Shown piece after piece: positions 1 through 64,000 of a stretch of DNA of 64,000 nucleotides. A program made the translations under genes and the position numbers. How positions within the stretch are numbered: position 1 is the first letter of the stretch; every line of letters begins with the position of its first letter. This DNA comes from Sphaerolaimus hirsutus. Its lineage: Eukaryota > Nematoda > Chromadorea > Monhysterida > Sphaerolaimidae. The notes beneath the pieces were generated by a model, which was not told where the DNA came from, did not search any database, and saw only the letters and a list, made by a program, of their open reading frames with translations. Where the stretch lies: contig OZ038460.1 of the NCBI GenBank assembly GCA_964036195.1, positions 1,057,504 to 1,121,503 of the forward strand. The letters are read 5' to 3'.

Positions 1-376
1 GGGAACGGATAAGGGCGCCATGGCATTTTTTAAGGAAATCTAGCGACGGGTGCAGTGCAGCCTTTGGCGCTATCTCAATACTATTTACTTACAAATTTTG
101 TCATGTGCATACTCCACGGACCGAATGCCATGCATGCTTCTGAATTAAACACTGCATGATAGGTCATCGTTAATAAAATTTAAGAAAATTTGAGAAAAAC
201 TTTTCACGAAAAAAACATTCGTCGCTTAGACGACTCCACCTTTTTCTTTTTAAATACTTTTTTTTCATTTTTGTGAAAGTGAGTGCATAAGTATCCCGCT
301 GGAGCGTTATCGACTAAGACACAAGTAATTTTCGACGCATACTTTGCGGTCCGCCGAGTATAGACGTCGCACTTAC

Positions 377-674
377 CTGCTCTGCAACGCCAATCTAGCC
401 GCGTAACTCATACTAGTTCCCATTCCACCTCTATACCCCCCGGCATTGTAACCACTCGACTGCACGTAGTACGGCCCTCCCCCTCTAGCGGGGGCGATGC
501 CGCGACCCCCCCTCAGACCCCTCGGCACCCCCCTGTACCCCCTGGGGGTGGGCGCGGACAATCGGCCGGTGTGGGGGGTGTGCGGCAATTTCGATCTGGG
601 CGGGGGCTTTGATAGGGCCGGCTTTGAACGGTTCCTTATTCGCTCCCCCTCGCCTAGGGAGCCGGCTGGGGATG
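377..674 (-). CDS. SAFB: SAFB-like exon 8 (RG/GY-rich); gene continues beyond the window
   Basis: Acceptor is a 16-base C-run followed by GCAG; donor is AGCAG|GTAAGT. It encodes a basic P/R/S-rich stretch and then RGG and GY repeats (GLRGGRGIAPARGGG), matching the RG-rich C-terminal region of SAFB. It exits in phase 2, so at least one more exon lies left of position 1. A MITE end (343-364) lies 11 bases from this donor. Confidence 0.78.
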
Positions 675-3600
675 CTGCGGGGGGGGGGGGGTAAATTTTT
701 TTTGGGGGGGGGGGTAAATTTGGGGGTGGTATTTTGGGATGGGATAAGGGAAATTAATTTCTGTAAATTGTACGGTAAATTACCAATACGTTTTCACATA
801 TCTACCGATCTTGGAAAAACAACGTTGGAAGTTCGACGTTAAAGGCGCTGCAAAGCAACCGAGTACATAAGAGCTAAAATTTCGAATGAAATTATCGGAA
901 ATTTGTCACTTTACAGCAGGGGTTTAGTAGAGGGGAGTTGATGGGGGGGGGGGGGTTACCCCACCAAATCCGCCAGCTATCTGTCTATCCCAGAGGCCCG
1001 CTCAGCTATCTATCTATCACGGAGGCAAAAATTTTGGCTACTATCCCTTAAACCCCCCCCCCCCCCAAATCGTCCAGCTATCTATCTATCTGGAGCGACT
1101 TTTGAACATTTTTCGCCAGTTTTCGCTCAAAATCGAAATTTTTTGTACCTTTTTATAGTTTTTCACCTCCAAAATCGCTAGTTCATGTTCATTATCGCCT
1201 ATTTTGGCTATATATGTGCTTTTATACCTGATTTTAGCCATTTTTCACCTACTTTTAGCTATTTTCCCCCCTTTTCTTCCTTCTATACCTCGGAAAACCC
1301 TATATATTGAACCCCCGCGAACCCCCCCACCCAAAAAAAATTTTTTTCAGCTATCTATCCCCCTGGAGACGCGATTTGCTATCTATATGAACCCCGCGGG
1401 GGTCCAAATCTACAAAACCACTGCTTTACATGGAACTTGCAGGGAACTTTACCACCGATTTGCACCATTCAAAAACTCACCCTTTCTACTGCTATCATCA
1501 TCTTTAGATTTCTTAGATTTGCTTTTCGAATGTTTGTCTTTGCTTCTATCTTTTTTGCGGTCCTCCGCTTTCGAAGAAGACCGGCGGACGGAATTTTCTG
1601 ACGAATCTGCAAATGGTAATAAAAAAGAAGGATCGATCACAAGGTTCACTGAAATCAATACACATTCAGAAGAAACATATTGGATGAGTACAGGTGCCGG
1701 TTCCGCAAGTGGAAAAGTTAAGAGTTAAAAGTTAAGTAAAATGACGAATGGCAAGTTAAAAGTAAAATTGAATGATAAATGATGAGTTAGAGACAAGAGT
1801 AGGGTTCAAACAGGATTGACTTTTCGGGATCGGGATCGGGATTGGCTGGGATTGGGGTCACGGGATCGGGATCGGGATCGGGATTCGCATTTTTTCGGGA
1901 TCGGGATTGGGGTCTTGGGATAGAGATTTTGGCCACTGTTCTGGCATCCACAGTTGTTCATAAAGGTCTCAAAACACTGTTGGATGCCAGATAATTAAAG
2001 TCCGCGGACATTTCACCCTACAAAATCGGAGAGTTAAAATTCGCTCGCGAATAGAGCGAACACAAAACTTGGGTCCCACCCGGACGCTCGGAATTGAAAA
2101 ATAAAAAAAAAATAAAAGAGAAATGGACGCTTCGCCGTGTCCGTGCGTGCACCCCGCCCATTTCAACGTTTCGTTTCAACGTTGTCCGTTGGAAGCGAAA
2201 AAATTTGACTGTTTTAATGACCCTTTTACCGTTTTTGTTTATTTTTCATTCGTTGGCTCTGTTCCAATGGAAGAGTCCCCATATGATAACGTGGCAGCCA
2301 GCCAAAATTGCGAAATCCGCTATAAATGTAAATAAAAAAGGCTAACACTAACTATATAACCATGTAGGTATATAAACAAAAATAGCAATTATAAAGGTGG
2401 AACATGGCAAAGTGGAGCAACTTTAAATGATTTTTGGCTAACTTTGACTTTTCACTCGCGTTCGTATAATACGCAACTGGAAACTGGGATAAGAGCCAAG
2501 TTTTCATCCGTCACCCGATCTATTCCAATCATAAAAATATTGCGTCACAATAATGACGACATGCACTCTCCACTGGAGAGACTGACGCAAATGTTTGTAG
2601 GGCGATACGTCTGCCGACTTTAGCATAAAATGGACGCTGGGTGTTTGTGTTCACATTTTTTGCATGCAAAAATGTCATTTTTTCACTTTTTATTATTTCC
2701 ACTAATTTTTCCGGGATCGGGATCCCGGACTTGGGAGTTTCTCGGGATCGAGATTTGAAAATTTTCGGAATCGGGATCGGGATTGCTAAATCCCGGAATT
2801 TCACGGGATCCGGGATCGGGATCGGTTAAGAGTAAAGTAAAAAGACAAATGATTAGTTAAGAGATAAAAGTAAAGTTAAGAGTCAAGCAAGTGTATCCAA
2901 ATCTTATTTTTTCGTATCCAGATCTTATGTTTTTGTATCCAAATCTTATGTTCTCTCATAAGATTTGGATACAAAAACATAAGATCTGGATAAGAAAAAT
3001 AAGATTTGGATACACTTGCTTGACTCTTAACTTTACTTTTATCTCTGTACTAATCATTGGTCTTTCAAGATCACTCTTGTCTCTTAACTCATCATTTATC
3101 ATTTAACTTTACTATTTAACTTGCCATTTGTCATTTTACTCAACTCTTAACTTTTAACTCTTTACTTTTCCACTTGCGGGACTGGCCCCAGAACGTAGCC
3201 AGGATCTTGTATGGCGGGTAGTACATATTTAGCCAAAACCCGGTGTGCATGTAAACCCGGTGCACATGTAGACACGGTGATCGTGGTGCAAGGGACATGT
3301 CCAGGTTGTTTGAGCGGGGGCTGTTTGATTACTGAGCCCGGTTAACGGGAGTGCTCAGCCCCCGACCCCCCCAAAAAAAATTTTTTTACCTACATGGTGA
3401 CTGAATGGCGTCATAGCGCTGGCGCTAAAAATCGCTGATATATATGTAATATACATAAAAAAGAGCGACGGGCACTGCATTATTTAGGTGTATTTTGTAG
3501 AGAATTGACAGTACGAGGACCGATTTACTTATTAAATACGTGTTGTGATGAAAAAATGCGGGAAATTTGGCCTACATGTGCACAAGTTTAAATGCGCACC

Positions 3601-6600
3601 GGTACAGACCCGTTGTATTCAGAGCTCGGTGAACGGGGGATGCGCCCCCCTTCAATTTCACTCCTGTCCTGTCGTAAGGAAAGGAGTCATGGCGTGGTGC
3701 CATTTGTAGGCGCCACGCCATGGCGGGGTTGGCGTCGGCATTGGCATTGGCAAAAAATCCAACACAAACCTTTACTCTTTTTCGCATCCTTATCCTTATC
3801 CGCATTTCCATCAGTGGCACTTTTCACAGCGGAAACTTTCTCTTTCTCCTTCTCTTTCGGCTCATCACTTTTCGCACTTTGATTTTGCGCACTTTGCACT
3901 TTTTCCGGCACTTTTTCCTGTGAACTTTGATCCGGGGCGGCGACAACCTTCGTGTTGCGTACTATAGATTGGGGCAGGCGGTCGCCCTCGGTTCGCTCCA
4001 CGCCGATGGTGCGATCCTTGATTTTGGTGCTGCAAATGGATCAGGGGGGTATTGGGTGATTTGTGAGGGTTGTCGGCGATTTGGCTGAAAGTGACAAATG
4101 CAATAAGTGGACAAGTGACAAGAAAGTTGATAAAGTTATAAGCTGGTGATTAGGGTTCAAACGGGATCCCGATCCCGATCCCGGATCCCGTGAAATTCCG
4201 GGATTTACCAGTCCCGATCCCGATCCCGATCCCGAAACCCCAATCCCGATCCCGATCCCGATCCCGAAATCTCAAAAATACCAATCCCGATCCCGATCCC
4301 GATCCCGATCCCGAAAGTTTTCAAATCCCGATCCCGATCCCGAGAAACTCCCAAGTCCGGGATCCCGATCCCGGAAAAATTAGTGGAAATTATAAAAAGT
4401 GAAATAATGACGTTTTTGCATGCAAAAAAGTGGATGCAATCCCCCAGCGTCAATTTTATGCCACTTTTCTGGCATCCAACAGTGTTTTGAGACCTTTATG
4501 AACAACTGTGAATGCCAGAAAAATGGCCAAAATCTCTATCCCTAGAACCCAATCCCGATCCCGGAAAAATGCCTATCCCAATCCCGATCCCGATCCCGTG
4601 ACCCCAATCCCGGCCAATCCCGATCCCGATCCCGAAATCTCAAAAAACCAATCCCGATCCCGATCCCGATCCCGAAACCCCAATCCCGATCCCGATCCCG
4701 AAATCTCAAAAAGTGAATCCCGATCCCGATCCCGATCCCGAAAAGTCAATCCCGTTTGAACCCTACTGGTGATAAGTCCTTCGGTCGGTCAACTTACAAG
4801 TGGGAGTGGCAAGTGATAATTTGAACTCAATTTGAATTTGAACGCAACGTGAATCAAATTTGCAATCAAAGATCGCCTAGTTTCTACCCCCGTGTTCTAA
4901 GTTTCTTGCATTGTGTGACGACCTCGCTAATAACGACAACTAAATCTTTGGAGTAGTACGAAGTGTGTGACGATAACAGCACAAAAAAATTACGAGACGT
5001 CACACACAGAAAATGTGACTTCTTTAACTTTCTTAAAAATTTGTAATCGGTGACTATGATATGGTATATACCTAAATACTTATACTCGGCGGACATGATA
5101 CTCTGCCCTCGCACTCATTTATGTCTCTAGTTGGAAGCGTGCCAATGATGATAAAGCATGCGATTTTTGTGTAAAAGTTGGAGAAAATCATTGTTGTGAA
5201 TAAATTAACGTAAAGGGTTATAACAGCGATGACGTTTTTTAACTTTTTATGAAAATCGCATGCGTAAAAAACCCGTTGGCACGCTTCCAGCGGAACCTTG
5301 CGTGTAGGGTGTAAAGTAAATGCAGTATAACCATATTTTCACATGAATATGCAACTTTTCACTTGACACATGAACTTTTTCGTCGTTGTCGTCGCTAGCA
5401 GTCACACTCGCACACCATTCAAATAACAACGAAAACCCGGAACCGGAACCAAAACCCGAATCGGAAAACAAACCCGTCCAATTTTGTCAGGCACATATTT
5501 GCTTCTTCCGCGCTAGCCATGCTGACAAAGCCGAAACAAGTGTCGGAATCCCTCGCGCGTGAAGAAAGCACGATTTTCGCAGTGACCACATGTCCGAAAG
5601 TGGAAAATACGGTCTTTAAATCGGCCGCCTTAGTGTCTTTTGCCAGATTTGTTACCCAAAGGTTTTTGATTAGGAGCGATGGGGGTGCTGAGAAAAATGG
5701 GGGGGGGGAATTGAGAATTTGATATATTGGAAGGGACATCAATCGTGGCGAATTAGGGTGATATTTTTTCGATACTGGTCCTTTTTACATTTTTTCGACT
5801 TTAATGGTCCTTTTAAACGTTTTTTGTGTGATGACTCCGACAATACTCTACGAAAAATAAAGCTCCAAAAAATCAAACCCTAGTTTTAGATGCCCCACTT
5901 AAAGTTAAAGTTACAAACTTAAAAAATTACAATGTGTCAAGTGCACACACCTGAAACTGATTTCACACTTGCCGCGACCGCATTAATAGCGGTGACTTTC
6001 GTGTTTGGGCTCTGTGCAACAGTTTGAGCGGCATCTGTTTTTGGCGCACTATTGTCGGATTGCGGCTCAGCCGGTTGCTCCTCGTTTGTCGGGCTGAAAG
6101 TGGGGCTAGAAAATGAGTGAAAATAATGTAGCAAAAAAGGCACACTGTTTAGTTGAAAAAAATTTTCAAAATATATTTAAGCTACAGTTATCGCGTGAAT
6201 GTAATGAATGTTTCAGCTGCCGTTTTGTCCTCCGTTTTGTCCAAACGCCTCCAGTCCATTTTCCAAATTTCATTTCTCTGATTCATGGCCAAATTTAAAA
6301 TCATTACTTAACAATTCCTTTGATGTTTGCCGCGTGCATGAAATATTTCATAAATATTGTTATTTTTCGCTTGACTCGGTGTCTAGTATTTTGTCTCACA
6401 CTATGAACCAAATTTGTCCATTCGGTAGTCTCAATGGTGTAGATTATGCAAAATCCAAACCACCATCTGAATCTGAATAGATTGATATTTGCTCAAGGGG
6501 GACATTTGCGAAAACGTGTGTAATAGCGCATAGCTTTTAGCTGGGTCTAGTACTAAATTGGTCAGTGTAAAGGGTCAGTTTGAATGAATGGTGATCACAG

Positions 6601-9600
6601 GTGTTGAAATGAACTGCGAAAAAACGCAGTGAAATGCGTTAGTCATTTTGCAGACATGTCCATGTGAATCCAGATGGAAATTTCACTTCAGCAAATTCTT
6701 TATGCTAAACAAAGAAAATACCCAAGTGAGCAAGTCGTGTCCAAATCACTTCATGCCTATTTTTCTGAGGATATTGATAATTGATGTCCATAAAAATGTC
6801 TGTTAGAATGTGTGAAAGTATGGAATACTATGAAACTGGACCGAAGAGAGAACCCCGCTAGTGTAAAATATTTAAGGTGCCCATAACTGTGTTCATTTGT
6901 TCCACATGATTATCGGTACACACCGCACATCGGTACCGTAACCTATAAAATAGAATGTCGCTGAAAATGCGTTGCGGAAAATCGAATGGAACCACATTTC
7001 GCGGATTATCAAATAATGATCATCTATTCAGGGCAGATTCATAATTGGGAATCGACCCTTTGGATTACCTTGTAACCCATAAAGGATTTTTTCGACATTT
7101 GCCACATACAACAAAATGTTGCTTGTTACAAGTCATTCATTTTGTAATCAGTTGGTGTTTTGTAATCAGTGACAATTTTCGCCATGAAAATGCCGCAAAA
7201 AGTCGTTTTTTACCAAAATTAGATTTGAGGGTGGCGCGCAAATGGCAAACATCAAAGCATTGTCGATTTTCACTCAATTCAGGAATGCTTCAGCGTGTGA
7301 TCGAGCTGCTCACTTGCATTGTTCAACCATTGGAAAATTGCCAATAATGTTATAAGTGCACACACACACGTCCTGTTTCCATACATTGTCCAGAAAATGA
7401 TGTTGCATAATTAAATTTTTATTTATCACTGCACTGACGCTATAATTATAGCTCAGTAACATTTTCGCAGCAATCGAACAGAAAATAAGTTTTGAATTCT
7501 GAGTCTCATCGAGACTAATGAAAGTCTGATAATTTAATATCACTTATAATGTTTTTGACTGATAATTTATATTTTTCAGTTTTCAGAAAAAGATGCTCGT
7601 AGAAATCAGCCGATAATTTTTTTTAATCCAACTCCACAATCTGCAATCGGGCAGCTCATTCTGCAAATCTTTGATTAAATTCAACCGGGCAAACCCAGAT
7701 CACCTCGACTAGCCAACGTTGACAAGTGACAGACACGTGCTAAGAGAAAATTCAACCTGACATTTGCTACTACAAGGTTCCTTCACGTGACTTGTCACTT
7801 GACAAGGAGGGGGTGATCAGTGACGCCATAATTGGCAAAATTCCAATTGGAATAGCACCTGCGATCCGAGCTGCGCAGCGCATTAACGTGACCCAATCGC
7901 AACAAACCTTGGCTCACTGCCAGAATCGTGCCCCTTCTCCCCCACATCCATCTGTTCCCCGTCTTGCTCCCCGGCATCGCCTCCGACCTCGCCGGGCACC
8001 TGGGCGGAACTTTTGTCTCCACTTGGCAACTTGCCAGCGCGACCAGACTGCGTCGAGGCGCTCTCCACTATCATCGAACTATCATCAGTGTTGGAGGCTT
8101 GATGGGCGGCTTGGTGCAATTCCACCGTATCCTTTGAAGTGAAAGGACACCGCGGGGGGACATCTTCCGGCCGCGGGACCGTAAAGTCGGTCCCCATGGG
8201 TCCCAGCGAGTCGTCGGCGGAACCGCCTAAATCCGCTTGTTGGCTCTGTGCCAGAGATTGACCGGGGTCCGATTCGGGCGGCGGCGCATTTTCGTCCGTC
8301 ACCAACGCGTCTTGCGTTTCCGCAGGTAAGGCGACACTCGTTTCCGTCGCGTCAGATTCCGGAAGTTGACCGGATTGAGGTTCGGTACTTTCTGTTTGCT
8401 GTTGATCATCAGCTGCTGCGTACCAACCACCAAAGTGAAATGAGTGTGCGGGTAGGGAGTTTTGTAACTTGCACCCGTCTTGGATCAGTGCCAAAATTTA
8501 CGACACGGTGCTATTTTATGAAGCACAGTTCTCATCCAGTCCAAATGTGCTCCAGATTGCGAATGAATATTATCAGCGGCACTGCAGCAGAGTCGCATGT
8601 CGAATGGCGCAAATTTGACGATTTTCCGGCTCAATCCATCAAATTTTGAAGTCATACAAAACCATTTTTAATGCAAAAATTTCACTACAGAAAAAAAGGA
8701 AAGCGTAGGAAAGTGTGCATTAAAAAATGAACCGACCATTTTCGATTTCAGGAGAATTTCGATCTTCCTGATCGGAATTTTTATCAGCGGCGCTCGTATC
8801 CATCAGCGCTGGAAATTTTCAAAAATGGATACAATTAAAAATCTAATCCGCTTGGATTATAATATGCTTGAAAATGACTTAGGTATCCAAATAACATTTT
8901 TGTTTACATTTCTGCAGTCACTTCAGGTTACTGGTTAATTACCGTATTACCTCGAATTATCCCCCCTCGAATTAACCCCCCCTCAAAATGGGCTGGGGAA
9001 ATAATAACCCCCCCCCCCCTCGAAATACCCCCCCCCTTCGGAATGATGTACGTCATGTACATAATAAATACGTTATGTACGCAATGTACATGATGTATAT
9101 TACTGTTTATCACCATTGCAGCTACACATAGACTAGTTTATGTAGTTATTATGTCCAAATATATCCTGTTTGAACACATTTATTACCTGTTTTGGGTATG
9201 CAAATGCCTACTATTTACTACGATCCTTACGAAAATTTTTGACGAAATAATAAAACCCCCCCTCGAATTAACCCCCCCCTTCAAATTTTGCTGGCGAAAT
9301 AATAAACCCCCATGGGGGTATTTCCAGGTAATACGGTAATCACTTCCCTAGTCAATGTTTTTCGAACCTTAACATAACAGCGTATTTATTTAGGTACATA
9401 AAATTTATTGTTCCATTGTGAGAATAAAATCACTGTGAGCAGGGGTATCCTAGATTTTGAGCCTCCGGGGGTTGAATGGGTAGCAAATCGCTCCTCCCCA
9501 GGGATAGATAGCCGGAAAGTGTTGTGGGGTTTGGGGGTCCACCGGAGGTGCGATTTGATACCTACCCAACCCCAGACGGTCAAAACCCTCGAAACACCCC

Positions 9601-12600
9601 TGAGTCGACTAAGTGTCCAAGAGCAAAAACCACTTTTTTCCACCTACCGTCGTCCTTCAAATTCGAATCGTTACTGGGGGTGCGTTGAGCCATTTGCGCG
9701 CCAATTTCGAACTCGTGCGATTGCGCGTCCAAACCCTCGGATTGCATCGCCTGCGGTTTTATTTAGATTTAGTTTTTTTTGAAAAAAAAAATTGAAAATA
9801 TTTGATCGTGATTTTTTTGCGATTAAAGGCGGTGTTTAGACGAAAATGACAAAAGTTAAATGATGGCAAAAAAAAGTTTTTAACGTTTTATATTTGAAGA
9901 AAAAAGTTACGCATTTGTGAGAAAAGGTGAAGTATACATACTGCTTGAGTTTACACACATTCCAAGTTTCAGATAATTTTTGCATGTTGCTCGTAAGGTC
10001 TCTGTTTTTATAAAATTGTGGTTGTCGCAGTTAGGGTTGGCCGATGTTTTTTAAGGAAAAAACGTTTTTTTATAAAAAACATGACGTCCGAAATGTTTGT
10101 TTTTTAAACCATCGACCGAAATTTTTAGTACTAAGCACTAGGTATTATACAAAAATTTTGCGCGCAAGCGCGCAATTTCACACACCAATTGACATTGGTG
10201 GTTGTTTTCATTGGTTTTGTGGCATTCTTAGTATCAAAGTATCCATTTATATATGCTACCATGGGTTAATGGCGCTCCACACGGTGGTTGACGCTACTTT
10301 TTAGAAGTCGATTTAGTCAACTCAGAGTCAACTGTTTAAAGTATAACTATTTTGAATTTTTTACCTGTGTTGATTAAGAAATATTGAGAAGTCGATTGAT
10401 GTAGAATGAAAGAAGGGGATTTTTTGGATACATATTGTAAATGGCTCAGAGTCAATTGAATTTTTGACCAGTTGACTCTGAGTTGACGCTAATTTTGGCG
10501 TCAACTAGCGTGTGTGGGACCAATAAGCCGTCATATGTTGCTGTAGTATATAATATTGAGGTAATGTGCTTCCATGTAACTCCACAGTGTGTAACTTCAC
10601 TCCCAAAGTAACAACCTCCTTTTATAACCTTGTTTCATCACTATTCCATGCCAAACTTTACCTGAAGTCACGAACATTCAACTATAAGGCGATATACGAA
10701 CGTATCGACAAAAAATGGATATTTTTGACACAAATCACCACTTATAATTCTATCCCATGGCTCAACAGCCCTTATATGGTCATATATAACATCACAGAGT
10801 ATTGCCACTGTCTGATATACCTATATATGTTGACACAAGGTCATATCTGGGAGCTTTTAAAAAAACGGTTTTTATTTATAAAAAAAACGTTTTTTATATA
10901 AAAACATCGAGTTAAAAAAACGTTTTTTTTCCAACCCTAGTCGCACTAGCATAAACGCTGCGACAATAGAATTTTTTCTAAAAACGCCTAGAACTTCATA
11001 TTTATATACGCAATGGAAAGTTATGGAAATAGGTGTGTATTTAGAATTCAGTCCAGTATTTAGAAAAGTGCCAAGAATAGTGATGGAAAAAGCGCCAGGC
11101 TTTGCCGCCAAGCGCCAAAAGCGCCATGGCGCTTTTCGGGACCACAGCGCCAAGCGCCACAGCACTTTTTGCTTTGGCGCTAGCGCCAGGTGCCAGCGCC
11201 ATGGCGCTTTTCGGGACCACAGCGCCAAGCGCCACAGCACTTTTTGCTTTGGCGCTAGCGCCAGGTGCCAGCGCCATGGCGTTTTTCCATCGCTAGCCAG
11301 GAGTACCCACGATTTTTACTTCCGCGATTCGTACATTTGCATAAATACATAGAATACATTTGCATAAAATAGGTGATTTATGCCGGCGCACATATTTTTT
11401 TAATTAAGTAATTGATTATATTAAGTTGACAACCGATTAAACAGTTTTGAAAACATTTGAGTTTGCCACGATAAATAACCGCCAAAAGTTGCAATTTAAC
11501 AAACTTAAGTGTGTACTTAAGTGTGAATATAATTAAATTTTTTCTGGTAAACTAAAACGTGTTCAAAACAGATTTATCAGTATTAGAAGTTTAATAGGTT
11601 GTCAACTAGTAGTGTGCGTGGGCACATTAAACGGAAATAGAATATCTTTGAGAGTACGCTTCCATATGCTTCTAAAAACATCACTAGAAGTGTATTCATT
11701 TTGTTTTCTAATTTAAGGTTGTTATCAAAAGAGAATGTTCAATTTCCTTCAACATGTGATGTAGCCCCAAATGCGTGTTTAATAAGAGCTTTCCCTGACA
11801 AACTCCATGTAGGTATACCTATTTATTTGCTGACATGCAATCAATTTTCATACATCAAAAGGCACGAAGATGCTAAAAATTCATCGAACCATTTTATTTT
11901 ATTTACATGGATAAATTTATGGACAAATGGCGAATGGAGCTCAACATGATGAATTTTTAAAACCTGTTTGAGAAAAATATAGATTTTTTAATACCACTGT
12001 TTTCAAACACGTTTCTATTTAAAATAAACATAAAATAGGAGTTTTATTAACTAAAATCAGCACTAAAAAAAACGACATTTCCTGCATTCAGCGAGATATT
12101 TATTCTTTTTTTAATGTCATGTTTTAATTACAGAAACACACTCCCCCAATTGCAACAGATGTGGCTGTCTCAAATAAGTAAATGTTTCAGATTTGTTTAT
12201 AGTTCATTGTACTGTTCACATCTATAATCAACCCCACAAAAATTAAGCTATTTAGAATTATCTATGAAAAATATATGAACCACATGTTTAACTTATTTGT
12301 TTCTTATTAACTTGTTTGTTTCCTTGCCACAGCAGGACATAAAAACAACTTTTAATCCCTGGTTGATCTAGAATATTACATGAAATGAACATGACATTTA
12401 TTAGAAATTGGCTGCACATTCTAAGCCGCATGTCATTTCCAGTGGCATGTTAAAAGCATGTATTTTTCCACTCCTTATCAATGTTTGAGAAGAAAATTTG
12501 TATTGGCGTCATGTATTAACACCCCCACCAAAAAAACACACATTTTATGGCATTTCACAGTTAAATTGCTTCATCTAATGATTTTTCTCAATCTTCAAGA

Positions 12601-15600
12601 ATTCAGTTGCCAACTGAGAATTCCCCTGGCTGCATTTCCATGAACCTACGCCTAAAACAGTAAATAGATAAACACATGTAAATATATTTACATGTGCATG
12701 CACTGAGACTTTTAGACCCCACACCAGAAGGGAATATCTGTACATACTTCCTTCCATGATCAACTGACATTGAAAAAATCTTGTGCCAGGAAATGGGCCC
12801 AGGGGTCTCCTAAGGGGGGGCTGGGGGGGCTCCTCCCCCTAAATTCCCCCGCTATCTATCTATCCCGGAGGCCGCTCAGCTATATATCTATCCCGGAGGC
12901 ATCGTTTTGGCTATCTATCCCCCAAATCGGCCAGCTATGTACCTATCTGGAGCGTTTTTTGAGAAATTTCGCACCAATTTTAGCTCAAAATCGCTAATTT
13001 TCTTACCTTTTTATATTTTTTCACCTTCAAAATCGTGAGTTTCGCCTATACACATGTTTTTGTACCTATTTTTGACCATTTTTAGCCTATTTTAGCTACT
13101 TATAACCTGTTTTGAGCTATTTTTCTCCTTTCTGCCATCTATGCACTGGAAAAGCCTATATATTTTGCCCCCAAGAGCCCCCCATAAAAATTTTCAGCTA
13201 TCTATCCCTCCGGAGGAGCAATTTGCCATAGATCCAGCCCCCGCGAATGCCAAAATCTTGGAGACCCCTGAATGGGCCACCCTGTATCTGAGCTGCTGTG
13301 GGATTTGAACAGAATGCCACTTTATTATGGAGAATGCACAGCATGCACCACTGCGAAAAAAGTGTGTCACGACTAAATTTCAGTCTTGCTAGCTCTTGTG
13401 CTAGGCTTGCTTCATGTGCATTTTTTGGTTCGGCATTTTGTGTCATGTGCTTTTGGGCCCACACACTCTAGATGACACCAAAATTAGTGTCAACTAAATT
13501 CAACTTTCCTATGTAACAGAGCATGCTTAATTTTATATGTGACACTTAATTTGCATTGTTTCTGTTAAGTGTGACGCTTTCAAAAAGTTTTTCGAGTCAT
13601 TTAGTTGACATTCAGTTGACACATATTTACTATGTCAACAAGTGTTTGTGTGGGCTTTCTGGTAAAGAAGTTTTCTTACGACATGGAAATTTGTCGGCGA
13701 TTTTCTAACATAAATTAGTGACATAAGTTAATGTTGATATTTTCAAGCAAATACACGCCCACGCAAAGGTCAGTATTTAGTCACTTTCATGAATGCACAC
13801 TTTTATGGACCCCAGGAAATCTGAAGGTGCAGTTATGCGTTAATATTTACATCGTTAATATCTAACGTTCCCATGGCTAAATGACCTTTGATCTACATAA
13901 ATAGATATATAAATGTAGATACCTGAAGTATTATATACCTCTGTAACTTTACTACATCTATATACATCTATATTAATCGCGCCATTTTTTTTTGGAGGGG
14001 GGGGCAGGGTTCATTGGGCTCATGTAAAAGTCGACAAGTCAAAAATTTCAAAAATTGAGTGCACATTTTTCATCATTTTCCAAATTTATCCAATCACAAC
14101 TTATTATTACATCATAGCTTGCAGGAATCGAAGGAGTGCTACTAAAAATGCTTCAACCCGCTTTAAAGTGCTTGTTTCAATGGAATTAATCATTTCAGAC
14201 TGAAAACTAATATTCACTCAGCTAAGTGTCATAAAAAATTGATAAATTATCAACGTGACACACGCATAGGCCCACACATGTTCATTCAAAATGTGCAATC
14301 TACTTTCATATATCGTATATCGTTGAATAACACCCCCATGTGAATAACATTCTCTTTGAATAACTCCCCACAGAGTATTTGATGTGTATCCACAATGTGT
14401 ATTTGAATGATTCTGATGGCAATGACCATGAATTTTAGAATAGATACTTGTTTTTTGTTGTTGTTGAACTGTTAAATACATGGATTACATGAATTGATGG
14501 AATGCATTCGCAAAATAGATACAGTGCAAGTTCTTAGAAAAAAAATAACTCCCCCCCTTGAAAAATATCCCTTCTTGAATAACACCCCCCTTGAATAACA
14601 TCCCCCTAGAATAAATCCTCTATCTAAAACCTTCTGGCGAAATTACAACTCCCTGGGGTCTTATTCGAGTATATACAGTATGTACAGTAGACATTGGTTC
14701 TCAGAGGTTAGATAAGAAAAAGTCACAGCGATGATGAGTTTCATGCATTGATATGACACTTAAGAAGCAAACTATGTACACTTGAGGTGGCAGTGGCTTT
14801 GGCACACTTGGACTTGACATAGACGGCATATTTTGAATCACACATTTCTGCTATACAATAGATGGATCAAGATTCACGCCAAATCAGGGACGTATCCAGG
14901 ATTTTTGAGCGGGGGGGCTGCTTGTTTACGGAGCGCGGCGAGGGGGGGGGCTCAGCCCCCCCCTAAAATTTTACGTACAGAGTGGCGGAATGGCGCTGGC
15001 GCCACTAGTAGGCACAACGCCATGGCGGCATTGGCGTTGGCGCCAGCGCCATGGAACGCTGTATATGTATGTAAATATACACAATTGAGTATATTTATAA
15101 CGATTTTGGCCACAGGGAGCAAATCTGCTGATAGGACATCACCTCTGGTGAAAAATGCGCAAAAAAATTTTACGCTGACGTTGAAAAGGTGGCATTATCC
15201 GGCCACTTTCTGGTCTCACCCCGGGAGGGGGGGGGGCTGCAGCCCCCCCCCGCCCCCCCGGATACGGCCCTACGCCAAATGACAGTTAGCTGAAGGTTAA
15301 GCAGAAAATGCTAAAGTCTAGACTCTAGATCTAGACAAACAACATAGCCCTGGGGAGTATATTCAACATACTTGAAGTACCACCCAACAGCCACTATGTG
15401 CATCTTTTTGCCACATAAGGCGCTACACAGTGGATGTCAACTGGTTTCGGTGTCAACTCGATGTGGAAGGGGAATCAATCTCGCCATGTGCATTTGAAGG
15501 GTGTGCTTCTAAAAGTACCGATCTACAAAAAATCGATTTTGAGATAATCGCGATTGAAAGTTTGGAGCATGCAATACCCATACATGGGTATTGGGTATGG

Positions 15601-18600
15601 GAATTTTGGGTAAGGGTTAGGGTTGGAAAAAAAACGTTTTTTTTAACTCGGATGTTTTTTTTTTATAAAAAAAACGTTGTTTTTTTTAAAAAAACGTTTT
15701 TTTTTAATAAAAAACGTTTTTTTTAAACCTCCCAGATGTGACCTTGTGTCAACATATATAGGTATATCAGACAGTGGCAATACTCTGTGATGTTATATAT
15801 GACCATATAATGTCTGTGGAGCCATGGGATAGCATTATAAAGTGGTGATTTGTGTCAAAAATATCCATTTTTCGTCGACATATCGTTCGTATATCGCCTT
15901 ATAGTCGAATGTTCGTGACTTCAGGTAAAGTTTGGCATGGAATAGTGATCAAACAAGGTTATAAAGGGAGGTTGTTACTTTGAGAGTGAAGTTACACACT
16001 GTGGAGGTACATGGAAGCACATTACCTCAATATTATATACTACAGCAACATATGTCGGCTTATTAACCCATGGTAGCACATAGAAATGGATACTTTGATA
16101 CTAAAAATGCCACAAAACCAATGAAAACAACCACCAATGTTAATTTGTGTGTGAAATTGCGCGCTTGCGCGCAAAAATTTTGCAAAATACTTAGTGCTTA
16201 GTACTAAAAATTTCGTCCGATGTTTTTTTTAAAAAAAAACATTTCGGACGTCATGTTTTTGTTTTTTTTAAAACGTTTTTTTTAATAAAAAACGTTTTTA
16301 AAAAAACATCGGCCAACCCTAGTAAGGGTATTTCGGCCATATTGTTGGGTATCCACATGCATGAGTATAATCATTGCTTTTACACATAACACTAGCTATA
16401 TAAAATTTAGGGAATTGTATTTTTGTAGTACAGTACATTTTAAAGGAACAAATTGGTAATAGCGTGTAGATCGGTATTTTTTTAAGCACAAAATCAGAAA
16501 GCTGTAGATCGGTACTTTTACCCATAATAAAAAAGCACAAAATGAGTTTTTGCGCAACCGGACACCGATCTGACATCGGTACTTTTAGAAGCACAAAAAA
16601 TAATGTGCAGATCGGTACATTTAAAAGAACAATTTTGAAAAAAGTGTGTAGATCGGTACTTTGAAAGACACAAAAGCTGAAAAAGCTTGTAGATCGGTAC
16701 TTTTAAAATTTCCAAAACTGTATTTTGCGATTTTTTTGCTTTTTTCGACCCCCCCATATCTCAAAATTGAATTTCGCACCCCCCACATATTATATATATT
16801 TTTGAAGCGCATTTTTATGGGGACCCCAAAAATGGTCCTAACTCAAATTTGAAAAATTTGTAGATCGGTACTTTTAGAAGCACACCCTTCATTTGAACAT
16901 GGTTTCACAACCCATCAACTGAAATCTTAATGGCAACCAGTCTGCCCAGTTGACATCCAATGACACCGTATGTCAACTGAGCCAGCTGGTCTCCATTTAG
17001 ATTTTAGTTGCGAAAGCATGTTAAAATGCACATGGCAATATTGATCCGTTTCAACATTCATGACAAATCACACAAAGATCACTTTCTGGTAAGATTTGGC
17101 TCCAAAACGTTTTGAAGGTGTATGTGTGTGTGTGTCAATTATCCATGAATTGATTGACCAATTGTCTAGACATAATAAACCTCAGTTGTTTGAGCACCAG
17201 TTCTAATCACTGTCTGTATACTAAATCTGACAATTTTACATGTGAGGTTTTATAAATTACTGTTATATGTTATGTGCATGAGGTATTGGATGCATTTTCA
17301 TTTGTGTAAAATTTGTATAAAACAATCCATATTTACTTATTTTCCACTTAAAACCTTCTACCTTGAAAAGTTTTTGTAGTGAATTGGTAGCTGGACAATT
17401 GGACTAAGGTAGATGAAAGATATATTTTGCTGAACATTTTAATTACTTAGGTAAAAAGCTTTCTCCATAGAAAGGATAACTGAGAATGAGGGGCTCCCAC
17501 AGGCTCCAGCTGTAAATGAAACAGCACAAAATACTAAGCATTTTTAATCAAAAATAGAGGACTAGTTTACTCCAAATAAATTTGAACACCTTGTCCTGTA
17601 CTATTCTCCATAATAAAAGATGAATTTTATGCAGTTAAATGCACACTGAAAACATGGTATATCCAAAAAAATAAACATTGTCGAAATTCACTAAAAAATC
17701 AAAATGGTTTAAGTTAATTAGGAAATGAATGAAGTCATATTTAGTCTAATGAAATTTGAAATTTAAATTTAGGTTTTGTGCTTAACTAGTCCAAAATTGT
17801 AAAGCAAAAAGTCACTCCAGTTTGAAAAACACCACACACAATATAGCAAAGAACCCTAACTACACACTGGTATTTATGTGAATGCATATTTGCATATGCA
17901 AACTGGACAAATGTAGAAATTATGCTACACAAGAGCTATACTCGTCTCGCTTTCTTGCTTTCAAGCATACCCATACATAAGTATGCAACCAGCACACATT
18001 CATGGATTGAAAAAATGATTCTTATTTTTCAAATTTGTACATATTCAAATGCATGACTTTGCTTACTCCATAAACAGCACACATTTAAATAGAGGCCAAA
18101 GTGAGTGACCTCATGACAAACAGCTATGAATGCATGAGCTCTCGTGCACATGCTCAACAGTGTTTCTGCGTGTGTACTTGTGAGGTACATGTTTCCAACA
18201 TGCGGACACATACAAAGCACACAGTTCAAGCTGTGTCTTGCTTACTCTGCTTGACAGATGGGCACCGTGAGTAACTAGCAAACATTTGCTATCCACAATT
18301 GACATTTAGGGGGCCTGTCCTAATGTTGCGATGCTGTGATATTTGCATTCATTTTATATTGCATTGATTTCTTGTTCACCTAGAAAAAATTGAGCACCTA
18401 AAGCATAAATGTTTTAGATCAAGTTTCTATACACAAATGCCCACAGAAAATCTTTGGATCAAAGTATTGCAGCAATTTCAAACTTATATGCATTGGGTTC
18501 AAATACCAAATCCAACTGACATTTTTGTCAACATTGATATTTCTGTAACCTAAGCAGCAGTGATATGCCTCTGTGTACTTTTGACAACAGTCACAGTAAA

Positions 18601-21600
18601 TTGTGAATTCTTCTATGAACTAGGCTACATTTCACAAATACACAACCTGTTCTCATCCTGATCAGAACACCATCATTACATTCATTTATATTCAGTCATT
18701 TCATTTTTATTTATAAATACAAAAAAAATAAATGTTCTCTGGTGTTGACATTCAATGTTCTGCTGTGCTCATGTATTTACATTTTCAAAATGTCACATAA
18801 TTTAATCAATTTACAGATTTTTTCTGCCCACCCACTCAATAAAAAAATGTCCACTTTTTAGCCATACATATTTTTGTCAGCACACAAGTTCAGTGGCTAA
18901 ATGTAATTTACATCAAGCAACGAAGTTTGGACTCGAGAAAGGACATGTAAGCTCATATGCAAGCATTTCAGATTGCAAGTGAGCTATGGGAACAAATTTC
19001 AATTTCACCAACTGCATACATGCATGCACTGGAGCAAGTAATGGTTCCCAGAAATGCACATCATGTGTGCACAGAAGGCATATCAGTGTGCAACACACGT
19101 GGTGATTAGGCCTGGTGCCTGATTTCTTAGGAAACATGGTAAACTGATCATTGGTTAAATTCAAAATTTTATCAGATTATTTAAACTGGGTGATGCCTGC
19201 TGACATTTGTTCACTTTCTGCAATCATTTTAACACCTATAGCCATCCTAATTTTTTGACAATTAATTAAGCAAAGATTCCAAAAATAAACAACTGCAAAA
19301 ATATCACACTATTCCATCATAAAGATCTGAATAGATGTGCAATCTAAAATGGTTAAAAAATATTTAGTAAATATTTATATGCTAGCCCAAAGCACATAAA
19401 TAAGTAAGCAAATCCATTATTTACCAAGCATGATTTACAGTTCAGTCAGTATTTTGAATAATGTTTCCAATGTCAATGCTGCACTCGCTACACACATCTG
19501 TCATGGCGGGACACAAATGCACTCCATTCCATGTGCAACTGTGATCTATTTAGTTCAGTTTAGTGTATGCCGCCTAACATCAGTTTCAAAGCCCACTGGA
19601 CATTCTTCAAAGCAAAAATGGAAGCCAAACACTCAGCTTTCGCGTGTTTTGCGAGCATTTCAGCTGCGAATACAACATGATTGTACTAATTTATCCAGCA
19701 GATTTTCAGCGCGCGCACAAACGCCCATGTCACCTCGGCTAACAAATTCCAACCGTGTGGGAACTGCGCATGTGTATTTTATTTTATTTGGCATGCATCA
19801 ATGGGTGCTCCGTATGGTCGAGCATACTTCTCACTTCGCCATGTGCCGTATATCCATAAAATAGGCAGTGATAAAACTCACAGGATAGCCGGGGCTTAGA
19901 GCAGGCTGACTGCTGTATGAGAAGCATCAATGTGAAAAAGCTACCTACATTGATACATAGCCCAGATCTTGTGAGCTATGTATTTACAATTACATTTATA
20001 TGACTGAATTTACACCCTCTGTAGGTTCAATCTAATGCAATTTATATCATTTGAGAAAACTATTTAATATTTCATGTTGCATTTAAAAAAATGAATCACA
20101 AAATCAGTGTTTTACATATTATTATAGCTATGCCATAAATCAGAAACAAAGGGGTCAAAATTTTATGCTTTAAAAAGTGATACCATAATGAAAATATGGT
20201 CACTATTAGGGTTAGAAAAATAATTTCGGTTGTAACATTCTTCCTGTTTGATTTAAAAAATAAAAAATTTAAATAGATTTTTCTAAATTGGCCAAAATGT
20301 GGGTATAGAGCAAGGATTAGTATATTTGAGGTGGAATCGGAATCCCATTTAACCTTAATGAATTCCACCGAAAATATTGCTTTGAGTTAAAAAATAAAGA
20401 TAGACTCCACTGCTTAACCAAAAGGAAATCAGTTTACAAAAGTGTCATCACTAACCACCATTCAAATAGTGGGAAGGATTCTACTTAATATAATTCAGCA
20501 TAATTAGCACTAATTAAACAATCCTAGGTTCCATTCAATACATAAAAATATATAAAATAGTATAAAAAAGCTTCTGCAGACATGAATTCCACTAATGAAT
20601 TAGATACAATAATAGACCTCAACATTGGAGGGTGCCACTATACTACCACAAGAAAAGTCCTCACAGCTGGTGGTTCAAATTCAATATTGAACAAATGGTT
20701 TGAAAGCAACAATTGCCCCCTACCCAAGGATAAAGATGGCAGATACTTTATTGATAGGGATGGTAAATTTTTTGGCCATGTCTTGGACATATTGAGAGCA
20801 GCAGTATATGGAGCAGAGTCTAATTCTATAGTGCCTGATTGTTTTGCCCACTGGGACAGGTGAGTACATTTGTGCATGAATTTACTGGGTGATTAAAATT
20901 TGCAATTGATTATAAATCTACTGTGCTAAAATGTGCTTGCATTTTGAACCTAAGCTTCATTAGCTGTTTCTGATACAGCTATAAAAAGATAATTTAAAAA
21001 AATATTTGCACCAACATCAAAAAATAGAAAAATGAAATATAGATTAAATAATTTGGTTATCTGAAATACATATAATATATTGACACTAGCAAAGGAATTT
21101 CATTCTAGAAATGAGTGAGACTGTGAAATATGACAAATAAAAATTAATATTTATACAGCAATGCTTAATCAAGTGAAGTTGAATTCACATAAATAAGATT
21201 GTGGGGCACACCAGACATACTCAGCTTAGTGAAATCTAACAAGAAAATCTAATGCAAACAATCTATGCAAATATTTCAAGTTTCAAAGTTCAAACTTATT
21301 CAATCTTAAAGTTTATAGGGCAATTGCATACAGCACCAGTAATTTCACACAATTTATGCTCTCACCATATTTCAAAATAAGTTTCCCACAGGTTGTGCTC
21401 CGAGTGCCGCTACTATGGGCTGAACACTGTAGCTGACACTTTGGGCATGGCAAAATTGAGCACTGCACTTGCAGCTGGCACTGAAAACAGTAACAGTGCA
21501 GGCTTTATCACTATTGGATACCATGGCACCTTCACATTTGGTAGACAAGTTGGTATTTAGAATTATTCAGATCAGATAAATACAATTAGGAATGCAATTA

Positions 21601-24600
21601 GAATTTGAGTAGCAGTGACATGTCACAAGTTGCATTTAGATAATATCTTCATAGTGACCATGCACAGTTGTTTACAGCCAAAGCTTTGGAAACTGATAAA
21701 TCGTGTAAAATATCTTGGGAATCAACCAATACTGAATTTTTTGCAGTTTTCAAACATTGATTCTTTAAAATTAAAAATCTTGTTTTAAAAAATGGCTAAA
21801 AACTCCAGCCATCACATGACATTGTCTCTGAAATGTGCCATTGTGATTAAGCACTTTGCTATAGTCTGGTGTGCACCATTGCGGCCATTATAACCACACG
21901 ACCACCAACCCCCCCCCCCCCACCCCCACCCCCACAGGGCATGGCGCAGTCAGACGTGAGCTTCAGGAAGCTGTCGCGCATCCTCGTGTGCGGCAAGGTG
22001 TCCCTGTGCCGCGAGGTGTTCGGCGACAACCTCAACGAAGGCCGCGACCCCGACAGGGGCTGCAGCGGCGACAGGTACACGCAGAGGTACTTCCTCAAGC
22101 ACAACATGTTGGAACAGGCGTTGGACAATTGCGCCGCCAGGGGATTTCGGTGAGGTTTTGGGGTGGTTGAAAACGTTTTTGATCTTTGTTAATCTGTTTT
22201 CCACCCCTCAAAAAATGGTGCAACTATTTATCTATTTCTAGGGTTCGAACGGGATTGACTTTCCGGATCGGGAAGTTTTATCGGGATCGGGATACCGATT
22301 TGAATTTTTTTCGGGTCGGGATCAGTATTTTCAGATTTCAGGATCGGGGTCGTGGGTTAGGTCCCGCAACTGCTGCTGTATCGTGGAAATTTCCGGGATC
22401 CGGGATCGGGATCCCGTTCGAACCATATCTATCCCTTCTCAAGACCTTAAGCCACCCTAAATATCCATCCATTCATGTAAATATGATGTGAGAAACAACC
22501 ATCTAAACCCCCATCTACAGTCTGGTAGGCGCCTGCGGCACGGGCACCAATGGGCCGAGCAGCATGGACACAAAGTTGGCCACCGGCTCGGAGGAAGACC
22601 GCTGGGCGCACTACAACGAGTTCATCTTCCAGAGACCCTAACTCCCACTGAATGTTGAGAGAATTTGAGTGGGATTTTTGGATGTGTGCCAATTAAATGC
22701 AGATCTATGTTTTAGAATTTTGTGTTGTTGTTTTTTGTTGTGAGAGTCTCGTGTTATATTTAGGTTGTGTGTACATAAATATATAAGTTTGGATTTAAAG
22801 TAAGTCTAAACTTCCAGGCAAAATTTTCTGCTACTATGCCCTAAACCCCCCCCCCTGAACTTTCTCCCTATCTAGGGTTGAAAAAAAAACGTTTTTTAAC
22901 GCGACGTTTTTAAAAAAAAACAACGTTTTTTTAAAAGCTCCCATATATGTTCCTGGGCCAACATATATATTTAGGTATATCAGACAAGTGACAATACTCT
23001 GTGATGTTATACATGACCATATAATGGCTGTGGAGCCATGGGATAGCATTATAAGTGGTGATTTGTGTCAAAAATGTCCATTTTTGTCGACATGTTCATA
23101 TATCGCCTTATAGTTGAATGTTCGTGACTTCAAGTGAAGTTTGGCACGGAATAGTGATCGTGAAGGTTATAAAAGGAGGATGTTACTTTGGGAGTGATGT
23201 TACACACTGTGGAGGTACATGGAAGAACATTAGCTCAATATTATATACTACAGTAACATGTGACGGCTTATTCACCCATGGTAGCACATACAAATGGATG
23301 CTTTGATACTAAAAATGTCACAAAACCAATGAAAACAACCACCAATGTCAATTTGTGTGTGGCGCGCAAAAATTTTGCAGCATACCTAGTGCTTAGTACT
23401 AAAAATTTCGGCCGATGTTTTTTTTTTCAAAAAAACGTTTCGGACCTCGTGTTTTTTTAAAAAACACAACGTTTTTTAATAAAACGTTTTAAAAAACATC
23501 GGCCAACCCTATCCCTGCACGAAATTTTGAGCCATTTTCACATAATCACTATTTCTTGCCACTTTTTGCCTATTTTCACATTTAAAATCCCTATTTAGGG
23601 CTATATAAATACATTTCGCCTTTCTGGACCCTTTTCTTCCTTATACACGTTGAAAAAGCCTATTGCACCCCTGTCAGAAAAAACTTATGCTATCTTCCCC
23701 TTTGGAGGAGCGATTTACTATCTAATAACTATACTATCTATTTACTATCTATCTACTAACTCTCCCCAGGGGAAAATCCTGGAAAGAATCTCATATTGCC
23801 TATACTCTGACATACATGTAAAATGTAACTGGTTGAGTGTTTTTAGAATTTTTAGTGTTTCAGGTTACTGTGATTTTTTAAATTAACAAGCTTTCAAACT
23901 GTTACCAATTGTATATTAAATATATCAGACATGTATTATATATTTACAACTTCTAACAATGATTCATGAACAGATAGCAATTTTATTCTGGCAATGGTTC
24001 CACACACTCTAGTTGACATCGCAAATTTGTGTCAACTAAATAAAAAATTAAAAGCATCATACTAAACAGAAACAATGAAAATCAAGTGTTATGATATCAA
24101 ATTAAATATGCTCTATCACATAGGAAAACTGAAATCACATAATTTTTACAAAATTTAGTTGACTCTAATTTTGACGTCACCTAGTGTGTGTGGGCCAAAT
24201 CAATCATATGCCCAGTCAAGATTTTGTGCGACATCGATTTTCATCAATGCCAAAAGCTGCAACAAATTGTATTTGTACCATATCAAATCAGCGCTACGAT
24301 TTATTTTTACTTTAGCAACTAGAGCTTGTGTCTTGACTGTGATCGCAAACGCATGCATACCGTATTTCTTCTAATAGAACGGTATACCTCGAATAGAAGG
24401 GCATGTAAAACAATAGAAAAGCGCCCCCCCCCCAATTTAACAGCAGTCTCAAAAACATTAGGTAAAATCTCATTGGAAGAGTGCCAAAAAAATAATATAA
24501 AAATGGATAGCGGAACGTTCAAAGCATTGACACAGAGCTAAATTTCAAATTGATTCTCTGACACAAAAATATAGTTCAACTTTCATCAAAAAATAAAAAA

Positions 24601-27408
24601 CAATGCTCAAATAAAAAATGTGCGGGTAAACTGGTGGAAAAACATAATGGCAGCCTCCAACAGATCGGCAGTTAAAAAGTTAAAAAAGAAAACAATAGAA
24701 TGACGCTATTCTATTAGAAGAAATACGGTATTGCATTAAGACAGGATTAAATTTTTTTGGATTGTTGTTGTACTTGTGAGCGCTTTTCAACTATTATTCT
24801 TCTACACGCTGCTTTGCATTAAATCGAAAATATCCTACTTTGTATCAAATCAAAAAAAAATGAAATTCTAGGCAGTTGCGGCAAGGAACTTTTCACACGT
24901 TGTTTCCATTGTTTTATTCTACTTGATGGAGTGTAAACACAAATAAATTATTGCTATACCATATTACACCAGTAAGACATGAATACTTAAATAGAAAATG
25001 TTAATATCACTGGACTGATTTAATTCGTTTTACATTTAGTTACCGTAAATCCTCGAATAACTCACCCCTCTTGCGAGCGTGAGGAAAAGATGTCTCCCCC
25101 TCGAATAACCCCCCGTCCAATGATTAATGCAAATAAGTTGCGTCATATTAAAAAACATTTCGATGAAGCCAGACAGACACAAAAAAGCCATCGTCTGGTT
25201 CATCGAATGCAAAGGCAGTGTAAACAAAAGAATGTTTTACCTAAAGCGTGTACTCAGGCACTGAATATTATGTCGAAAAACAACTCCCCCACGAACAACC
25301 CCCCTCGATTAACCCCCCCCCCTCAAAATATTCTGACGAAAAAATATCTCAGCCGGGGACTTATTCTAGGATTTACGGTAAATTGAAATTCGAATTTTTG
25401 ACTCGGATTGCAGTCGGGATTTTGGTCACTAGTAATGAGGGTTTTTCACTAATTTTTTACAAAAAAGTTTCAAACACACTTGAAAGCCAGAGAAGTGGTA
25501 TAAAACACACTGGCCGTTTTCGTTCGCATTTCTAACACGTGCAAAAAAGAATAATTTGTTTCAGTTTTCTATCATTTTCACTAATTTTTCCGGGATAGGG
25601 ATTGGGGTCACGGGATCGGAATTTGGAAATCCCGTTTGAACCCTACGCTTCACTGATCTATTTCATTATAAAGAATCGTATAGCAACAGTTCACCCGAGT
25701 TCGCTGAATCGTGTAAGCGGATAAAGATGTTACGAACAAAGAATTGAGGCGTCTAATTCTAAATGTCGACAAGTCCACAAAATGCGATTTTGACTAAATC
25801 GCATTTTAAGTTTCAGACCCAATTCCAGGCCCGTGGTGCGTGTCCAATTTGCCTCTCTCATGCTTTCCATTAAGTTCCATATGTTGACAATAAAGTGTCA
25901 AATTTTCAGCCCCTAATCTCAACATATATTTAAAAAATGGGGTGCCCATAAAATTCCATTCTGTCGTTAGCAGGGCCGTATCCAGGGGGGGCGGGGGGGG
26001 GCTGCAGCCCCCCCCCCTCCCGGGGCAAGACCAAAAAGTGACCGGAAAATGCGACTTTTTCAACGTCAGCGTTAAAAATTTTGCGCGCAAGCGCGCATTC
26101 TTCACCAGACATAAGGTATTATCATCGGATTTGCTCTATGTGGCCACAAATCATTATAAATACACTCAATGTTGTGTTTTTTGCTGTTTTGTATGTATAT
26201 TTACATACATATACAGCATTCCATGGCGCTGACGCCAACGCCAATGGCGCCATGGCGTGGCGCCTACTAATGGCGCCAGCGCCATGGCGCCATTCCGCCA
26301 CTATGTAGCTAAAATTTTAGGGGGGGGGGCTGAGCCCCCCCCCCTCGCCGGCCTCCGTAAACAAGCAGCCCCCCCCGCTCAAAAATCCTGGATACGTCCC
26401 TGGTCGTTAGGTGCACTAGGGGTTACCCCCCCCTACTAAACCCCTGCGTGAGCAGTTCCGCACCAAATTTACCCATAGTGGGATTAGGATGGCCGGGGTT
26501 TTTTCACGGGTTTTTAAATAATAAAAACGTTTTTTTGAAACCTTACCATCGAAACCGTTGTTTTTTAAAAACCTTGGCCAAAATATTTAGTACTGAGCAC
26601 TAGGTAATAAGTATTTTGTATTTTGTGCGCGCAAGCGCGCAATTTCACATGCATCTCACTAGGGTTGGAAAAAAATCCATTTTTCAAATGGATTTTTTTT
26701 TTATTAAAATCAGATTTTTGTAAAATCGTCCAAAATGGGGCTATAGACAAAAATGTGTATGTTAGTGTCAGACAATGTATTGTTATGTCTATTGTGGTCA
26801 TATTATGACTGTGGAGTCATGGGATAGCATTACAAGCAGTAATTTCTTTCAAAAACACCCATTTTATGTAGTCTAATTATGTATATCACGTTTTGTTGAA
26901 CGGGCGTTATTTCAAGTGAAGTTCAGCATGGAATAGTGCTTGAAAAAAGTTTTAAGACAATGCAAATACATTGAGAGTGATGTTATACACTGTAGCAGTA
27001 TGTAGGAGCACATTGGCTGGATATGATATACTACACTAGCACATCACAGCTTATTATTTAACGGTAGCAAAGCTTTTACACTAAAATTGCCCCCAAACCC
27101 ATGAAAACACCATCAATTAATTCACCTTTCAAATCACCTTTCAAATTAAAATCAGTTTCCACCCTTTTGACAAATGAATTTGACAACCAACAAACAGCCA
27201 AACGCAAACGGAAAAATAATGATAAAAAACGGACCTCCTTCAATCTCTCAACCAGTGTCGATTTAATCCCAGTTTTGTCAAGTCCGCGCGCGGCCAATTG
27301 TTCGCGCAAATCGCACACTCGCAAATCGGACAGCATTCTCTTTGTCGCCGGAGTTATGCTGCTGCCATTTGGCACCTTGCCAGGGGTCGCCGACTCACTC
27401 GTGGACAT
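377..27408 (-). CDS. SAFB: SAFB-like SAP/RRM protein, 5' eight coding exons (partial)
   Basis: Scaffold-attachment-factor-B-like nuclear protein that binds AT-rich DNA through a SAP domain and RNA through an RRM; members act in transcription and RNA processing. Coding exons in gene order are 27235-27408, 9648-9750, 7908-8412, 5951-6093, 5474-5687, 3770-4029, 1481-1606 and 377-674. All junctions are GT-AG and every phase agrees (0,1,2,1,2,1,1,2), giving about 607 residues before the frame leaves the window. SAP is at residues ~26-58 (LSDLRVCDLREQL), an acidic Q/S/D/E-rich stretch at ~93-308, RRM at ~316-392 (RNP2 LWVTNL, RNP1-like DTCFGFVSM), then a Lys/Ser-rich segment and an RG/GY-rich tail. 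This order matches SAFB/SAFB2/SLTM. The start is the first ATG before SAP. Intron 1 (17,484 bp) hosts a KCTD gene on the other strand. Which SAFB paralogue it represents is not decided. Confidence 0.9.
917..1423. mobile_element. hAT-type MITE, CAGGGGTTT / GCTATCTATC family
   Basis: Starts CAGGGGTTTAGTAG and ends AAAACCACTG with flanking 8-mers ctttacag and ctttacat. The interior has GCTATCTATCTATCCCGGAGG motifs. It ends 58 bases before SAFB exon 7's donor side. Confidence 0.65.
1481..1606 (-). CDS. SAFB: SAFB-like exon 7 (RS/KS-rich)
   Basis: Acceptor CATTTGCAG and donor AAGG|GTGAGT. It encodes SSKAEDRKKDRSKDKHSKSK and related Lys/Ser/Asp repeats, a disordered nuclear segment typical of SAFB and SR-related proteins. 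Phase is 1 at both ends. Confidence 0.8.
1694..3189. mobile_element. Foldback element GTGCCGGTTCCGCAAGTGG, in SAFB intron
   Basis: Left arm GTGCCGGTTCCGCAAGTGG plus AAAAGTTAAGAGTTAAAAG; right arm is its complement, ending CACTTGCGGGACTGGCCCCAG. It carries a nested (CGGGAT)n element (from 1800) and the AAATCTTATGTTTTTGTATCC palindrome. Its outer ends (CAG|GTGCC ... GGCCCCAG) resemble those of the introner-like family. A second copy of these arms flanks 51474-51715. Confidence 0.7.
1800..2825. mobile_element. (CGGGAT)n-core MITE, right end lost
   Basis: Left end TAGGGTTCAAACAGGATTG followed by CGGGAT repeats; an internal stretch of non-repeat DNA (1935-2700), then more CGGGATCGGGAT; the usual right end GTTTGAACCCTA is missing. 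Confidence 0.6.
3770..4029 (-). CDS. SAFB: SAFB-like exon 6 (end of RRM, Lys/Glu-rich)
   Basis: Acceptor CCATTTGCAG. It begins TKIKDRTIGVERTEGDRL, completing RRM strand 4 at the place where SAFB has KMISVEKAK. It continues as a K/E/S/A-rich charged segment to donor AAAG|GTTTGT. Phases are 2 in and 1 out. Confidence 0.88.
4151..4765. mobile_element. (ATCCCG)n-core hAT-type MITE
   Basis: Left end TAGGGTTCAAACGGGATCCC, right end AATCCCGTTTGAACCCTA, flanked by the perfect 8-bp duplication ctggtgat. The core is arrays of ATCCCG hexamers broken by AAATCTCAAAAA and AACCC spacers, with a 180-bp unrelated centre. It lies 122 bases upstream (in the minus sense) of SAFB exon 6. Confidence 0.9.
5474..5687 (-). 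CDS. SAFB: SAFB-like exon 5 (most of the RRM)
   Basis: Poly-pyrimidine acceptor TTTTTCTCAG and donor GACGG|GTTTGT. It encodes NLWVTNLAKDTKAADLKTVF, then FGHVVTAKIV and CFGFVSMASAEEANMCLTKL. These are RRM strands 1-3 and helices 1-2, closely following SAFB (LWVSGL, TKAADLK, GFVTMSTAEEA). The last strand is in the next exon. Confidence 0.9.
5951..6093 (-). CDS. SAFB: SAFB-like exon 4
   Basis: Acceptor CCCCACTTTCAG and donor TCAG|GTGTGT. It encodes a polar A/Q/S/T/N-rich linker (NEEQPAEPQSDNSAPKTDA) before the RRM. Phases 2 in and 1 out match both neighbours. Confidence 0.82.
7908..8412 (-). CDS. SAFB: SAFB-like exon 3 (acidic region)
   Basis: A 505-nt exon encoding a Q/E/D/S/P-rich low-complexity segment without stops. 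The acceptor is a tandem CAGCAG site, of which the inner AG fits the phase-1 junction. The donor is AAG|GTTTGT. The open frame extends upstream past the acceptor into intron sequence, so the first ATG of that frame is not the start. Confidence 0.82.
8940..9338. mobile_element. TACCGTATT...AATACGGTA foldback MITE
   Basis: Left TACCGTATTACCTCGAATTA, right CAGGTAATACGGTA, with C-rich and G-rich subterminal blocks (CCCCCCCTCGAA). It belongs to a family repeated at least seven times in the window. Confidence 0.75.
9648..9750 (-). CDS. SAFB: SAFB-like exon 2
   Basis: Acceptor AACCGCAG and donor ACG|GTAGGT. It encodes AMQSEGLDAQSHEFEIGAQM and then an S/N/D-rich segment, in the place where SAFB proteins have an acidic linker after SAP. 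It enters in phase 0 and exits in phase 1. It is too short to be noticed without the phase chain. Confidence 0.8.
10032..10939. mobile_element. hAT-type MITE TAGGGTTGG with ACGTTTTTT ends
   Basis: Left end TAGGGTTGGCCGATG, right end TTCCAACCCTA, flanks gtcgcagt and gtcgcact (7 of 8). Subterminal AAAACGTTTTTT inverted repeats. Related copies are at 15618, 22873, 26660 and ~37835. Confidence 0.85.
11078..11295. mobile_element. GCGCC-core MITE with 75-bp tandem duplication
   Basis: Left end TAGTGATGGAAAAAGCGCCA, right end TGGCGTTTTTCCATCGCTA; flanks gccaagaa and gccaggag (6 of 8). Inside, a 75-bp unit starting GCGCCATGGC is repeated at 11121, 11196 and (start only) 11271. Confidence 0.8.
11296..12799. 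other. SAFB intron 1, apparently unique AT-rich DNA
   Basis: No element ends, tandem repeats or coding frames recognised between the GCGCC MITE and the CAGGGGTCTCC MITE. Confidence 0.4.
12800..13270. mobile_element. hAT-type MITE CAGGGGTCTCC / GCTATCTATC
   Basis: Ends CAGGGGTCTCC and GGAGACCCCTG, perfect 8-bp duplication aatgggcc. The interior has CTATCTATCCCGGAGGC repeats shared with the elements at 917, 27785 and 41911. Confidence 0.9.
13455..13657. mobile_element. Foldback MITE GGGCCCACACACTCTAG
   Basis: Left GGGCCCACACACTCTAGATG, right TTGACAATTTG-like arm ending AAGTGTTTGTGTGGGC; subterminal GTGTCAACTAAATT pairs with AGTTGACACA. Other copies are at 24000-24197 and 57892-58055. Confidence 0.65.
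14885..15272. mobile_element. hAT-type MITE CAGGGACGTATCCAGG with GCGCC core
   Basis: Ends CAGGGACGTATCCAGG and CCGGATACGGCCCTA, perfect 8-bp duplication cgccaaat. The centre holds GGCGCTGGCGCCACTAG-like GCGCC palindromes and long G and C runs. Confidence 0.9.
15497..16889. mobile_element. Foldback element AAGGGTGTGCTTCTAAAAGT, interrupted by a hAT-type MITE
   Basis: Left arm AAGGGTGTGCTTCTAAAAGT then ACCGATCTACAAAA; right arm is the complement, ending GCACACCCTT; flanked by catttg on both sides. The interior repeats TGTAGATCGGTACTTTTA several times. An uninterrupted copy is at 45109-45739. Confidence 0.8.
15618..16321. mobile_element. hAT-type MITE TAGGGTTGG nested in the element at 15497
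   Basis: Ends TAGGGTTGGAAAAAAAACGT and GGCCAACCCTA with the perfect 8-bp duplication gtaagggt. The uninterrupted copy at 45109 gives the empty site. Confidence 0.93.
16900..20560. other. Unique AT-rich part of SAFB intron 1, upstream of KCTD
   Basis: The longest stretch in the window without a recognisable MITE. No coding exon was found on either strand; an open frame at 19430-19864 (+) lacks supporting motifs. The KCTD promoter is presumably here. Confidence 0.45.
20582..20859 (+). CDS. KCTD8/12/16: KCTD exon 1 (BTB/T1 domain)
   Basis: ATG at 20582 opens the frame; residues ~10-93 form the first part of the T1/BTB fold. Donor ACAG|GTGAGT, phase 2. A TATAAAA-rich run sits 20-50 bases upstream of the ATG, but it is too close to be assigned as a TATA box with confidence. 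Confidence 0.92.
20582..22641 (+). CDS. KCTD8/12/16: KCTD8/12/16-type GABA-B receptor auxiliary subunit
   Basis: Complete four-exon gene: 20582-20859, 21392-21548, 21938-22149 and 22521-22641, with phases 2, 0, 2 and 255 residues. Exon 1 carries the T1/BTB oligomerisation domain (DTIIDLNIGGCHYTTTRKVL). Exons 2-4 carry the rest of BTB and the C-terminal H1 domain (IGYHGTFTFGRQ, ILVCGKVSLCREVFGDNLNE, RDPDR, YFLKHNMLEQALD, final YNEFIFQRP). That pairing is specific to KCTD8/12/12b/16, which bind the GABA-B2 tail as pentamers and speed G-protein desensitisation. Which of the three vertebrate paralogues it matches cannot be told. The gene lies wholly inside SAFB intron 1 on the opposite strand. 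Exon 3 is much more GC-rich than exon 1. Donor 2 is the weak GTTGGT. Confidence 0.93.
21392..21548 (+). CDS. KCTD8/12/16: KCTD exon 2
   Basis: Acceptor TTTCCCACAG. It begins LCSECRYYGLNTVADTLG, the end of the BTB domain, and ends at the first H1 strand (GYHGTFTFGRQ). The donor CAA|GTTGGT is non-consensus but is the one that keeps phase 0 with exon 3; reading on gives a stop after three codons. Confidence 0.88.
21938..22149 (+). CDS. KCTD8/12/16: KCTD exon 3 (H1 domain)
   Basis: The acceptor is a long C-tract ending CCCCCACAG. It encodes GMAQSDVSFRKLSRILVCGK and onward to NCAARGF, the core of the H1 domain. Donor TTTCG|GTGAGG, phase 2. GC content is visibly higher than in exons 1 and 2. Confidence 0.92.
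22239..22427. mobile_element. (CGGGAT)n MITE in KCTD intron 3
   Basis: Ends TAGGGTTCGAACGGGATTG and GGGATCCCGTTCGAACCATA; flanks tctatttc and tctatccc (6 of 8). It is a 189-bp copy of the family at 4151. Confidence 0.8.
22521..22641 (+). CDS. KCTD8/12/16: KCTD exon 4 (C-terminus)
   Basis: Acceptor CATCTACAG. It encodes LVGACGTGTNGPSSMD and ends EFIFQRP-stop, aligning with the family's conserved ending (YTEYVFCRE in KCTD12). A probable poly(A) signal follows 50 bases later. Confidence 0.92.
22692..22697 (+). terminator. Probable KCTD poly(A) signal ATTAAA
   Basis: ATTAAA lies 51 bases after the KCTD stop and is followed 25-45 bases later by a GT-rich tract (TGTGTTGTTG), the usual arrangement of a cleavage/polyadenylation site. 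Confidence 0.5.
22873..23511. mobile_element. hAT-type MITE TAGGGTTGAAAAAAAAACG
   Basis: Ends TAGGGTTGAAAAAAAAACG and CATCGGCCAACCCTA; flanks share tccct. It is inserted in a GCTATCTATC-type element just downstream of the KCTD gene. Confidence 0.8.
24358..24730. mobile_element. TACCGTATTTCTTCTAATAG foldback MITE
   Basis: Left TACCGTATTTCTTCTAATAG, right CTATTAGAAGAAATACGGTA: arms are perfect complements over 20 bases. Sub-family also at 49766-50167 and, truncated, 53048-53142. Confidence 0.8.
25041..25380. mobile_element. TACCGTAAATCCTCGAATAA foldback MITE
   Basis: Left TACCGTAAATCCTCGAATAA, right TTATTCTAGGATTTACGGTA, with C-rich subterminal blocks. Confidence 0.75.
25971..26402. mobile_element. 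hAT-type MITE CAGGGCCGTATCCAGG with GCGCC core
   Basis: Ends CAGGGCCGTATCCAGG and CCTGGATACGTCCCTG; perfect 8-bp duplication gtcgttag. The centre holds GGCGCCATGGCG palindromes. Confidence 0.92.
26660..27165. mobile_element. hAT-type MITE TAGGGTTGG, right end lost near SAFB exon 1
   Basis: Left end TAGGGTTGGAAAAAAATCC. The interior matches the element at ~37835-38514, down to TTAAAATCAGTTTCCACC at 27146, where similarity stops; it reaches within 75 bases of the SAFB exon 1 donor. Confidence 0.7.
27235..27408 (-). CDS. SAFB: SAFB-like exon 1 (start codon, SAP domain)
   Basis: Fifty-eight codons from ATG at 27408 to donor GAG|GTCCGT. It encodes a short S/T-rich leader and then the helix-turn-helix SAP motif ending in STLVERLKE, the hallmark of SAFB proteins. 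It ends in phase 0, which fits exon 2. Confidence 0.9.
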
Positions 27409-27784
27409 GTCGATTTTGCAGGAATGATTATTTTTAGCTGGATTTTTAGCCTGCGTTGAGTGTACCTAATTACTTTAAATGGTGAACTTTTAAGCCACAG
27501 ATTGCGTAAAAAATGTCAAAAGTCAAGTGAAATACCATGTAGTGTAGCAAATGTCAAAAGAGTCTAAACGAGTTTGACATTTCCGAGGGAATTTTACATG
27601 ACATTTGAAATATTACAGGGAATTTATTATTACAGGGAAATATTACTGGGTCTGGGAGTAGCCCCAGGAGTCTTTTCAGCGAAATTTAAAGGCACAGAGG
27701 TTCACAGGAAAAATCTAAATATGTGGACAAAATGAGCTAATTATAATGAAAAAAGTTCATTTTCGGTTCATTTAGTGGTCGATT

Positions 27785-28028
27785 CAGGGGTCTCGAATGG
27801 GGGGTTGGGGGGGGGGGGTTACCCCCCCCCAAACCGCCCAGCTATCTATCTATCCCGGAGGCCGCTCAGCTATCTATCCCGGAGGCAAAATTTTGGGCTA
27901 CTACCCCCTAAACCCCCCCCCCCCAAATCGCCCAGCTATCTACCTATTTTGGGCCTAGAAACTATACCCAATTTTCGCTCAAAATCGCTATTTTTCATAC
28001 CTTCGGGTCGAAATTCAAGATACCCCTG
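27785..28028. mobile_element. hAT-type MITE CAGGGGTCTCG in the SAFB upstream region
   Basis: Ends CAGGGGTCTCG and AGATACCCCTG, perfect 8-bp duplication ggtcgatt; GCTATCTATC interior. It lies 377 bases upstream of the SAFB start codon. Confidence 0.9.
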
Positions 28029-29590
28029 GGTCGATTACACAACAATCAGCCTATTTATAATGTTCTAGTATGTTTCTGATGTGCTGGGAACCAACCCGCA
28101 GACGTGTTTGTACTTATGCGCGTATTAGATACGTAGAAATGCCATTTTCAGGACGTTGTGGAGTTATTATTCTGGCTTCTATTGAGTACCGTATGTGCGG
28201 CCTATAGCAATCGTGTCGTGCAGCCTATAGCATTCTGTCTGTTTTACGTATTCACATGTGAGGGGTCGGCGCGGTGATCATCAAAGGCGTGCAATTCCAC
28301 CAGTAAATAACCACATGCGACATGGACTTGCGTGTGATGCCGGACGAACTTCAATGTGAACTTCGTTGGTGCATCTGTTTACATCAGATTTACACTCTAC
28401 ATAGAGATTGATGTTAATAATTAGCATTTAAATTTGTTTATAAAAATGGAAGGACAAAGAAATTGAAAAAGACGTCGAAATTTGATTGTGATTGTGCAGA
28501 AAACATAAATTAGTCAAGGGTGTCAGTAATAATTGCGCGAATTTTAGCCGCTCGGAATTCCCATAAAAACCGGAGTTTGATTCCTAAATTGTGCATTTTA
28601 AAATGTGTTTTATAATATACTCTTCTACGAGACCTATTTACTTTTACGGCTGGATTATCACCCATAATCCCTCACCCACACCGTGGTCGGCGACCTCAAA
28701 GCCATTGCATCACAATGTAAAAACTATTGCTGAAAAGAAACAGCCGAGCCACACGCAAGTCCATCACGCGTGCTCCTATTTATTGGCGCGTGCAGGGGTT
28801 GGTTTTTTCGACGATTGCAAACGTAAATGCATCTAGCGGACGCGCGTATGCCAAACAGACGCGCGTCATTGTCAGATTACTGTAGAATAATAAGTACACT
28901 GAACCATTTTCAGCGAGAGTAGCGCAATTTGGCCTGATGCCAAACATAGACAAAATCGATTGAGAAGCGCACGTTTAGTAAATAGCCTAAAAAAGCTGAC
29001 AGAAAAACTGAGAATAACAAATAAGATCAGAAATGATTTATTAATGCTACGTAAAATGTGCACGCAATCGACAAAACGATGGAGGACAACTGGACAGAAT
29101 GACCCGTGAAAATTTTATTTTTATTGAGGAATAATAAGTTGCAAGAAAGTTATGATCTAAATCATCATGCAGGATGTTTTTGTTTCAGACGAAATTGTAT
29201 CGAACACAATTCGTGTTTTACGCACAAGTAAACTAAAATGCATGTTTTTCGATCGTCAAAATTGTCGCAACTTTGATAGACAAGATTTTTGTAGCGAGAT
29301 CATTCGCACGATAAAAATATCACCGTAATAAAATAGTTTGACATCCAATACCGTCTAACGTGATTTACCAATTTCGAGAAAAAGCTTAACCACATCAACT
29401 TTACGGTGCGCGCACATACAATAAATTCATTTCCCACAAACGCAACACCAAAACCAATCAAAAACCACCATCAAAACCGAATGAAAAAGCGCAAAAAGCA
29501 CTATAGTGGACACATTTACACTCTCCAAGACTCCGCCCCCAGAGCAGAACTCGTTGTGGCACCACGACACAAGGCCAGCGCCAATAATCA
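28029..29590. other. Intergenic region between the divergent SAFB and plus-strand genes
   Basis: Mostly unique AT-rich sequence with no long open frame of coding character and no clear TATA box. It should hold one or both promoters of the head-to-head pair. From 29595 on, GCGCC-type MITE sequence takes over up to the plus-strand start. Confidence 0.5.
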
Positions 29591-29894
29591 GAAATAGTGA
29601 TGTAAAAGCCGAAGCTGGCACCAAACACTGTAATAAAATTCGTGTGTGATGCGTGGTGAAGTGCCGTGAAGCGCCTTCACACAGGCGCGTTGTGACGGCG
29701 TGAAGACACTCCACGATGCGTCACGAACTATGCAAAATATGCTGCGATTGTTCGTGAAGCACAGTGCAATTCATTGCCTCGTGATGATAGGTAGGTGAAA
29801 CATATGGAAGGCTTCAAATCCTTCCTTCAAATCTTTCCTTCACTCCTTCAAATAGGTACTTCAAATCCCGTGAAGCGGGTAGAAGCACCTATCT

Positions 29895-30043
29895 TCGTGT
29901 AGCGTGTAAAAGCGCCATGACGCTTTTGTCACGGCGCCATCTTTCCTTGGCTTTTGGCGCCATTTTTCCTTGGCTTTTGGCGCCATTTTGCTGTGGCGCC
30001 ATTGGCGCACGGCGCCAAAATCGCTGACATTTTAACATCACTA
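29895..30043. mobile_element. GCGCC-core MITE abutting the first exon of the plus-strand gene
   Basis: Left TAGCGTGTAAAAGCGCCATG, right CTGACATTTTAACATCACTA. The centre is TTGGCGCCATTTT repeats. It ends 36 bases before the proposed ATG and so would supply the 5' leader or promoter. Confidence 0.6.
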
Positions 30044-30079
30044 CTTTCGGGCGACAAAGAAACTTTAAAGGACAAAATA

Positions 30080-30160
30080 ATGGCGGGCTTGGGCAGGGGC
30101 GGTAATTTGAAAGCGAAAAAATCCTTCTACATGCCGCAGCAGGGGGGCGCCTATCATCCC
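30080..30160 (+). CDS. Unrecognised plus-strand gene, exon 1
   Basis: ATG in a good context (AATAATGG), 27 codons, perfect donor CCC|GTGAGT. The frame is open a little further upstream, so an earlier start is possible; a GCGCC-rich MITE ends only 36 bases before this ATG. The donor lies inside the target-site duplication of a MITE at 30166-30370. Confidence 0.6.
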
Positions 30161-33100
30161 GTGAGTGACGGTGGCAAACCCTCCAAAAAAAAGTATTTAA
30201 ATTTTTAAGTGTTTTTTTCCAAAATGAATTTTCGAATTTTCGAATTTTTTCAAAAAAAAATCGATTTTTAAGTGTTTTTTTCCAGTGGTGGAGTGAAAAT
30301 TCGAAAATTCCGAAAAAATTCGAAAATTCGAAAATATTTTCGAATTTTAGAATCTTTTTTGCCATCGTTACGGGTGAGTGACGGTGGCAAACGGAATTTG
30401 AAATACCGTATTTCCTCGAATGATTCCCCTGAGGGGACACTATTCTAGGGGGTAATTATTCAAGGGTGAGTTCTTATCTCGTCATAATTTTCAAGCATTT
30501 TTGTATCAACAGAGTTCATAAAATATGCTTTATAAATAACAAAACATGCGTTTTTGTTTAGATTAGGTATACACAGTATATTGATCATAAATATGCCTAA
30601 GGGGGGGGGGGGCTATTCGAAAGGGGATTATTTTCTCCTCACTCTAACACGGGAGAATTATTCAAGGGTGGATTATTCAACGGTGATTATTGAAGATAGG
30701 GGGTTATTCGAGTAAATACGGTATAAAAGTCATTTCGAAGTCATAGAAAAAGTTGATCGGTCAGTAAATAATTCCACGTGGAGCGTATTGTCTAAAAAAT
30801 GGAATTTTCTTGGAATGGAAAATTCAAAAACATTTTTTTCAAGTTTTTGCTGTTGGTGGAAAGAAATTCAATATCCGATCTAAAAACCATTGTTTGGTTT
30901 TATGCTGGTTATTTGTATGTAAAAATATTGTCCTGTTTCCATTTGAAAAAAACGCGAAAATAGGACCACTAAAACACCTTTTCAAATATATCAAATTTTA
31001 CGTCCACAATTCAAACGCAGAACCACCTAGCCAAAATGGGAGTAGCTTCCAGCGGCACGCCAAAACAGAACGTCTCCGGCTATTTCGACGCTCCAAAATC
31101 GCCCATTGCAAAAGGGGGCGGGGCCGACGGCGGCGGCTTCCCACAGGAACAATATGCGGCAAATGCGGCAGCTGCGCAGGCCTCGCCAGCCAGGTGCCAC
31201 TCACAGACCCTGTAAAATGTCCTGTAAAATGTTAAATGTCATGAAAAGTGTCTAAAGTAATGCAAAATGTGAAGTGTAATGCAAAGTTTCTAACGTCCTG
31301 TAAAATGTCCTGCAAAATGTGAAATGTCAGGCAAATTGTCTATGGTAATGTAAAATGCCCTGTGAAATGTTTAATGCCATGCAAAGTGTCTAAAGTCAAT
31401 TAAAATGCTCTGTGAAATGTAAAATGTCTGCAAAATGTCAAAAGTCATGTAAAATGTCCTGTAAAACGTCAAATGTCATGCAAAGTGTCTAAATTCATGT
31501 AAAATGGCAAACGAAGTTACAGGACGTTTGCTTTACGCCCTTCAGGCATGACATTTGCCATCGTACAGGGACATTTCACAGGGTCCGGGAGTGGCACAAG
31601 GAAGAAAAATACGTCTGACTATTTCGAGCCGCCCAAACCAAATGCACCAGGCGCACAGGCACCAGAAAAGGCACCAGCACCAGGGCCAGCCGCATCTCCA
31701 GTCGCAGCGGCAGATCTGGCAGTGTCGCCTGTCGCGCCGACGGCTCCAGCGACAGCCGCGGCTAAGGGTGGGAAGGGCAGCCGCGCGGCGGCGGCAGAAG
31801 CGCCGCGGCAGACTGGCGCCCATCCCAGACCCTGTAAAAAGCCCTGTAAAATGTCAAATGTCAAGCAAAGTGTCAAAAGTCATGGAAAATGCCCGGTAAA
31901 ATGGCAAACGTACGTTTGCCATTTTACCGGGCATTTTACGTCACTTTTGACACTTTGCTTGACATTTGACATTTTACAGGGCTTTTTACGGGGTCTGGGA
32001 GTGCCCCCTGGAGGGGAAGCGGTGACAACGCCGCCAGGTCAGTGTTATGGAAAGAGCTTATTGTATCTGCTCGAATAATTCCCCTGAGGAATGAAGTACT
32101 TTTTCGTGATAGAACATTAAACTTTAACTGAAGTTACTTTAGCGGGTTATAAATATTTACCGTATTTCCTCGAAATACCCCTCGAATTACCACCAGGTCT
32201 TAGCGAGCATACAAAAAAATAAACCCCCTTTGGGTGCTTCGGAATTGAAGAAAAGTGTCGGCTGCCGTTCTGCAGTTCGAGCTAGGGTGTTAAATTTCCG
32301 TTTCCGCTTTTCCGCAGGAAAATTTTTTACCTTTCCGTTTTCCGTTTTCCGGCAGCTGAAAATTTTTTACCTTTCCATTTTCCCCTGAGTGAAATTTTTT
32401 TACCTTTCCGTTTTCCGGCCAGTAATTTTTTTTTACCTTTCAGTTTTCCGTTTTCCGTAAAGTTAAAAATTTTTACCTTTCCGTTTTCCGTAAAAATTTT
32501 TTTTTGACACCCTAGTTCGAGCCATGAAACCATGCAAAAAGTTCACTAGGCACAGAAAATCACAGAAACTTAAGTATTCCTCCAGTAGTGGTTGATTGTG
32601 TCGTTATTCTAATAGGCAGGGTTGGTTTTATAAAAATCATTTGTATACAAATTGTATAAAAATGTATTTTATTTTTATTTTATTCTTGTTTCATTTTATT
32701 TTATTTTATTCCAAAATAATAATAAAATAATAAAATGGACCATTCTACAAAAATTTTACAGAAATTTTACAAAAAATCAGAATCTTGCATGCAAGGTCAG
32801 AAAAATGTGATAATTAGACCTAAACATGAAAAACGTGTGACAAATTTTTCCATTACTTTGCAAAAGTTGCATGCAGTAGGTATTGTGAGCTAGTTGCAAG
32901 TGTTAAGTTACAATTATCGATAAGAATGGTTTGCATTTTCAGTAGAAGGATTACTGCAGTGTGCTGGGCGCCATTGTAAAACATCATGCAAAGTGTCAAT
33001 TGTCATGACCAGGGTTGGCAAAATCTCAGAAAAGAATAAAAATAAAATAAAAATAAAATGGAAAATTGAAGAATAAAATAAAATAAAATAAAATGGAAAA

Positions 33101-36100
33101 TTTCAAAATAAAAATAAAAATTGTATAAAAATTCGAATTTTTGTAAAATTTTTGTAAAATTGTATACAAATTCATATTTTTGTAAAAATTGTATAAAAAT
33201 TCATGTTTTTTGTATAAAAAAAATTCTGTTGTTTATAGTTCAACCTGTTCATTTGTGGAGCTGGGGCAGTCCCAAGCCATGTAAAGTGTCAAAATGTCAT
33301 ATGAAATGGAATGGAAAGTGTCAATTTTCATGAAAATGGTCAGTAAAGTGTCAATTTTCATGACAAATATAAATTTAATTGGAAACTGTAAAGCTAATTG
33401 TATCCAAATCTTGTTGTTTTTGTAACCAAATCTTATGTGAACGTTTAGATACAAAAACATAAGATTTGGATACCAAAATATAAGGTTTGGATACCAAAAC
33501 ATAAGATTCAGATACACAATTTACACTCTGCACGACATTTGTCATCAATACCATATTATAAAGCCACTATTTATTTGTGTGGAAAGTATGCTCCAACGTA
33601 AACGATAGGGCGTCACTGACTCTACCCGATTCGTGTGTGTTTTTACACACAGTGAGGACACTTTTTATCGGCACAAAATGCCCTTTACAAACACGATCCC
33701 TTTACAATCTTGACAAACAGGGTTAGTAGATGGCAAAGTTGCTTCCCAAGAATGCAATTGCACATGTATAGTGGGTTGACTTGAGTTTTTAGGGGCTGAG
33801 TTTACAATTCAGGGTTGAGTTGATGGGTGTTTATAAATTAGGGTTGAGTTGACAGAAGTTTAAAAATAAGGGGCTGTTGACACAAGTTTACAAATTAGAG
33901 GATGAGTTTATGGGAGTTGAGTTGATGGGTGTTTGCCAAATTAGGGGCTGAGTTTATGGGAGTTGACAATAACATTACCATAATCCTTAAGTGAGGCCCC
34001 CGGGGCTAAAAAATATCAATTGTGATATGATGCATTTGTGGGTTACTGATTACAATGATTTGAAATATGCACTCCATTCTGACAGTACATTACCATAACC
34101 CAGAACATGAACCCCTGGGGCCAAAACTTTCAAATTGTGAAATGATGCATTGTGGGTGTCTAATTGCACTGATTTGATATATGATGCACTCCATTTTGAC
34201 ACTACATTACCATAACCCTGAAAATGAACCACTGGGGCCAAAAACTTTCAATTTGTGAAATGATGCATTTTTGGGTTTCTGATTGCACTGATTTCAAATT
34301 TGGGTTTCTGATTGCACTGATTTGATATATGCACTCCATTTTGACACTACATTACCATAACCCTAAAAATGAACCAATGGGGCCAAATACTTTCAATTTG
34401 AGAAATGATGCATTTTCAGGTTTCTGATTGCACTCATTTGAAATATGCACTTCATTTTGACACTACATTTCCATAACCCTAAAAATGAACCCCCTGGGCC
34501 AAAAACTTTCAAATCATAAAATGATGCATTTGTGGGTTTCTGATTGTAGCGATTTCAAATATGCACTCCATTCGACACTACATTACTAAAACCCTGAAAT
34601 TGAACCCCTAGACCCAAAAATTTCAAATTGTGAAATGATGCATTTTGCAAGTTTCTAATTGCACTGATTTGAAATAACTCAATTTCAACTCTACATTACT
34701 GCAAGCCTTAAATTGAACCCCTGGGGCTAATAAATTAGAAATTGTGAAATGATGCATTTGTGGCTTTTTGATTGCCTTGATTTGAAATATGCACTTCATT
34801 TTGACGCTACATTACCATAACCCTGAAAATGAACCCTAGGGCCAAAAATTTTCAAATCGTAAAATGATGTGATTGTGGGTTTCTGATTGTAGCGATTTCA
34901 AATATGCACTCCATTTTGACACCACATTACTAAAACCCTGATAATGAACCCCTGGGCCCAAAAACTTTCAATTTGTGAAAAGATGCATTTGTGGGTTTTT
35001 TATTGCAGTGATTTGAGATGTGCACTCCATTTCTACTGTACATTACCATAACCAAGTCTAACCGCTGGGGCTAAAAAATTTAAAATTGTGAATTGATGCA
35101 TTTGTGGATTGATGATAGCGATTATTTGAAATATTCATTCCATTTTGACACTACATTACCATAAACCTGAAAATGAGTTTATGGGAGTTTCCAAATTAGG
35201 GACTGAGTTTATGGGAGTTTCCAAATTAGAGGCTGAGTTTACAGGAGTTTCCAAACTAGGGCTGTGTTTACAGGATTTAGAGGGGGTCCTCATGGGGTGC
35301 CATTTTTGGGGGGTCTCTAGGGGGGGGGGGCAATTTTTGGAGGTACATATGGGGGTGCCATTTCAAGGGGGTCCCCATGGGATGCCATTTTTTGGGTGGT
35401 CCCCAGGGGTGCCATTTTTTGGTGGTCCTCAGGGGGGGTGCTATTTTTTTGTGGGGGGTCCATAGGGGGTGCCATTTTTTTTTTGGGGGGGGGGTGATCC
35501 CCAGGGGGGTGCCATTTTTGGAGAGTCCCCAGGGGGAGCCAACTTTGGGTGGGTCCCCAAGGGGGTGCCATTTTTGGGGGGTCCCTAGGGGGTGCCATTT
35601 TTGGGCAGTTCCTAGGGGGTGTCATTTTTGGGGGGTTCCCCTGGAGGTGCCATTTGGAGGGGGTCCCCACTGGGGTGTCAGTTTTTGCAAGCCTCTGAGT
35701 AGTGGGTACATCTAGCAGGATTCTCTCCAACCTTCAGTGGGGTTTTGTGGTTCTCTACAATTAATACCACAAGGATTTACAAACACAAAAAGAACAGCAA
35801 AGCACAAATGTAACCAATTTAAGATTACAACAAAGTTTGACACCTTGCATAAACCACACTATCATATCACAAAACCTATACCACACAGAATGCACACTGC
35901 ACACCATCATACCAAATCGCAAACTGTCCACATTTTACTACCGAGTTTCATGCCCAACTATTTTACAGAAGTTTACAAAAATCCATTCCAAAACATTGCA
36001 TCATTGGTATTGGTCTTGTTATTGTTGGTACATTACATACCACATTTCAAAACACATGCCTAGCATGTGGGCGAACTTAACTAAAGTATCATATTTCCTC

Positions 36101-39100
36101 CAATGGTATTAATTGTAGAGAACCACAAAACCCGACCGAAGGTCGGAGAGAATCCTGCTAGTGACAATTATACTTTGCTTGAGATTTGAGATGCCAATTG
36201 ACTCTTTACTACAATTGACACTTTGCATGATGTTTTACAAATGCGCCCAGCACACTCCAGTAATCCTTCTACTGAAAATGCAAACCATGCAAACCACTCG
36301 CAACTAGCTAACAATACCTACTGCATGCAACTTTCGCAAAGTAATGGAAAAAATTTGTCACACGTTTTTCATATTTAGGTCTAATTATCACATTTTTCTG
36401 ACCTTGCATGCAAGATTCTGATTTTTTGTAAAATTTCTGTAAAATTTTTGTAAAATGGTCCATTTTATTATTTTATTATTATTTTGGAATAAAATAAAAT
36501 AAAATGAAACAAGAATAAAATAAAAATAAAATACATTTTTATACAATTTTTATACAATTTGTATACAAATGATTTTTATAAAACCAACCCTGGTCATGAC
36601 AAATGTAGTAAAGAGTCAATTGGCATCTCAAATGTCAAGAAAAGTCATGTCATGATAACTGTCATGACAAATGTCGTGCAGAGTGTAAATTGTACATAAA
36701 TAGATTTGGATACAATTTGCTTTACAGTTTCCACTTTAATTTATATTTGTCATGACAATTGACACTTTACTTAACATTTTCATGAAAATTGACACTTTCC
36801 ATTCCATTTCATATGACATTTTGACACTTTACATGGCTTGGGACTGCCCCAGCTCTGCGAATGACCAGGTTGAACTATAAACAACAGAAAACATTTTTTA
36901 CAAAAAATATGAATTTTTATACAATTTTTACAAAAATATGAATTTGTATACAATTTTACAAAAATTTTACAAAAATTCGAATTTTTATACAATTTTTATT
37001 TTGAAATTTTCCATTTCATTTTATTTTATTTTATTCTTCAATTTTCCATTTTATTTTAATTTTATTTTGATTCTCTGCTGAGATTTTGCCAACCCTGCTA
37101 ATAGGTATTTAGATTTGAAATTAAAGATCGCCATCACTAACAGTGACCGAGTCTGGCGCCCTGGCGGATAAAAACAACCCTGCTCAAACACTGCTACCCG
37201 CCCAACCGGTCTGTGCGCAAGTTTTTTAAATATTTTTTAACCCAAATGTAACCATGGCGAACCGAATTTTTCAAAATTTACCTACTGTATTTCCTCGAAT
37301 TACCTAGGTATATATGTCCCTTGCATTGTCTGGTTATTCGCCGTTTTACCGTCTTTCAAGTGAATTCGCACCGAATTGATGCAAATACAAATTACAAACT
37401 AATGGCTTACCCATAGAAGTAAAAGTATTCCACCTCCTAGTAAAAAAAACAACAACAAAATACCGCCCTCGCAGCCAAACGCAGCTAGTGAAGCCATAGC
37501 CATTGCCACCACTCCAAAAGAGGGGCCCCCCGCTGGCACCGAGCCAACAAATCCGCGATTCAAAGTGATTCGGGTACCCGCGCCGCCAGGCAAAGAAAAA
37601 CCCGGCAATGGAGGCGACGAAGAGTCTTCTAGTTCTGAAGAGGTATAGTGAATGCTAAATGCGCTGCCTTTGAGCGCTACGCTGCTTTTCGGGGCTCCGC
37701 GAAACGGTGCCATTGCGCCTGGCGCTAGCGCCACAGCAGAAAGCGCCATGGCAATATTTGTCAACGCTTCAAGGAACAAAAGCGTCATGGCGCTAGCGCC
37801 AGCGCCAATGCAAAAAACGCCATGTCGCTCGAAGAGTAGGAAAAAAATCAATTTTTAAACGACTTGATTTTTTCATCATTTTTTAAAAATTGATTTAAAA
37901 AAATTAAAATCAGATTTTTTAAAAATCGTCCAAAATGGGGATATAGAGAACAAATATGTGTATTTTAAGTGTCAGACAATGTATTGTTATGTCTATTGTG
38001 ATCATATTATGACTGTGGAGTCATGGGATAGCATTAATCGCAGTGATTACTTTCAAAAATATTCATTTTTATGTCGACTTATTATGTATATCACCTTTTG
38101 CCTAACATTCGTGGCTTCAAGTGAAGTTCAGCATGGAATAGTGCTTAAATAAGGTTGTAAGAGAGGCTCATACATTGACAGTGATAGATCACACTGTGTA
38201 GAAGTATGTGGGAGCACATTGGCTGGATATTATATACTACACTAGCATATCACAGCTTATTTTTTCATGGTAGCATGAATAAATGGAAGCTTTCACACTA
38301 AAATTGCCCCCAAACCCATGAAAACACCATCAATGGTATTATAATGTGTATGAGAAATAGCGCTCTTGCGCGCAAAAAAATGCAAAATACCTAGTGCAAG
38401 TCTACCAGAAATTTTGCCTTTTGATTTTTAAAAATTAAAATCAGTTTCCACCATTTGATTTTTTATTTAAAAAATCAGTTTTAAAAAATCAACTGCCAAC
38501 CCTAGGCTCTTGACTATTTTGCTCTGGCGCCATTGCCACTGGCGTGCATCAGTGAAAAGCTGCATGGCGCCAAAGTGCCGCTCCTCTAGCATTACCAACC
38601 AGGAAGGCGAGGGCGAACAGAAGAAGGCACCTGAAGAGGCTGTTGGTTTGCTACAGGGCCGTATCCAGGGGGGGGCGGGGGGGGGGGGCTGCAGCCCCCC
38701 CCCTTTCCGGGGCGAGACCAGAAAGTGACAGGAAAATGCAACTTTTTCAACGTCAGCGTAAAATGTTTTTGTAAATAGCGCATTCTTCACCAGACATAAG
38801 GTAATTATCATCAGATTTGCTCCATGTGGCCGCAAATTTTTATAAATACACTCGACGTTGTGCTTTTTGCTGTTTTGTATGTATATTTACATAAATACAG
38901 GGGTGGGCATCTTCAGTTACCGCTGGGAAAATGCGATAGATTGAGCTACGGTTGAGCTATCGGAATGAAATTTTAACACAATGGAGTATACTCCATAGGA
39001 CACCTATTCTGAAGTTTGCAACCCAAACGGCCACATTTTGGGTGAATTGTGGATAGCATTCGAAAAAATCACCGATTTTTTGGAAAATATATATAAATAT

Positions 39101-42100
39101 ATCACTCCAAATTTAGAAAAAATATAAATATATATAAATCACTCTAGGTCTCCAGAAAATATAATTAAATCACTGAAAAAATAACTCAAAGCTTGAAAAA
39201 AATCACAAAAAATTACTTGCGCTTTATTTCTGTTTCAAGCAATATTATGGGCTTTTGTTTACCCTTTGCAAGCAAAAAATGTACTATATTATTCCACAGT
39301 CATTTATTATCATTGCACAATATTTATACAATCTTTTAGAAGTGAAAACATCAAGCAAATATCACAACAGAAAAATTCAACCTACAACCTCAATGACAAC
39401 TTCAAAAACATTTTGCGCTGCATACATTTGCACACAACCTATAGAACTTGGTTGTCGCAATGGACGTTTGGCTAAATAGGCACTCACACTTGCACTTGCA
39501 GTGCCAGATATGCTGAGCAAGTTTTACTCAATGCAACTAAAAAATTCATTCAATTCAATTTAATAAGCATTCAATTTTCTATTTCAACTGACACAAATGA
39601 AAACTCATCAAAAAGCAAAACTGAAAACAGGCACACAGCCCTCAGGAGTTTTCATCCTCTGCTGGATTTGTTCTCTCACAGTCCAGGGATCAAGTAAGCC
39701 TTGTCAGCCAGCACTGATTTCAGGTTTTCAATTTTTTTACAAAAAATATACTGTTGGTCATATTCATAGCAAAAAGTGATTGCCATGCAGTCACCCAGGT
39801 TTTATGCATCAGGTGCAACAGTTTCAACAAAAAATTGGACAATCAATACTAAAAAATTTATTGAAGAAATTTTTCTTGCCTTTTTCACATGTTGTGTGAC
39901 CAACCATTAAATAGAGCATAAAACTCATAGGATGACATAAATAAAAAGTTACTGAAACAGTTGACATTTTTGTCATGCACAAAATGAAAACTAGGTGATG
40001 GTGGGGTCATCATTTGAGTTTTCACATTTTGCCTGCGCACACTAGTTTTCACATGAAATTTTGAAAACTCACAAATCAGCTTAGAACGCATTTGAGTTTT
40101 CTACAATGAGGTGGCCATCAACTACAGTTGATGAAGAATCAAAATGAATCATTGTGGAGAACCCAAACACGTTAAAAGCTCATTTATGAGTTTTTGAAAT
40201 TTCATGTGAAAACTAGTGTGCACAGGGCCATTAGGTAAAAACAAGGGCAAACTAGTGACTTGCCAACACCACCCCACAAAAATTAATGTCATTTGTGAAA
40301 ACTGACCATATACAGCATTCAATAGTGGAAAACTGGATGGTCTCATGATTTTTGGCCATTTTAGTTTTCAAAAAAGTCATGGTGAAAGCATAGACACAAT
40401 ATTTACCTGGTTCAAATACTATTTTAACCTAAAAAATGCTCTACATGAACAAAGAGATCTTCTGGAGAATATCACTCATGAAATTCTCTTGCGCAGATTA
40501 CATGTTTTAGTCATAAAGTGCAATCATTGCACCACAATGTATTTAGTATGAGTGATTTTCTCAGTGATTTTTTTTCAAATTTTAAAAATATATATAAATA
40601 TATCACTCGGAATTTGAAAAAAATATAAATATATATAAATCACGGGTTATTTATATTTATTGTGATTTTCGAAAATATAAATCACGGGTTATTTTTCGAA
40701 TGCTAATTGTGGAACACACGGTTTTTAGTGTAATTTTGTGACTTGGCGTCACCCATAGGATAAATCGAGGGTGGCATTTGAGGGGGGGGGCATCGGTCGT
40801 TGGTGTCGTCCCATTCTGTCGTACATCGGCCGATTTTGATGCCCTTTGAGTATGTTGTGGTCGCGCCTACTACCAAATTCTTTTTTTACTCGAATAGTCC
40901 CCCAGTCCCGAGATAAGGGAGGTGAAGTCACAAAATTACACTAAAAACTGTGTTCCACAACTCCTCCAAACTGTGGCCGTTTGGGTTGCAAACTTCAGCA
41001 TAGGTGTCCTATGGAGTCTACTCTATTGTGTTAAAATTTCATTGTGATAGCTCAACTGTAGCTCAAGCTATCGCGTTTTTCCAGCGGTAACTGAAGATGC
41101 CCACCCCTGTATACAGCGTTCCATGGCGCTGGCGCCAACGCCAATGGCACCATGATGTGGGGCCTACTAATGATGCCAGCGCCATGGCGCCATTCGGCCA
41201 CTATGTAGCTAAAATTTTAGGGGGGGGGGGGGCGGCCTCCGTAAACAAGCACCCCCCCCCCCCACTCAAAAATCCTGGATACGTCCCTAGTTTGCTAGTT
41301 TTCGTTTTGACGTTATTGGAAAAGTGGTCATTAATTTTGGATAATACAGATGTTCTTGTTTGATTCACTGTACACACTAGTTGACAATTACACCAAATGT
41401 AAATTTGTACCAATCCCAATTCAAGATAACTGGTGATATGGTAATCAAAATGAAGTGCATATTTGAAGTCAGCTAGGCCAGAAACATCAATATGCGTCAT
41501 TTTATGATTTAACATTTTCAAGCCCCCTGCGGTTCTTTTTGGGGGTTATGGTAACGGAGTATTAAGATGAAGTGCATAATTGAGCTCAGCGCCATCAGAA
41601 GCCCACGTCTGCATTGCCTCATGATTTACAATTTTTTTATGTCCCATGGGTTCTATTTCGGGGTTACGGTAATTTAATTACGGTCAAGGGGAATTAAATT
41701 CTCTCACTTTGTCACAACCCCTCAGGAGAAGGAAATTCTAGCGCGGGCGCAAAAGGAAGGCATAGTGGTTCGCTCCCCCAGCCAATCAGCTCTGGGGTGC
41801 GCTGCGGCTGGCCAATCACCGGCGGGGGGTGTCGCAGCCAACCCCGGCATGCCCTACGGTTGGTCAGGGGAAAAGCCCTGAATACCTAACATGGCGACGT
41901 AACTGCGGCACAGGGGTCTCTTAGGGGGGGGTGCCCCCCCCTCAAATCCGCCAGCTATCTATCCAAAGACAAAAATTTTGGCTACTACCCCCCGAGCCCC
42001 CCCCCAATCGCTCAGCTACCTACCTATCTGGAGCGATTTTTGAGAAGTTTTGGCCCAATTTTCGCTCAAAATCGTTTATTTTCATACCATTTTATACTTT

Positions 42101-42936
42101 TTCTCCTTCAAAATCGCGGCTTTCGCCTATACACATGTTTATATACCTATTTTTAGCTACTTTTAGCCTGTTTTTAGCGATTTTCCCCCCTTTCTGCCTT
42201 CTATGCACTGAAAAAGCCTATATATTTTGCCCCCGCGAGCCCCCCCCCCCACAGAACATTTTTCAGCTATCTCTCCAGAGGAGCGATTTGCTTCATATCC
42301 AGCCCCCGCGAGGGCCAAAATGTTAGAAAGCCCGGCTGCGGCGGTCCCGCACCGTGTAAAATGTCGGCATGTTGCGGTCCCGATTCCTCAGTCCCGGTCC
42401 CAAGGAAAACAATTCCAGTCCCCCAGTCCCGGCCACCCAGTCACAGTCCCAGAATTCTATAGGGGTGCCGATTAGCGATGAAAAACCATTTGTTTTAACA
42501 ACCATTTGTTTAGAACATTTTTTAAAATAAAATTGTTGTTGTTTTCAAATGCCCCCAAATATCCTGTTTGTAAAGTGTCTCCAGGTATTGGGTTTATGGA
42601 TGAATGGCGGGTAGATCTAGATGAGTGCCGGGTCTAGATGAGTAGCGGGTTGAGATGGGTAGCGAGCCTAAGTCACATGGCTACAGCAATTTTCACTCTC
42701 ACAAATTATTCCCCAACCCTCCCCAACCCCCCACCCTTCCCTTCCCAGGCATAACAGTGATAGTGCAAGAGGCACCCCAATCCAGAAGGCACCGAAGGAG
42801 CCACAGTAGGCGCCACAAAAGGCACCACAGCAAGAAACACAAGCATAGGCACCAGAAATCGGCACGCGAAACCACAAGGACTGAGGAAACTTCTGTGGAG
42901 GGGCCAACTGAAGAGACGGAGTCTAAGGATGAGTGA
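30080..42936 (+). CDS. Unrecognised eight-exon gene, ~366 aa, low-complexity protein with His/Lys/Arg-rich tail
   Basis: Proposed exons: 30080-30160, 31021-31193, 31601-31833, 31980-32037, 37417-37642, 38603-38641, 41726-41828 and 42749-42936. Phases (0,2,1,2,0,0,1) all agree and the total is exactly 367 codons. The product starts MAGLGRGGNLKAKKSFYMPQ. It has two related motifs, GYFDAPKSP (~42-50) and DYFEPPKPN (~90-98), then a Pro/Ala-rich stretch, an acidic run (GGDEESSSSEE), and a basic C-terminus of RRH/SRR/KRHHSKKHKHRHQK type followed by an acidic end. I do not recognise the family; composition suggests a disordered nuclear protein. It is head-to-head with SAFB, 2.7 kb apart. At least four of its seven introns consist largely of transposon. 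Exon 4 and the exact 38641 donor are the least certain parts. Confidence 0.6.
30166..30370. mobile_element. MITE TGACGGTGGCAAAC inserted at a splice donor
   Basis: Left TGACGGTGGCAAACCCTCC, right TTTTTTGCCATCGTTA; flanks cccgtgag and cgggtgag (7 of 8). The interior is TTCGAATTTT-type repeats. A related copy is at 51021-51457. Confidence 0.75.
30414..30723. mobile_element. TACCGTATTTCCTCGAATGA foldback MITE
   Basis: Left TACCGTATTTCCTCGAATGA, right TTATTCGAGTAAATACGGTA. The interior matches 53540-54020 and gives the empty site for the insertion at 53689. Confidence 0.8.
31021..31193 (+). CDS. Unrecognised plus-strand gene, exon 2
   Basis: Acceptor AAACGCAG|AAC. It encodes NHLAKMGVASSGTPKQNVSG, then YFDAPKSPIAK and a Gly/Ala-rich end. 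The donor CCAG|GTGCCACTC is the first base of a foldback element. Base composition is coding-like against AT-rich surroundings. Confidence 0.65.
31194..31600 (+). mobile_element. Foldback MITE forming intron 2 of the plus-strand gene (introner-like)
   Basis: Starts GTGCCACTCACAGACCCTGT exactly at the donor and ends CAGGGTCCGGGAGTGGCAC, then AAG at the acceptor; 407 bp. The interior is a degenerate array of AAAATGTCCTGTAAAATGTC-like units. The flanking triplets are CAG and AAG, a possible 3-bp target duplication. Confidence 0.75.
31601..31833 (+). CDS. Unrecognised plus-strand gene, exon 3 (Pro/Ala-rich)
   Basis: Acceptor GTGGCACAAG|G immediately follows the right end of the foldback element. 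It encodes KKNTSDYFEPPKPNAPGAQA and then a long Ala/Pro/Val-rich stretch. The frame stays open through the next foldback element to 32078, so the 3' end depends on whether that element is spliced (donor CCCT|GTAAAA at 31834). Confidence 0.6.
31820..32012 (+). mobile_element. Compact foldback element inside exon 3/4 of the plus-strand gene
   Basis: A near-perfect palindrome of about 190 bp with outer arms CATCCCAGACCCTGTAAAAA and GGGGTCTGGGAGTG and inner arms ending at a GTACGTTTGCC centre. The reading frame of exon 3 is open straight through it. The inner CCCT|GTAAAA and TTTTACAG|GG could act as splice sites. Confidence 0.75.
31980..32037 (+). CDS. Unrecognised plus-strand gene, exon 4 (tentative)
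   Basis: Acceptor TTTTACAG|GG inside the right arm of a foldback element; donor CCAG|GTCAGT. Removal of 146 bp (or 134 bp with the second donor at 31846) restores phase 2, which is the only phase that reads through the next exon (37417). Without removal the transcript would read into a stop there. Confidence 0.4.
32283..32514. mobile_element. hAT-type MITE TAGGGTGTTAAA with TTTCCGTTTTCCG repeats
   Basis: Ends TAGGGTGTTAAATTTCCG and TTTTTTTTGACACCCTA; perfect 8-bp duplication gttcgagc. The core is four or five direct repeats of TTTACCTTTCCGTTTTCCG. Confidence 0.92.
33985..35170. repeat. Tandem satellite, ~120-130 bp monomer (copy A)
   Basis: About nine diverged monomers, each with CACTACATTACCATAACCC, AATGAACCCCTGGGGCCAAA, TGAAATGATGCATTTGTGGG and TTTCTGATTGCACTGATTTG. 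No coding content. Confidence 0.9.
35171..35690. repeat. Two minisatellites, GAGTTTATGGGAGTTTCC and GGGGGTGCCATTTTT (copy A)
   Basis: First ~30-bp units of GGGGCTGAGTTTATGGGAG, then 29-35-bp units of GGGGGTGCCATTTTTGGGGG/GTCCCC. The long open frames here exist because the repeat length is often a multiple of three; they are not genes. Confidence 0.9.
35711..36165. repeat. Foldback segment CTAGCAGGATTCTCTCC
   Basis: Left arm CTAGCAGGATTCTCTCCAAC through GGTTCTCTACAATTAATACC; right arm at 36105-36165 is the complement, ending GGAGAGAATCCTGCTAG. The left arm recurs at 63729-63790. It may be the end of a larger mobile unit. Confidence 0.65.
37417..37642 (+). CDS. Unrecognised plus-strand gene, exon 5
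   Basis: Acceptor TTACCCATAG|A, phase 2; a second possible acceptor is CCCTCGCAG before PNAASEA. It encodes SKSIPPPSKKNNNK, FKVIRVPAPPGKEKPGNGG and DEESSSSEE. Donor GAG|GTATAG is at the left end of a GCGCC-type MITE. Confidence 0.62.
37646..38602. mobile_element. GCGCC MITE split by a hAT-type MITE, forming intron 5 of the plus-strand gene
   Basis: Left TAGTGAATGCTAAATGCG and right CGCTCCTCTAGCATTACCA are imperfect complements, each next to GCGCC-rich arms. The middle (~37835-38514, right end CTGCCAACCCTA) is a TAGGGTTGG-type element like that at 26660. Confidence 0.65.
38603..38641 (+). CDS. Unrecognised plus-strand gene, micro-exon 6
   Basis: Thirteen codons (EGEGEQKKAPEEA) between acceptor CTAGCATTACCAACCAG and the weak donor GCT|GTTGGT, phase 0 at both ends. 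It continues the acidic run of exon 5 and sits between two transposon blocks. The same weak donor sequence is used by the KCTD gene. Confidence 0.5.
38654..41289. mobile_element. hAT-type MITE CAGGGCCGTATCCAGG carrying two further nested elements, in intron 6
   Basis: Ends CAGGGCCGTATCCAGG and CTGGATACGTCCCTA, perfect 8-bp duplication gtttgcta. The core is interrupted by an element at 38898-41109 (CAGGGGTGGGCATCTTCAG / CTGAAGATGCCCACCCCTG, TA-type duplication), itself interrupted by one at about 39058-40703 (AGCATTCGAAAAAATCAC / TTATTTTTCGAATGCT). Confidence 0.88.
38898..41109. mobile_element. Foldback element CAGGGGTGGGCATCTTCAG
   Basis: Arms CAGGGGTGGGCATCTTCAGT and its complement, then TACCGCTGGGAAAATGCGAT. 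Comparison with the uninterrupted sister elements (TTTACATACATATACAGC) suggests a TA target duplication, as in Tc1/mariner-like elements. No transposase frame seen. Confidence 0.75.
41726..41828 (+). CDS. Unrecognised plus-strand gene, exon 7
   Basis: Strong acceptor (CTCTCACTTTGTCACAACCCCTCAG in part). It encodes EKEILARAQKEGIVVRSPSQ and then an Ala/Gly-rich stretch. Donor GGGG|GTGTCG, phase 1, fits the last exon. The frame remains open to 41879, so an alternative end is possible. Confidence 0.58.
41911..42335. mobile_element. hAT-type MITE CAGGGGTCTCTTAGGGG, degenerate right end
   Basis: Left CAGGGGTCTCTTAGGGG; GCTATCTATC interior; flanks ctgcggca and ctgcggcg (7 of 8). It sits 82 bases after exon 7 of the plus-strand gene. 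Confidence 0.7.
42749..42936 (+). CDS. Unrecognised plus-strand gene, last exon (basic tail)
   Basis: Excellent acceptor (CCACCCTTCCCTTCCCAG). It encodes GITVIVQEAPQSRRHRRSHS, then KRHHSKKHKHRHQKS and an acidic Thr/Glu-rich end, stop TGA at 42934. The His/Arg/Lys cluster resembles nuclear localisation or RNA-binding tails. Confidence 0.68.
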
Positions 42937-44640
42937 AATTAAAGTGACACTGAAAATGATTTAAGAGCCTGGCATCAGTCTGGGGGTAGGATTTTTGGAA
43001 TGGAATTTGTTGGGGGTTTGAAATTTAGGGAGTTTGATTACCCAATGGTGCTGGTGATTACTGTATGTGTAAACCTTACTCAATTCTCCAAATTTAGAAA
43101 GGGGATCTAGTCAAATTTTTGGAACATAATGAAAAACGTTCCCTTTCATTTCCCTACATTTTTTTTCACCTATATTTTGGAGCTAGGAATTATGTTTACA
43201 AGTTTACAACTAAAATTAATAACCAAACGATCCAACAATTCCACTTCAAATGTGAATACTACTAAATGATTTTTTCAAACCAAATGGAGGCTCGAAACTA
43301 ATGTGTTGCAAAGAAAAATATGATTCAAATGTGAGACTATTTACTGAAACTGATACATTTCGATGTATGATCCTGATGCCACTGCTAAAAGAAAGTAAAT
43401 GAAAATGATACTCATCATGTGACACCAAAATGGAAAAATTCTTTTTAGTTAGCACAAAATCTGTACCAAAAGCGTTTCAATATAAGATTCCGATAAGTCA
43501 ATCATTGCAGCCTTAATTTTGCCTAGACACTTTGCATATATTCTGCCGAAATTATGAAAAATTCGGGGAACTCATTAATCAGCTTTGAACTTATTTTAGC
43601 TTACTGAAATGAGGTTTCCGTCAACTCCTGTTGACGATGAAAAAGTGACACACTCTGGTAAATCCAAATGCATTCAAAGTCGATTTGAGTTTTTCAAGGT
43701 TTTCGAAATTTCGGTATAAAACCACTGCTGACAAATGATATCACCCACAAAAAAAATGAAATCCAAAATATCTTCACATCGGTCTTTTTCGTCTATCCGC
43801 ATCGCGAACCGATTTCTCAATTTCAAAACTTCTCAAATCCGCTCTCTGCAGAAAGTCGCGCCGTTCCAGGAATCTGCATTAGCATAATCGGAAAACTATA
43901 CATTGCCGACTGTATTTTATTACGAAATTGAAAAATGAAGGATAGAATGAAAAAAAACTGACCCCCCAGTGCCCCTGTTGAAACTCTGTAGTTCTTCAGC
44001 AATACCAGTTTTGTTTTTGAAGGTGTCCCATTTTTCTCTAGTGGCAGCCTGAAAATTTTCGCATGAACTTGTAGAAATGGCCCTAGTTGACGACGACACA
44101 AAATGTCAACTGGTTTGCATCCCAATTCAAAGCTTGCTGACGAGTAACTCGACGCATTATTTACATTGCAATAGCGCAATGTTTTTTTAAAACTCAGATT
44201 CATTTGTAACATGATTCAACACTTTTGCATTTGCACGTCGTTCGTCGGCTCGTCAGAAAGCTCTGAATTGGGATGGGAACCAGTTGACATTTTGTGCGTT
44301 GTCAACTAGTGTGGAGGGCCAAAGATGCATCCACGAATTCATGTCGTTGAAAATGTACCATTGTGTTTACACTGATTGCGTGAAACGTTTCATGGAAACA
44401 TCTTGCAATGAAAAACTCCCAAAACACACCAGTGTAGAAGTTTTGCTTTTCTTTAAATCAATTCCTTCAAAGCCGGCCTTCCGTTTTTTGGAGTTTCTGC
44501 GAATGAAAACATAAAATTCTTGGTAATTTCGGATAAAAATGCCACAATTCCTTTGCATTAAAAAAATAAAGAACGTTGTATTTTTGTCCACCGAAACAAA
44601 TGAGAAATTAATCACTGCCGGTACAGTCGTGTGAACTGTA
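42937..44640. other. Downstream of the plus-strand gene; no gene seen
   Basis: AT-rich DNA with an immediate ATTAAA (42938) too close to the stop to be a likely poly(A) signal. There is a foldback region around GTCAACTCCTGTTGACGATG (43620) and GTTGACATTTTG arms near 44100 and 44285. CFDP1's missing 3' exons would be expected here but were not found. Confidence 0.4.
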
Positions 44641-44645
44641 ACAAA

Positions 44646-45094
44646 CAAGGACGTAGCCAGGGGGGGGGGCGGGGGGGGGGCGGCCGCCCCCCCCCCTTCC
44701 AGGGTGAGACATGAGAAATGTCGGGAAACGTCTTCTGGTGCAACGATCTTGAAGCCATTTTTCAAAAATTTTGCGCGCAAGCGCGCATTTTTGCATCACA
44801 CAACAGGAATTTTCACTTTACAAGTCGAAACGGCCTCAAGCTAGCTGAAAATGCACTCAAATGTTCATTTTCGCTGTATATGTATGTGAAATACATACCT
44901 ATACAGCGGTATATGGCGCCAATGCCAACGCCAGTGGCGTCATGGCGTGGCGCCTACGAATGGCGCCAGCGCCATGGCGCCATCCCCCCACTACAGGGGC
45001 CAAATTTTAGGGGGGGGCGCCGCCCCCCCCCGTTCGCCGGACTCCGTATACAATCCGCCCCCCCCCCCGCTCAAAAATCCTGGCTACGTCCCTG
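44646..45094. mobile_element. hAT-type MITE CAAGGACGTAGCCAGG with GCGCC core
   Basis: Ends CAAGGACGTAGCCAGG and CCTGGCTACGTCCCTG; perfect 8-bp duplication gtaacaaa. Confidence 0.92.
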
Positions 45095-45108
45095 GTAACA
45101 AACCATAT

Positions 45109-45739
45109 GGGTGTGCTTCTAAAAGTACCGATATACAAAAAATAGATTTTGAGATAAACGCAATTCAAAGTTTGGGGAATGCAATTCCCACACATGAGTA
45201 TTTTCAGTATGGGTATTTGGGGTATATTGTTGGTTATTGATATGCATGGTATAGTCTTTGGGTGACACATGTGTAACTAGCTATATAAACATTTAGTGTA
45301 TTGGCTCCATCGTAGATCAGTACTTTTTATGGTACAACTTGGGAAGGGCATGAAGATGTAGATCGGTACTTGTACCCATAATAAAAAAGCACAAAATGAG
45401 TTTTTGCTCTGAAAAATGCCGATCTGACATCGGTACTTTTAGAAGCACAGAAAATTATGTGCAGATCGGTACCTTTAAAAGTACACTTTTGAAGAAAGTG
45501 TGTAGATCAGTACTTTCAAAGAGACAAAAGCTGAAAAAGCTTGTAGATTGGTACTTTTTAAATTACATTAACTGTATTTTGCTTTTTTTTGCATTTTTCA
45601 TCCCCCCATATCTCAAAATTGAATTTCGCACCTCCCACATATTGTATATTTTTTGAAGCACGTTTTTATGGGGACCCCAAAAATGGTCCTAACTCAAATT
45701 TGAAAAATTTGGTAGATCGGTACTTTTAGAACCACACCC
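45109..45739. mobile_element. Foldback element GGGTGTGCTTCTAAAAGT, intact
   Basis: Left GGGTGTGCTTCTAAAAGTAC, right TACTTTTAGAACCACACCC, repeated GTAGATCGGTACTTTTA inside. It is the uninterrupted relative of 15497-16889 and starts 14 bases after the element at 44646. Confidence 0.82.
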
Positions 45740-45795
45740 TTCATGTACCGTTTAAACAATTTTTTTAAAAACGAAACTGAAATCAAAGAACAAAC

Positions 45796-45932
45796 ACAGT
45801 AGTCTTCGAAACCTCAGCTGTGTCTGCGACATTACCACTGCTGCTGCACTGTTTGTCCACATTTGTCACTATTGGCTCCGTGCCAGGATCGGGAATAGTT
45901 GCTTTTTCGTCAATGTTACTGCAGCCGGGTAA
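45796..45932 (-). CDS. CFDP1: CFDP1 exon 3 (tentative)
   Basis: Acceptor TTTTCGATTCACAG. It reads LPGCSNIDEKATIPDPGTEP and ends AEVSKTTV at donor GT|GTTTGT, a donor type used three times in the neighbouring SAFB gene. Low-complexity linker, so the assignment rests on position, phase and the last residues. Confidence 0.55.
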
Positions 45933-47936
45933 CTGTGAATCGAAAAAATGGGAGAGGATAGGAATAGGGTTCAAACGGAACCGCGGTCCCGGTACATGGT
46001 TCGGCAAAAAGTCGGGACTGGGGCGGTCCCGGTCCCGGTCCCGACACCCCAGTCCCGGTCCCGGTCCCGACAATTTAAAAAAGCCAGTCCCGGTCCCGGT
46101 CCCGGTCCCGACCACCCAGTCCCGGTCCCGGTCCCGACCACCCAGTCCCGGTCCCGGTCCCGGAATTTTATAGCGGTCCCAACAAGGGATGGAAAAAACG
46201 TATTTTCCAATACTTTTGCCAGAAATGGCACTTTTCTAAAGCGATTTTGTAAGAACATCTAAAAAAATTTTTGGGCGCAAGCGCGCAAATACCCAGCCAA
46301 TGATTACTATGTATTTTTCCATAATGTGACAGCGTTAGAAAGGTCCCCAACATGATTCTAGTACGAAAAATAGGTATATAAAGATACCTATATTGTAGAC
46401 GTTGGCGCCAACGCCAGCGCCAATACTGGCATGGTGTTGACACCTACAACTGGCGCCGCCCCACCCCCTCCCAAAAAAATCCTGCGCACATTGCGTTTCA
46501 TCATATATTCACAACTTCAGTGAAGATGGCAATGGAATACTGCTTGAATAATGTTATAAGAAAAGGCTAATACATTTAGAGTGGTCCTTCACACAGTGGA
46601 GGTGTGTGGAACAACATTGGCTGGATATTACATACCAATAAGGTTCAAACAATACCGCGGTGCCGGTACCTGGTTCGGCAAATCCCAGTCCCGGTCCCGA
46701 CCCCCCAGTCCTGGTCCCGGCCCCGACAATTGAAAAAAGCCAGTCCCGGTCCCGGTCCCGACCCCCCAGTCCCGGTCCCGGTCCCGACCCCCCAGTCCCG
46801 GTCCCGGTCCCGACATTAGAAAATTTCTGGTCCCGGTCCCAGTCCCGGTCCGAAAAACTGGTCCCGTTTGAACCCTAGATAGGAAGGTATTCGGCCATTT
46901 GCAATCGAGATTTCTAATTTCGAATTTGGTACAATTTGGATGGTATGGCACAGTGAAAATTTGAAATGTTGTCTTGAATTGGTGATTGGATCGGGACGGG
47001 AAGTTGTGCTGTCATTTTGACAAGTGTAAAATGTCATTTGACATTTTCAGTTTACTTTTTAGTCATGTAATACTTTTCATCACGCGAAAAAATTCGTTTT
47101 CCATTTAATTGGATCGGGTGCGCAGTTGACAATTCTGCAAGTTGAGATGTAAACATCTGAGAAGTAAAAATTTAAAAAAGAAGTAAAATGAGAAACGAAA
47201 AATACAATTTTTTAATTTTATTTTTAATTTTTACTATCATTTTACTTTTGAATTTTTGCGTTCTTTTTCTCTTTACCCTTACTCTCAACTTACGGGATTG
47301 TACCCTTTCTGCAAACGATTAGGAAAAACTCACCCCGGGTTTCGTAAACTACCGATCACTGTATAATTCATAAACACACAAAAAGTACAATTTGAAAAAC
47401 GCTAAATAAAGAAACCGACACAAGCTCCGTTTTCACTGGCTTTACTCTGGCCCACTTTGTGTCCGTCGAGCGCGGCGGTGTCGCCCACGTCGGACAGGAA
47501 TTCGGCCCACATGTCGTCCACCGCTCGCCCCTCCACTATGCCGCTGCCAGTGGGAAGATAAATTGATGAAAGTTAATTTTAGTATACAAATTTCTTATGT
47601 TCCACATTTGTTTTGGGTGTCGGAGACATTTTACTTATATTTATCATTCAGACTAAACGAAACTGGAATTCTCGCTTGTGATGATTCGAAATAGTCCACT
47701 TACAGATCCCAAACTTATTTATAAATTTTTCAGTCGAAATATCGCCGAAATAACGTAACCCACCCGACATCTTTACTTTCAGATTTCTGTCGCACTTTCC
47801 CCTCCTCAGAAACATCGTGATCGCTCCGTTCATTCTCATTTTTACTCGAACACTCCGAGGGCACGTAAGAATCGTCATCCGAATCTGAATCGTTGCCTCC
47901 CTCCGCAGTTGGATCAGTGCCAAGATTTGCGGACAT
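45796..47936 (-). CDS. CFDP1: Craniofacial development protein 1 (BCNT/Yeti/Swc5), 5' exons only
   Basis: CFDP1 is the metazoan Swc5, a subunit of the SRCAP/SWR1 remodeller that exchanges H2A.Z. Exons are 47764-47936, 47456-47543 and 45796-45932. Exon 1 starts MSANLGTDPTAEGG and contains the acidic DSDDDSYVPSECSS, like EDEDYVPSGGEYSED of human CFDP1. Exon 2 gives VDDMWAEFLSDVG, matching the family's DELWASFLNDVG helix. Exon 3 gives an E/P/T-rich linker ending AEVSKTTV, similar to the VKITKVFDFAG boundary. The exon 1-2 junction keeps phase 2; the exon 2-3 junction is phase 0 with donor AAA|GTGGGC, although other donors exist. The conserved C-terminal BCNT domain was not found downstream in the window. 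The gene converges on the plus-strand gene ending at 42936. Confidence 0.78.
45965..46877. mobile_element. (CGGTCC)n-core hAT-type element in CFDP1 intron 2
   Basis: Left TAGGGTTCAAACGGAACCG, right GGTCCCGTTTGAACCCTA, perfect 8-bp duplication gataggaa. It contains two blocks of CCCGGTCCCGGT hexamers (46010-46165 and 46680-46860), a second internal left end (46639) and an unrelated middle with GGCGCCAACGCC. It appears composite. Confidence 0.88.
47456..47543 (-). CDS. CFDP1: CFDP1 exon 2
   Basis: Acceptor CTTCCCACTGGCAG. It reads GIVEGRAVDDMWAEFLSDVG and then DTAALDGHK. The W-x-x-F-L-x-D-V-G motif is diagnostic for the family. The 3' end is uncertain: GTGGGC (chosen, phase 0), GTAAAG or GTCGGT could be the donor. 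Confidence 0.75.
47764..47936 (-). CDS. CFDP1: CFDP1 exon 1
   Basis: ATG at 47936, acidic N-terminus with the YVPS motif that binds histone H2A-H2B in Swc5/CFDP1 proteins. Donor GTCGG|GTGGGT, phase 2. Confidence 0.8.
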
Positions 47937-48752
47937 CGTTCGCGTTTAACTTTTTTATTTTTGTGCAAAAGTCTGAATTCTATACGGTTGAAGGGTGATG
48001 TATCATGCTGATCGTTGAGATGCGCTGCGGATCAATTCCTAGACGAGAGGAAAAGTGCCATGGCACTTCTTATACACTACCCATAAGAGTGTGGACGCTG
48101 GGAAGGTTTTTCCTGTTTAGTCAATGGGCTTTATACTCTGCGAGCGCACTTATTTATGCCTCGCTCTGGAAGTGTGCCAATGATAATTAAAGCAATGATT
48201 TTTCAAAAAATATCAGAAAATTCATTGTCAGTGAATACGTTGAGGTGAAATGTTAAAATGGCAATGATTTTTTCAAAGTTTTATTTAAAAATGTGTTATA
48301 TATAATTTGCACACTTCCACCGTGAACCATGTATGCAAGGTGTTAAGCCACTGAAGTATACTATGTGATGTCGATAAAATGAATATTGAACAGGAGCTTT
48401 CAAGAGTTTATTCAACTATTTTCATTAGTGTCTGTATCTCAAAAAATAAAAAAATGGTATTTCCGCATTTGCAGTGAGTTCGGTGCTATGCATGCACATA
48501 ATCACACGCTATCATAAATTTTGATGCATTTGAAAATATGACTGAAACAAGAATGTAAAATGAAATGTGAATTGAGATAAAGAGATGTGTGAACGTTGTG
48601 TATGAAAGCGTGTAAATGTTTATCCATAAAACCTTTTTCACGACATCCACTTTCAGAAAGAAATGAAATGCACAACAGATGTTGAAAAACAAACAAAAAC
48701 TAAAGATTCACATCAGCTTTTTCAGCCATTCAACCAATTTTCACACAAGTTT

Positions 48753-48941
48753 TCAATCATCTTCATCAGAGGAGTCAGTATCACCCAATCTCGGTGTGGG
48801 GTCTGGATCCGGCAAATTGACAGTGTTATCCCAATCTGGAACTGGCTGTCCAGATCTTGTTTTTGGCTTGTCTTTGTCTTTGACAGGTGGCCGCAAACCT
48901 TTGAGCCATTTTTCTTCCAATTTTTGCTTTTCCATCTTTTT
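48753..48941 (-). CDS. Unrecognised minus-strand gene, last exon
   Basis: Acceptor CCCCACCCACAG. It encodes KKMEKQKLEEKWLKGLRPPV, a Pro/Asp-rich stretch (VPDWDNTVNLPDPDPTPRL) and an acidic end DSSDEDD-stop. Sixty-two codons in phase 0. Confidence 0.7.
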   Translation of the reverse strand, partial: KKMEKQKLEEKWLKGLRPPVKDKDKPKTRSGQPVPDWDNTVNLPDPDPTPRLGDTDSSDEDD

Positions 48942-51900
48942 CTGTGGGTGGGGCTTTTTGTCAGGTAAATTTGTAAAAAAATTGTTCAATTTTGATAGTT
49001 TTGAGTGTTCTTTATGAATATCCTTTAATCTGTGCTTTTTGTGGAATAAAATTATGAAATGAATCTTGCAGAAAATATTTAATTGCAAATGCAGTTGCAT
49101 CAGGTTCATTATAAAAATGTTAGTACTAGTTTTCTGTCTTATAGCAGATAGACATCATAACATCGTGATGGCTGCTTTGTGCCATAGCTCCACTGGCGCT
49201 AATATTCACCAGAAATCACAATTGAGGCATCTACCTCTAAAAGTCCAAAACTCTGAAACTTCAGTTAAGCCAGAAATGCCATCTAAAGCTGGTCCCACCA
49301 TTTATCACAATTTTCCATAATTTTTCCAATACCACTTGCCCTTTTTCAAAGTGCCAAATCTTGATGCTTTGGAAGAACTTGTTGCAGATTTGGAATTTGG
49401 AAGTTGAAACTTGATTGCTTGAATTTTTTTCATTTTTGGACTTACCGACCTTTCCAAGTGGACAAATCATTTTTGCACAGCAATGCATTAAATATATTGA
49501 CGAGTATAAAAAGACTAGGTATCCAAAAACGAACCTGTTCCCGTTCGTCTCTCATTTGTTTCCAATTCGCGCGGGTGACGTTCATCGTTTTGGCACTTTT
49601 CAATTCATCGTCAGAGTCGAATTTCGGTTCCAAATTGAAATCGCCAAATAAGCCGGGCTCGTTTATCCCCGGTCTGAGGTTGTTTAACCTGAAAGTTTTT
49701 CATTTTCAAGTATATCGATAAGTACTCATCCAAAGTTTCCAAAGTCTGAAAGTTTCCAAGTATAATACCGTATTTCTTCTAATAGAAGAGCGCCGTCAAC
49801 TTTTTTACCTGCCGTTCTATTGGAGGTGCCGTTCTATTGGAGGCTGCCGTTCTATAATTTTCACCAATTTTTTCACACATTTTTCATTTGAACATAGCCT
49901 TATTGTTAATGAAACTTGGGCAATATTTTATTATCAGAGCATCAATCTGAAATTTAACATCCATTTGAAGGCTTTGAACGTTCTCACCATCCATTTTCTA
50001 CTTATTTTTGTGTTTTGGCGCACTCCCAACATAATTTCTACCTGCCGTTCTATTGGAGGTGCCGTTCAATTGGAAGCTGCCATTCTATTGTTTTCGTGGG
50101 CGCAAAAACGTGCCAAAACCTGCCGTTCTATTGGAGGTGCTGTTCTATTAGAAGAAGAAATACGGTATATCGAAAATCCATCTGAAGATTTTCATTTTCA
50201 CAATTAGTATTGAATAAACTGAAAATCTTTGAAAGTCGACAGAAAAAGTAGGTAATCCGTGCGATGAAATACAATTTGGTTGATTTTTATCAGCGAAAAA
50301 CACTATAGATAATTATCAGCAAACGATGCCACCCACAAAAAAACATCACCATTTCTGCTCCCTCCTCTTATCTTTCATTTTCTTTTTCTCAATCGACTCC
50401 CTCTCAGCTCTCATTTTCTCTGCCTTCCCCGCCGCTGCAGCTAATAATCGATTTTCCACTAAAAAGTTCTTCCTTGAAGGTGATTTTCCGCCGCTCAAAT
50501 GGCGGCTGGCTCTTTTTGAATTGCCAGTTTTATTTGATGAATTTTGACTGTCTATTGGGGACCAGGGGCGAAATTTAATTGGCCCGTAAAATTTTAGGCG
50601 CGGCCCGTGTTTCTAAATAAAATACCACAAATTATCAGTATGTACTTTTACTCCGCAGACACGATACTCTACAAACAGATAGGAGTTATGTCTTTGGCTG
50701 GCAGACGGCCAGCCGAGAACTTATGGAAGACGTGACGACGACGAAGTGATAAAGTCATGAAGACGACGTGATGGCGAGAGATGATGATGGTGACCAAAGT
50801 GATCACGTCATGATGGAGTGTTTCTTCCGGAAAAATGTACGGCCTTATGTCATCCGAGTATACTTATTTTAAGTGTAGACACGTGGCAAGAGAAATGGTG
50901 GGTTGGTGGTGGCATTAGTAAAGTTATAAGTGGTATTGCAAGTGACAGGTAAAAGTGACTTTACTTGACACGACTTACCACCATTGCCGGCCCACGCACT
51001 ACTTGACACTTGTGTGTCACTAACGATGGCAAACCCTCCTGAAAAAAGTATTTAAATTTTTAAGTATTTTTTCTACAATGACTTTTCAAATTTTCAAATT
51101 TTTCCACAAAATACTTTTCGAATTTTTGAATTTTCGAATTTTTTGGTAGTATTCGAATTTTTTTGGAGTCGTTTTTGAATTTTTTAGAATAGTTTTCGAA
51201 TTTTTTTGAAAAAAATTGGAATGAAAGCTTTAAATGCAGTATTTGGGTGGTCATCAGTTTGTATAACTTTTTAAACCTTCTTTTCATATATCAATATCAA
51301 CGTCTTCAATACCCTAAAAAATTTCAAAAAGACTTTTCGAATCGTTTGAAAAAAAATCGATTTTTATGTATTTTTTTCACCGCGTGCTCAAAAATTTGAA
51401 AAGTTCAAAAAAATTCGAAAACGTTTTCAAATTTTCGAATCTTTTTTGCCATCGTTAGTGTCAACTGGGGCTAGTTCCGCAAGTGGAAAAGTTAAGAGTT
51501 AAAAGTTAAGAGTCGATTCGAGAATGAAAAAATTCGATTTGGATACACTTGCTTGTCTGTTAACTTTACTCTTTTCTCTTAACTAATTATTTGTCATTTA
51601 ATTTTACTCTTGTCTCTTCACTCATCATTTATCATTTAACTTTACTCTTAACTTGCCATTTGTCATTTTACTCAACTCTTAACTTTTCCACTTGCGGAAC
51701 TGGCTCCTGGTCTGTGTCAACTCAGATGGCAATCCCAAGCCCTGTAAAGTGTAAAGTAAAGTGTCAAATGTAAAGTAAAGTGTCAAGTCAAATGTCAAAT
51801 GTAAAGTCAAATGTCAAGTCAGATGTCAAATGTAAAGTAAAGTGTCAAATGTAAAGTAAAGTGTCAAGTCAAATGTCAAATGTAAAGTCAAATGTCAAGT

Positions 51901-52679
51901 CAGATGTCAAATGTAAAGTAAAGTGTCAAATGTAAAGTAAAGTGTCAAGTCAAATGTCAAATGTAAAGTCAAATGTCAAGTCAGATGTCAAATGTAAAGT
52001 AAAGTGTAAATTGTCTATCCAAATCTTATTTTTTTTCGTATCCAAATCTTATGTTTTTGTATCCAAATCTTATTTTTCGACATAAGATTTGGATACAAAA
52101 ACATAAGATTGGGATACAAAAAATAAGATTTGAATACACAATTGACACTTTACTTTACATTTGACTTTACATTTGACACTTTACTTTACATTTGACATTT
52201 GACTTGAGACTTGACTTTACATTTGACACTTTACTTTACACTTTACAGGGCTTGGGGCTGCCCCCAGTTGACACACATGTGTCAGATAATGTGTGGGCCG
52301 TCATTCAGGGAGCTCTCCCAGATCCTGTAAAATGTCAAATGACATGCAACGTATCAAAAGTCACGTAAAACTTTGTTTGACATTTGACATAGCATTTTCC
52401 ATGACTTAAGACACTTTGACATTTTACAGGGCATTTTACATGACATTTTAACTTTTACAGGGCATTTTACATGATATTTTACATTTTACAGGGTCTGGAA
52501 GTGGCATGAGCTTTAGCTACAATACCATTTCCCACTTACCACTTCTCTTGCCACTTTTCCACTTCTGAAATTGACAACCGGCCGCCCCAAAAAACGTCGC
52601 GGGCTAATTAAATTTCGCACCAGGAAACTTTGCTGTGCGGCTGACTGGAGCTGCGTTTTTTCGGCTTGCTGCCGCCCAT
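48753..52679 (-). CDS. Unrecognised four-exon gene, ~199 aa basic coiled-coil-like protein
   Basis: Exons 52621-52679, 50350-50547, 49535-49688 and 48753-48941; phases 2, 2, 0 agree and the total is exactly 200 codons including the stop. The N-terminus is MGGSKPKKRSSSQPHSK. A basic, charged helical stretch (KAEKMRAERESIEKKKMKDK) follows, then REQKWLNNLRPGINEPGLF, an acidic patch (FDSDDELKSAKTMNVTRANW), a second helix (MRDEREQKKMEKQKLEEKW) ending LKGLRPP, and an acidic tail DTDSSDEDD. The two WL-x-x-LRP motifs look like a weak internal repeat. I do not recognise the family. It lies upstream of CFDP1 on the same strand. Intron 1 (2,073 bp) is almost entirely one transposon. Confidence 0.62.
49535..49688 (-). 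CDS. Unrecognised minus-strand gene, exon 3
   Basis: Acceptor AACTTTCAG and donor GAACAG|GTTCGT. It encodes LNNLRPGINEPGLFGDFNLE and then FDSDDELKSAKTMNVTRANW. Phases are 2 in and 0 out. Confidence 0.68.
49766..50167. mobile_element. TACCGTATTTCTTCTAATAG foldback MITE in intron 2 of the 199-aa gene
   Basis: Left TACCGTATTTCTTCTAATAG, right TATTAGAAGAAGAAATACGGTA in part; internal repeats of TGCCGTTCTATTGGAGG (at least six). Confidence 0.82.
50350..50547 (-). CDS. Unrecognised minus-strand gene, exon 2
   Basis: Acceptor CCAATAGACAG. It encodes NKTGNSKRASRHLSGGKSPS, then FLVENRLLAAAAGKAEKMRA and a Lys/Arg/Glu-rich helix. Donor AAATG|GTGATG, phase 2. Reading through the donor hits a stop at once. 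Confidence 0.65.
51728..52265. mobile_element. Foldback MITE, CAATCCCAAGCCCTGT family, with internal tandem array
   Basis: Ends CAATCCCAAGCCCTGT and ACAGGGCTTGGGGCTGCC. The left arm is a tandem array of GTAAAGTAAAGTGTCAA / TCAAATGTC units (51745-52005); the centre carries the AAATCTTATGTTTTTGTATCC palindrome also seen near 2890-3010 and 33400-33500. It lies in the transposon-filled intron 1 of the 199-aa gene. Confidence 0.7.
52316..52510. mobile_element. Foldback MITE, CCCAGATCCTGTAAAATG family
   Basis: Same family as the two introner-like copies: left arm CTCCCAGATCCTGTAAAATG, right arms ACATTTTACAGGGTCTGGAAG and TGGCATGAG. No coding exon touches it. Confidence 0.7.
52621..52679 (-). CDS. 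Unrecognised minus-strand gene, exon 1
   Basis: ATG at 52679 in context AAAAATGGG; 19 codons and two bases, ending CCTG|GTGCGA at the terminus of a 2-kb element. It is supported mainly by phase and basic composition shared with exon 2, so it is the least certain exon of this gene. Confidence 0.45.
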
Positions 52680-53047
52680 TTTTCGCTGTGCTCAGAAATT
52701 ATAAAAAGACTTTTTCGCCTATTTTTCTGGTGTTTTAGATTTTTAGATAGTTGGTAGATTTTAAGTTAGTTGTGAAAAATATTTTGACAAAAAAATTGTG
52801 CGTCAAATTCGAATTTCACTGTTTAGAATTATTAGTTTTTACCTGCATTTTAAGACGATTTTGATTGTGGCTGATGGAAAATGACTGGGGCATTTTATAT
52901 CGCTCATAACTGACCGGACTGAACAGTATACAAAGTGTGTTACCGTATTTTGATGAATTAAGTCATGTGACAAATTTTGCACCAATTTTACCTTAGTAAA
53001 GCTTTACCCGTAGCTTAGTGACGTAGCTGGATGAGAATTAATGGAAC

Positions 53048-53142
53048 TACCGTACTTCTTCTAACAAAAGAGCGCCGTTCTATTCTTTGTTAACTGTTTA
53101 CCTGCCGTTTTATTGGAGGTGCCGTTCTATTAGAAGAAAACT
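53048..53142. mobile_element. Truncated TACCGTACTTCTTCTAACA element
   Basis: Left end and GCCGTTCTATT motifs as in 49766-50167, but no right end; the copy stops after GTTCTATTAGAAGAAAA. Confidence 0.6.
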
Positions 53143-53680
53143 GGGACTGATTGAAATGGAATGTAGTCGATTTCGTTGTAAAGTTGCCGCTAGTGGACCA
53201 AATTATTGAAGTATTTGTCAATGTTTGCTTATAAACCAGGCAAAACCAGTAAAATATTTATTTAAAAAACGGATTTTTAATTGCGACTAGATCCAAGTGT
53301 GTCAATCATAAAAGCTAGGTAAATACATTCAAGTATCAACAGAATATTTGATCGCTGGCTTTCACATGGCATACACTCAAAACACTATACTTAAAATGGT
53401 TCGCAAACTTGTCAATGGGTGGCTGGTCATGTTCAATTCAAAATTTAATTGATTGACGGATTTGTACACTGTATCCCAATTTGTAAAGGTATTATCACGC
53501 GAATTGGTGAGAAAAGTTTTGCATCAAAATCCGTAACGTGCACAATTTTTCCTGATTTTGCTCGAATAATTACTTCTTTCCGAATCAAGGGGGGAATTAT
53601 TCACGGAGGAATAATTATAATGCGGCAAAATTTTCAAGTACGTTTGTACGAACCCATTTCATGAAATATGTTTTATTAAC
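53143..53680. other. Upstream of the 199-aa gene; no gene seen
   Basis: AT-rich sequence; from ~53545 it matches the interior of the TACCGTATTTCCTCGAA family (compare 30440-30560). Confidence 0.4.
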
Positions 53681-53688
53681 AAAATAAC

Positions 53689-53894
53689 TAGTGATGTAAA
53701 AAGCGCCAGAGTTTTGGCGCCAAGCGCCAAAAGCGCCATGGCGCTTTTTCATGTGCAGCGCCAAGCGCCAATAGCGCCAAGGGATTTTAGCGCCAAGCGC
53801 CAAAATCGCCATGGCGCTTTTCCAGACCGTAGCGCCAAGCGCCATGGCGCCAGACGAGAATGGCGCCAAGCGCCATGGCGGTTTTACATCACTA
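53689..53894. mobile_element. GCGCC-core hAT-type MITE with perfect duplication
   Basis: Ends TAGTGATGTAAAAAGCGCCA and TGGCGGTTTTACATCACTA, perfect 8-bp duplication aaaataac. The core is AGCGCCATGGCGCTTTT palindromes. It is inserted into a relative of the element at 30414, which shows the unoccupied site. Confidence 0.92.
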
Positions 53895-53902
53895 AAAATA
53901 AC

Positions 53903-55058
53903 ATGCTATTTTTGTCCAAACTGGACATGGACAAATTTATCATTCCTAAACACAGGAACAATTTTTTTTGAGAATTTTTTCTCCTCATTTGTCTAACATG
54001 GGAATTATTCAAGACGAGGGATTATTGAAACAAATATTGTTATCTCATGGACAAAAACTTCTAGTCAAGTCTAAAAAAACGTTACGATAAAACCGATAAT
54101 CTCAAAAAGGCCCTCAAAAATTCACTTTTCCACACCCAAACATCAAATTTGCCCGCTTTGCCTATGTTTATGCTTTCATGAATACACTAAATGCCTAACT
54201 TGTTGCTAGGCAGCCGGGTGCCAGTGTGTGCCAATCACAAATTTGACATAGTACATTCAGTTTGGCGCAAGAAATTGATCTATTTAGGTAAGATAATGAT
54301 GGATTTGCCATGTTGCGTTTGGGCCCATTGAAGTTTGTCACACTGCGATTGGACCTTGACGATTATGGTCACAGGCGGTGGAATATTTAGTGGTAACTAT
54401 TGTGGTGAATGATAAGTGAATTGAGAGGGATGAGTTATGATGACAGGTAAATTTTTCAATTAAAATGTTTGTTACTTGTAATTAACGATGACGCCATTCC
54501 AAATTTTCAACTTGTAAATTTTTACTTGCGACTTGGCCTTGGCACATTATTCTTATTGTCACTTGGGAAATTGGGCCAAGAATTTCAAATTAGAAATATC
54601 CGTCAGATGAAACATGATTATCTCGTTTTTTTCCATTAAGTGATGGAAAACTGTTGGGAAAATAGTGGAAAATCAAAAAAAAACATTCAATAGTTCGACC
54701 GTGATGCTAACAATTTAAATATTTTGAACTGAAAAGAACATAAAACGGCATGGTGGTAGTTGTAGGTATTATAGGTAGGAGATCCCCGAATCAAGCATGT
54801 TGAACAATTTTCCAATCAGTTTTCATTGTGTTTTTACTTTTGCAGTTCTTTATCCTGATGGATCTCTGGTGTCAATTTTTATTGATTCAAATTTATTGTT
54901 TTTAAAAATCAATTATTATTGTCAAACCACTTTTTGTTACTTAAATGTTCATCCATTTATTTTATCATCTGCATACTTTTCAATTGTGATAACAAGGTCA
55001 TTGATGCATCACGTTTGATGGATTAGCAAATGCAAGTACGTAAAAATGTTTTGTGGTT
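53903..55058. other. Intergenic, nothing coding seen
   Basis: AT-rich, partly the right half of a TCGAATAATT-type MITE (to ~54030), then apparently unique sequence. Short open frames here lack coding composition. Confidence 0.4.
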
Positions 55059-55499
55059 TACCGTATTTCCTCGAAATACCCCCCGGGGGGTGATTGTTTC
55101 ATAGTGGTCCCGAGAGGGGGGGGGGGGTTAAACGAGGGGGGGGTATTATTTCACAAGAAAATTTTTGAAAACCAAGTACGAAATTGTCGTCTGAAACGTA
55201 CGCAGACGTCGAAAAATGCAACAAAAACCGCCATTTATAAGGTTCTGTAGACTAATATTAGTATGTAGATGGTATGTACACTGTTCTAACGTGACACCGA
55301 CATTGTTTTAACGTGTGTTCTGCAGTACACAGAACACAAACTGCCGTATTTGTGATGTACGTTCTCTTTACACTCAATTTGGGGGGGGGGGGGTATTTCG
55401 AGGGGGGGGTGATTGTTTCATAGTGGTCTCGAGAGGGGGGGGGGTCAAACGAGGGGGGGGGTATTTCAAGGGGGGGGGGTATTTCGAGGAAATACGGTA
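55059..55499. mobile_element. TACCGTATTTCCTCGAAATA foldback MITE
   Basis: Left TACCGTATTTCCTCGAAATA, right TATTTCGAGGAAATACGGTA, perfect 20-base arms; long C and G runs and repeats of GTATTTCGAGGGGGGG. Confidence 0.88.
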
Positions 55500-56185
55500 T
55501 TTCTGTACTTGTCAACGACAAAATCACACAGAATATTTTTAAAGAATTTTTTTATTCTGTTGTTATGGTTAAAAACCTTTGGTCCGTGAATTTGAAAATG
55601 AATTTACTTTTAATTGTCAAAGCACACTCTTATTGGGTTTTCAAAACTGGGATAAAAATGTATATATGGTAGGTAGATTGAAATGTAATTAGGTAGGTAT
55701 ATATATGTAAAAGTGCAGGGAAGTAGGAAATATTGTACCATAGGTACAGCTGTATTTAATGTTTGTATTAAGCATTCCATGACCAAAATACAGCACGATG
55801 CATACATATTATGTTGATTACATAAGTACTAACATTCTAACAAATCAAATTCAATCAAAATATCGTTGATGATCTTATGTTAACTTATATCTTATGTAGA
55901 AAAATATCTTTGATTAAGTGCCAATATCTGTTTCATGAAAATATCACTTTTTACACGAAAAAATCCCTAAAAAGGCAAGTAAGCCATCAGAATGTGAGAA
56001 AAAGTTAATGCCGAAATCTCAAAAAGAAACGATGGCAAAATGTGAGCATGTAGTAACCGATTAAAAGCGTTAAAACGTTATAAATACTTACGTTAACGTC
56101 TGCCAACTGCGTGGAAAAGTTAAGCCATTGATGAATGACATAGACATTCTATGCAGAGTGGACAGATTCTCGACTCGGTAAATAG
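55500..56185. other. Intergenic, downstream of the cyclase gene; nothing seen
   Basis: AT-rich, with TATATA-type runs but no coding frame or identified element. Confidence 0.35.
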
Positions 56186-56187
56186 CA

Positions 56188-56386
56188 CCCCCAGACCCTA
56201 AAGTTCCCTGTAAAATGTAAAATGTTATGCAATGTCTAAAGTCGTGGAAAATTCCCTGGAAAACGTCAAACGTTTAGTAAAAAAAATTACAAAAATTTGA
56301 CATTTCATAGGGCATTTCATTTTCACATGACTTTTGCCACTTTGCATGACATTTTACATTTTACAGGGTATAAGAGTGGCTCCAGG
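56188..56386. mobile_element. Foldback MITE, CCCAGACCCT family
   Basis: Left end CACCCCCAGACCCT, right end ACAGGGTATAAGAGTGGCTCC followed by AGGTAG. Inner arms show CCTGTAAAATG and CATTTTACA. It is located between the cyclase gene and the next gene to the left. Confidence 0.65.
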
Positions 56387-56910
56387 TAGCGGTTACGCAC
56401 AGTATCAAGTGAAAAATAAATTGACAACTGTATGTGTATACGAATAGTAAATCTGTCAAGTAAACTTATCAGTGACAAGTTGGAAATACGTGTCTGCGTC
56501 AACTTTACTTATCACTTGACAAGTCATGGAATCTCCATGGAATAGTGATGTGCCCCAAATTTAGAAATGCGATTTAGAAAATGATAGAAAATCTCTTTTT
56601 AGGATTAATCTACCTAAATTTACAAAAAACATGGAATATTTGCAGTGTGCGTAGGAAAGTTCGTACATTTGCGCATGCAAAATTAGTCATGCAGAATAAT
56701 TTATAGTAACTGCAAACACAACAAGTTGTTACGCTGCGTTTCATTGTGTATTAAACAAAACATGCTAAAAATTAACACAAAACACAGCACAGCACTTTGA
56801 CCACAAATCCACCATTATGCATGCAAAAGTACGAATTTTCCTGTGCACACAGAAAACCCCGCAAAACCGCAGAAATATTCACCGTTTAAGAAAAAAACAT
56901 CTGTCCAACA

Positions 56911-57061
56911 TCACCACCAGGCGCCAGCACCAAAAAGCACCAAAATCACCATAGCGAGCCAGCGGCTGGTGCCAGCACCAATCCCTGGTGCCCCATTGTG
57001 TTGCACCACAACTCTGGGTCTTCTACATTGAGTGTCTTCTTTTCCACCGAATGCAACGATT
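56911..57061 (-). CDS. Cyclase-family last exon with hydrophobic C-terminus
   Basis: Acceptor CTGCCCCTAG|A lies directly at the other end of the foldback element. It encodes IVAFGGKEDTQCRRPRVVVQ and ends in a hydrophobic run before TGA (56911-56913). The first four residues complete the family motif GGPxRI; the rest has no counterpart I know. Confidence 0.7.
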
Positions 57062-58614
57062 CTAGGGGCAGTCCCAAACCCTGTAAAATGTCCTGTGAAA
57101 TGTCAAATGTCGTTCAAAGTGTATTAAGTCATCGAAATGCCCTGTAAAATGTCAAATGTCATGCAAAGTGTCTAAAGTCATGGAAAATGCCCTGGAAAGT
57201 ACCAAACTTCATTTGCTATTTGCAGACGAGTTTGTCATTTTCCAAGGCATTTTACACGACTTTAGACACTTTGCATGACATTTGACATTTTGCAGGGTAT
57301 TTTACATAACTTTTGACACTTTGCATGACATTTGACATTTTACAGTGCATTTTACAGGGTCTGGGAGTGGCACCTGGCCGGTCCCCCGCTGCCGCCCTTG
57401 ATTTTCATGGGCATGATTATTATGGTGGCTCCGCGTGGCTCCAATTTGTCCAGATTCATAATGTTTTCAATACCGGGAATGCTGTGCGCTGACAGAATCT
57501 GAAAATGTTCAAGCGGTATTTAAAAAATTTTTACTTGGTTTCGTGTGACGACTAGGATGTCAACTTGACATTTTATGTTTCCGCATTTCGAAGGCAAATT
57601 TTTTTCAGTTTCTACAGATTTACGGCCACTAAATTTCGTTACCCATTCCCATTTTTCTGACTCATTTTAAAGCTAAATTAAAGGTTTTTCATTTTGCACC
57701 TAAACTTTCTGTTTTTGTTTCCTGTGAAAATGAGAAAAAAGATACATAGTGAAATAGAGCGATTTTGAAAAAAATAGGGAAATTTTTTTTTCTCAATATT
57801 CACTAAAAAAACCCCGCAACCCCCTACAAAACCCCTCGTTCCGTATAAGTACTATTGTGCAGTCAATAGACTGTTCCCATTTGGCCCACATACACTAGTT
57901 TACATCGCGAATTCGTGTCAACTAAATGTCAACTAAAATACACAAAAAAATTCAAATCATCACGCTAGAAATAAAACAGCGAAAATAAACTGTCACTATA
58001 TAAAGTTTAGTTGAATTCAGTTGACACGAATTTTGTCAACTAGTGTCTGGGCCCAATGGCGGCCCAACCACTAGTTGACACATGTGTTTCAACTGGGGCC
58101 ACTCCCAGACCCTATAAAAAGCCTTGTAAAGTGTCAAATGTAATGCAAAGTTTCAAAATTCAGGGAAAATGCCCTGCAAAATGGCAACTCGGTTGCCATT
58201 TTGCAGGGCAATTTCCATGACTTGTGACACTTTGCATGACATTTGACATTTTACAGAGCTTTTTACAGGGTCTGGGAGTGGCACCAGGTCTGTGTCAAGT
58301 CAAGCTTCACGTGTCACAGAGGGATCTTTCAATGCACTTGTCACAACATTTCTTTTCAACATCGCTGCATGTGCATTTTGAGGTCGCTGTGATACACGTG
58401 AAGCTGAAATCTGAGTTGACACAGACCAGTTGGCACACGTGTGTCAACTAGTGTGTGCGGGCCCAATGCCACACAAATCAGCAAATTCGCAATTCACAAA
58501 CCACATGAGTTTTGAAGTCCTTCGTTTGTCCCGCATCTGTCGACGGTGTATCCAGCCCAACTGCTTTTATGCGTCGTTCAGTGACCAGCCATTTTGTCGC
58601 CTCCCAATGGAAGC
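56911..58614 (-). CDS. Cyclase-family metal-dependent hydrolase (kynurenine formamidase / isatin hydrolase type), last three exons
   Basis: Exons 58502-58614, 57374-57498 and 56911-57061; phases 0 and 2 agree, entry phase is 1. The product reads FHWEATKWLVTERRIKAVGL, then DTPSTDAGQTKDF, GIENIMNLDKLEPRGATIII and MPMKIKGGSGGPARIVAF. This is the C-terminal half of the Pfam Cyclase fold, whose members hydrolyse cyclic or N-formyl amides with a bound metal; the metal-binding N-terminal half (HxGTHxDxPxH) was not found and should lie to the right. After the family's usual end there are ~40 extra residues ending in a hydrophobic run (WLAMVILVLFGAGAWW-stop), suggesting a C-terminal membrane or GPI-type tail; part of this tail is GCGCC/GGTGC-rich and may be MITE-derived. 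The last intron is a complete foldback element. Confidence 0.85.
57062..57373 (-). mobile_element. Foldback MITE forming the last intron of the cyclase gene (introner-like)
   Basis: A 312-bp inverted-repeat element. In gene orientation it begins GTGCCACTCCCAGACCCTGT at the donor and ends with the imperfect complement ACAGGGTTTGGGACTGCCCC, followed only by TAG. Interior arms are repeats of TGTAAAATGTC and GACATTTTACA. Intron and element coincide to 0 bases on the donor side and 3 on the acceptor side. Confidence 0.85.
57374..57498 (-). CDS. Cyclase-family exon, penultimate
   Basis: Acceptor GAACATTTTCAG. It encodes ILSAHSIPGIENIMNLDKL, then GATIIIMPMKIKGGSGGPA, the most conserved stretch of the C-terminal half. 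The donor GCCAG|GTGCCACTCCC is the very end of a foldback element. Confidence 0.88.
58088..58288. mobile_element. Foldback MITE, CCACTCCCAGACCCT family, in a cyclase intron
   Basis: Left arm GGGGCCACTCCCAGACCCTA, right arm ACAGGGTCTGGGAGTGGCACC; the centre is a palindrome around AACTCGGTTGCC. It lies inside the penultimate cyclase intron (57499-58501), nested in a GTTGACAC-type foldback. Confidence 0.75.
58502..58614 (-). CDS. Cyclase-family exon (antepenultimate base of known part)
   Basis: Acceptor GGTATTTAG and donor CATGTG|GTTTGT. It encodes FHWEATKWLVTERRIKAVGL and DTPSTDAGQTKDFKTHV, the conserved G-x-DTPSTD-x-GQ segment of the family. The upstream exon must end in phase 1. Confidence 0.85.
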
Positions 58615-58776
58615 CTAAATACCAGGGGGGTTTTTTGGAGTTTTTTTGGTTAAATTTGAGATTGAGAGATTTTTGCTGTGGGTTTTATAAAATGGTGACA
58701 AAAATTTTCCCTGAGGGACAAGGACTTAGGATTGCATCTTCTGGTAATTTAGTTCGGGCAGGTCAATTGAAAGTAC

Positions 58777-59046
58777 TATACTCGGCGGACCGCAATGTAT
58801 GCGCTCAAAATTACTTATGTCTTGATTGATAACGCGCGAACAGGATACTTACGTATGCACTTTCACAAAAAAATAAAATTATTTAAAAAAGAAAATGGCG
58901 GAGCCGCGTAAATACAAACAGCGAATATGTACTCCCCGAAATGTTTATTCTTTTTTGGTTTGAACGATTTTTATTATGTGAATGATGACGTCATGATTGA
59001 GTGTTTCCTACATAAAAATGCATAGCATGCGGTCCGCCGAGTATAC
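58777..59046. mobile_element. Foldback MITE TATACTCGGCGGACCGC
   Basis: Left ATACTCGGCGGACCGCAATG, right CATGCGGTCCGCCGAGTATA. Right or left ends of the same family are at 241-364, 5085-5310 and 50640-50870. Confidence 0.75.
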
Positions 59047-59047
59047 C

Positions 59048-59333
59048 TACCGTATTTCCTCGAATTATCCCCCGGGGGTTTATTTTTTCAGAGTGACAAT
59101 TTTGAAAGAAAAACGTGAAAAATGCAACAATAACCACCATTTAAAAGTTTTTACAGCCTTATATAAGGATGTAGATGGTATAAACGATGTTCTAACGTAA
59201 CACAGTAAGTGTTTTGAACGTCTGTTATGCATTTCCCGGACCACAAACTCATAGTGCCCATTTTGAGGGGGGTATTTCGAGGGGGGGGGGGGTGTATTTC
59301 GAGGGGGGGGGGGTATTTCGAGGAAATGCGGTA
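59048..59333. mobile_element. TACCGTATTTCCTCGAATTA foldback MITE
   Basis: Left TACCGTATTTCCTCGAATTA, right GTATTTCGAGGAAATGCGGTA in part. It lies one base after the TACTCGGCGG element. Confidence 0.8.
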
Positions 59334-59780
59334 TATTATAAATCACCGATTCACACGTGAAGTTTTGGAACGCAACGGAATGATTGTGTCTAAATCCGCA
59401 AATGAAAACAAAAGCACAATTATGCGGTGTGTAAGTCAAGTGACAACTTTATGTGTGAATGGGTGATTTATGGCATTTTCAATAGACCTGCCCGAACAAA
59501 ATGACGTAGGGTTACTATTTAGTCATGTAAGCCCGCTAGTCGTGTAGACCCACCAGTCATGTATTTTAGTGGATTTTGGCACGGCATGGGGGATTAGTAC
59601 GGGGGTTTACATAATTAGTAGAGTATAAATCACGGGCCGCAGTGCGTGTGCACTCACATTGTTTTTGTGGCTATTTTGGTGACACCACGCAAAGAAAAAT
59701 TAAAAAACCCAAATGCATAACGATTACATGACTGGCGGGTCTACATGACTAGCGGGTTTACATGAAAACAGGCACAGGGC

Positions 59781-59955
59781 TAGGGTTGGGACGATATATC
59801 GTATCGAATATCGAATATCGGATATCGACCATTTTTTCATATCGAATATCGAATATCGATATCGAAAATTTTGAAAAAATATCGAATATCGATATCGAAT
59901 ATCGACCATTTTTCTCTCGATATTTTTCGATATTCTGGTATTCTTTTTGAGGTAT
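59781..59955. repeat. TAGGGTTGGGACG element with ATATCGAATATCG repeats
   Basis: Starts like the TAGGGTTGG MITEs and continues as ATATCG / TATCGATATCGAATATCG repeats; no right end CCAACCCTA was found, so only half is present or the copy is decayed. Confidence 0.6.
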
Positions 59956-60127
59956 TTGTGATCCCATAAAAAATGGCTGAAGCCAACAAAAAGTGGATGA
60001 TGCAGCCAAACACGTATGCTTATGAATGCACAAAGTAATATATCTCCACCTATACAATTTCGAGAGAACTGCACGCTAAGGATGCTTCAATGCAAAAGAT
60101 AGGAGGCACAATCACAGGCCTCATTGT

Positions 60128-63100
60128 GCCCGATTCGTGTGTGTTTTTGCACACAATGCAGTCACTATTTATTAGTACAAATGCCCTTTACAAACACGAT
60201 CCACAATCTTGACAAACAGGGTTAGTAGATGGCAAAGTTGCTTCCCAAGAATGCAATTGCAGATGTATAGGGGGTTGACTTGAGTTTTTAGGGGCTGAGT
60301 TTACAATTCAGGGTTGAGTTGATGGGTGTTGATAAATTAGGGTTGAGTTGACAGAAGTTTAAAGATAAGGGGCTGTTGACACAAGTTTAAAAATTAGAGG
60401 CTGAGTTTATGGGAGTTGAGTTGATGGGTGTTTGCCAAATTAGGGGCTGAGTTTATGGGAGTTAACAATAACATTACCATAATCCTTAAGTGAGGCCCCC
60501 GGGGCTAAAAAATATAAATTGTGATATAATGCATTTGTGGGTTACTGATTACAATGATTTGAAATATGCACTCCATTCTGACAGTACATTACGATAACCC
60601 TGAAATTGAACCCAAAATGGGGCCAAAATTTTCAAATTGTGAAATGATGCATTGTGGGTTTCTAATTGCACTGATTTGATATATAATGCACTCCATTTTG
60701 ACACTACATTACCATAACCCTGAAAATGAACCACTGGGGCCAAAAACTTTCAATTTGTGAAATGATGCATTTTTGGGTTTCTGGTTGCACTTATTTCAAA
60801 TTTAGGTTTCTGATTGCACTGATTTGATATATGCGCTCCATTGACACTACATTACCATAACCCGAAAAATGAACCCATGGGGCCAAATACTTTCAATTTG
60901 AGAAATGATGCATTTTCAGGTTTCTGATTGCACTCATTTGAAATATGCACTTCATTTTGACACTACATTACCATAACCCTGAAAATGAACCACTGGGGCC
61001 AAAAAATTTCAATTTGTGAAATGATGCATTTTTGGGTTTCTGATTGCACTGATTTCAAATTTGGGTTTCTGATTGCACTGATTTGATATATGCACTCCAT
61101 TTTGACACTACATTACCCTAACCCTCAAAATGGACCCATGGGGTTAAATACTTTCAATTTGAGAAATGATGCATTTTCGGGTTTCTGATTGCACTCATCT
61201 GAAATATGCACTTCATTTTGACACTACATTACCATAACCCTAAAATGAACCCCCTGGGCCAAAAACTTTCAAATCATAAAATGATGGATTTGTGAGTTTC
61301 TGAGTGTAGTGATTTCAAATATGCCCAGGGCTTAAAAAATTAGAAATTGTGAAATGATTCAATGTGGGTTTCTAATTGCACTGATTTGAAATATGCACTC
61401 CGTTTTGACACTACATAACCCTGAAAACTACATAACCATAACCCTGAAAATGAACCTCTGGAGCCAAAAACTTTCAATTTGTGAAATCATTCATTTTTGG
61501 GTTTCTGATTGCACTGATTTCAAATTTGGGTCTATGATTGCACCAATTTGATATATGCACTCCATTTTGACACTACATTACCATAACCCAAAAAATGAAC
61601 CCATGGTGCCAAATACTTTCAATTTGAGAAATGATGCATTTTCGGGTTTCTGATAGCACTCATTTGAAATATGCACTTCATTTTGACACTACATTACCAT
61701 AACCCTAAAAATGAACCCCCTGGGCCAAAAACTTTCAAACCATAAAATGATGGATTTGTGGGTTTCAGAGTGTAGCTATTTCAAATATGCCCAGGGCTTA
61801 AAAAATTAGAAATTGTGAAATGATTCGATGTGGGTTTCTAATTGCACTGATTTGAAATATGCAATCCATTTTGACACTACATAACCCTGAAAACTACATA
61901 ACCATCACCCTGAAAATGAACCTCTGGAGCCAAAAACTTTCAATTTGTGAAATCATTCATTTTCAGGTTTCTGATTGCACTCATTTGAAATATGCACTTC
62001 ATTTTGACACTACATTACCATAACCATAAAAATGAACCCCCTAAGCCAAAAACTTTCAAATCATAAAATGATGCATTTGTGGGTTTCTGATTGTAGCAAT
62101 TTCAAATATGCACTCCATTTTGACACTACATTACTAAAACTCTGAAATTGAACCCCTAGACCCAAAAATTTCTAATTGTAAAATGATGCATTTTGCAGGT
62201 TTCTTATTGCACTGATTTGAAATGACTCAATTTCAACTCTACATTACTGTAAGCCTTAAATTGAACCCATGGGGCTAATAAATTAGAAATTGTGAAATGA
62301 TGCATTTGTGGCTTTTTGATTGCCTTGATTTGAAATATGCACTTCATTTTGACACTACATTACCATAACCCTGAAAATGAACCCCCAGGGCCAAAAATTT
62401 TCAAATCATAAAATGATGTGTTTGTGGGTTTCTGATTGTAGCGATTTCAAATATGCACTCCATTTTGACACCACATTACTAAAACCCTGATAATGAACCC
62501 CTGGGCACAAAAACTTTCAATTTGTGAAATGATGCGTTTGTGGGTTTTTTATTGCAGTGATTTGAGATGTGCACTTCATTTCTACTCTACATTACCATAA
62601 CCTTTTAAGTCTAACCCTTGGGGCTAAAAAATTGAAAATTGTGAATTGATGCATTTGTGGATTGATGATAGTGATTTTTTGAAATATTCATACCATTTTC
62701 ACACTACATTACCATAAACCTGAAAATGAGTTTATGGGAGTTTCCAAATTAGGGGCTGAGTTTATGGGAGTTTCCAAATTAGGGGCTGATTTTAAGGGAG
62801 TTTCCAAATTAGGGGCTGAGTTTATGGGAGTTTCTAAATTAGGGGCTGAGTTTATTGGAGTATCCAAATTAGGGCTGAGTTTACAGCAGTTTCCAAATTA
62901 TGGGTTGAGTTTACAGGAGTTTCCAAAATTGGGGGCTGAGTTTATGGGAGTTTTCAAATTAGAGGCTGAGTTTATGGGAGCTTACAAATAAGTGGCTGAG
63001 TTTATGGGAGTTTGCAAGTTAGGGGCTGAGTTTACGAGAGTTTGCAAGTTAGGGGCTGGGTTTATAGGAGTTTCCAAATTAGGGGCTGAGTTTACAGGAG

Positions 63101-64000
63101 TTTCCAAACTAGGGGCTGTGTTTACAGGATTTAGAGGGGGTCCCCATGGGGTGCCATTTTTGGGGGGTCTCCAGGGGGTGCCATTTTCTGGAGGTACATA
63201 TGGGGGTGCCATTTCAAGGGGGTGCCATTTTCTGGAGGTACATATGGGGGTGCCATTTCAAGGGGGTCCACATAGGGTGCCATTTTTTGGGTGGTCCCCA
63301 GGGGTGCCATTTTTTGGTGGTCCTCAGGGGGGTGCTATATTTTTTTTTGCAGGGGGGTCCTAAGGGGGTGCCATTTTGGGGTGGTCCCCAGGGGGTGCCA
63401 TTTTTGGAGAGTCCCCAGGGGGAGCCAACTTTGGGTGGGTCCCCAGGGGGTGCCATTTTTGTGGGGGTTCCTAGGGGGTGCCATGTTTGTGGGGTCCCCA
63501 GGGGGTGCTATTTTGGGGGGTCCCAAGGGGGTGCCATTTTTGGGGGGTCCCTAAGGGGTGCCATTTTTCGGTGGTCCTCAGGGGGTGCCATATTTGTGGG
63601 GCCCTAGGGGGTCTCATTTTTGGGCGGTTCCCAGGGGGTGCCACTTTTGGGGGGTTCCCCGGGGGGTGCCATTTGGAGGGGGGTCCCCATTGGGGTGTCA
63701 GTTTTTGCAAGCCTCTGAGTAGTGGGTACCTATAGCAGGATTCTCTCCAACCTTCAGTTGGGTTTTGTGGTTCTCTACAATTAATACCACAAGGATTTAC
63801 AAACACAAAAAGAACAGCAAAGCACAAATGTAACCAATTGAAGATTACAACAAAGTTTGACACCTTGCAAAAACCACACTATCATATCACAAAACCTATA
63901 CCACACAGAATGCACACTGCACACCATCATACCAAATCGCAAACTGTCCACATTTTACTACCGAGTTTCATGCCCAACCATTTTACAGTTAACAGTTTTA
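60128..64000. repeat. Second copy of the satellite-bearing unit (copy B), cut by the window edge
   Basis: It begins CCCGATTCGTGTGTGTTTTT like copy A (33628) and follows it closely: GGGTTAGTAGATGGCAAAGT, satellite 60470-62720 (about eighteen monomers, twice copy A), the GAGTTTATGGGAG minisatellite 62720-63125, the GGGGGTGCCATTTTT minisatellite 63130-63700, then the CTAT(A)GCAGGATTCTCTCC segment. It lies in direct orientation to copy A, 26.5 kb away. Confidence 0.88.

Follow-up and report, generated by a model that had tools for sequence, protein, structure and literature searches.

Introners are a leading explanation for massive intron gain. The survey of Gozashti et al. (2022) describes them in Micromonas, Aureococcus, dinoflagellates and others; a family there has between 5 and more than 2,000 copies in a given genome (PMC9860276). 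According to the part of this survey considered here, only two groups are concerned among animals and land plants, both of them animals, and introners with splice sites partly taken from target duplications are already known (PMC9860276). In Amoebophrya, hairpin introners with non-canonical ends have been described (PMC7789003). Among DNA transposons, NuwaI (PIF/Harbinger-related, PHIS) duplicates a CWG target, has terminal inverted repeats (TIR) that usually start with GGG and, in the sections of the source used here, is reported from animals only (PMC4482050). The human TG 3' splice sites, in the portion of the study consulted, are reported never to act as the sole site: each competes with an AG no more than 28 nt away (PMC2374985). 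Non-canonical splicing is also described in tunicates (PMC13326754). No introner of the GT-TG type was found in our literature search, in which subscription journals were thinly covered.

We analysed a 64-kb stretch of DNA (hereafter the window) in which the conserved motif of a cyclase gene, GGSGGPA/RIVAF, is split by a putative intron of 312 nt (Table 1). Read directly on the minus strand, the order is CCGGCCAG/GTGCCACTCCCAGACCCTG...GGGTTTGGGACTGCCCCTAG/AATCGTTGC, where slashes mark the intron borders. A previous sequence-only reading had taken all 312 bp for a single inverted-repeat element; the length holds for the intron, but the element itself is 309 bp long and the last 3 nt are a copy of the target. 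Once joined, the reading frame runs as GGSGGPARIVAFGG through to a TGA stop, and the joined protein aligns with isatin hydrolase structures without a gap through the junction (GGSGGPARI, E 2e-7), in agreement with the earlier proposal that removing the element restores the C-terminus of the cyclase in phase. The short joined fragment had no Pfam match at E <= 0.01, and no upstream exons of this gene were found within the 64-kb window. The cyclase was then compared with its paralogues in the same genome, at the three loci where the corresponding exon was located: C2 (L031/L035), C13 (L034) and C13 (L036). At all three, the exon is uninterrupted at the intron position and reads through as GGSGGPVRIVAFG, LSGGPVRAVVYG and LSGGPVRAVAYG, respectively. 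The remaining cyclase Pfam matches (L032, L033, L037 and L038) correspond to other exons and have no bearing on the intron position. These three loci point to an insertion into a formerly uninterrupted exon, as the sequence-only reading had supposed; in genes other than the cyclase, the uninterrupted exon before insertion would be deduced by homology only.

Table 1. Positions of the cyclase exons, the putative intron and the element copies in the window
Feature	Positions	Strand	Basis or remark
Putative intron GT...AG, 312 nt (309-bp element + 3-bp target copy)	57062..57373	-	Sequence, and join restoring an isatin-hydrolase-like C-terminus
Fold-back element, 309 bp; donor-type end GTGCCACTCCCAGACCCTG at 57373, acceptor-type end GGGTTTGGGACTGCCCC at 57065	57065..57373	-	
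5' target-site copy CAG, exonic	57374..57376	-	Sequence; family-wide CWG duplication
3' target-site copy TAG, intronic, putative source of the acceptor AG	57062..57064	-	Sequence; family comparison
Upstream cyclase coding exon, ILSAHSIPGIENIMNLDKLEPRGATIIIMPMKIKGGSGGPA + AG	57374..57498	-	Translation; tblastn to three paralogous loci; TTTTCAG acceptor ahead
Last cyclase coding exon, RIVAFGG...GAGAWW + TGA stop	56911..57061	-	Translation
Second copy, 189 bp, CTG/CAG	58096..58284	-	Repeat-rich DNA upstream of the cyclase exon; no coding signal found
Third copy, 404 bp, CAG/AAG	31194..31597	+	Adjoins GC-rich open frames
Fourth copy, 192 bp, CTG/CTG, GC start in place of GT	31816..32007	+	

Inverted repeats run throughout the 309-bp element, and the RNA of the intron (transcript strand) is predicted to fold as one long hairpin, with a free energy of -180.7 kcal/mol vs. 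-68.3 +/- 5.3 for 100 shuffled sequences (z = -21). In the two copies that were folded, the hairpin has unpaired ends, of about 4 nt on the 5' side and 7 nt on the 3' side. The stem contains an internal donor-like site, CT/GTAAAATG, and an internal acceptor-like site, TTTTACAG. The hairpin would presumably bring the true splice sites together and conceal these false internal ones.

The element belongs to a large family. Its end motif occurs 9 times in the window with up to 3 mismatches, vs. 0.01 expected. Across the 348-Mb genome, the donor-type end GGTGCCANTCCCAGACCCTGTAAAATG gave 4,750 matches with at most 1 mismatch (a count of ends, not of introns), and the reversed control gave 0. The earlier introner-like reading is supported by other copies that also interrupt coding sequence precisely, their removal restoring the frame. 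The ends of the family are donor-like GTGCCA.TCCC on one side and GGGACTGCCCC on the other; the acceptor-type end mostly reads GGGGCA or GGGCCA and the donor-type end GTGCCA. From 88 fetched loci and the window, we obtained 85 two-ended copies, of which 78 were unique once duplicated loci were dropped. GT comes first in 75 of these 78, a share that results in part from the GT-containing pattern used for fetching, most incidental copies still displaying the GT/GG asymmetry. The element is flanked by target copies that are mostly a 3-bp CWG duplication, preceded by C in 60% of cases and followed by G in 56%, which together with the terminal inverted repeats corresponds to a DNA-transposon type. 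In the 75 GT-first copies, the donor-side target is CAG (35), CTG (32), CCG (4), ATG (2) or TAG (2). The pairs of targets (donor side/acceptor side) of the 78 unique copies are CAG/CAG (22), CTG/CTG (20), CTG/CAG (9), CAG/CTG (0) and other (27), several of the latter having an AG displaced by one or a few bases. One copy (L075) shows the opposite target change, with TAG on the left and CTG on the right, and another (L028) has the pair CAG/ATG. The duplicated target, given earlier as CAG/TAG for the cyclase, is CWG (CAG or CTG) across the family. The proposal that the element itself brings the GT and the target duplication the AG fits an arrangement that recurs in the family, but many copies sit at CTG, which supplies no AG.

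Several other repeats were observed. The third and fourth copies, 218 bp apart (31194-32007, plus strand), are separated by a GC-rich open segment (KKNTSDYFEPPK...) and could be two introns of one gene. Tandem arrays made of the element's internal unit occur at G000:C4:2761085-2761665 and C3:26605921-26606477, with periods of about 100 and 114 bp. The window also holds two related composite satellite blocks with the same layout (34002-35733 and 60298-63707), consisting of units of about 116 bp, then 30-bp units, then GGGGTGCCATTTTT units. At 55082-55510 and 59050-59330, a repeated motif, CCGTATTTCCTCGAA, occurs in both orientations ahead of long runs of C or G.

We then considered the coding context of the other copies. 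For each join, the element and one target copy were deleted, and open segments across the junction were searched for. Such segments were found in 70 copies in sense and in 70 copies in antisense, so that an open frame across the junction proves nothing alone. Among the 70 sense copies, 40 were submitted to Pfam, i.e. 30 chosen by eye (three sets of 10) and 10 further ones. In the first set, 4 of the 10 fragments gave a match that crossed the junction (ZIP, OSCP1, CBS of AMPK-gamma, and chondroitin synthase), all with a donor-side CTG and an acceptor end without AG; the CTG/CTG joins concern OSCP1 (4e-17), chondroitin synthase (6e-15) and ZIP (6e-7, below the curated cut-off). Against solved structures, the AMPK-gamma join (L072, slipped CTG site) gave a gap-free alignment of 73 residues (1.3e-34), and the chondroitin synthase join of the CTG/CTG type matched at 6.5e-8. 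The second set gave 3 junction-crossing matches out of 10, all with CTG/CAG (Patched, 3e-20; chondroitin synthase, 2e-14; 7tm_2, 5e-9), as well as a weak zinc-finger match crossing the junction (0.002); a nec1 match at 0.006 was regarded as due to chance. The third set gave 4 out of 10, namely RTC insert, OSCP1, a C2H2 zinc finger and a bicarbonate transporter, with an LRR match lying beside the junction and not through it; the CAG-site joins reached 3e-19 for OSCP1 and 1e-37 for the bicarbonate transporter. Pfam matched none of the 10 further sense fragments and none of 10 antisense control fragments, so that this control is weak. The AMPK-gamma similarity, together with families such as chondroitin synthase and 7tm_2, suggests an animal-like genome. 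Because the 10 further sense fragments gave nothing and the others were chosen by eye, these figures do not fix the share of copies that lie within exons. Two genes each carry two copies of the element (L052 and L064): OSCP1 (CAG/CAG and CTG/CTG) and chondroitin synthase (CTG/CAG and CTG/CTG).

The reading frame was also tested by codon usage, each copy being held out and the counts being made on non-training copies. The codon score was higher in sense than in antisense in 39 out of 55 of these copies. With both flanks scoring above 2, exact removal of the element and one target copy fits 8 out of 10 copies, and the two exceptions (L022 and L072), whose acceptors are shifted by +1 and -1 base respectively, agree once the slipped acceptor is used; the test is weak at other limits (10/20 at a score above 0 and 3/5 above 4). 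Mean GC peaks beside the element and drops within about 100-300 nt. Both flanks exceed 50% GC in 23 of the 38 unique two-ended copies of C1, vs. 8-11% of the background. Homology and frame together suggest that the ends of many similar copies lie at exon-intron borders.

The CTG class was unexpected. The CTG/CTG pair characterizes 20 of the 78 unique copies, some of them in conserved genes, and exact removal from such a target would need GT...TG (or a register without any GT). The acceptor-side copy differs from the donor side by a CTG to CAG change in 9 copies, the reverse being found in 0 out of 78. In the sample, a CTG on the donor side is associated with an AG on the acceptor side in 10 out of 32 copies, vs. 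2 out of 35 for CAG with TG (p 0.0096). Genome-wide, CAG and CTG number 1161 and 978 at the donor end, vs. 945 and 645 at the acceptor end (p 0.002), a small excess of acceptor-side CAG (from 54.3% to 59.4%). An excess of AG on this side is predicted by selection for an AG acceptor, because the acceptor-side copy would lie within the intron, where changes are unconstrained. For the 19 GT-first CTG/CTG copies, we measured how far upstream of the exon the closest AG stands: 19 nt in 12 copies, 9 nt in 5, 17 nt in 1 and 29 nt in 1; its use would keep the frame and add three residues at 9 nt, and would shift the frame at 17, 19 and 29 nt. The use of both internal sites, CT/GTAAAATG and TTTTACAG, was disfavoured by arithmetic (37 nt added, frame shifted), as was that of the GT end with TTTTACAG (19 nt added, frame shifted), assuming 16 nt after TTTTACAG plus the 3-nt target copy. 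This argument fails for the AMPK-gamma copy, slipped by one base, where TTTTACAG is in frame at 18 nt from the exon start, and for the five CTG/CTG copies (out of 19) whose AG is at 9 nt. We also considered that CTG/CTG copies might be a younger class, which was not retained: by arm identity, they could be distinguished neither from CTG/NAG copies (p 1.0) nor from CAG/CAG copies (p 0.33), which speaks against a simple order in time and leaves the proposed succession of changes undated.

Taken together, the element is very probably an introner, i.e. a fold-back DNA transposon, non-autonomous, whose insertion into a coding exon produces an intron. It is very improbable that it entered a pre-existing intron, which it would happen to fill up to the splice sites without creating any intron. 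At least one other copy (58096-58284) does lie in DNA without coding flanks, but the target copies stand directly at the exon boundaries and the same exact fit is found in unrelated conserved genes. For the cyclase, this scenario was rejected on the three paralogous loci with this exon, which have no intron at this position. Excision guided by the hairpin and not by the spliceosome, as suggested for the introners of Amoebophrya and for the non-conventional introns of euglenids, is unlikely. The long hairpin at the ends of the element, and an exact removal that fits CAG and CTG targets alike, would be compatible with it; GT comes first in nearly all unique copies (partly an effect of the search pattern) and the acceptor-side changes favour AG, as would be expected of the spliceosome. 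Amoebophrya also offers a similar anatomy with non-canonical ends, in the part of that work considered (PMC7789003).

For the CTG class, there is nearly an even chance that the CTG/CTG copies are not spliced as GT...TG at all, being young or damaging insertions (polymorphic or failing alleles) or users of a nearby AG. The human TG sites, never sole in the material cited (PMC2374985), argue in this direction, as do the 5 copies with an in-frame AG at 9 nt, the AMPK-gamma copy, in which use of TTTTACAG would add six residues in frame, and the in-frame AGs inside the downstream exons, at 18 nt in those of OSCP1, chondroitin synthase and AMPK-gamma and at 12 nt in that of ZIP. Against this reading stand CTG-left ends almost as frequent as CAG-left ends (978 vs. 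1161), and an arm identity that does not differ detectably from that of the CTG/NAG and CAG/CAG classes. In 12 out of 19 copies, including those of OSCP1, chondroitin synthase and ZIP, the nearest upstream AG is 19 nt away and shifts the frame; splicing to a downstream AG would remove conserved residues, and any residues added would break into conserved sequence. We regard as a tentative possibility, somewhat short of an even chance, that hundreds of transposon-made introns end in TG without AG and are removed with precision because the hairpin presents their ends to each other, selection later turning the TG of the intronic target copy into AG. If this is true, TG-ending introns would represent intron birth before a canonical acceptor, and improvement after acquiring one. 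The AG found 19 nt upstream in 12 out of 19 CTG/CTG copies is within the human 28-nt limit, which makes a two-step route testable.

Under the introner reading, insertion, often at a C-CWG-G site, would duplicate CWG, and the intron would open with the GT that starts one end of the element and close with the final G of the downstream CWG copy. With these bounds, excision would restore the uninterrupted exon exactly. CAG targets, whose anatomy is read directly, would give a GT-AG intron; CTG targets would give GT...TG, presumably tolerated but poor, and improved over time by a CTG to CAG change in the downstream intronic copy. The element may derive from a NuwaI-like PHIS transposon, in which a GGG to GTG change at one end would have supplied the donor GT. 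At least 163 DDE_Tnp_4 transposase matches were found in the genome; no matching TIR was seen around DDE_Tnp_4 in the one 2.8-kb stretch read, and no transposase was tied to the element. Among the Harbinger-like transposase matches listed, many have near-equal scores and share four common TGA codons in the matched span, as if each held the same intron.

The family appears to be a large case of introns born from mobile DNA, the removal of the element from RNA being deduced from the sequence; we infer that this removal is spliceosomal and, with most reserve, that TG is used. With its thousands of copies, its simple target rule (CAG or CTG) and its paired target copies, it is a natural experiment on intron birth, and with RNA-seq it could serve to measure the worth of an AG acceptor, to see whether TG can act alone as acceptor, and to follow the improvement of new introns by selection.

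Compared with the introners of the survey, in the part considered, the family shares repeated DNA-transposon-like elements whose ends would be the splice sites, a target duplication that would give one of them, and an mRNA length usually unchanged; it differs by its 3-bp CWG duplication, its complete fold-back hairpin and its large CTG class without terminal AG (PMC9860276). With NuwaI, as described in the sections used, it has in common the CWG target duplication; the GGG start usual in NuwaI TIRs is matched here mostly at the acceptor-type end, the other end starting GTG, and the element has an internal fold-back of 19/31/50-bp units (PMC4482050). As in the excerpted account of Amoebophrya, inverted repeats lie at the intron ends, short direct repeats (3-5 nt there) at the exon borders, and a hairpin is predicted; the splice ends of the Amoebophrya introners are highly variable, whereas the putative introns here start with GT and end in AG or TG (PMC7789003). 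Finally, as at the human TG sites, TG would replace AG at the end of a GT intron; unlike those sites, so far as the material cited describes them, TG here would be the end that restores the conserved protein, although most CTG/CTG copies (12/19) have an AG 19 nt upstream (PMC2374985).
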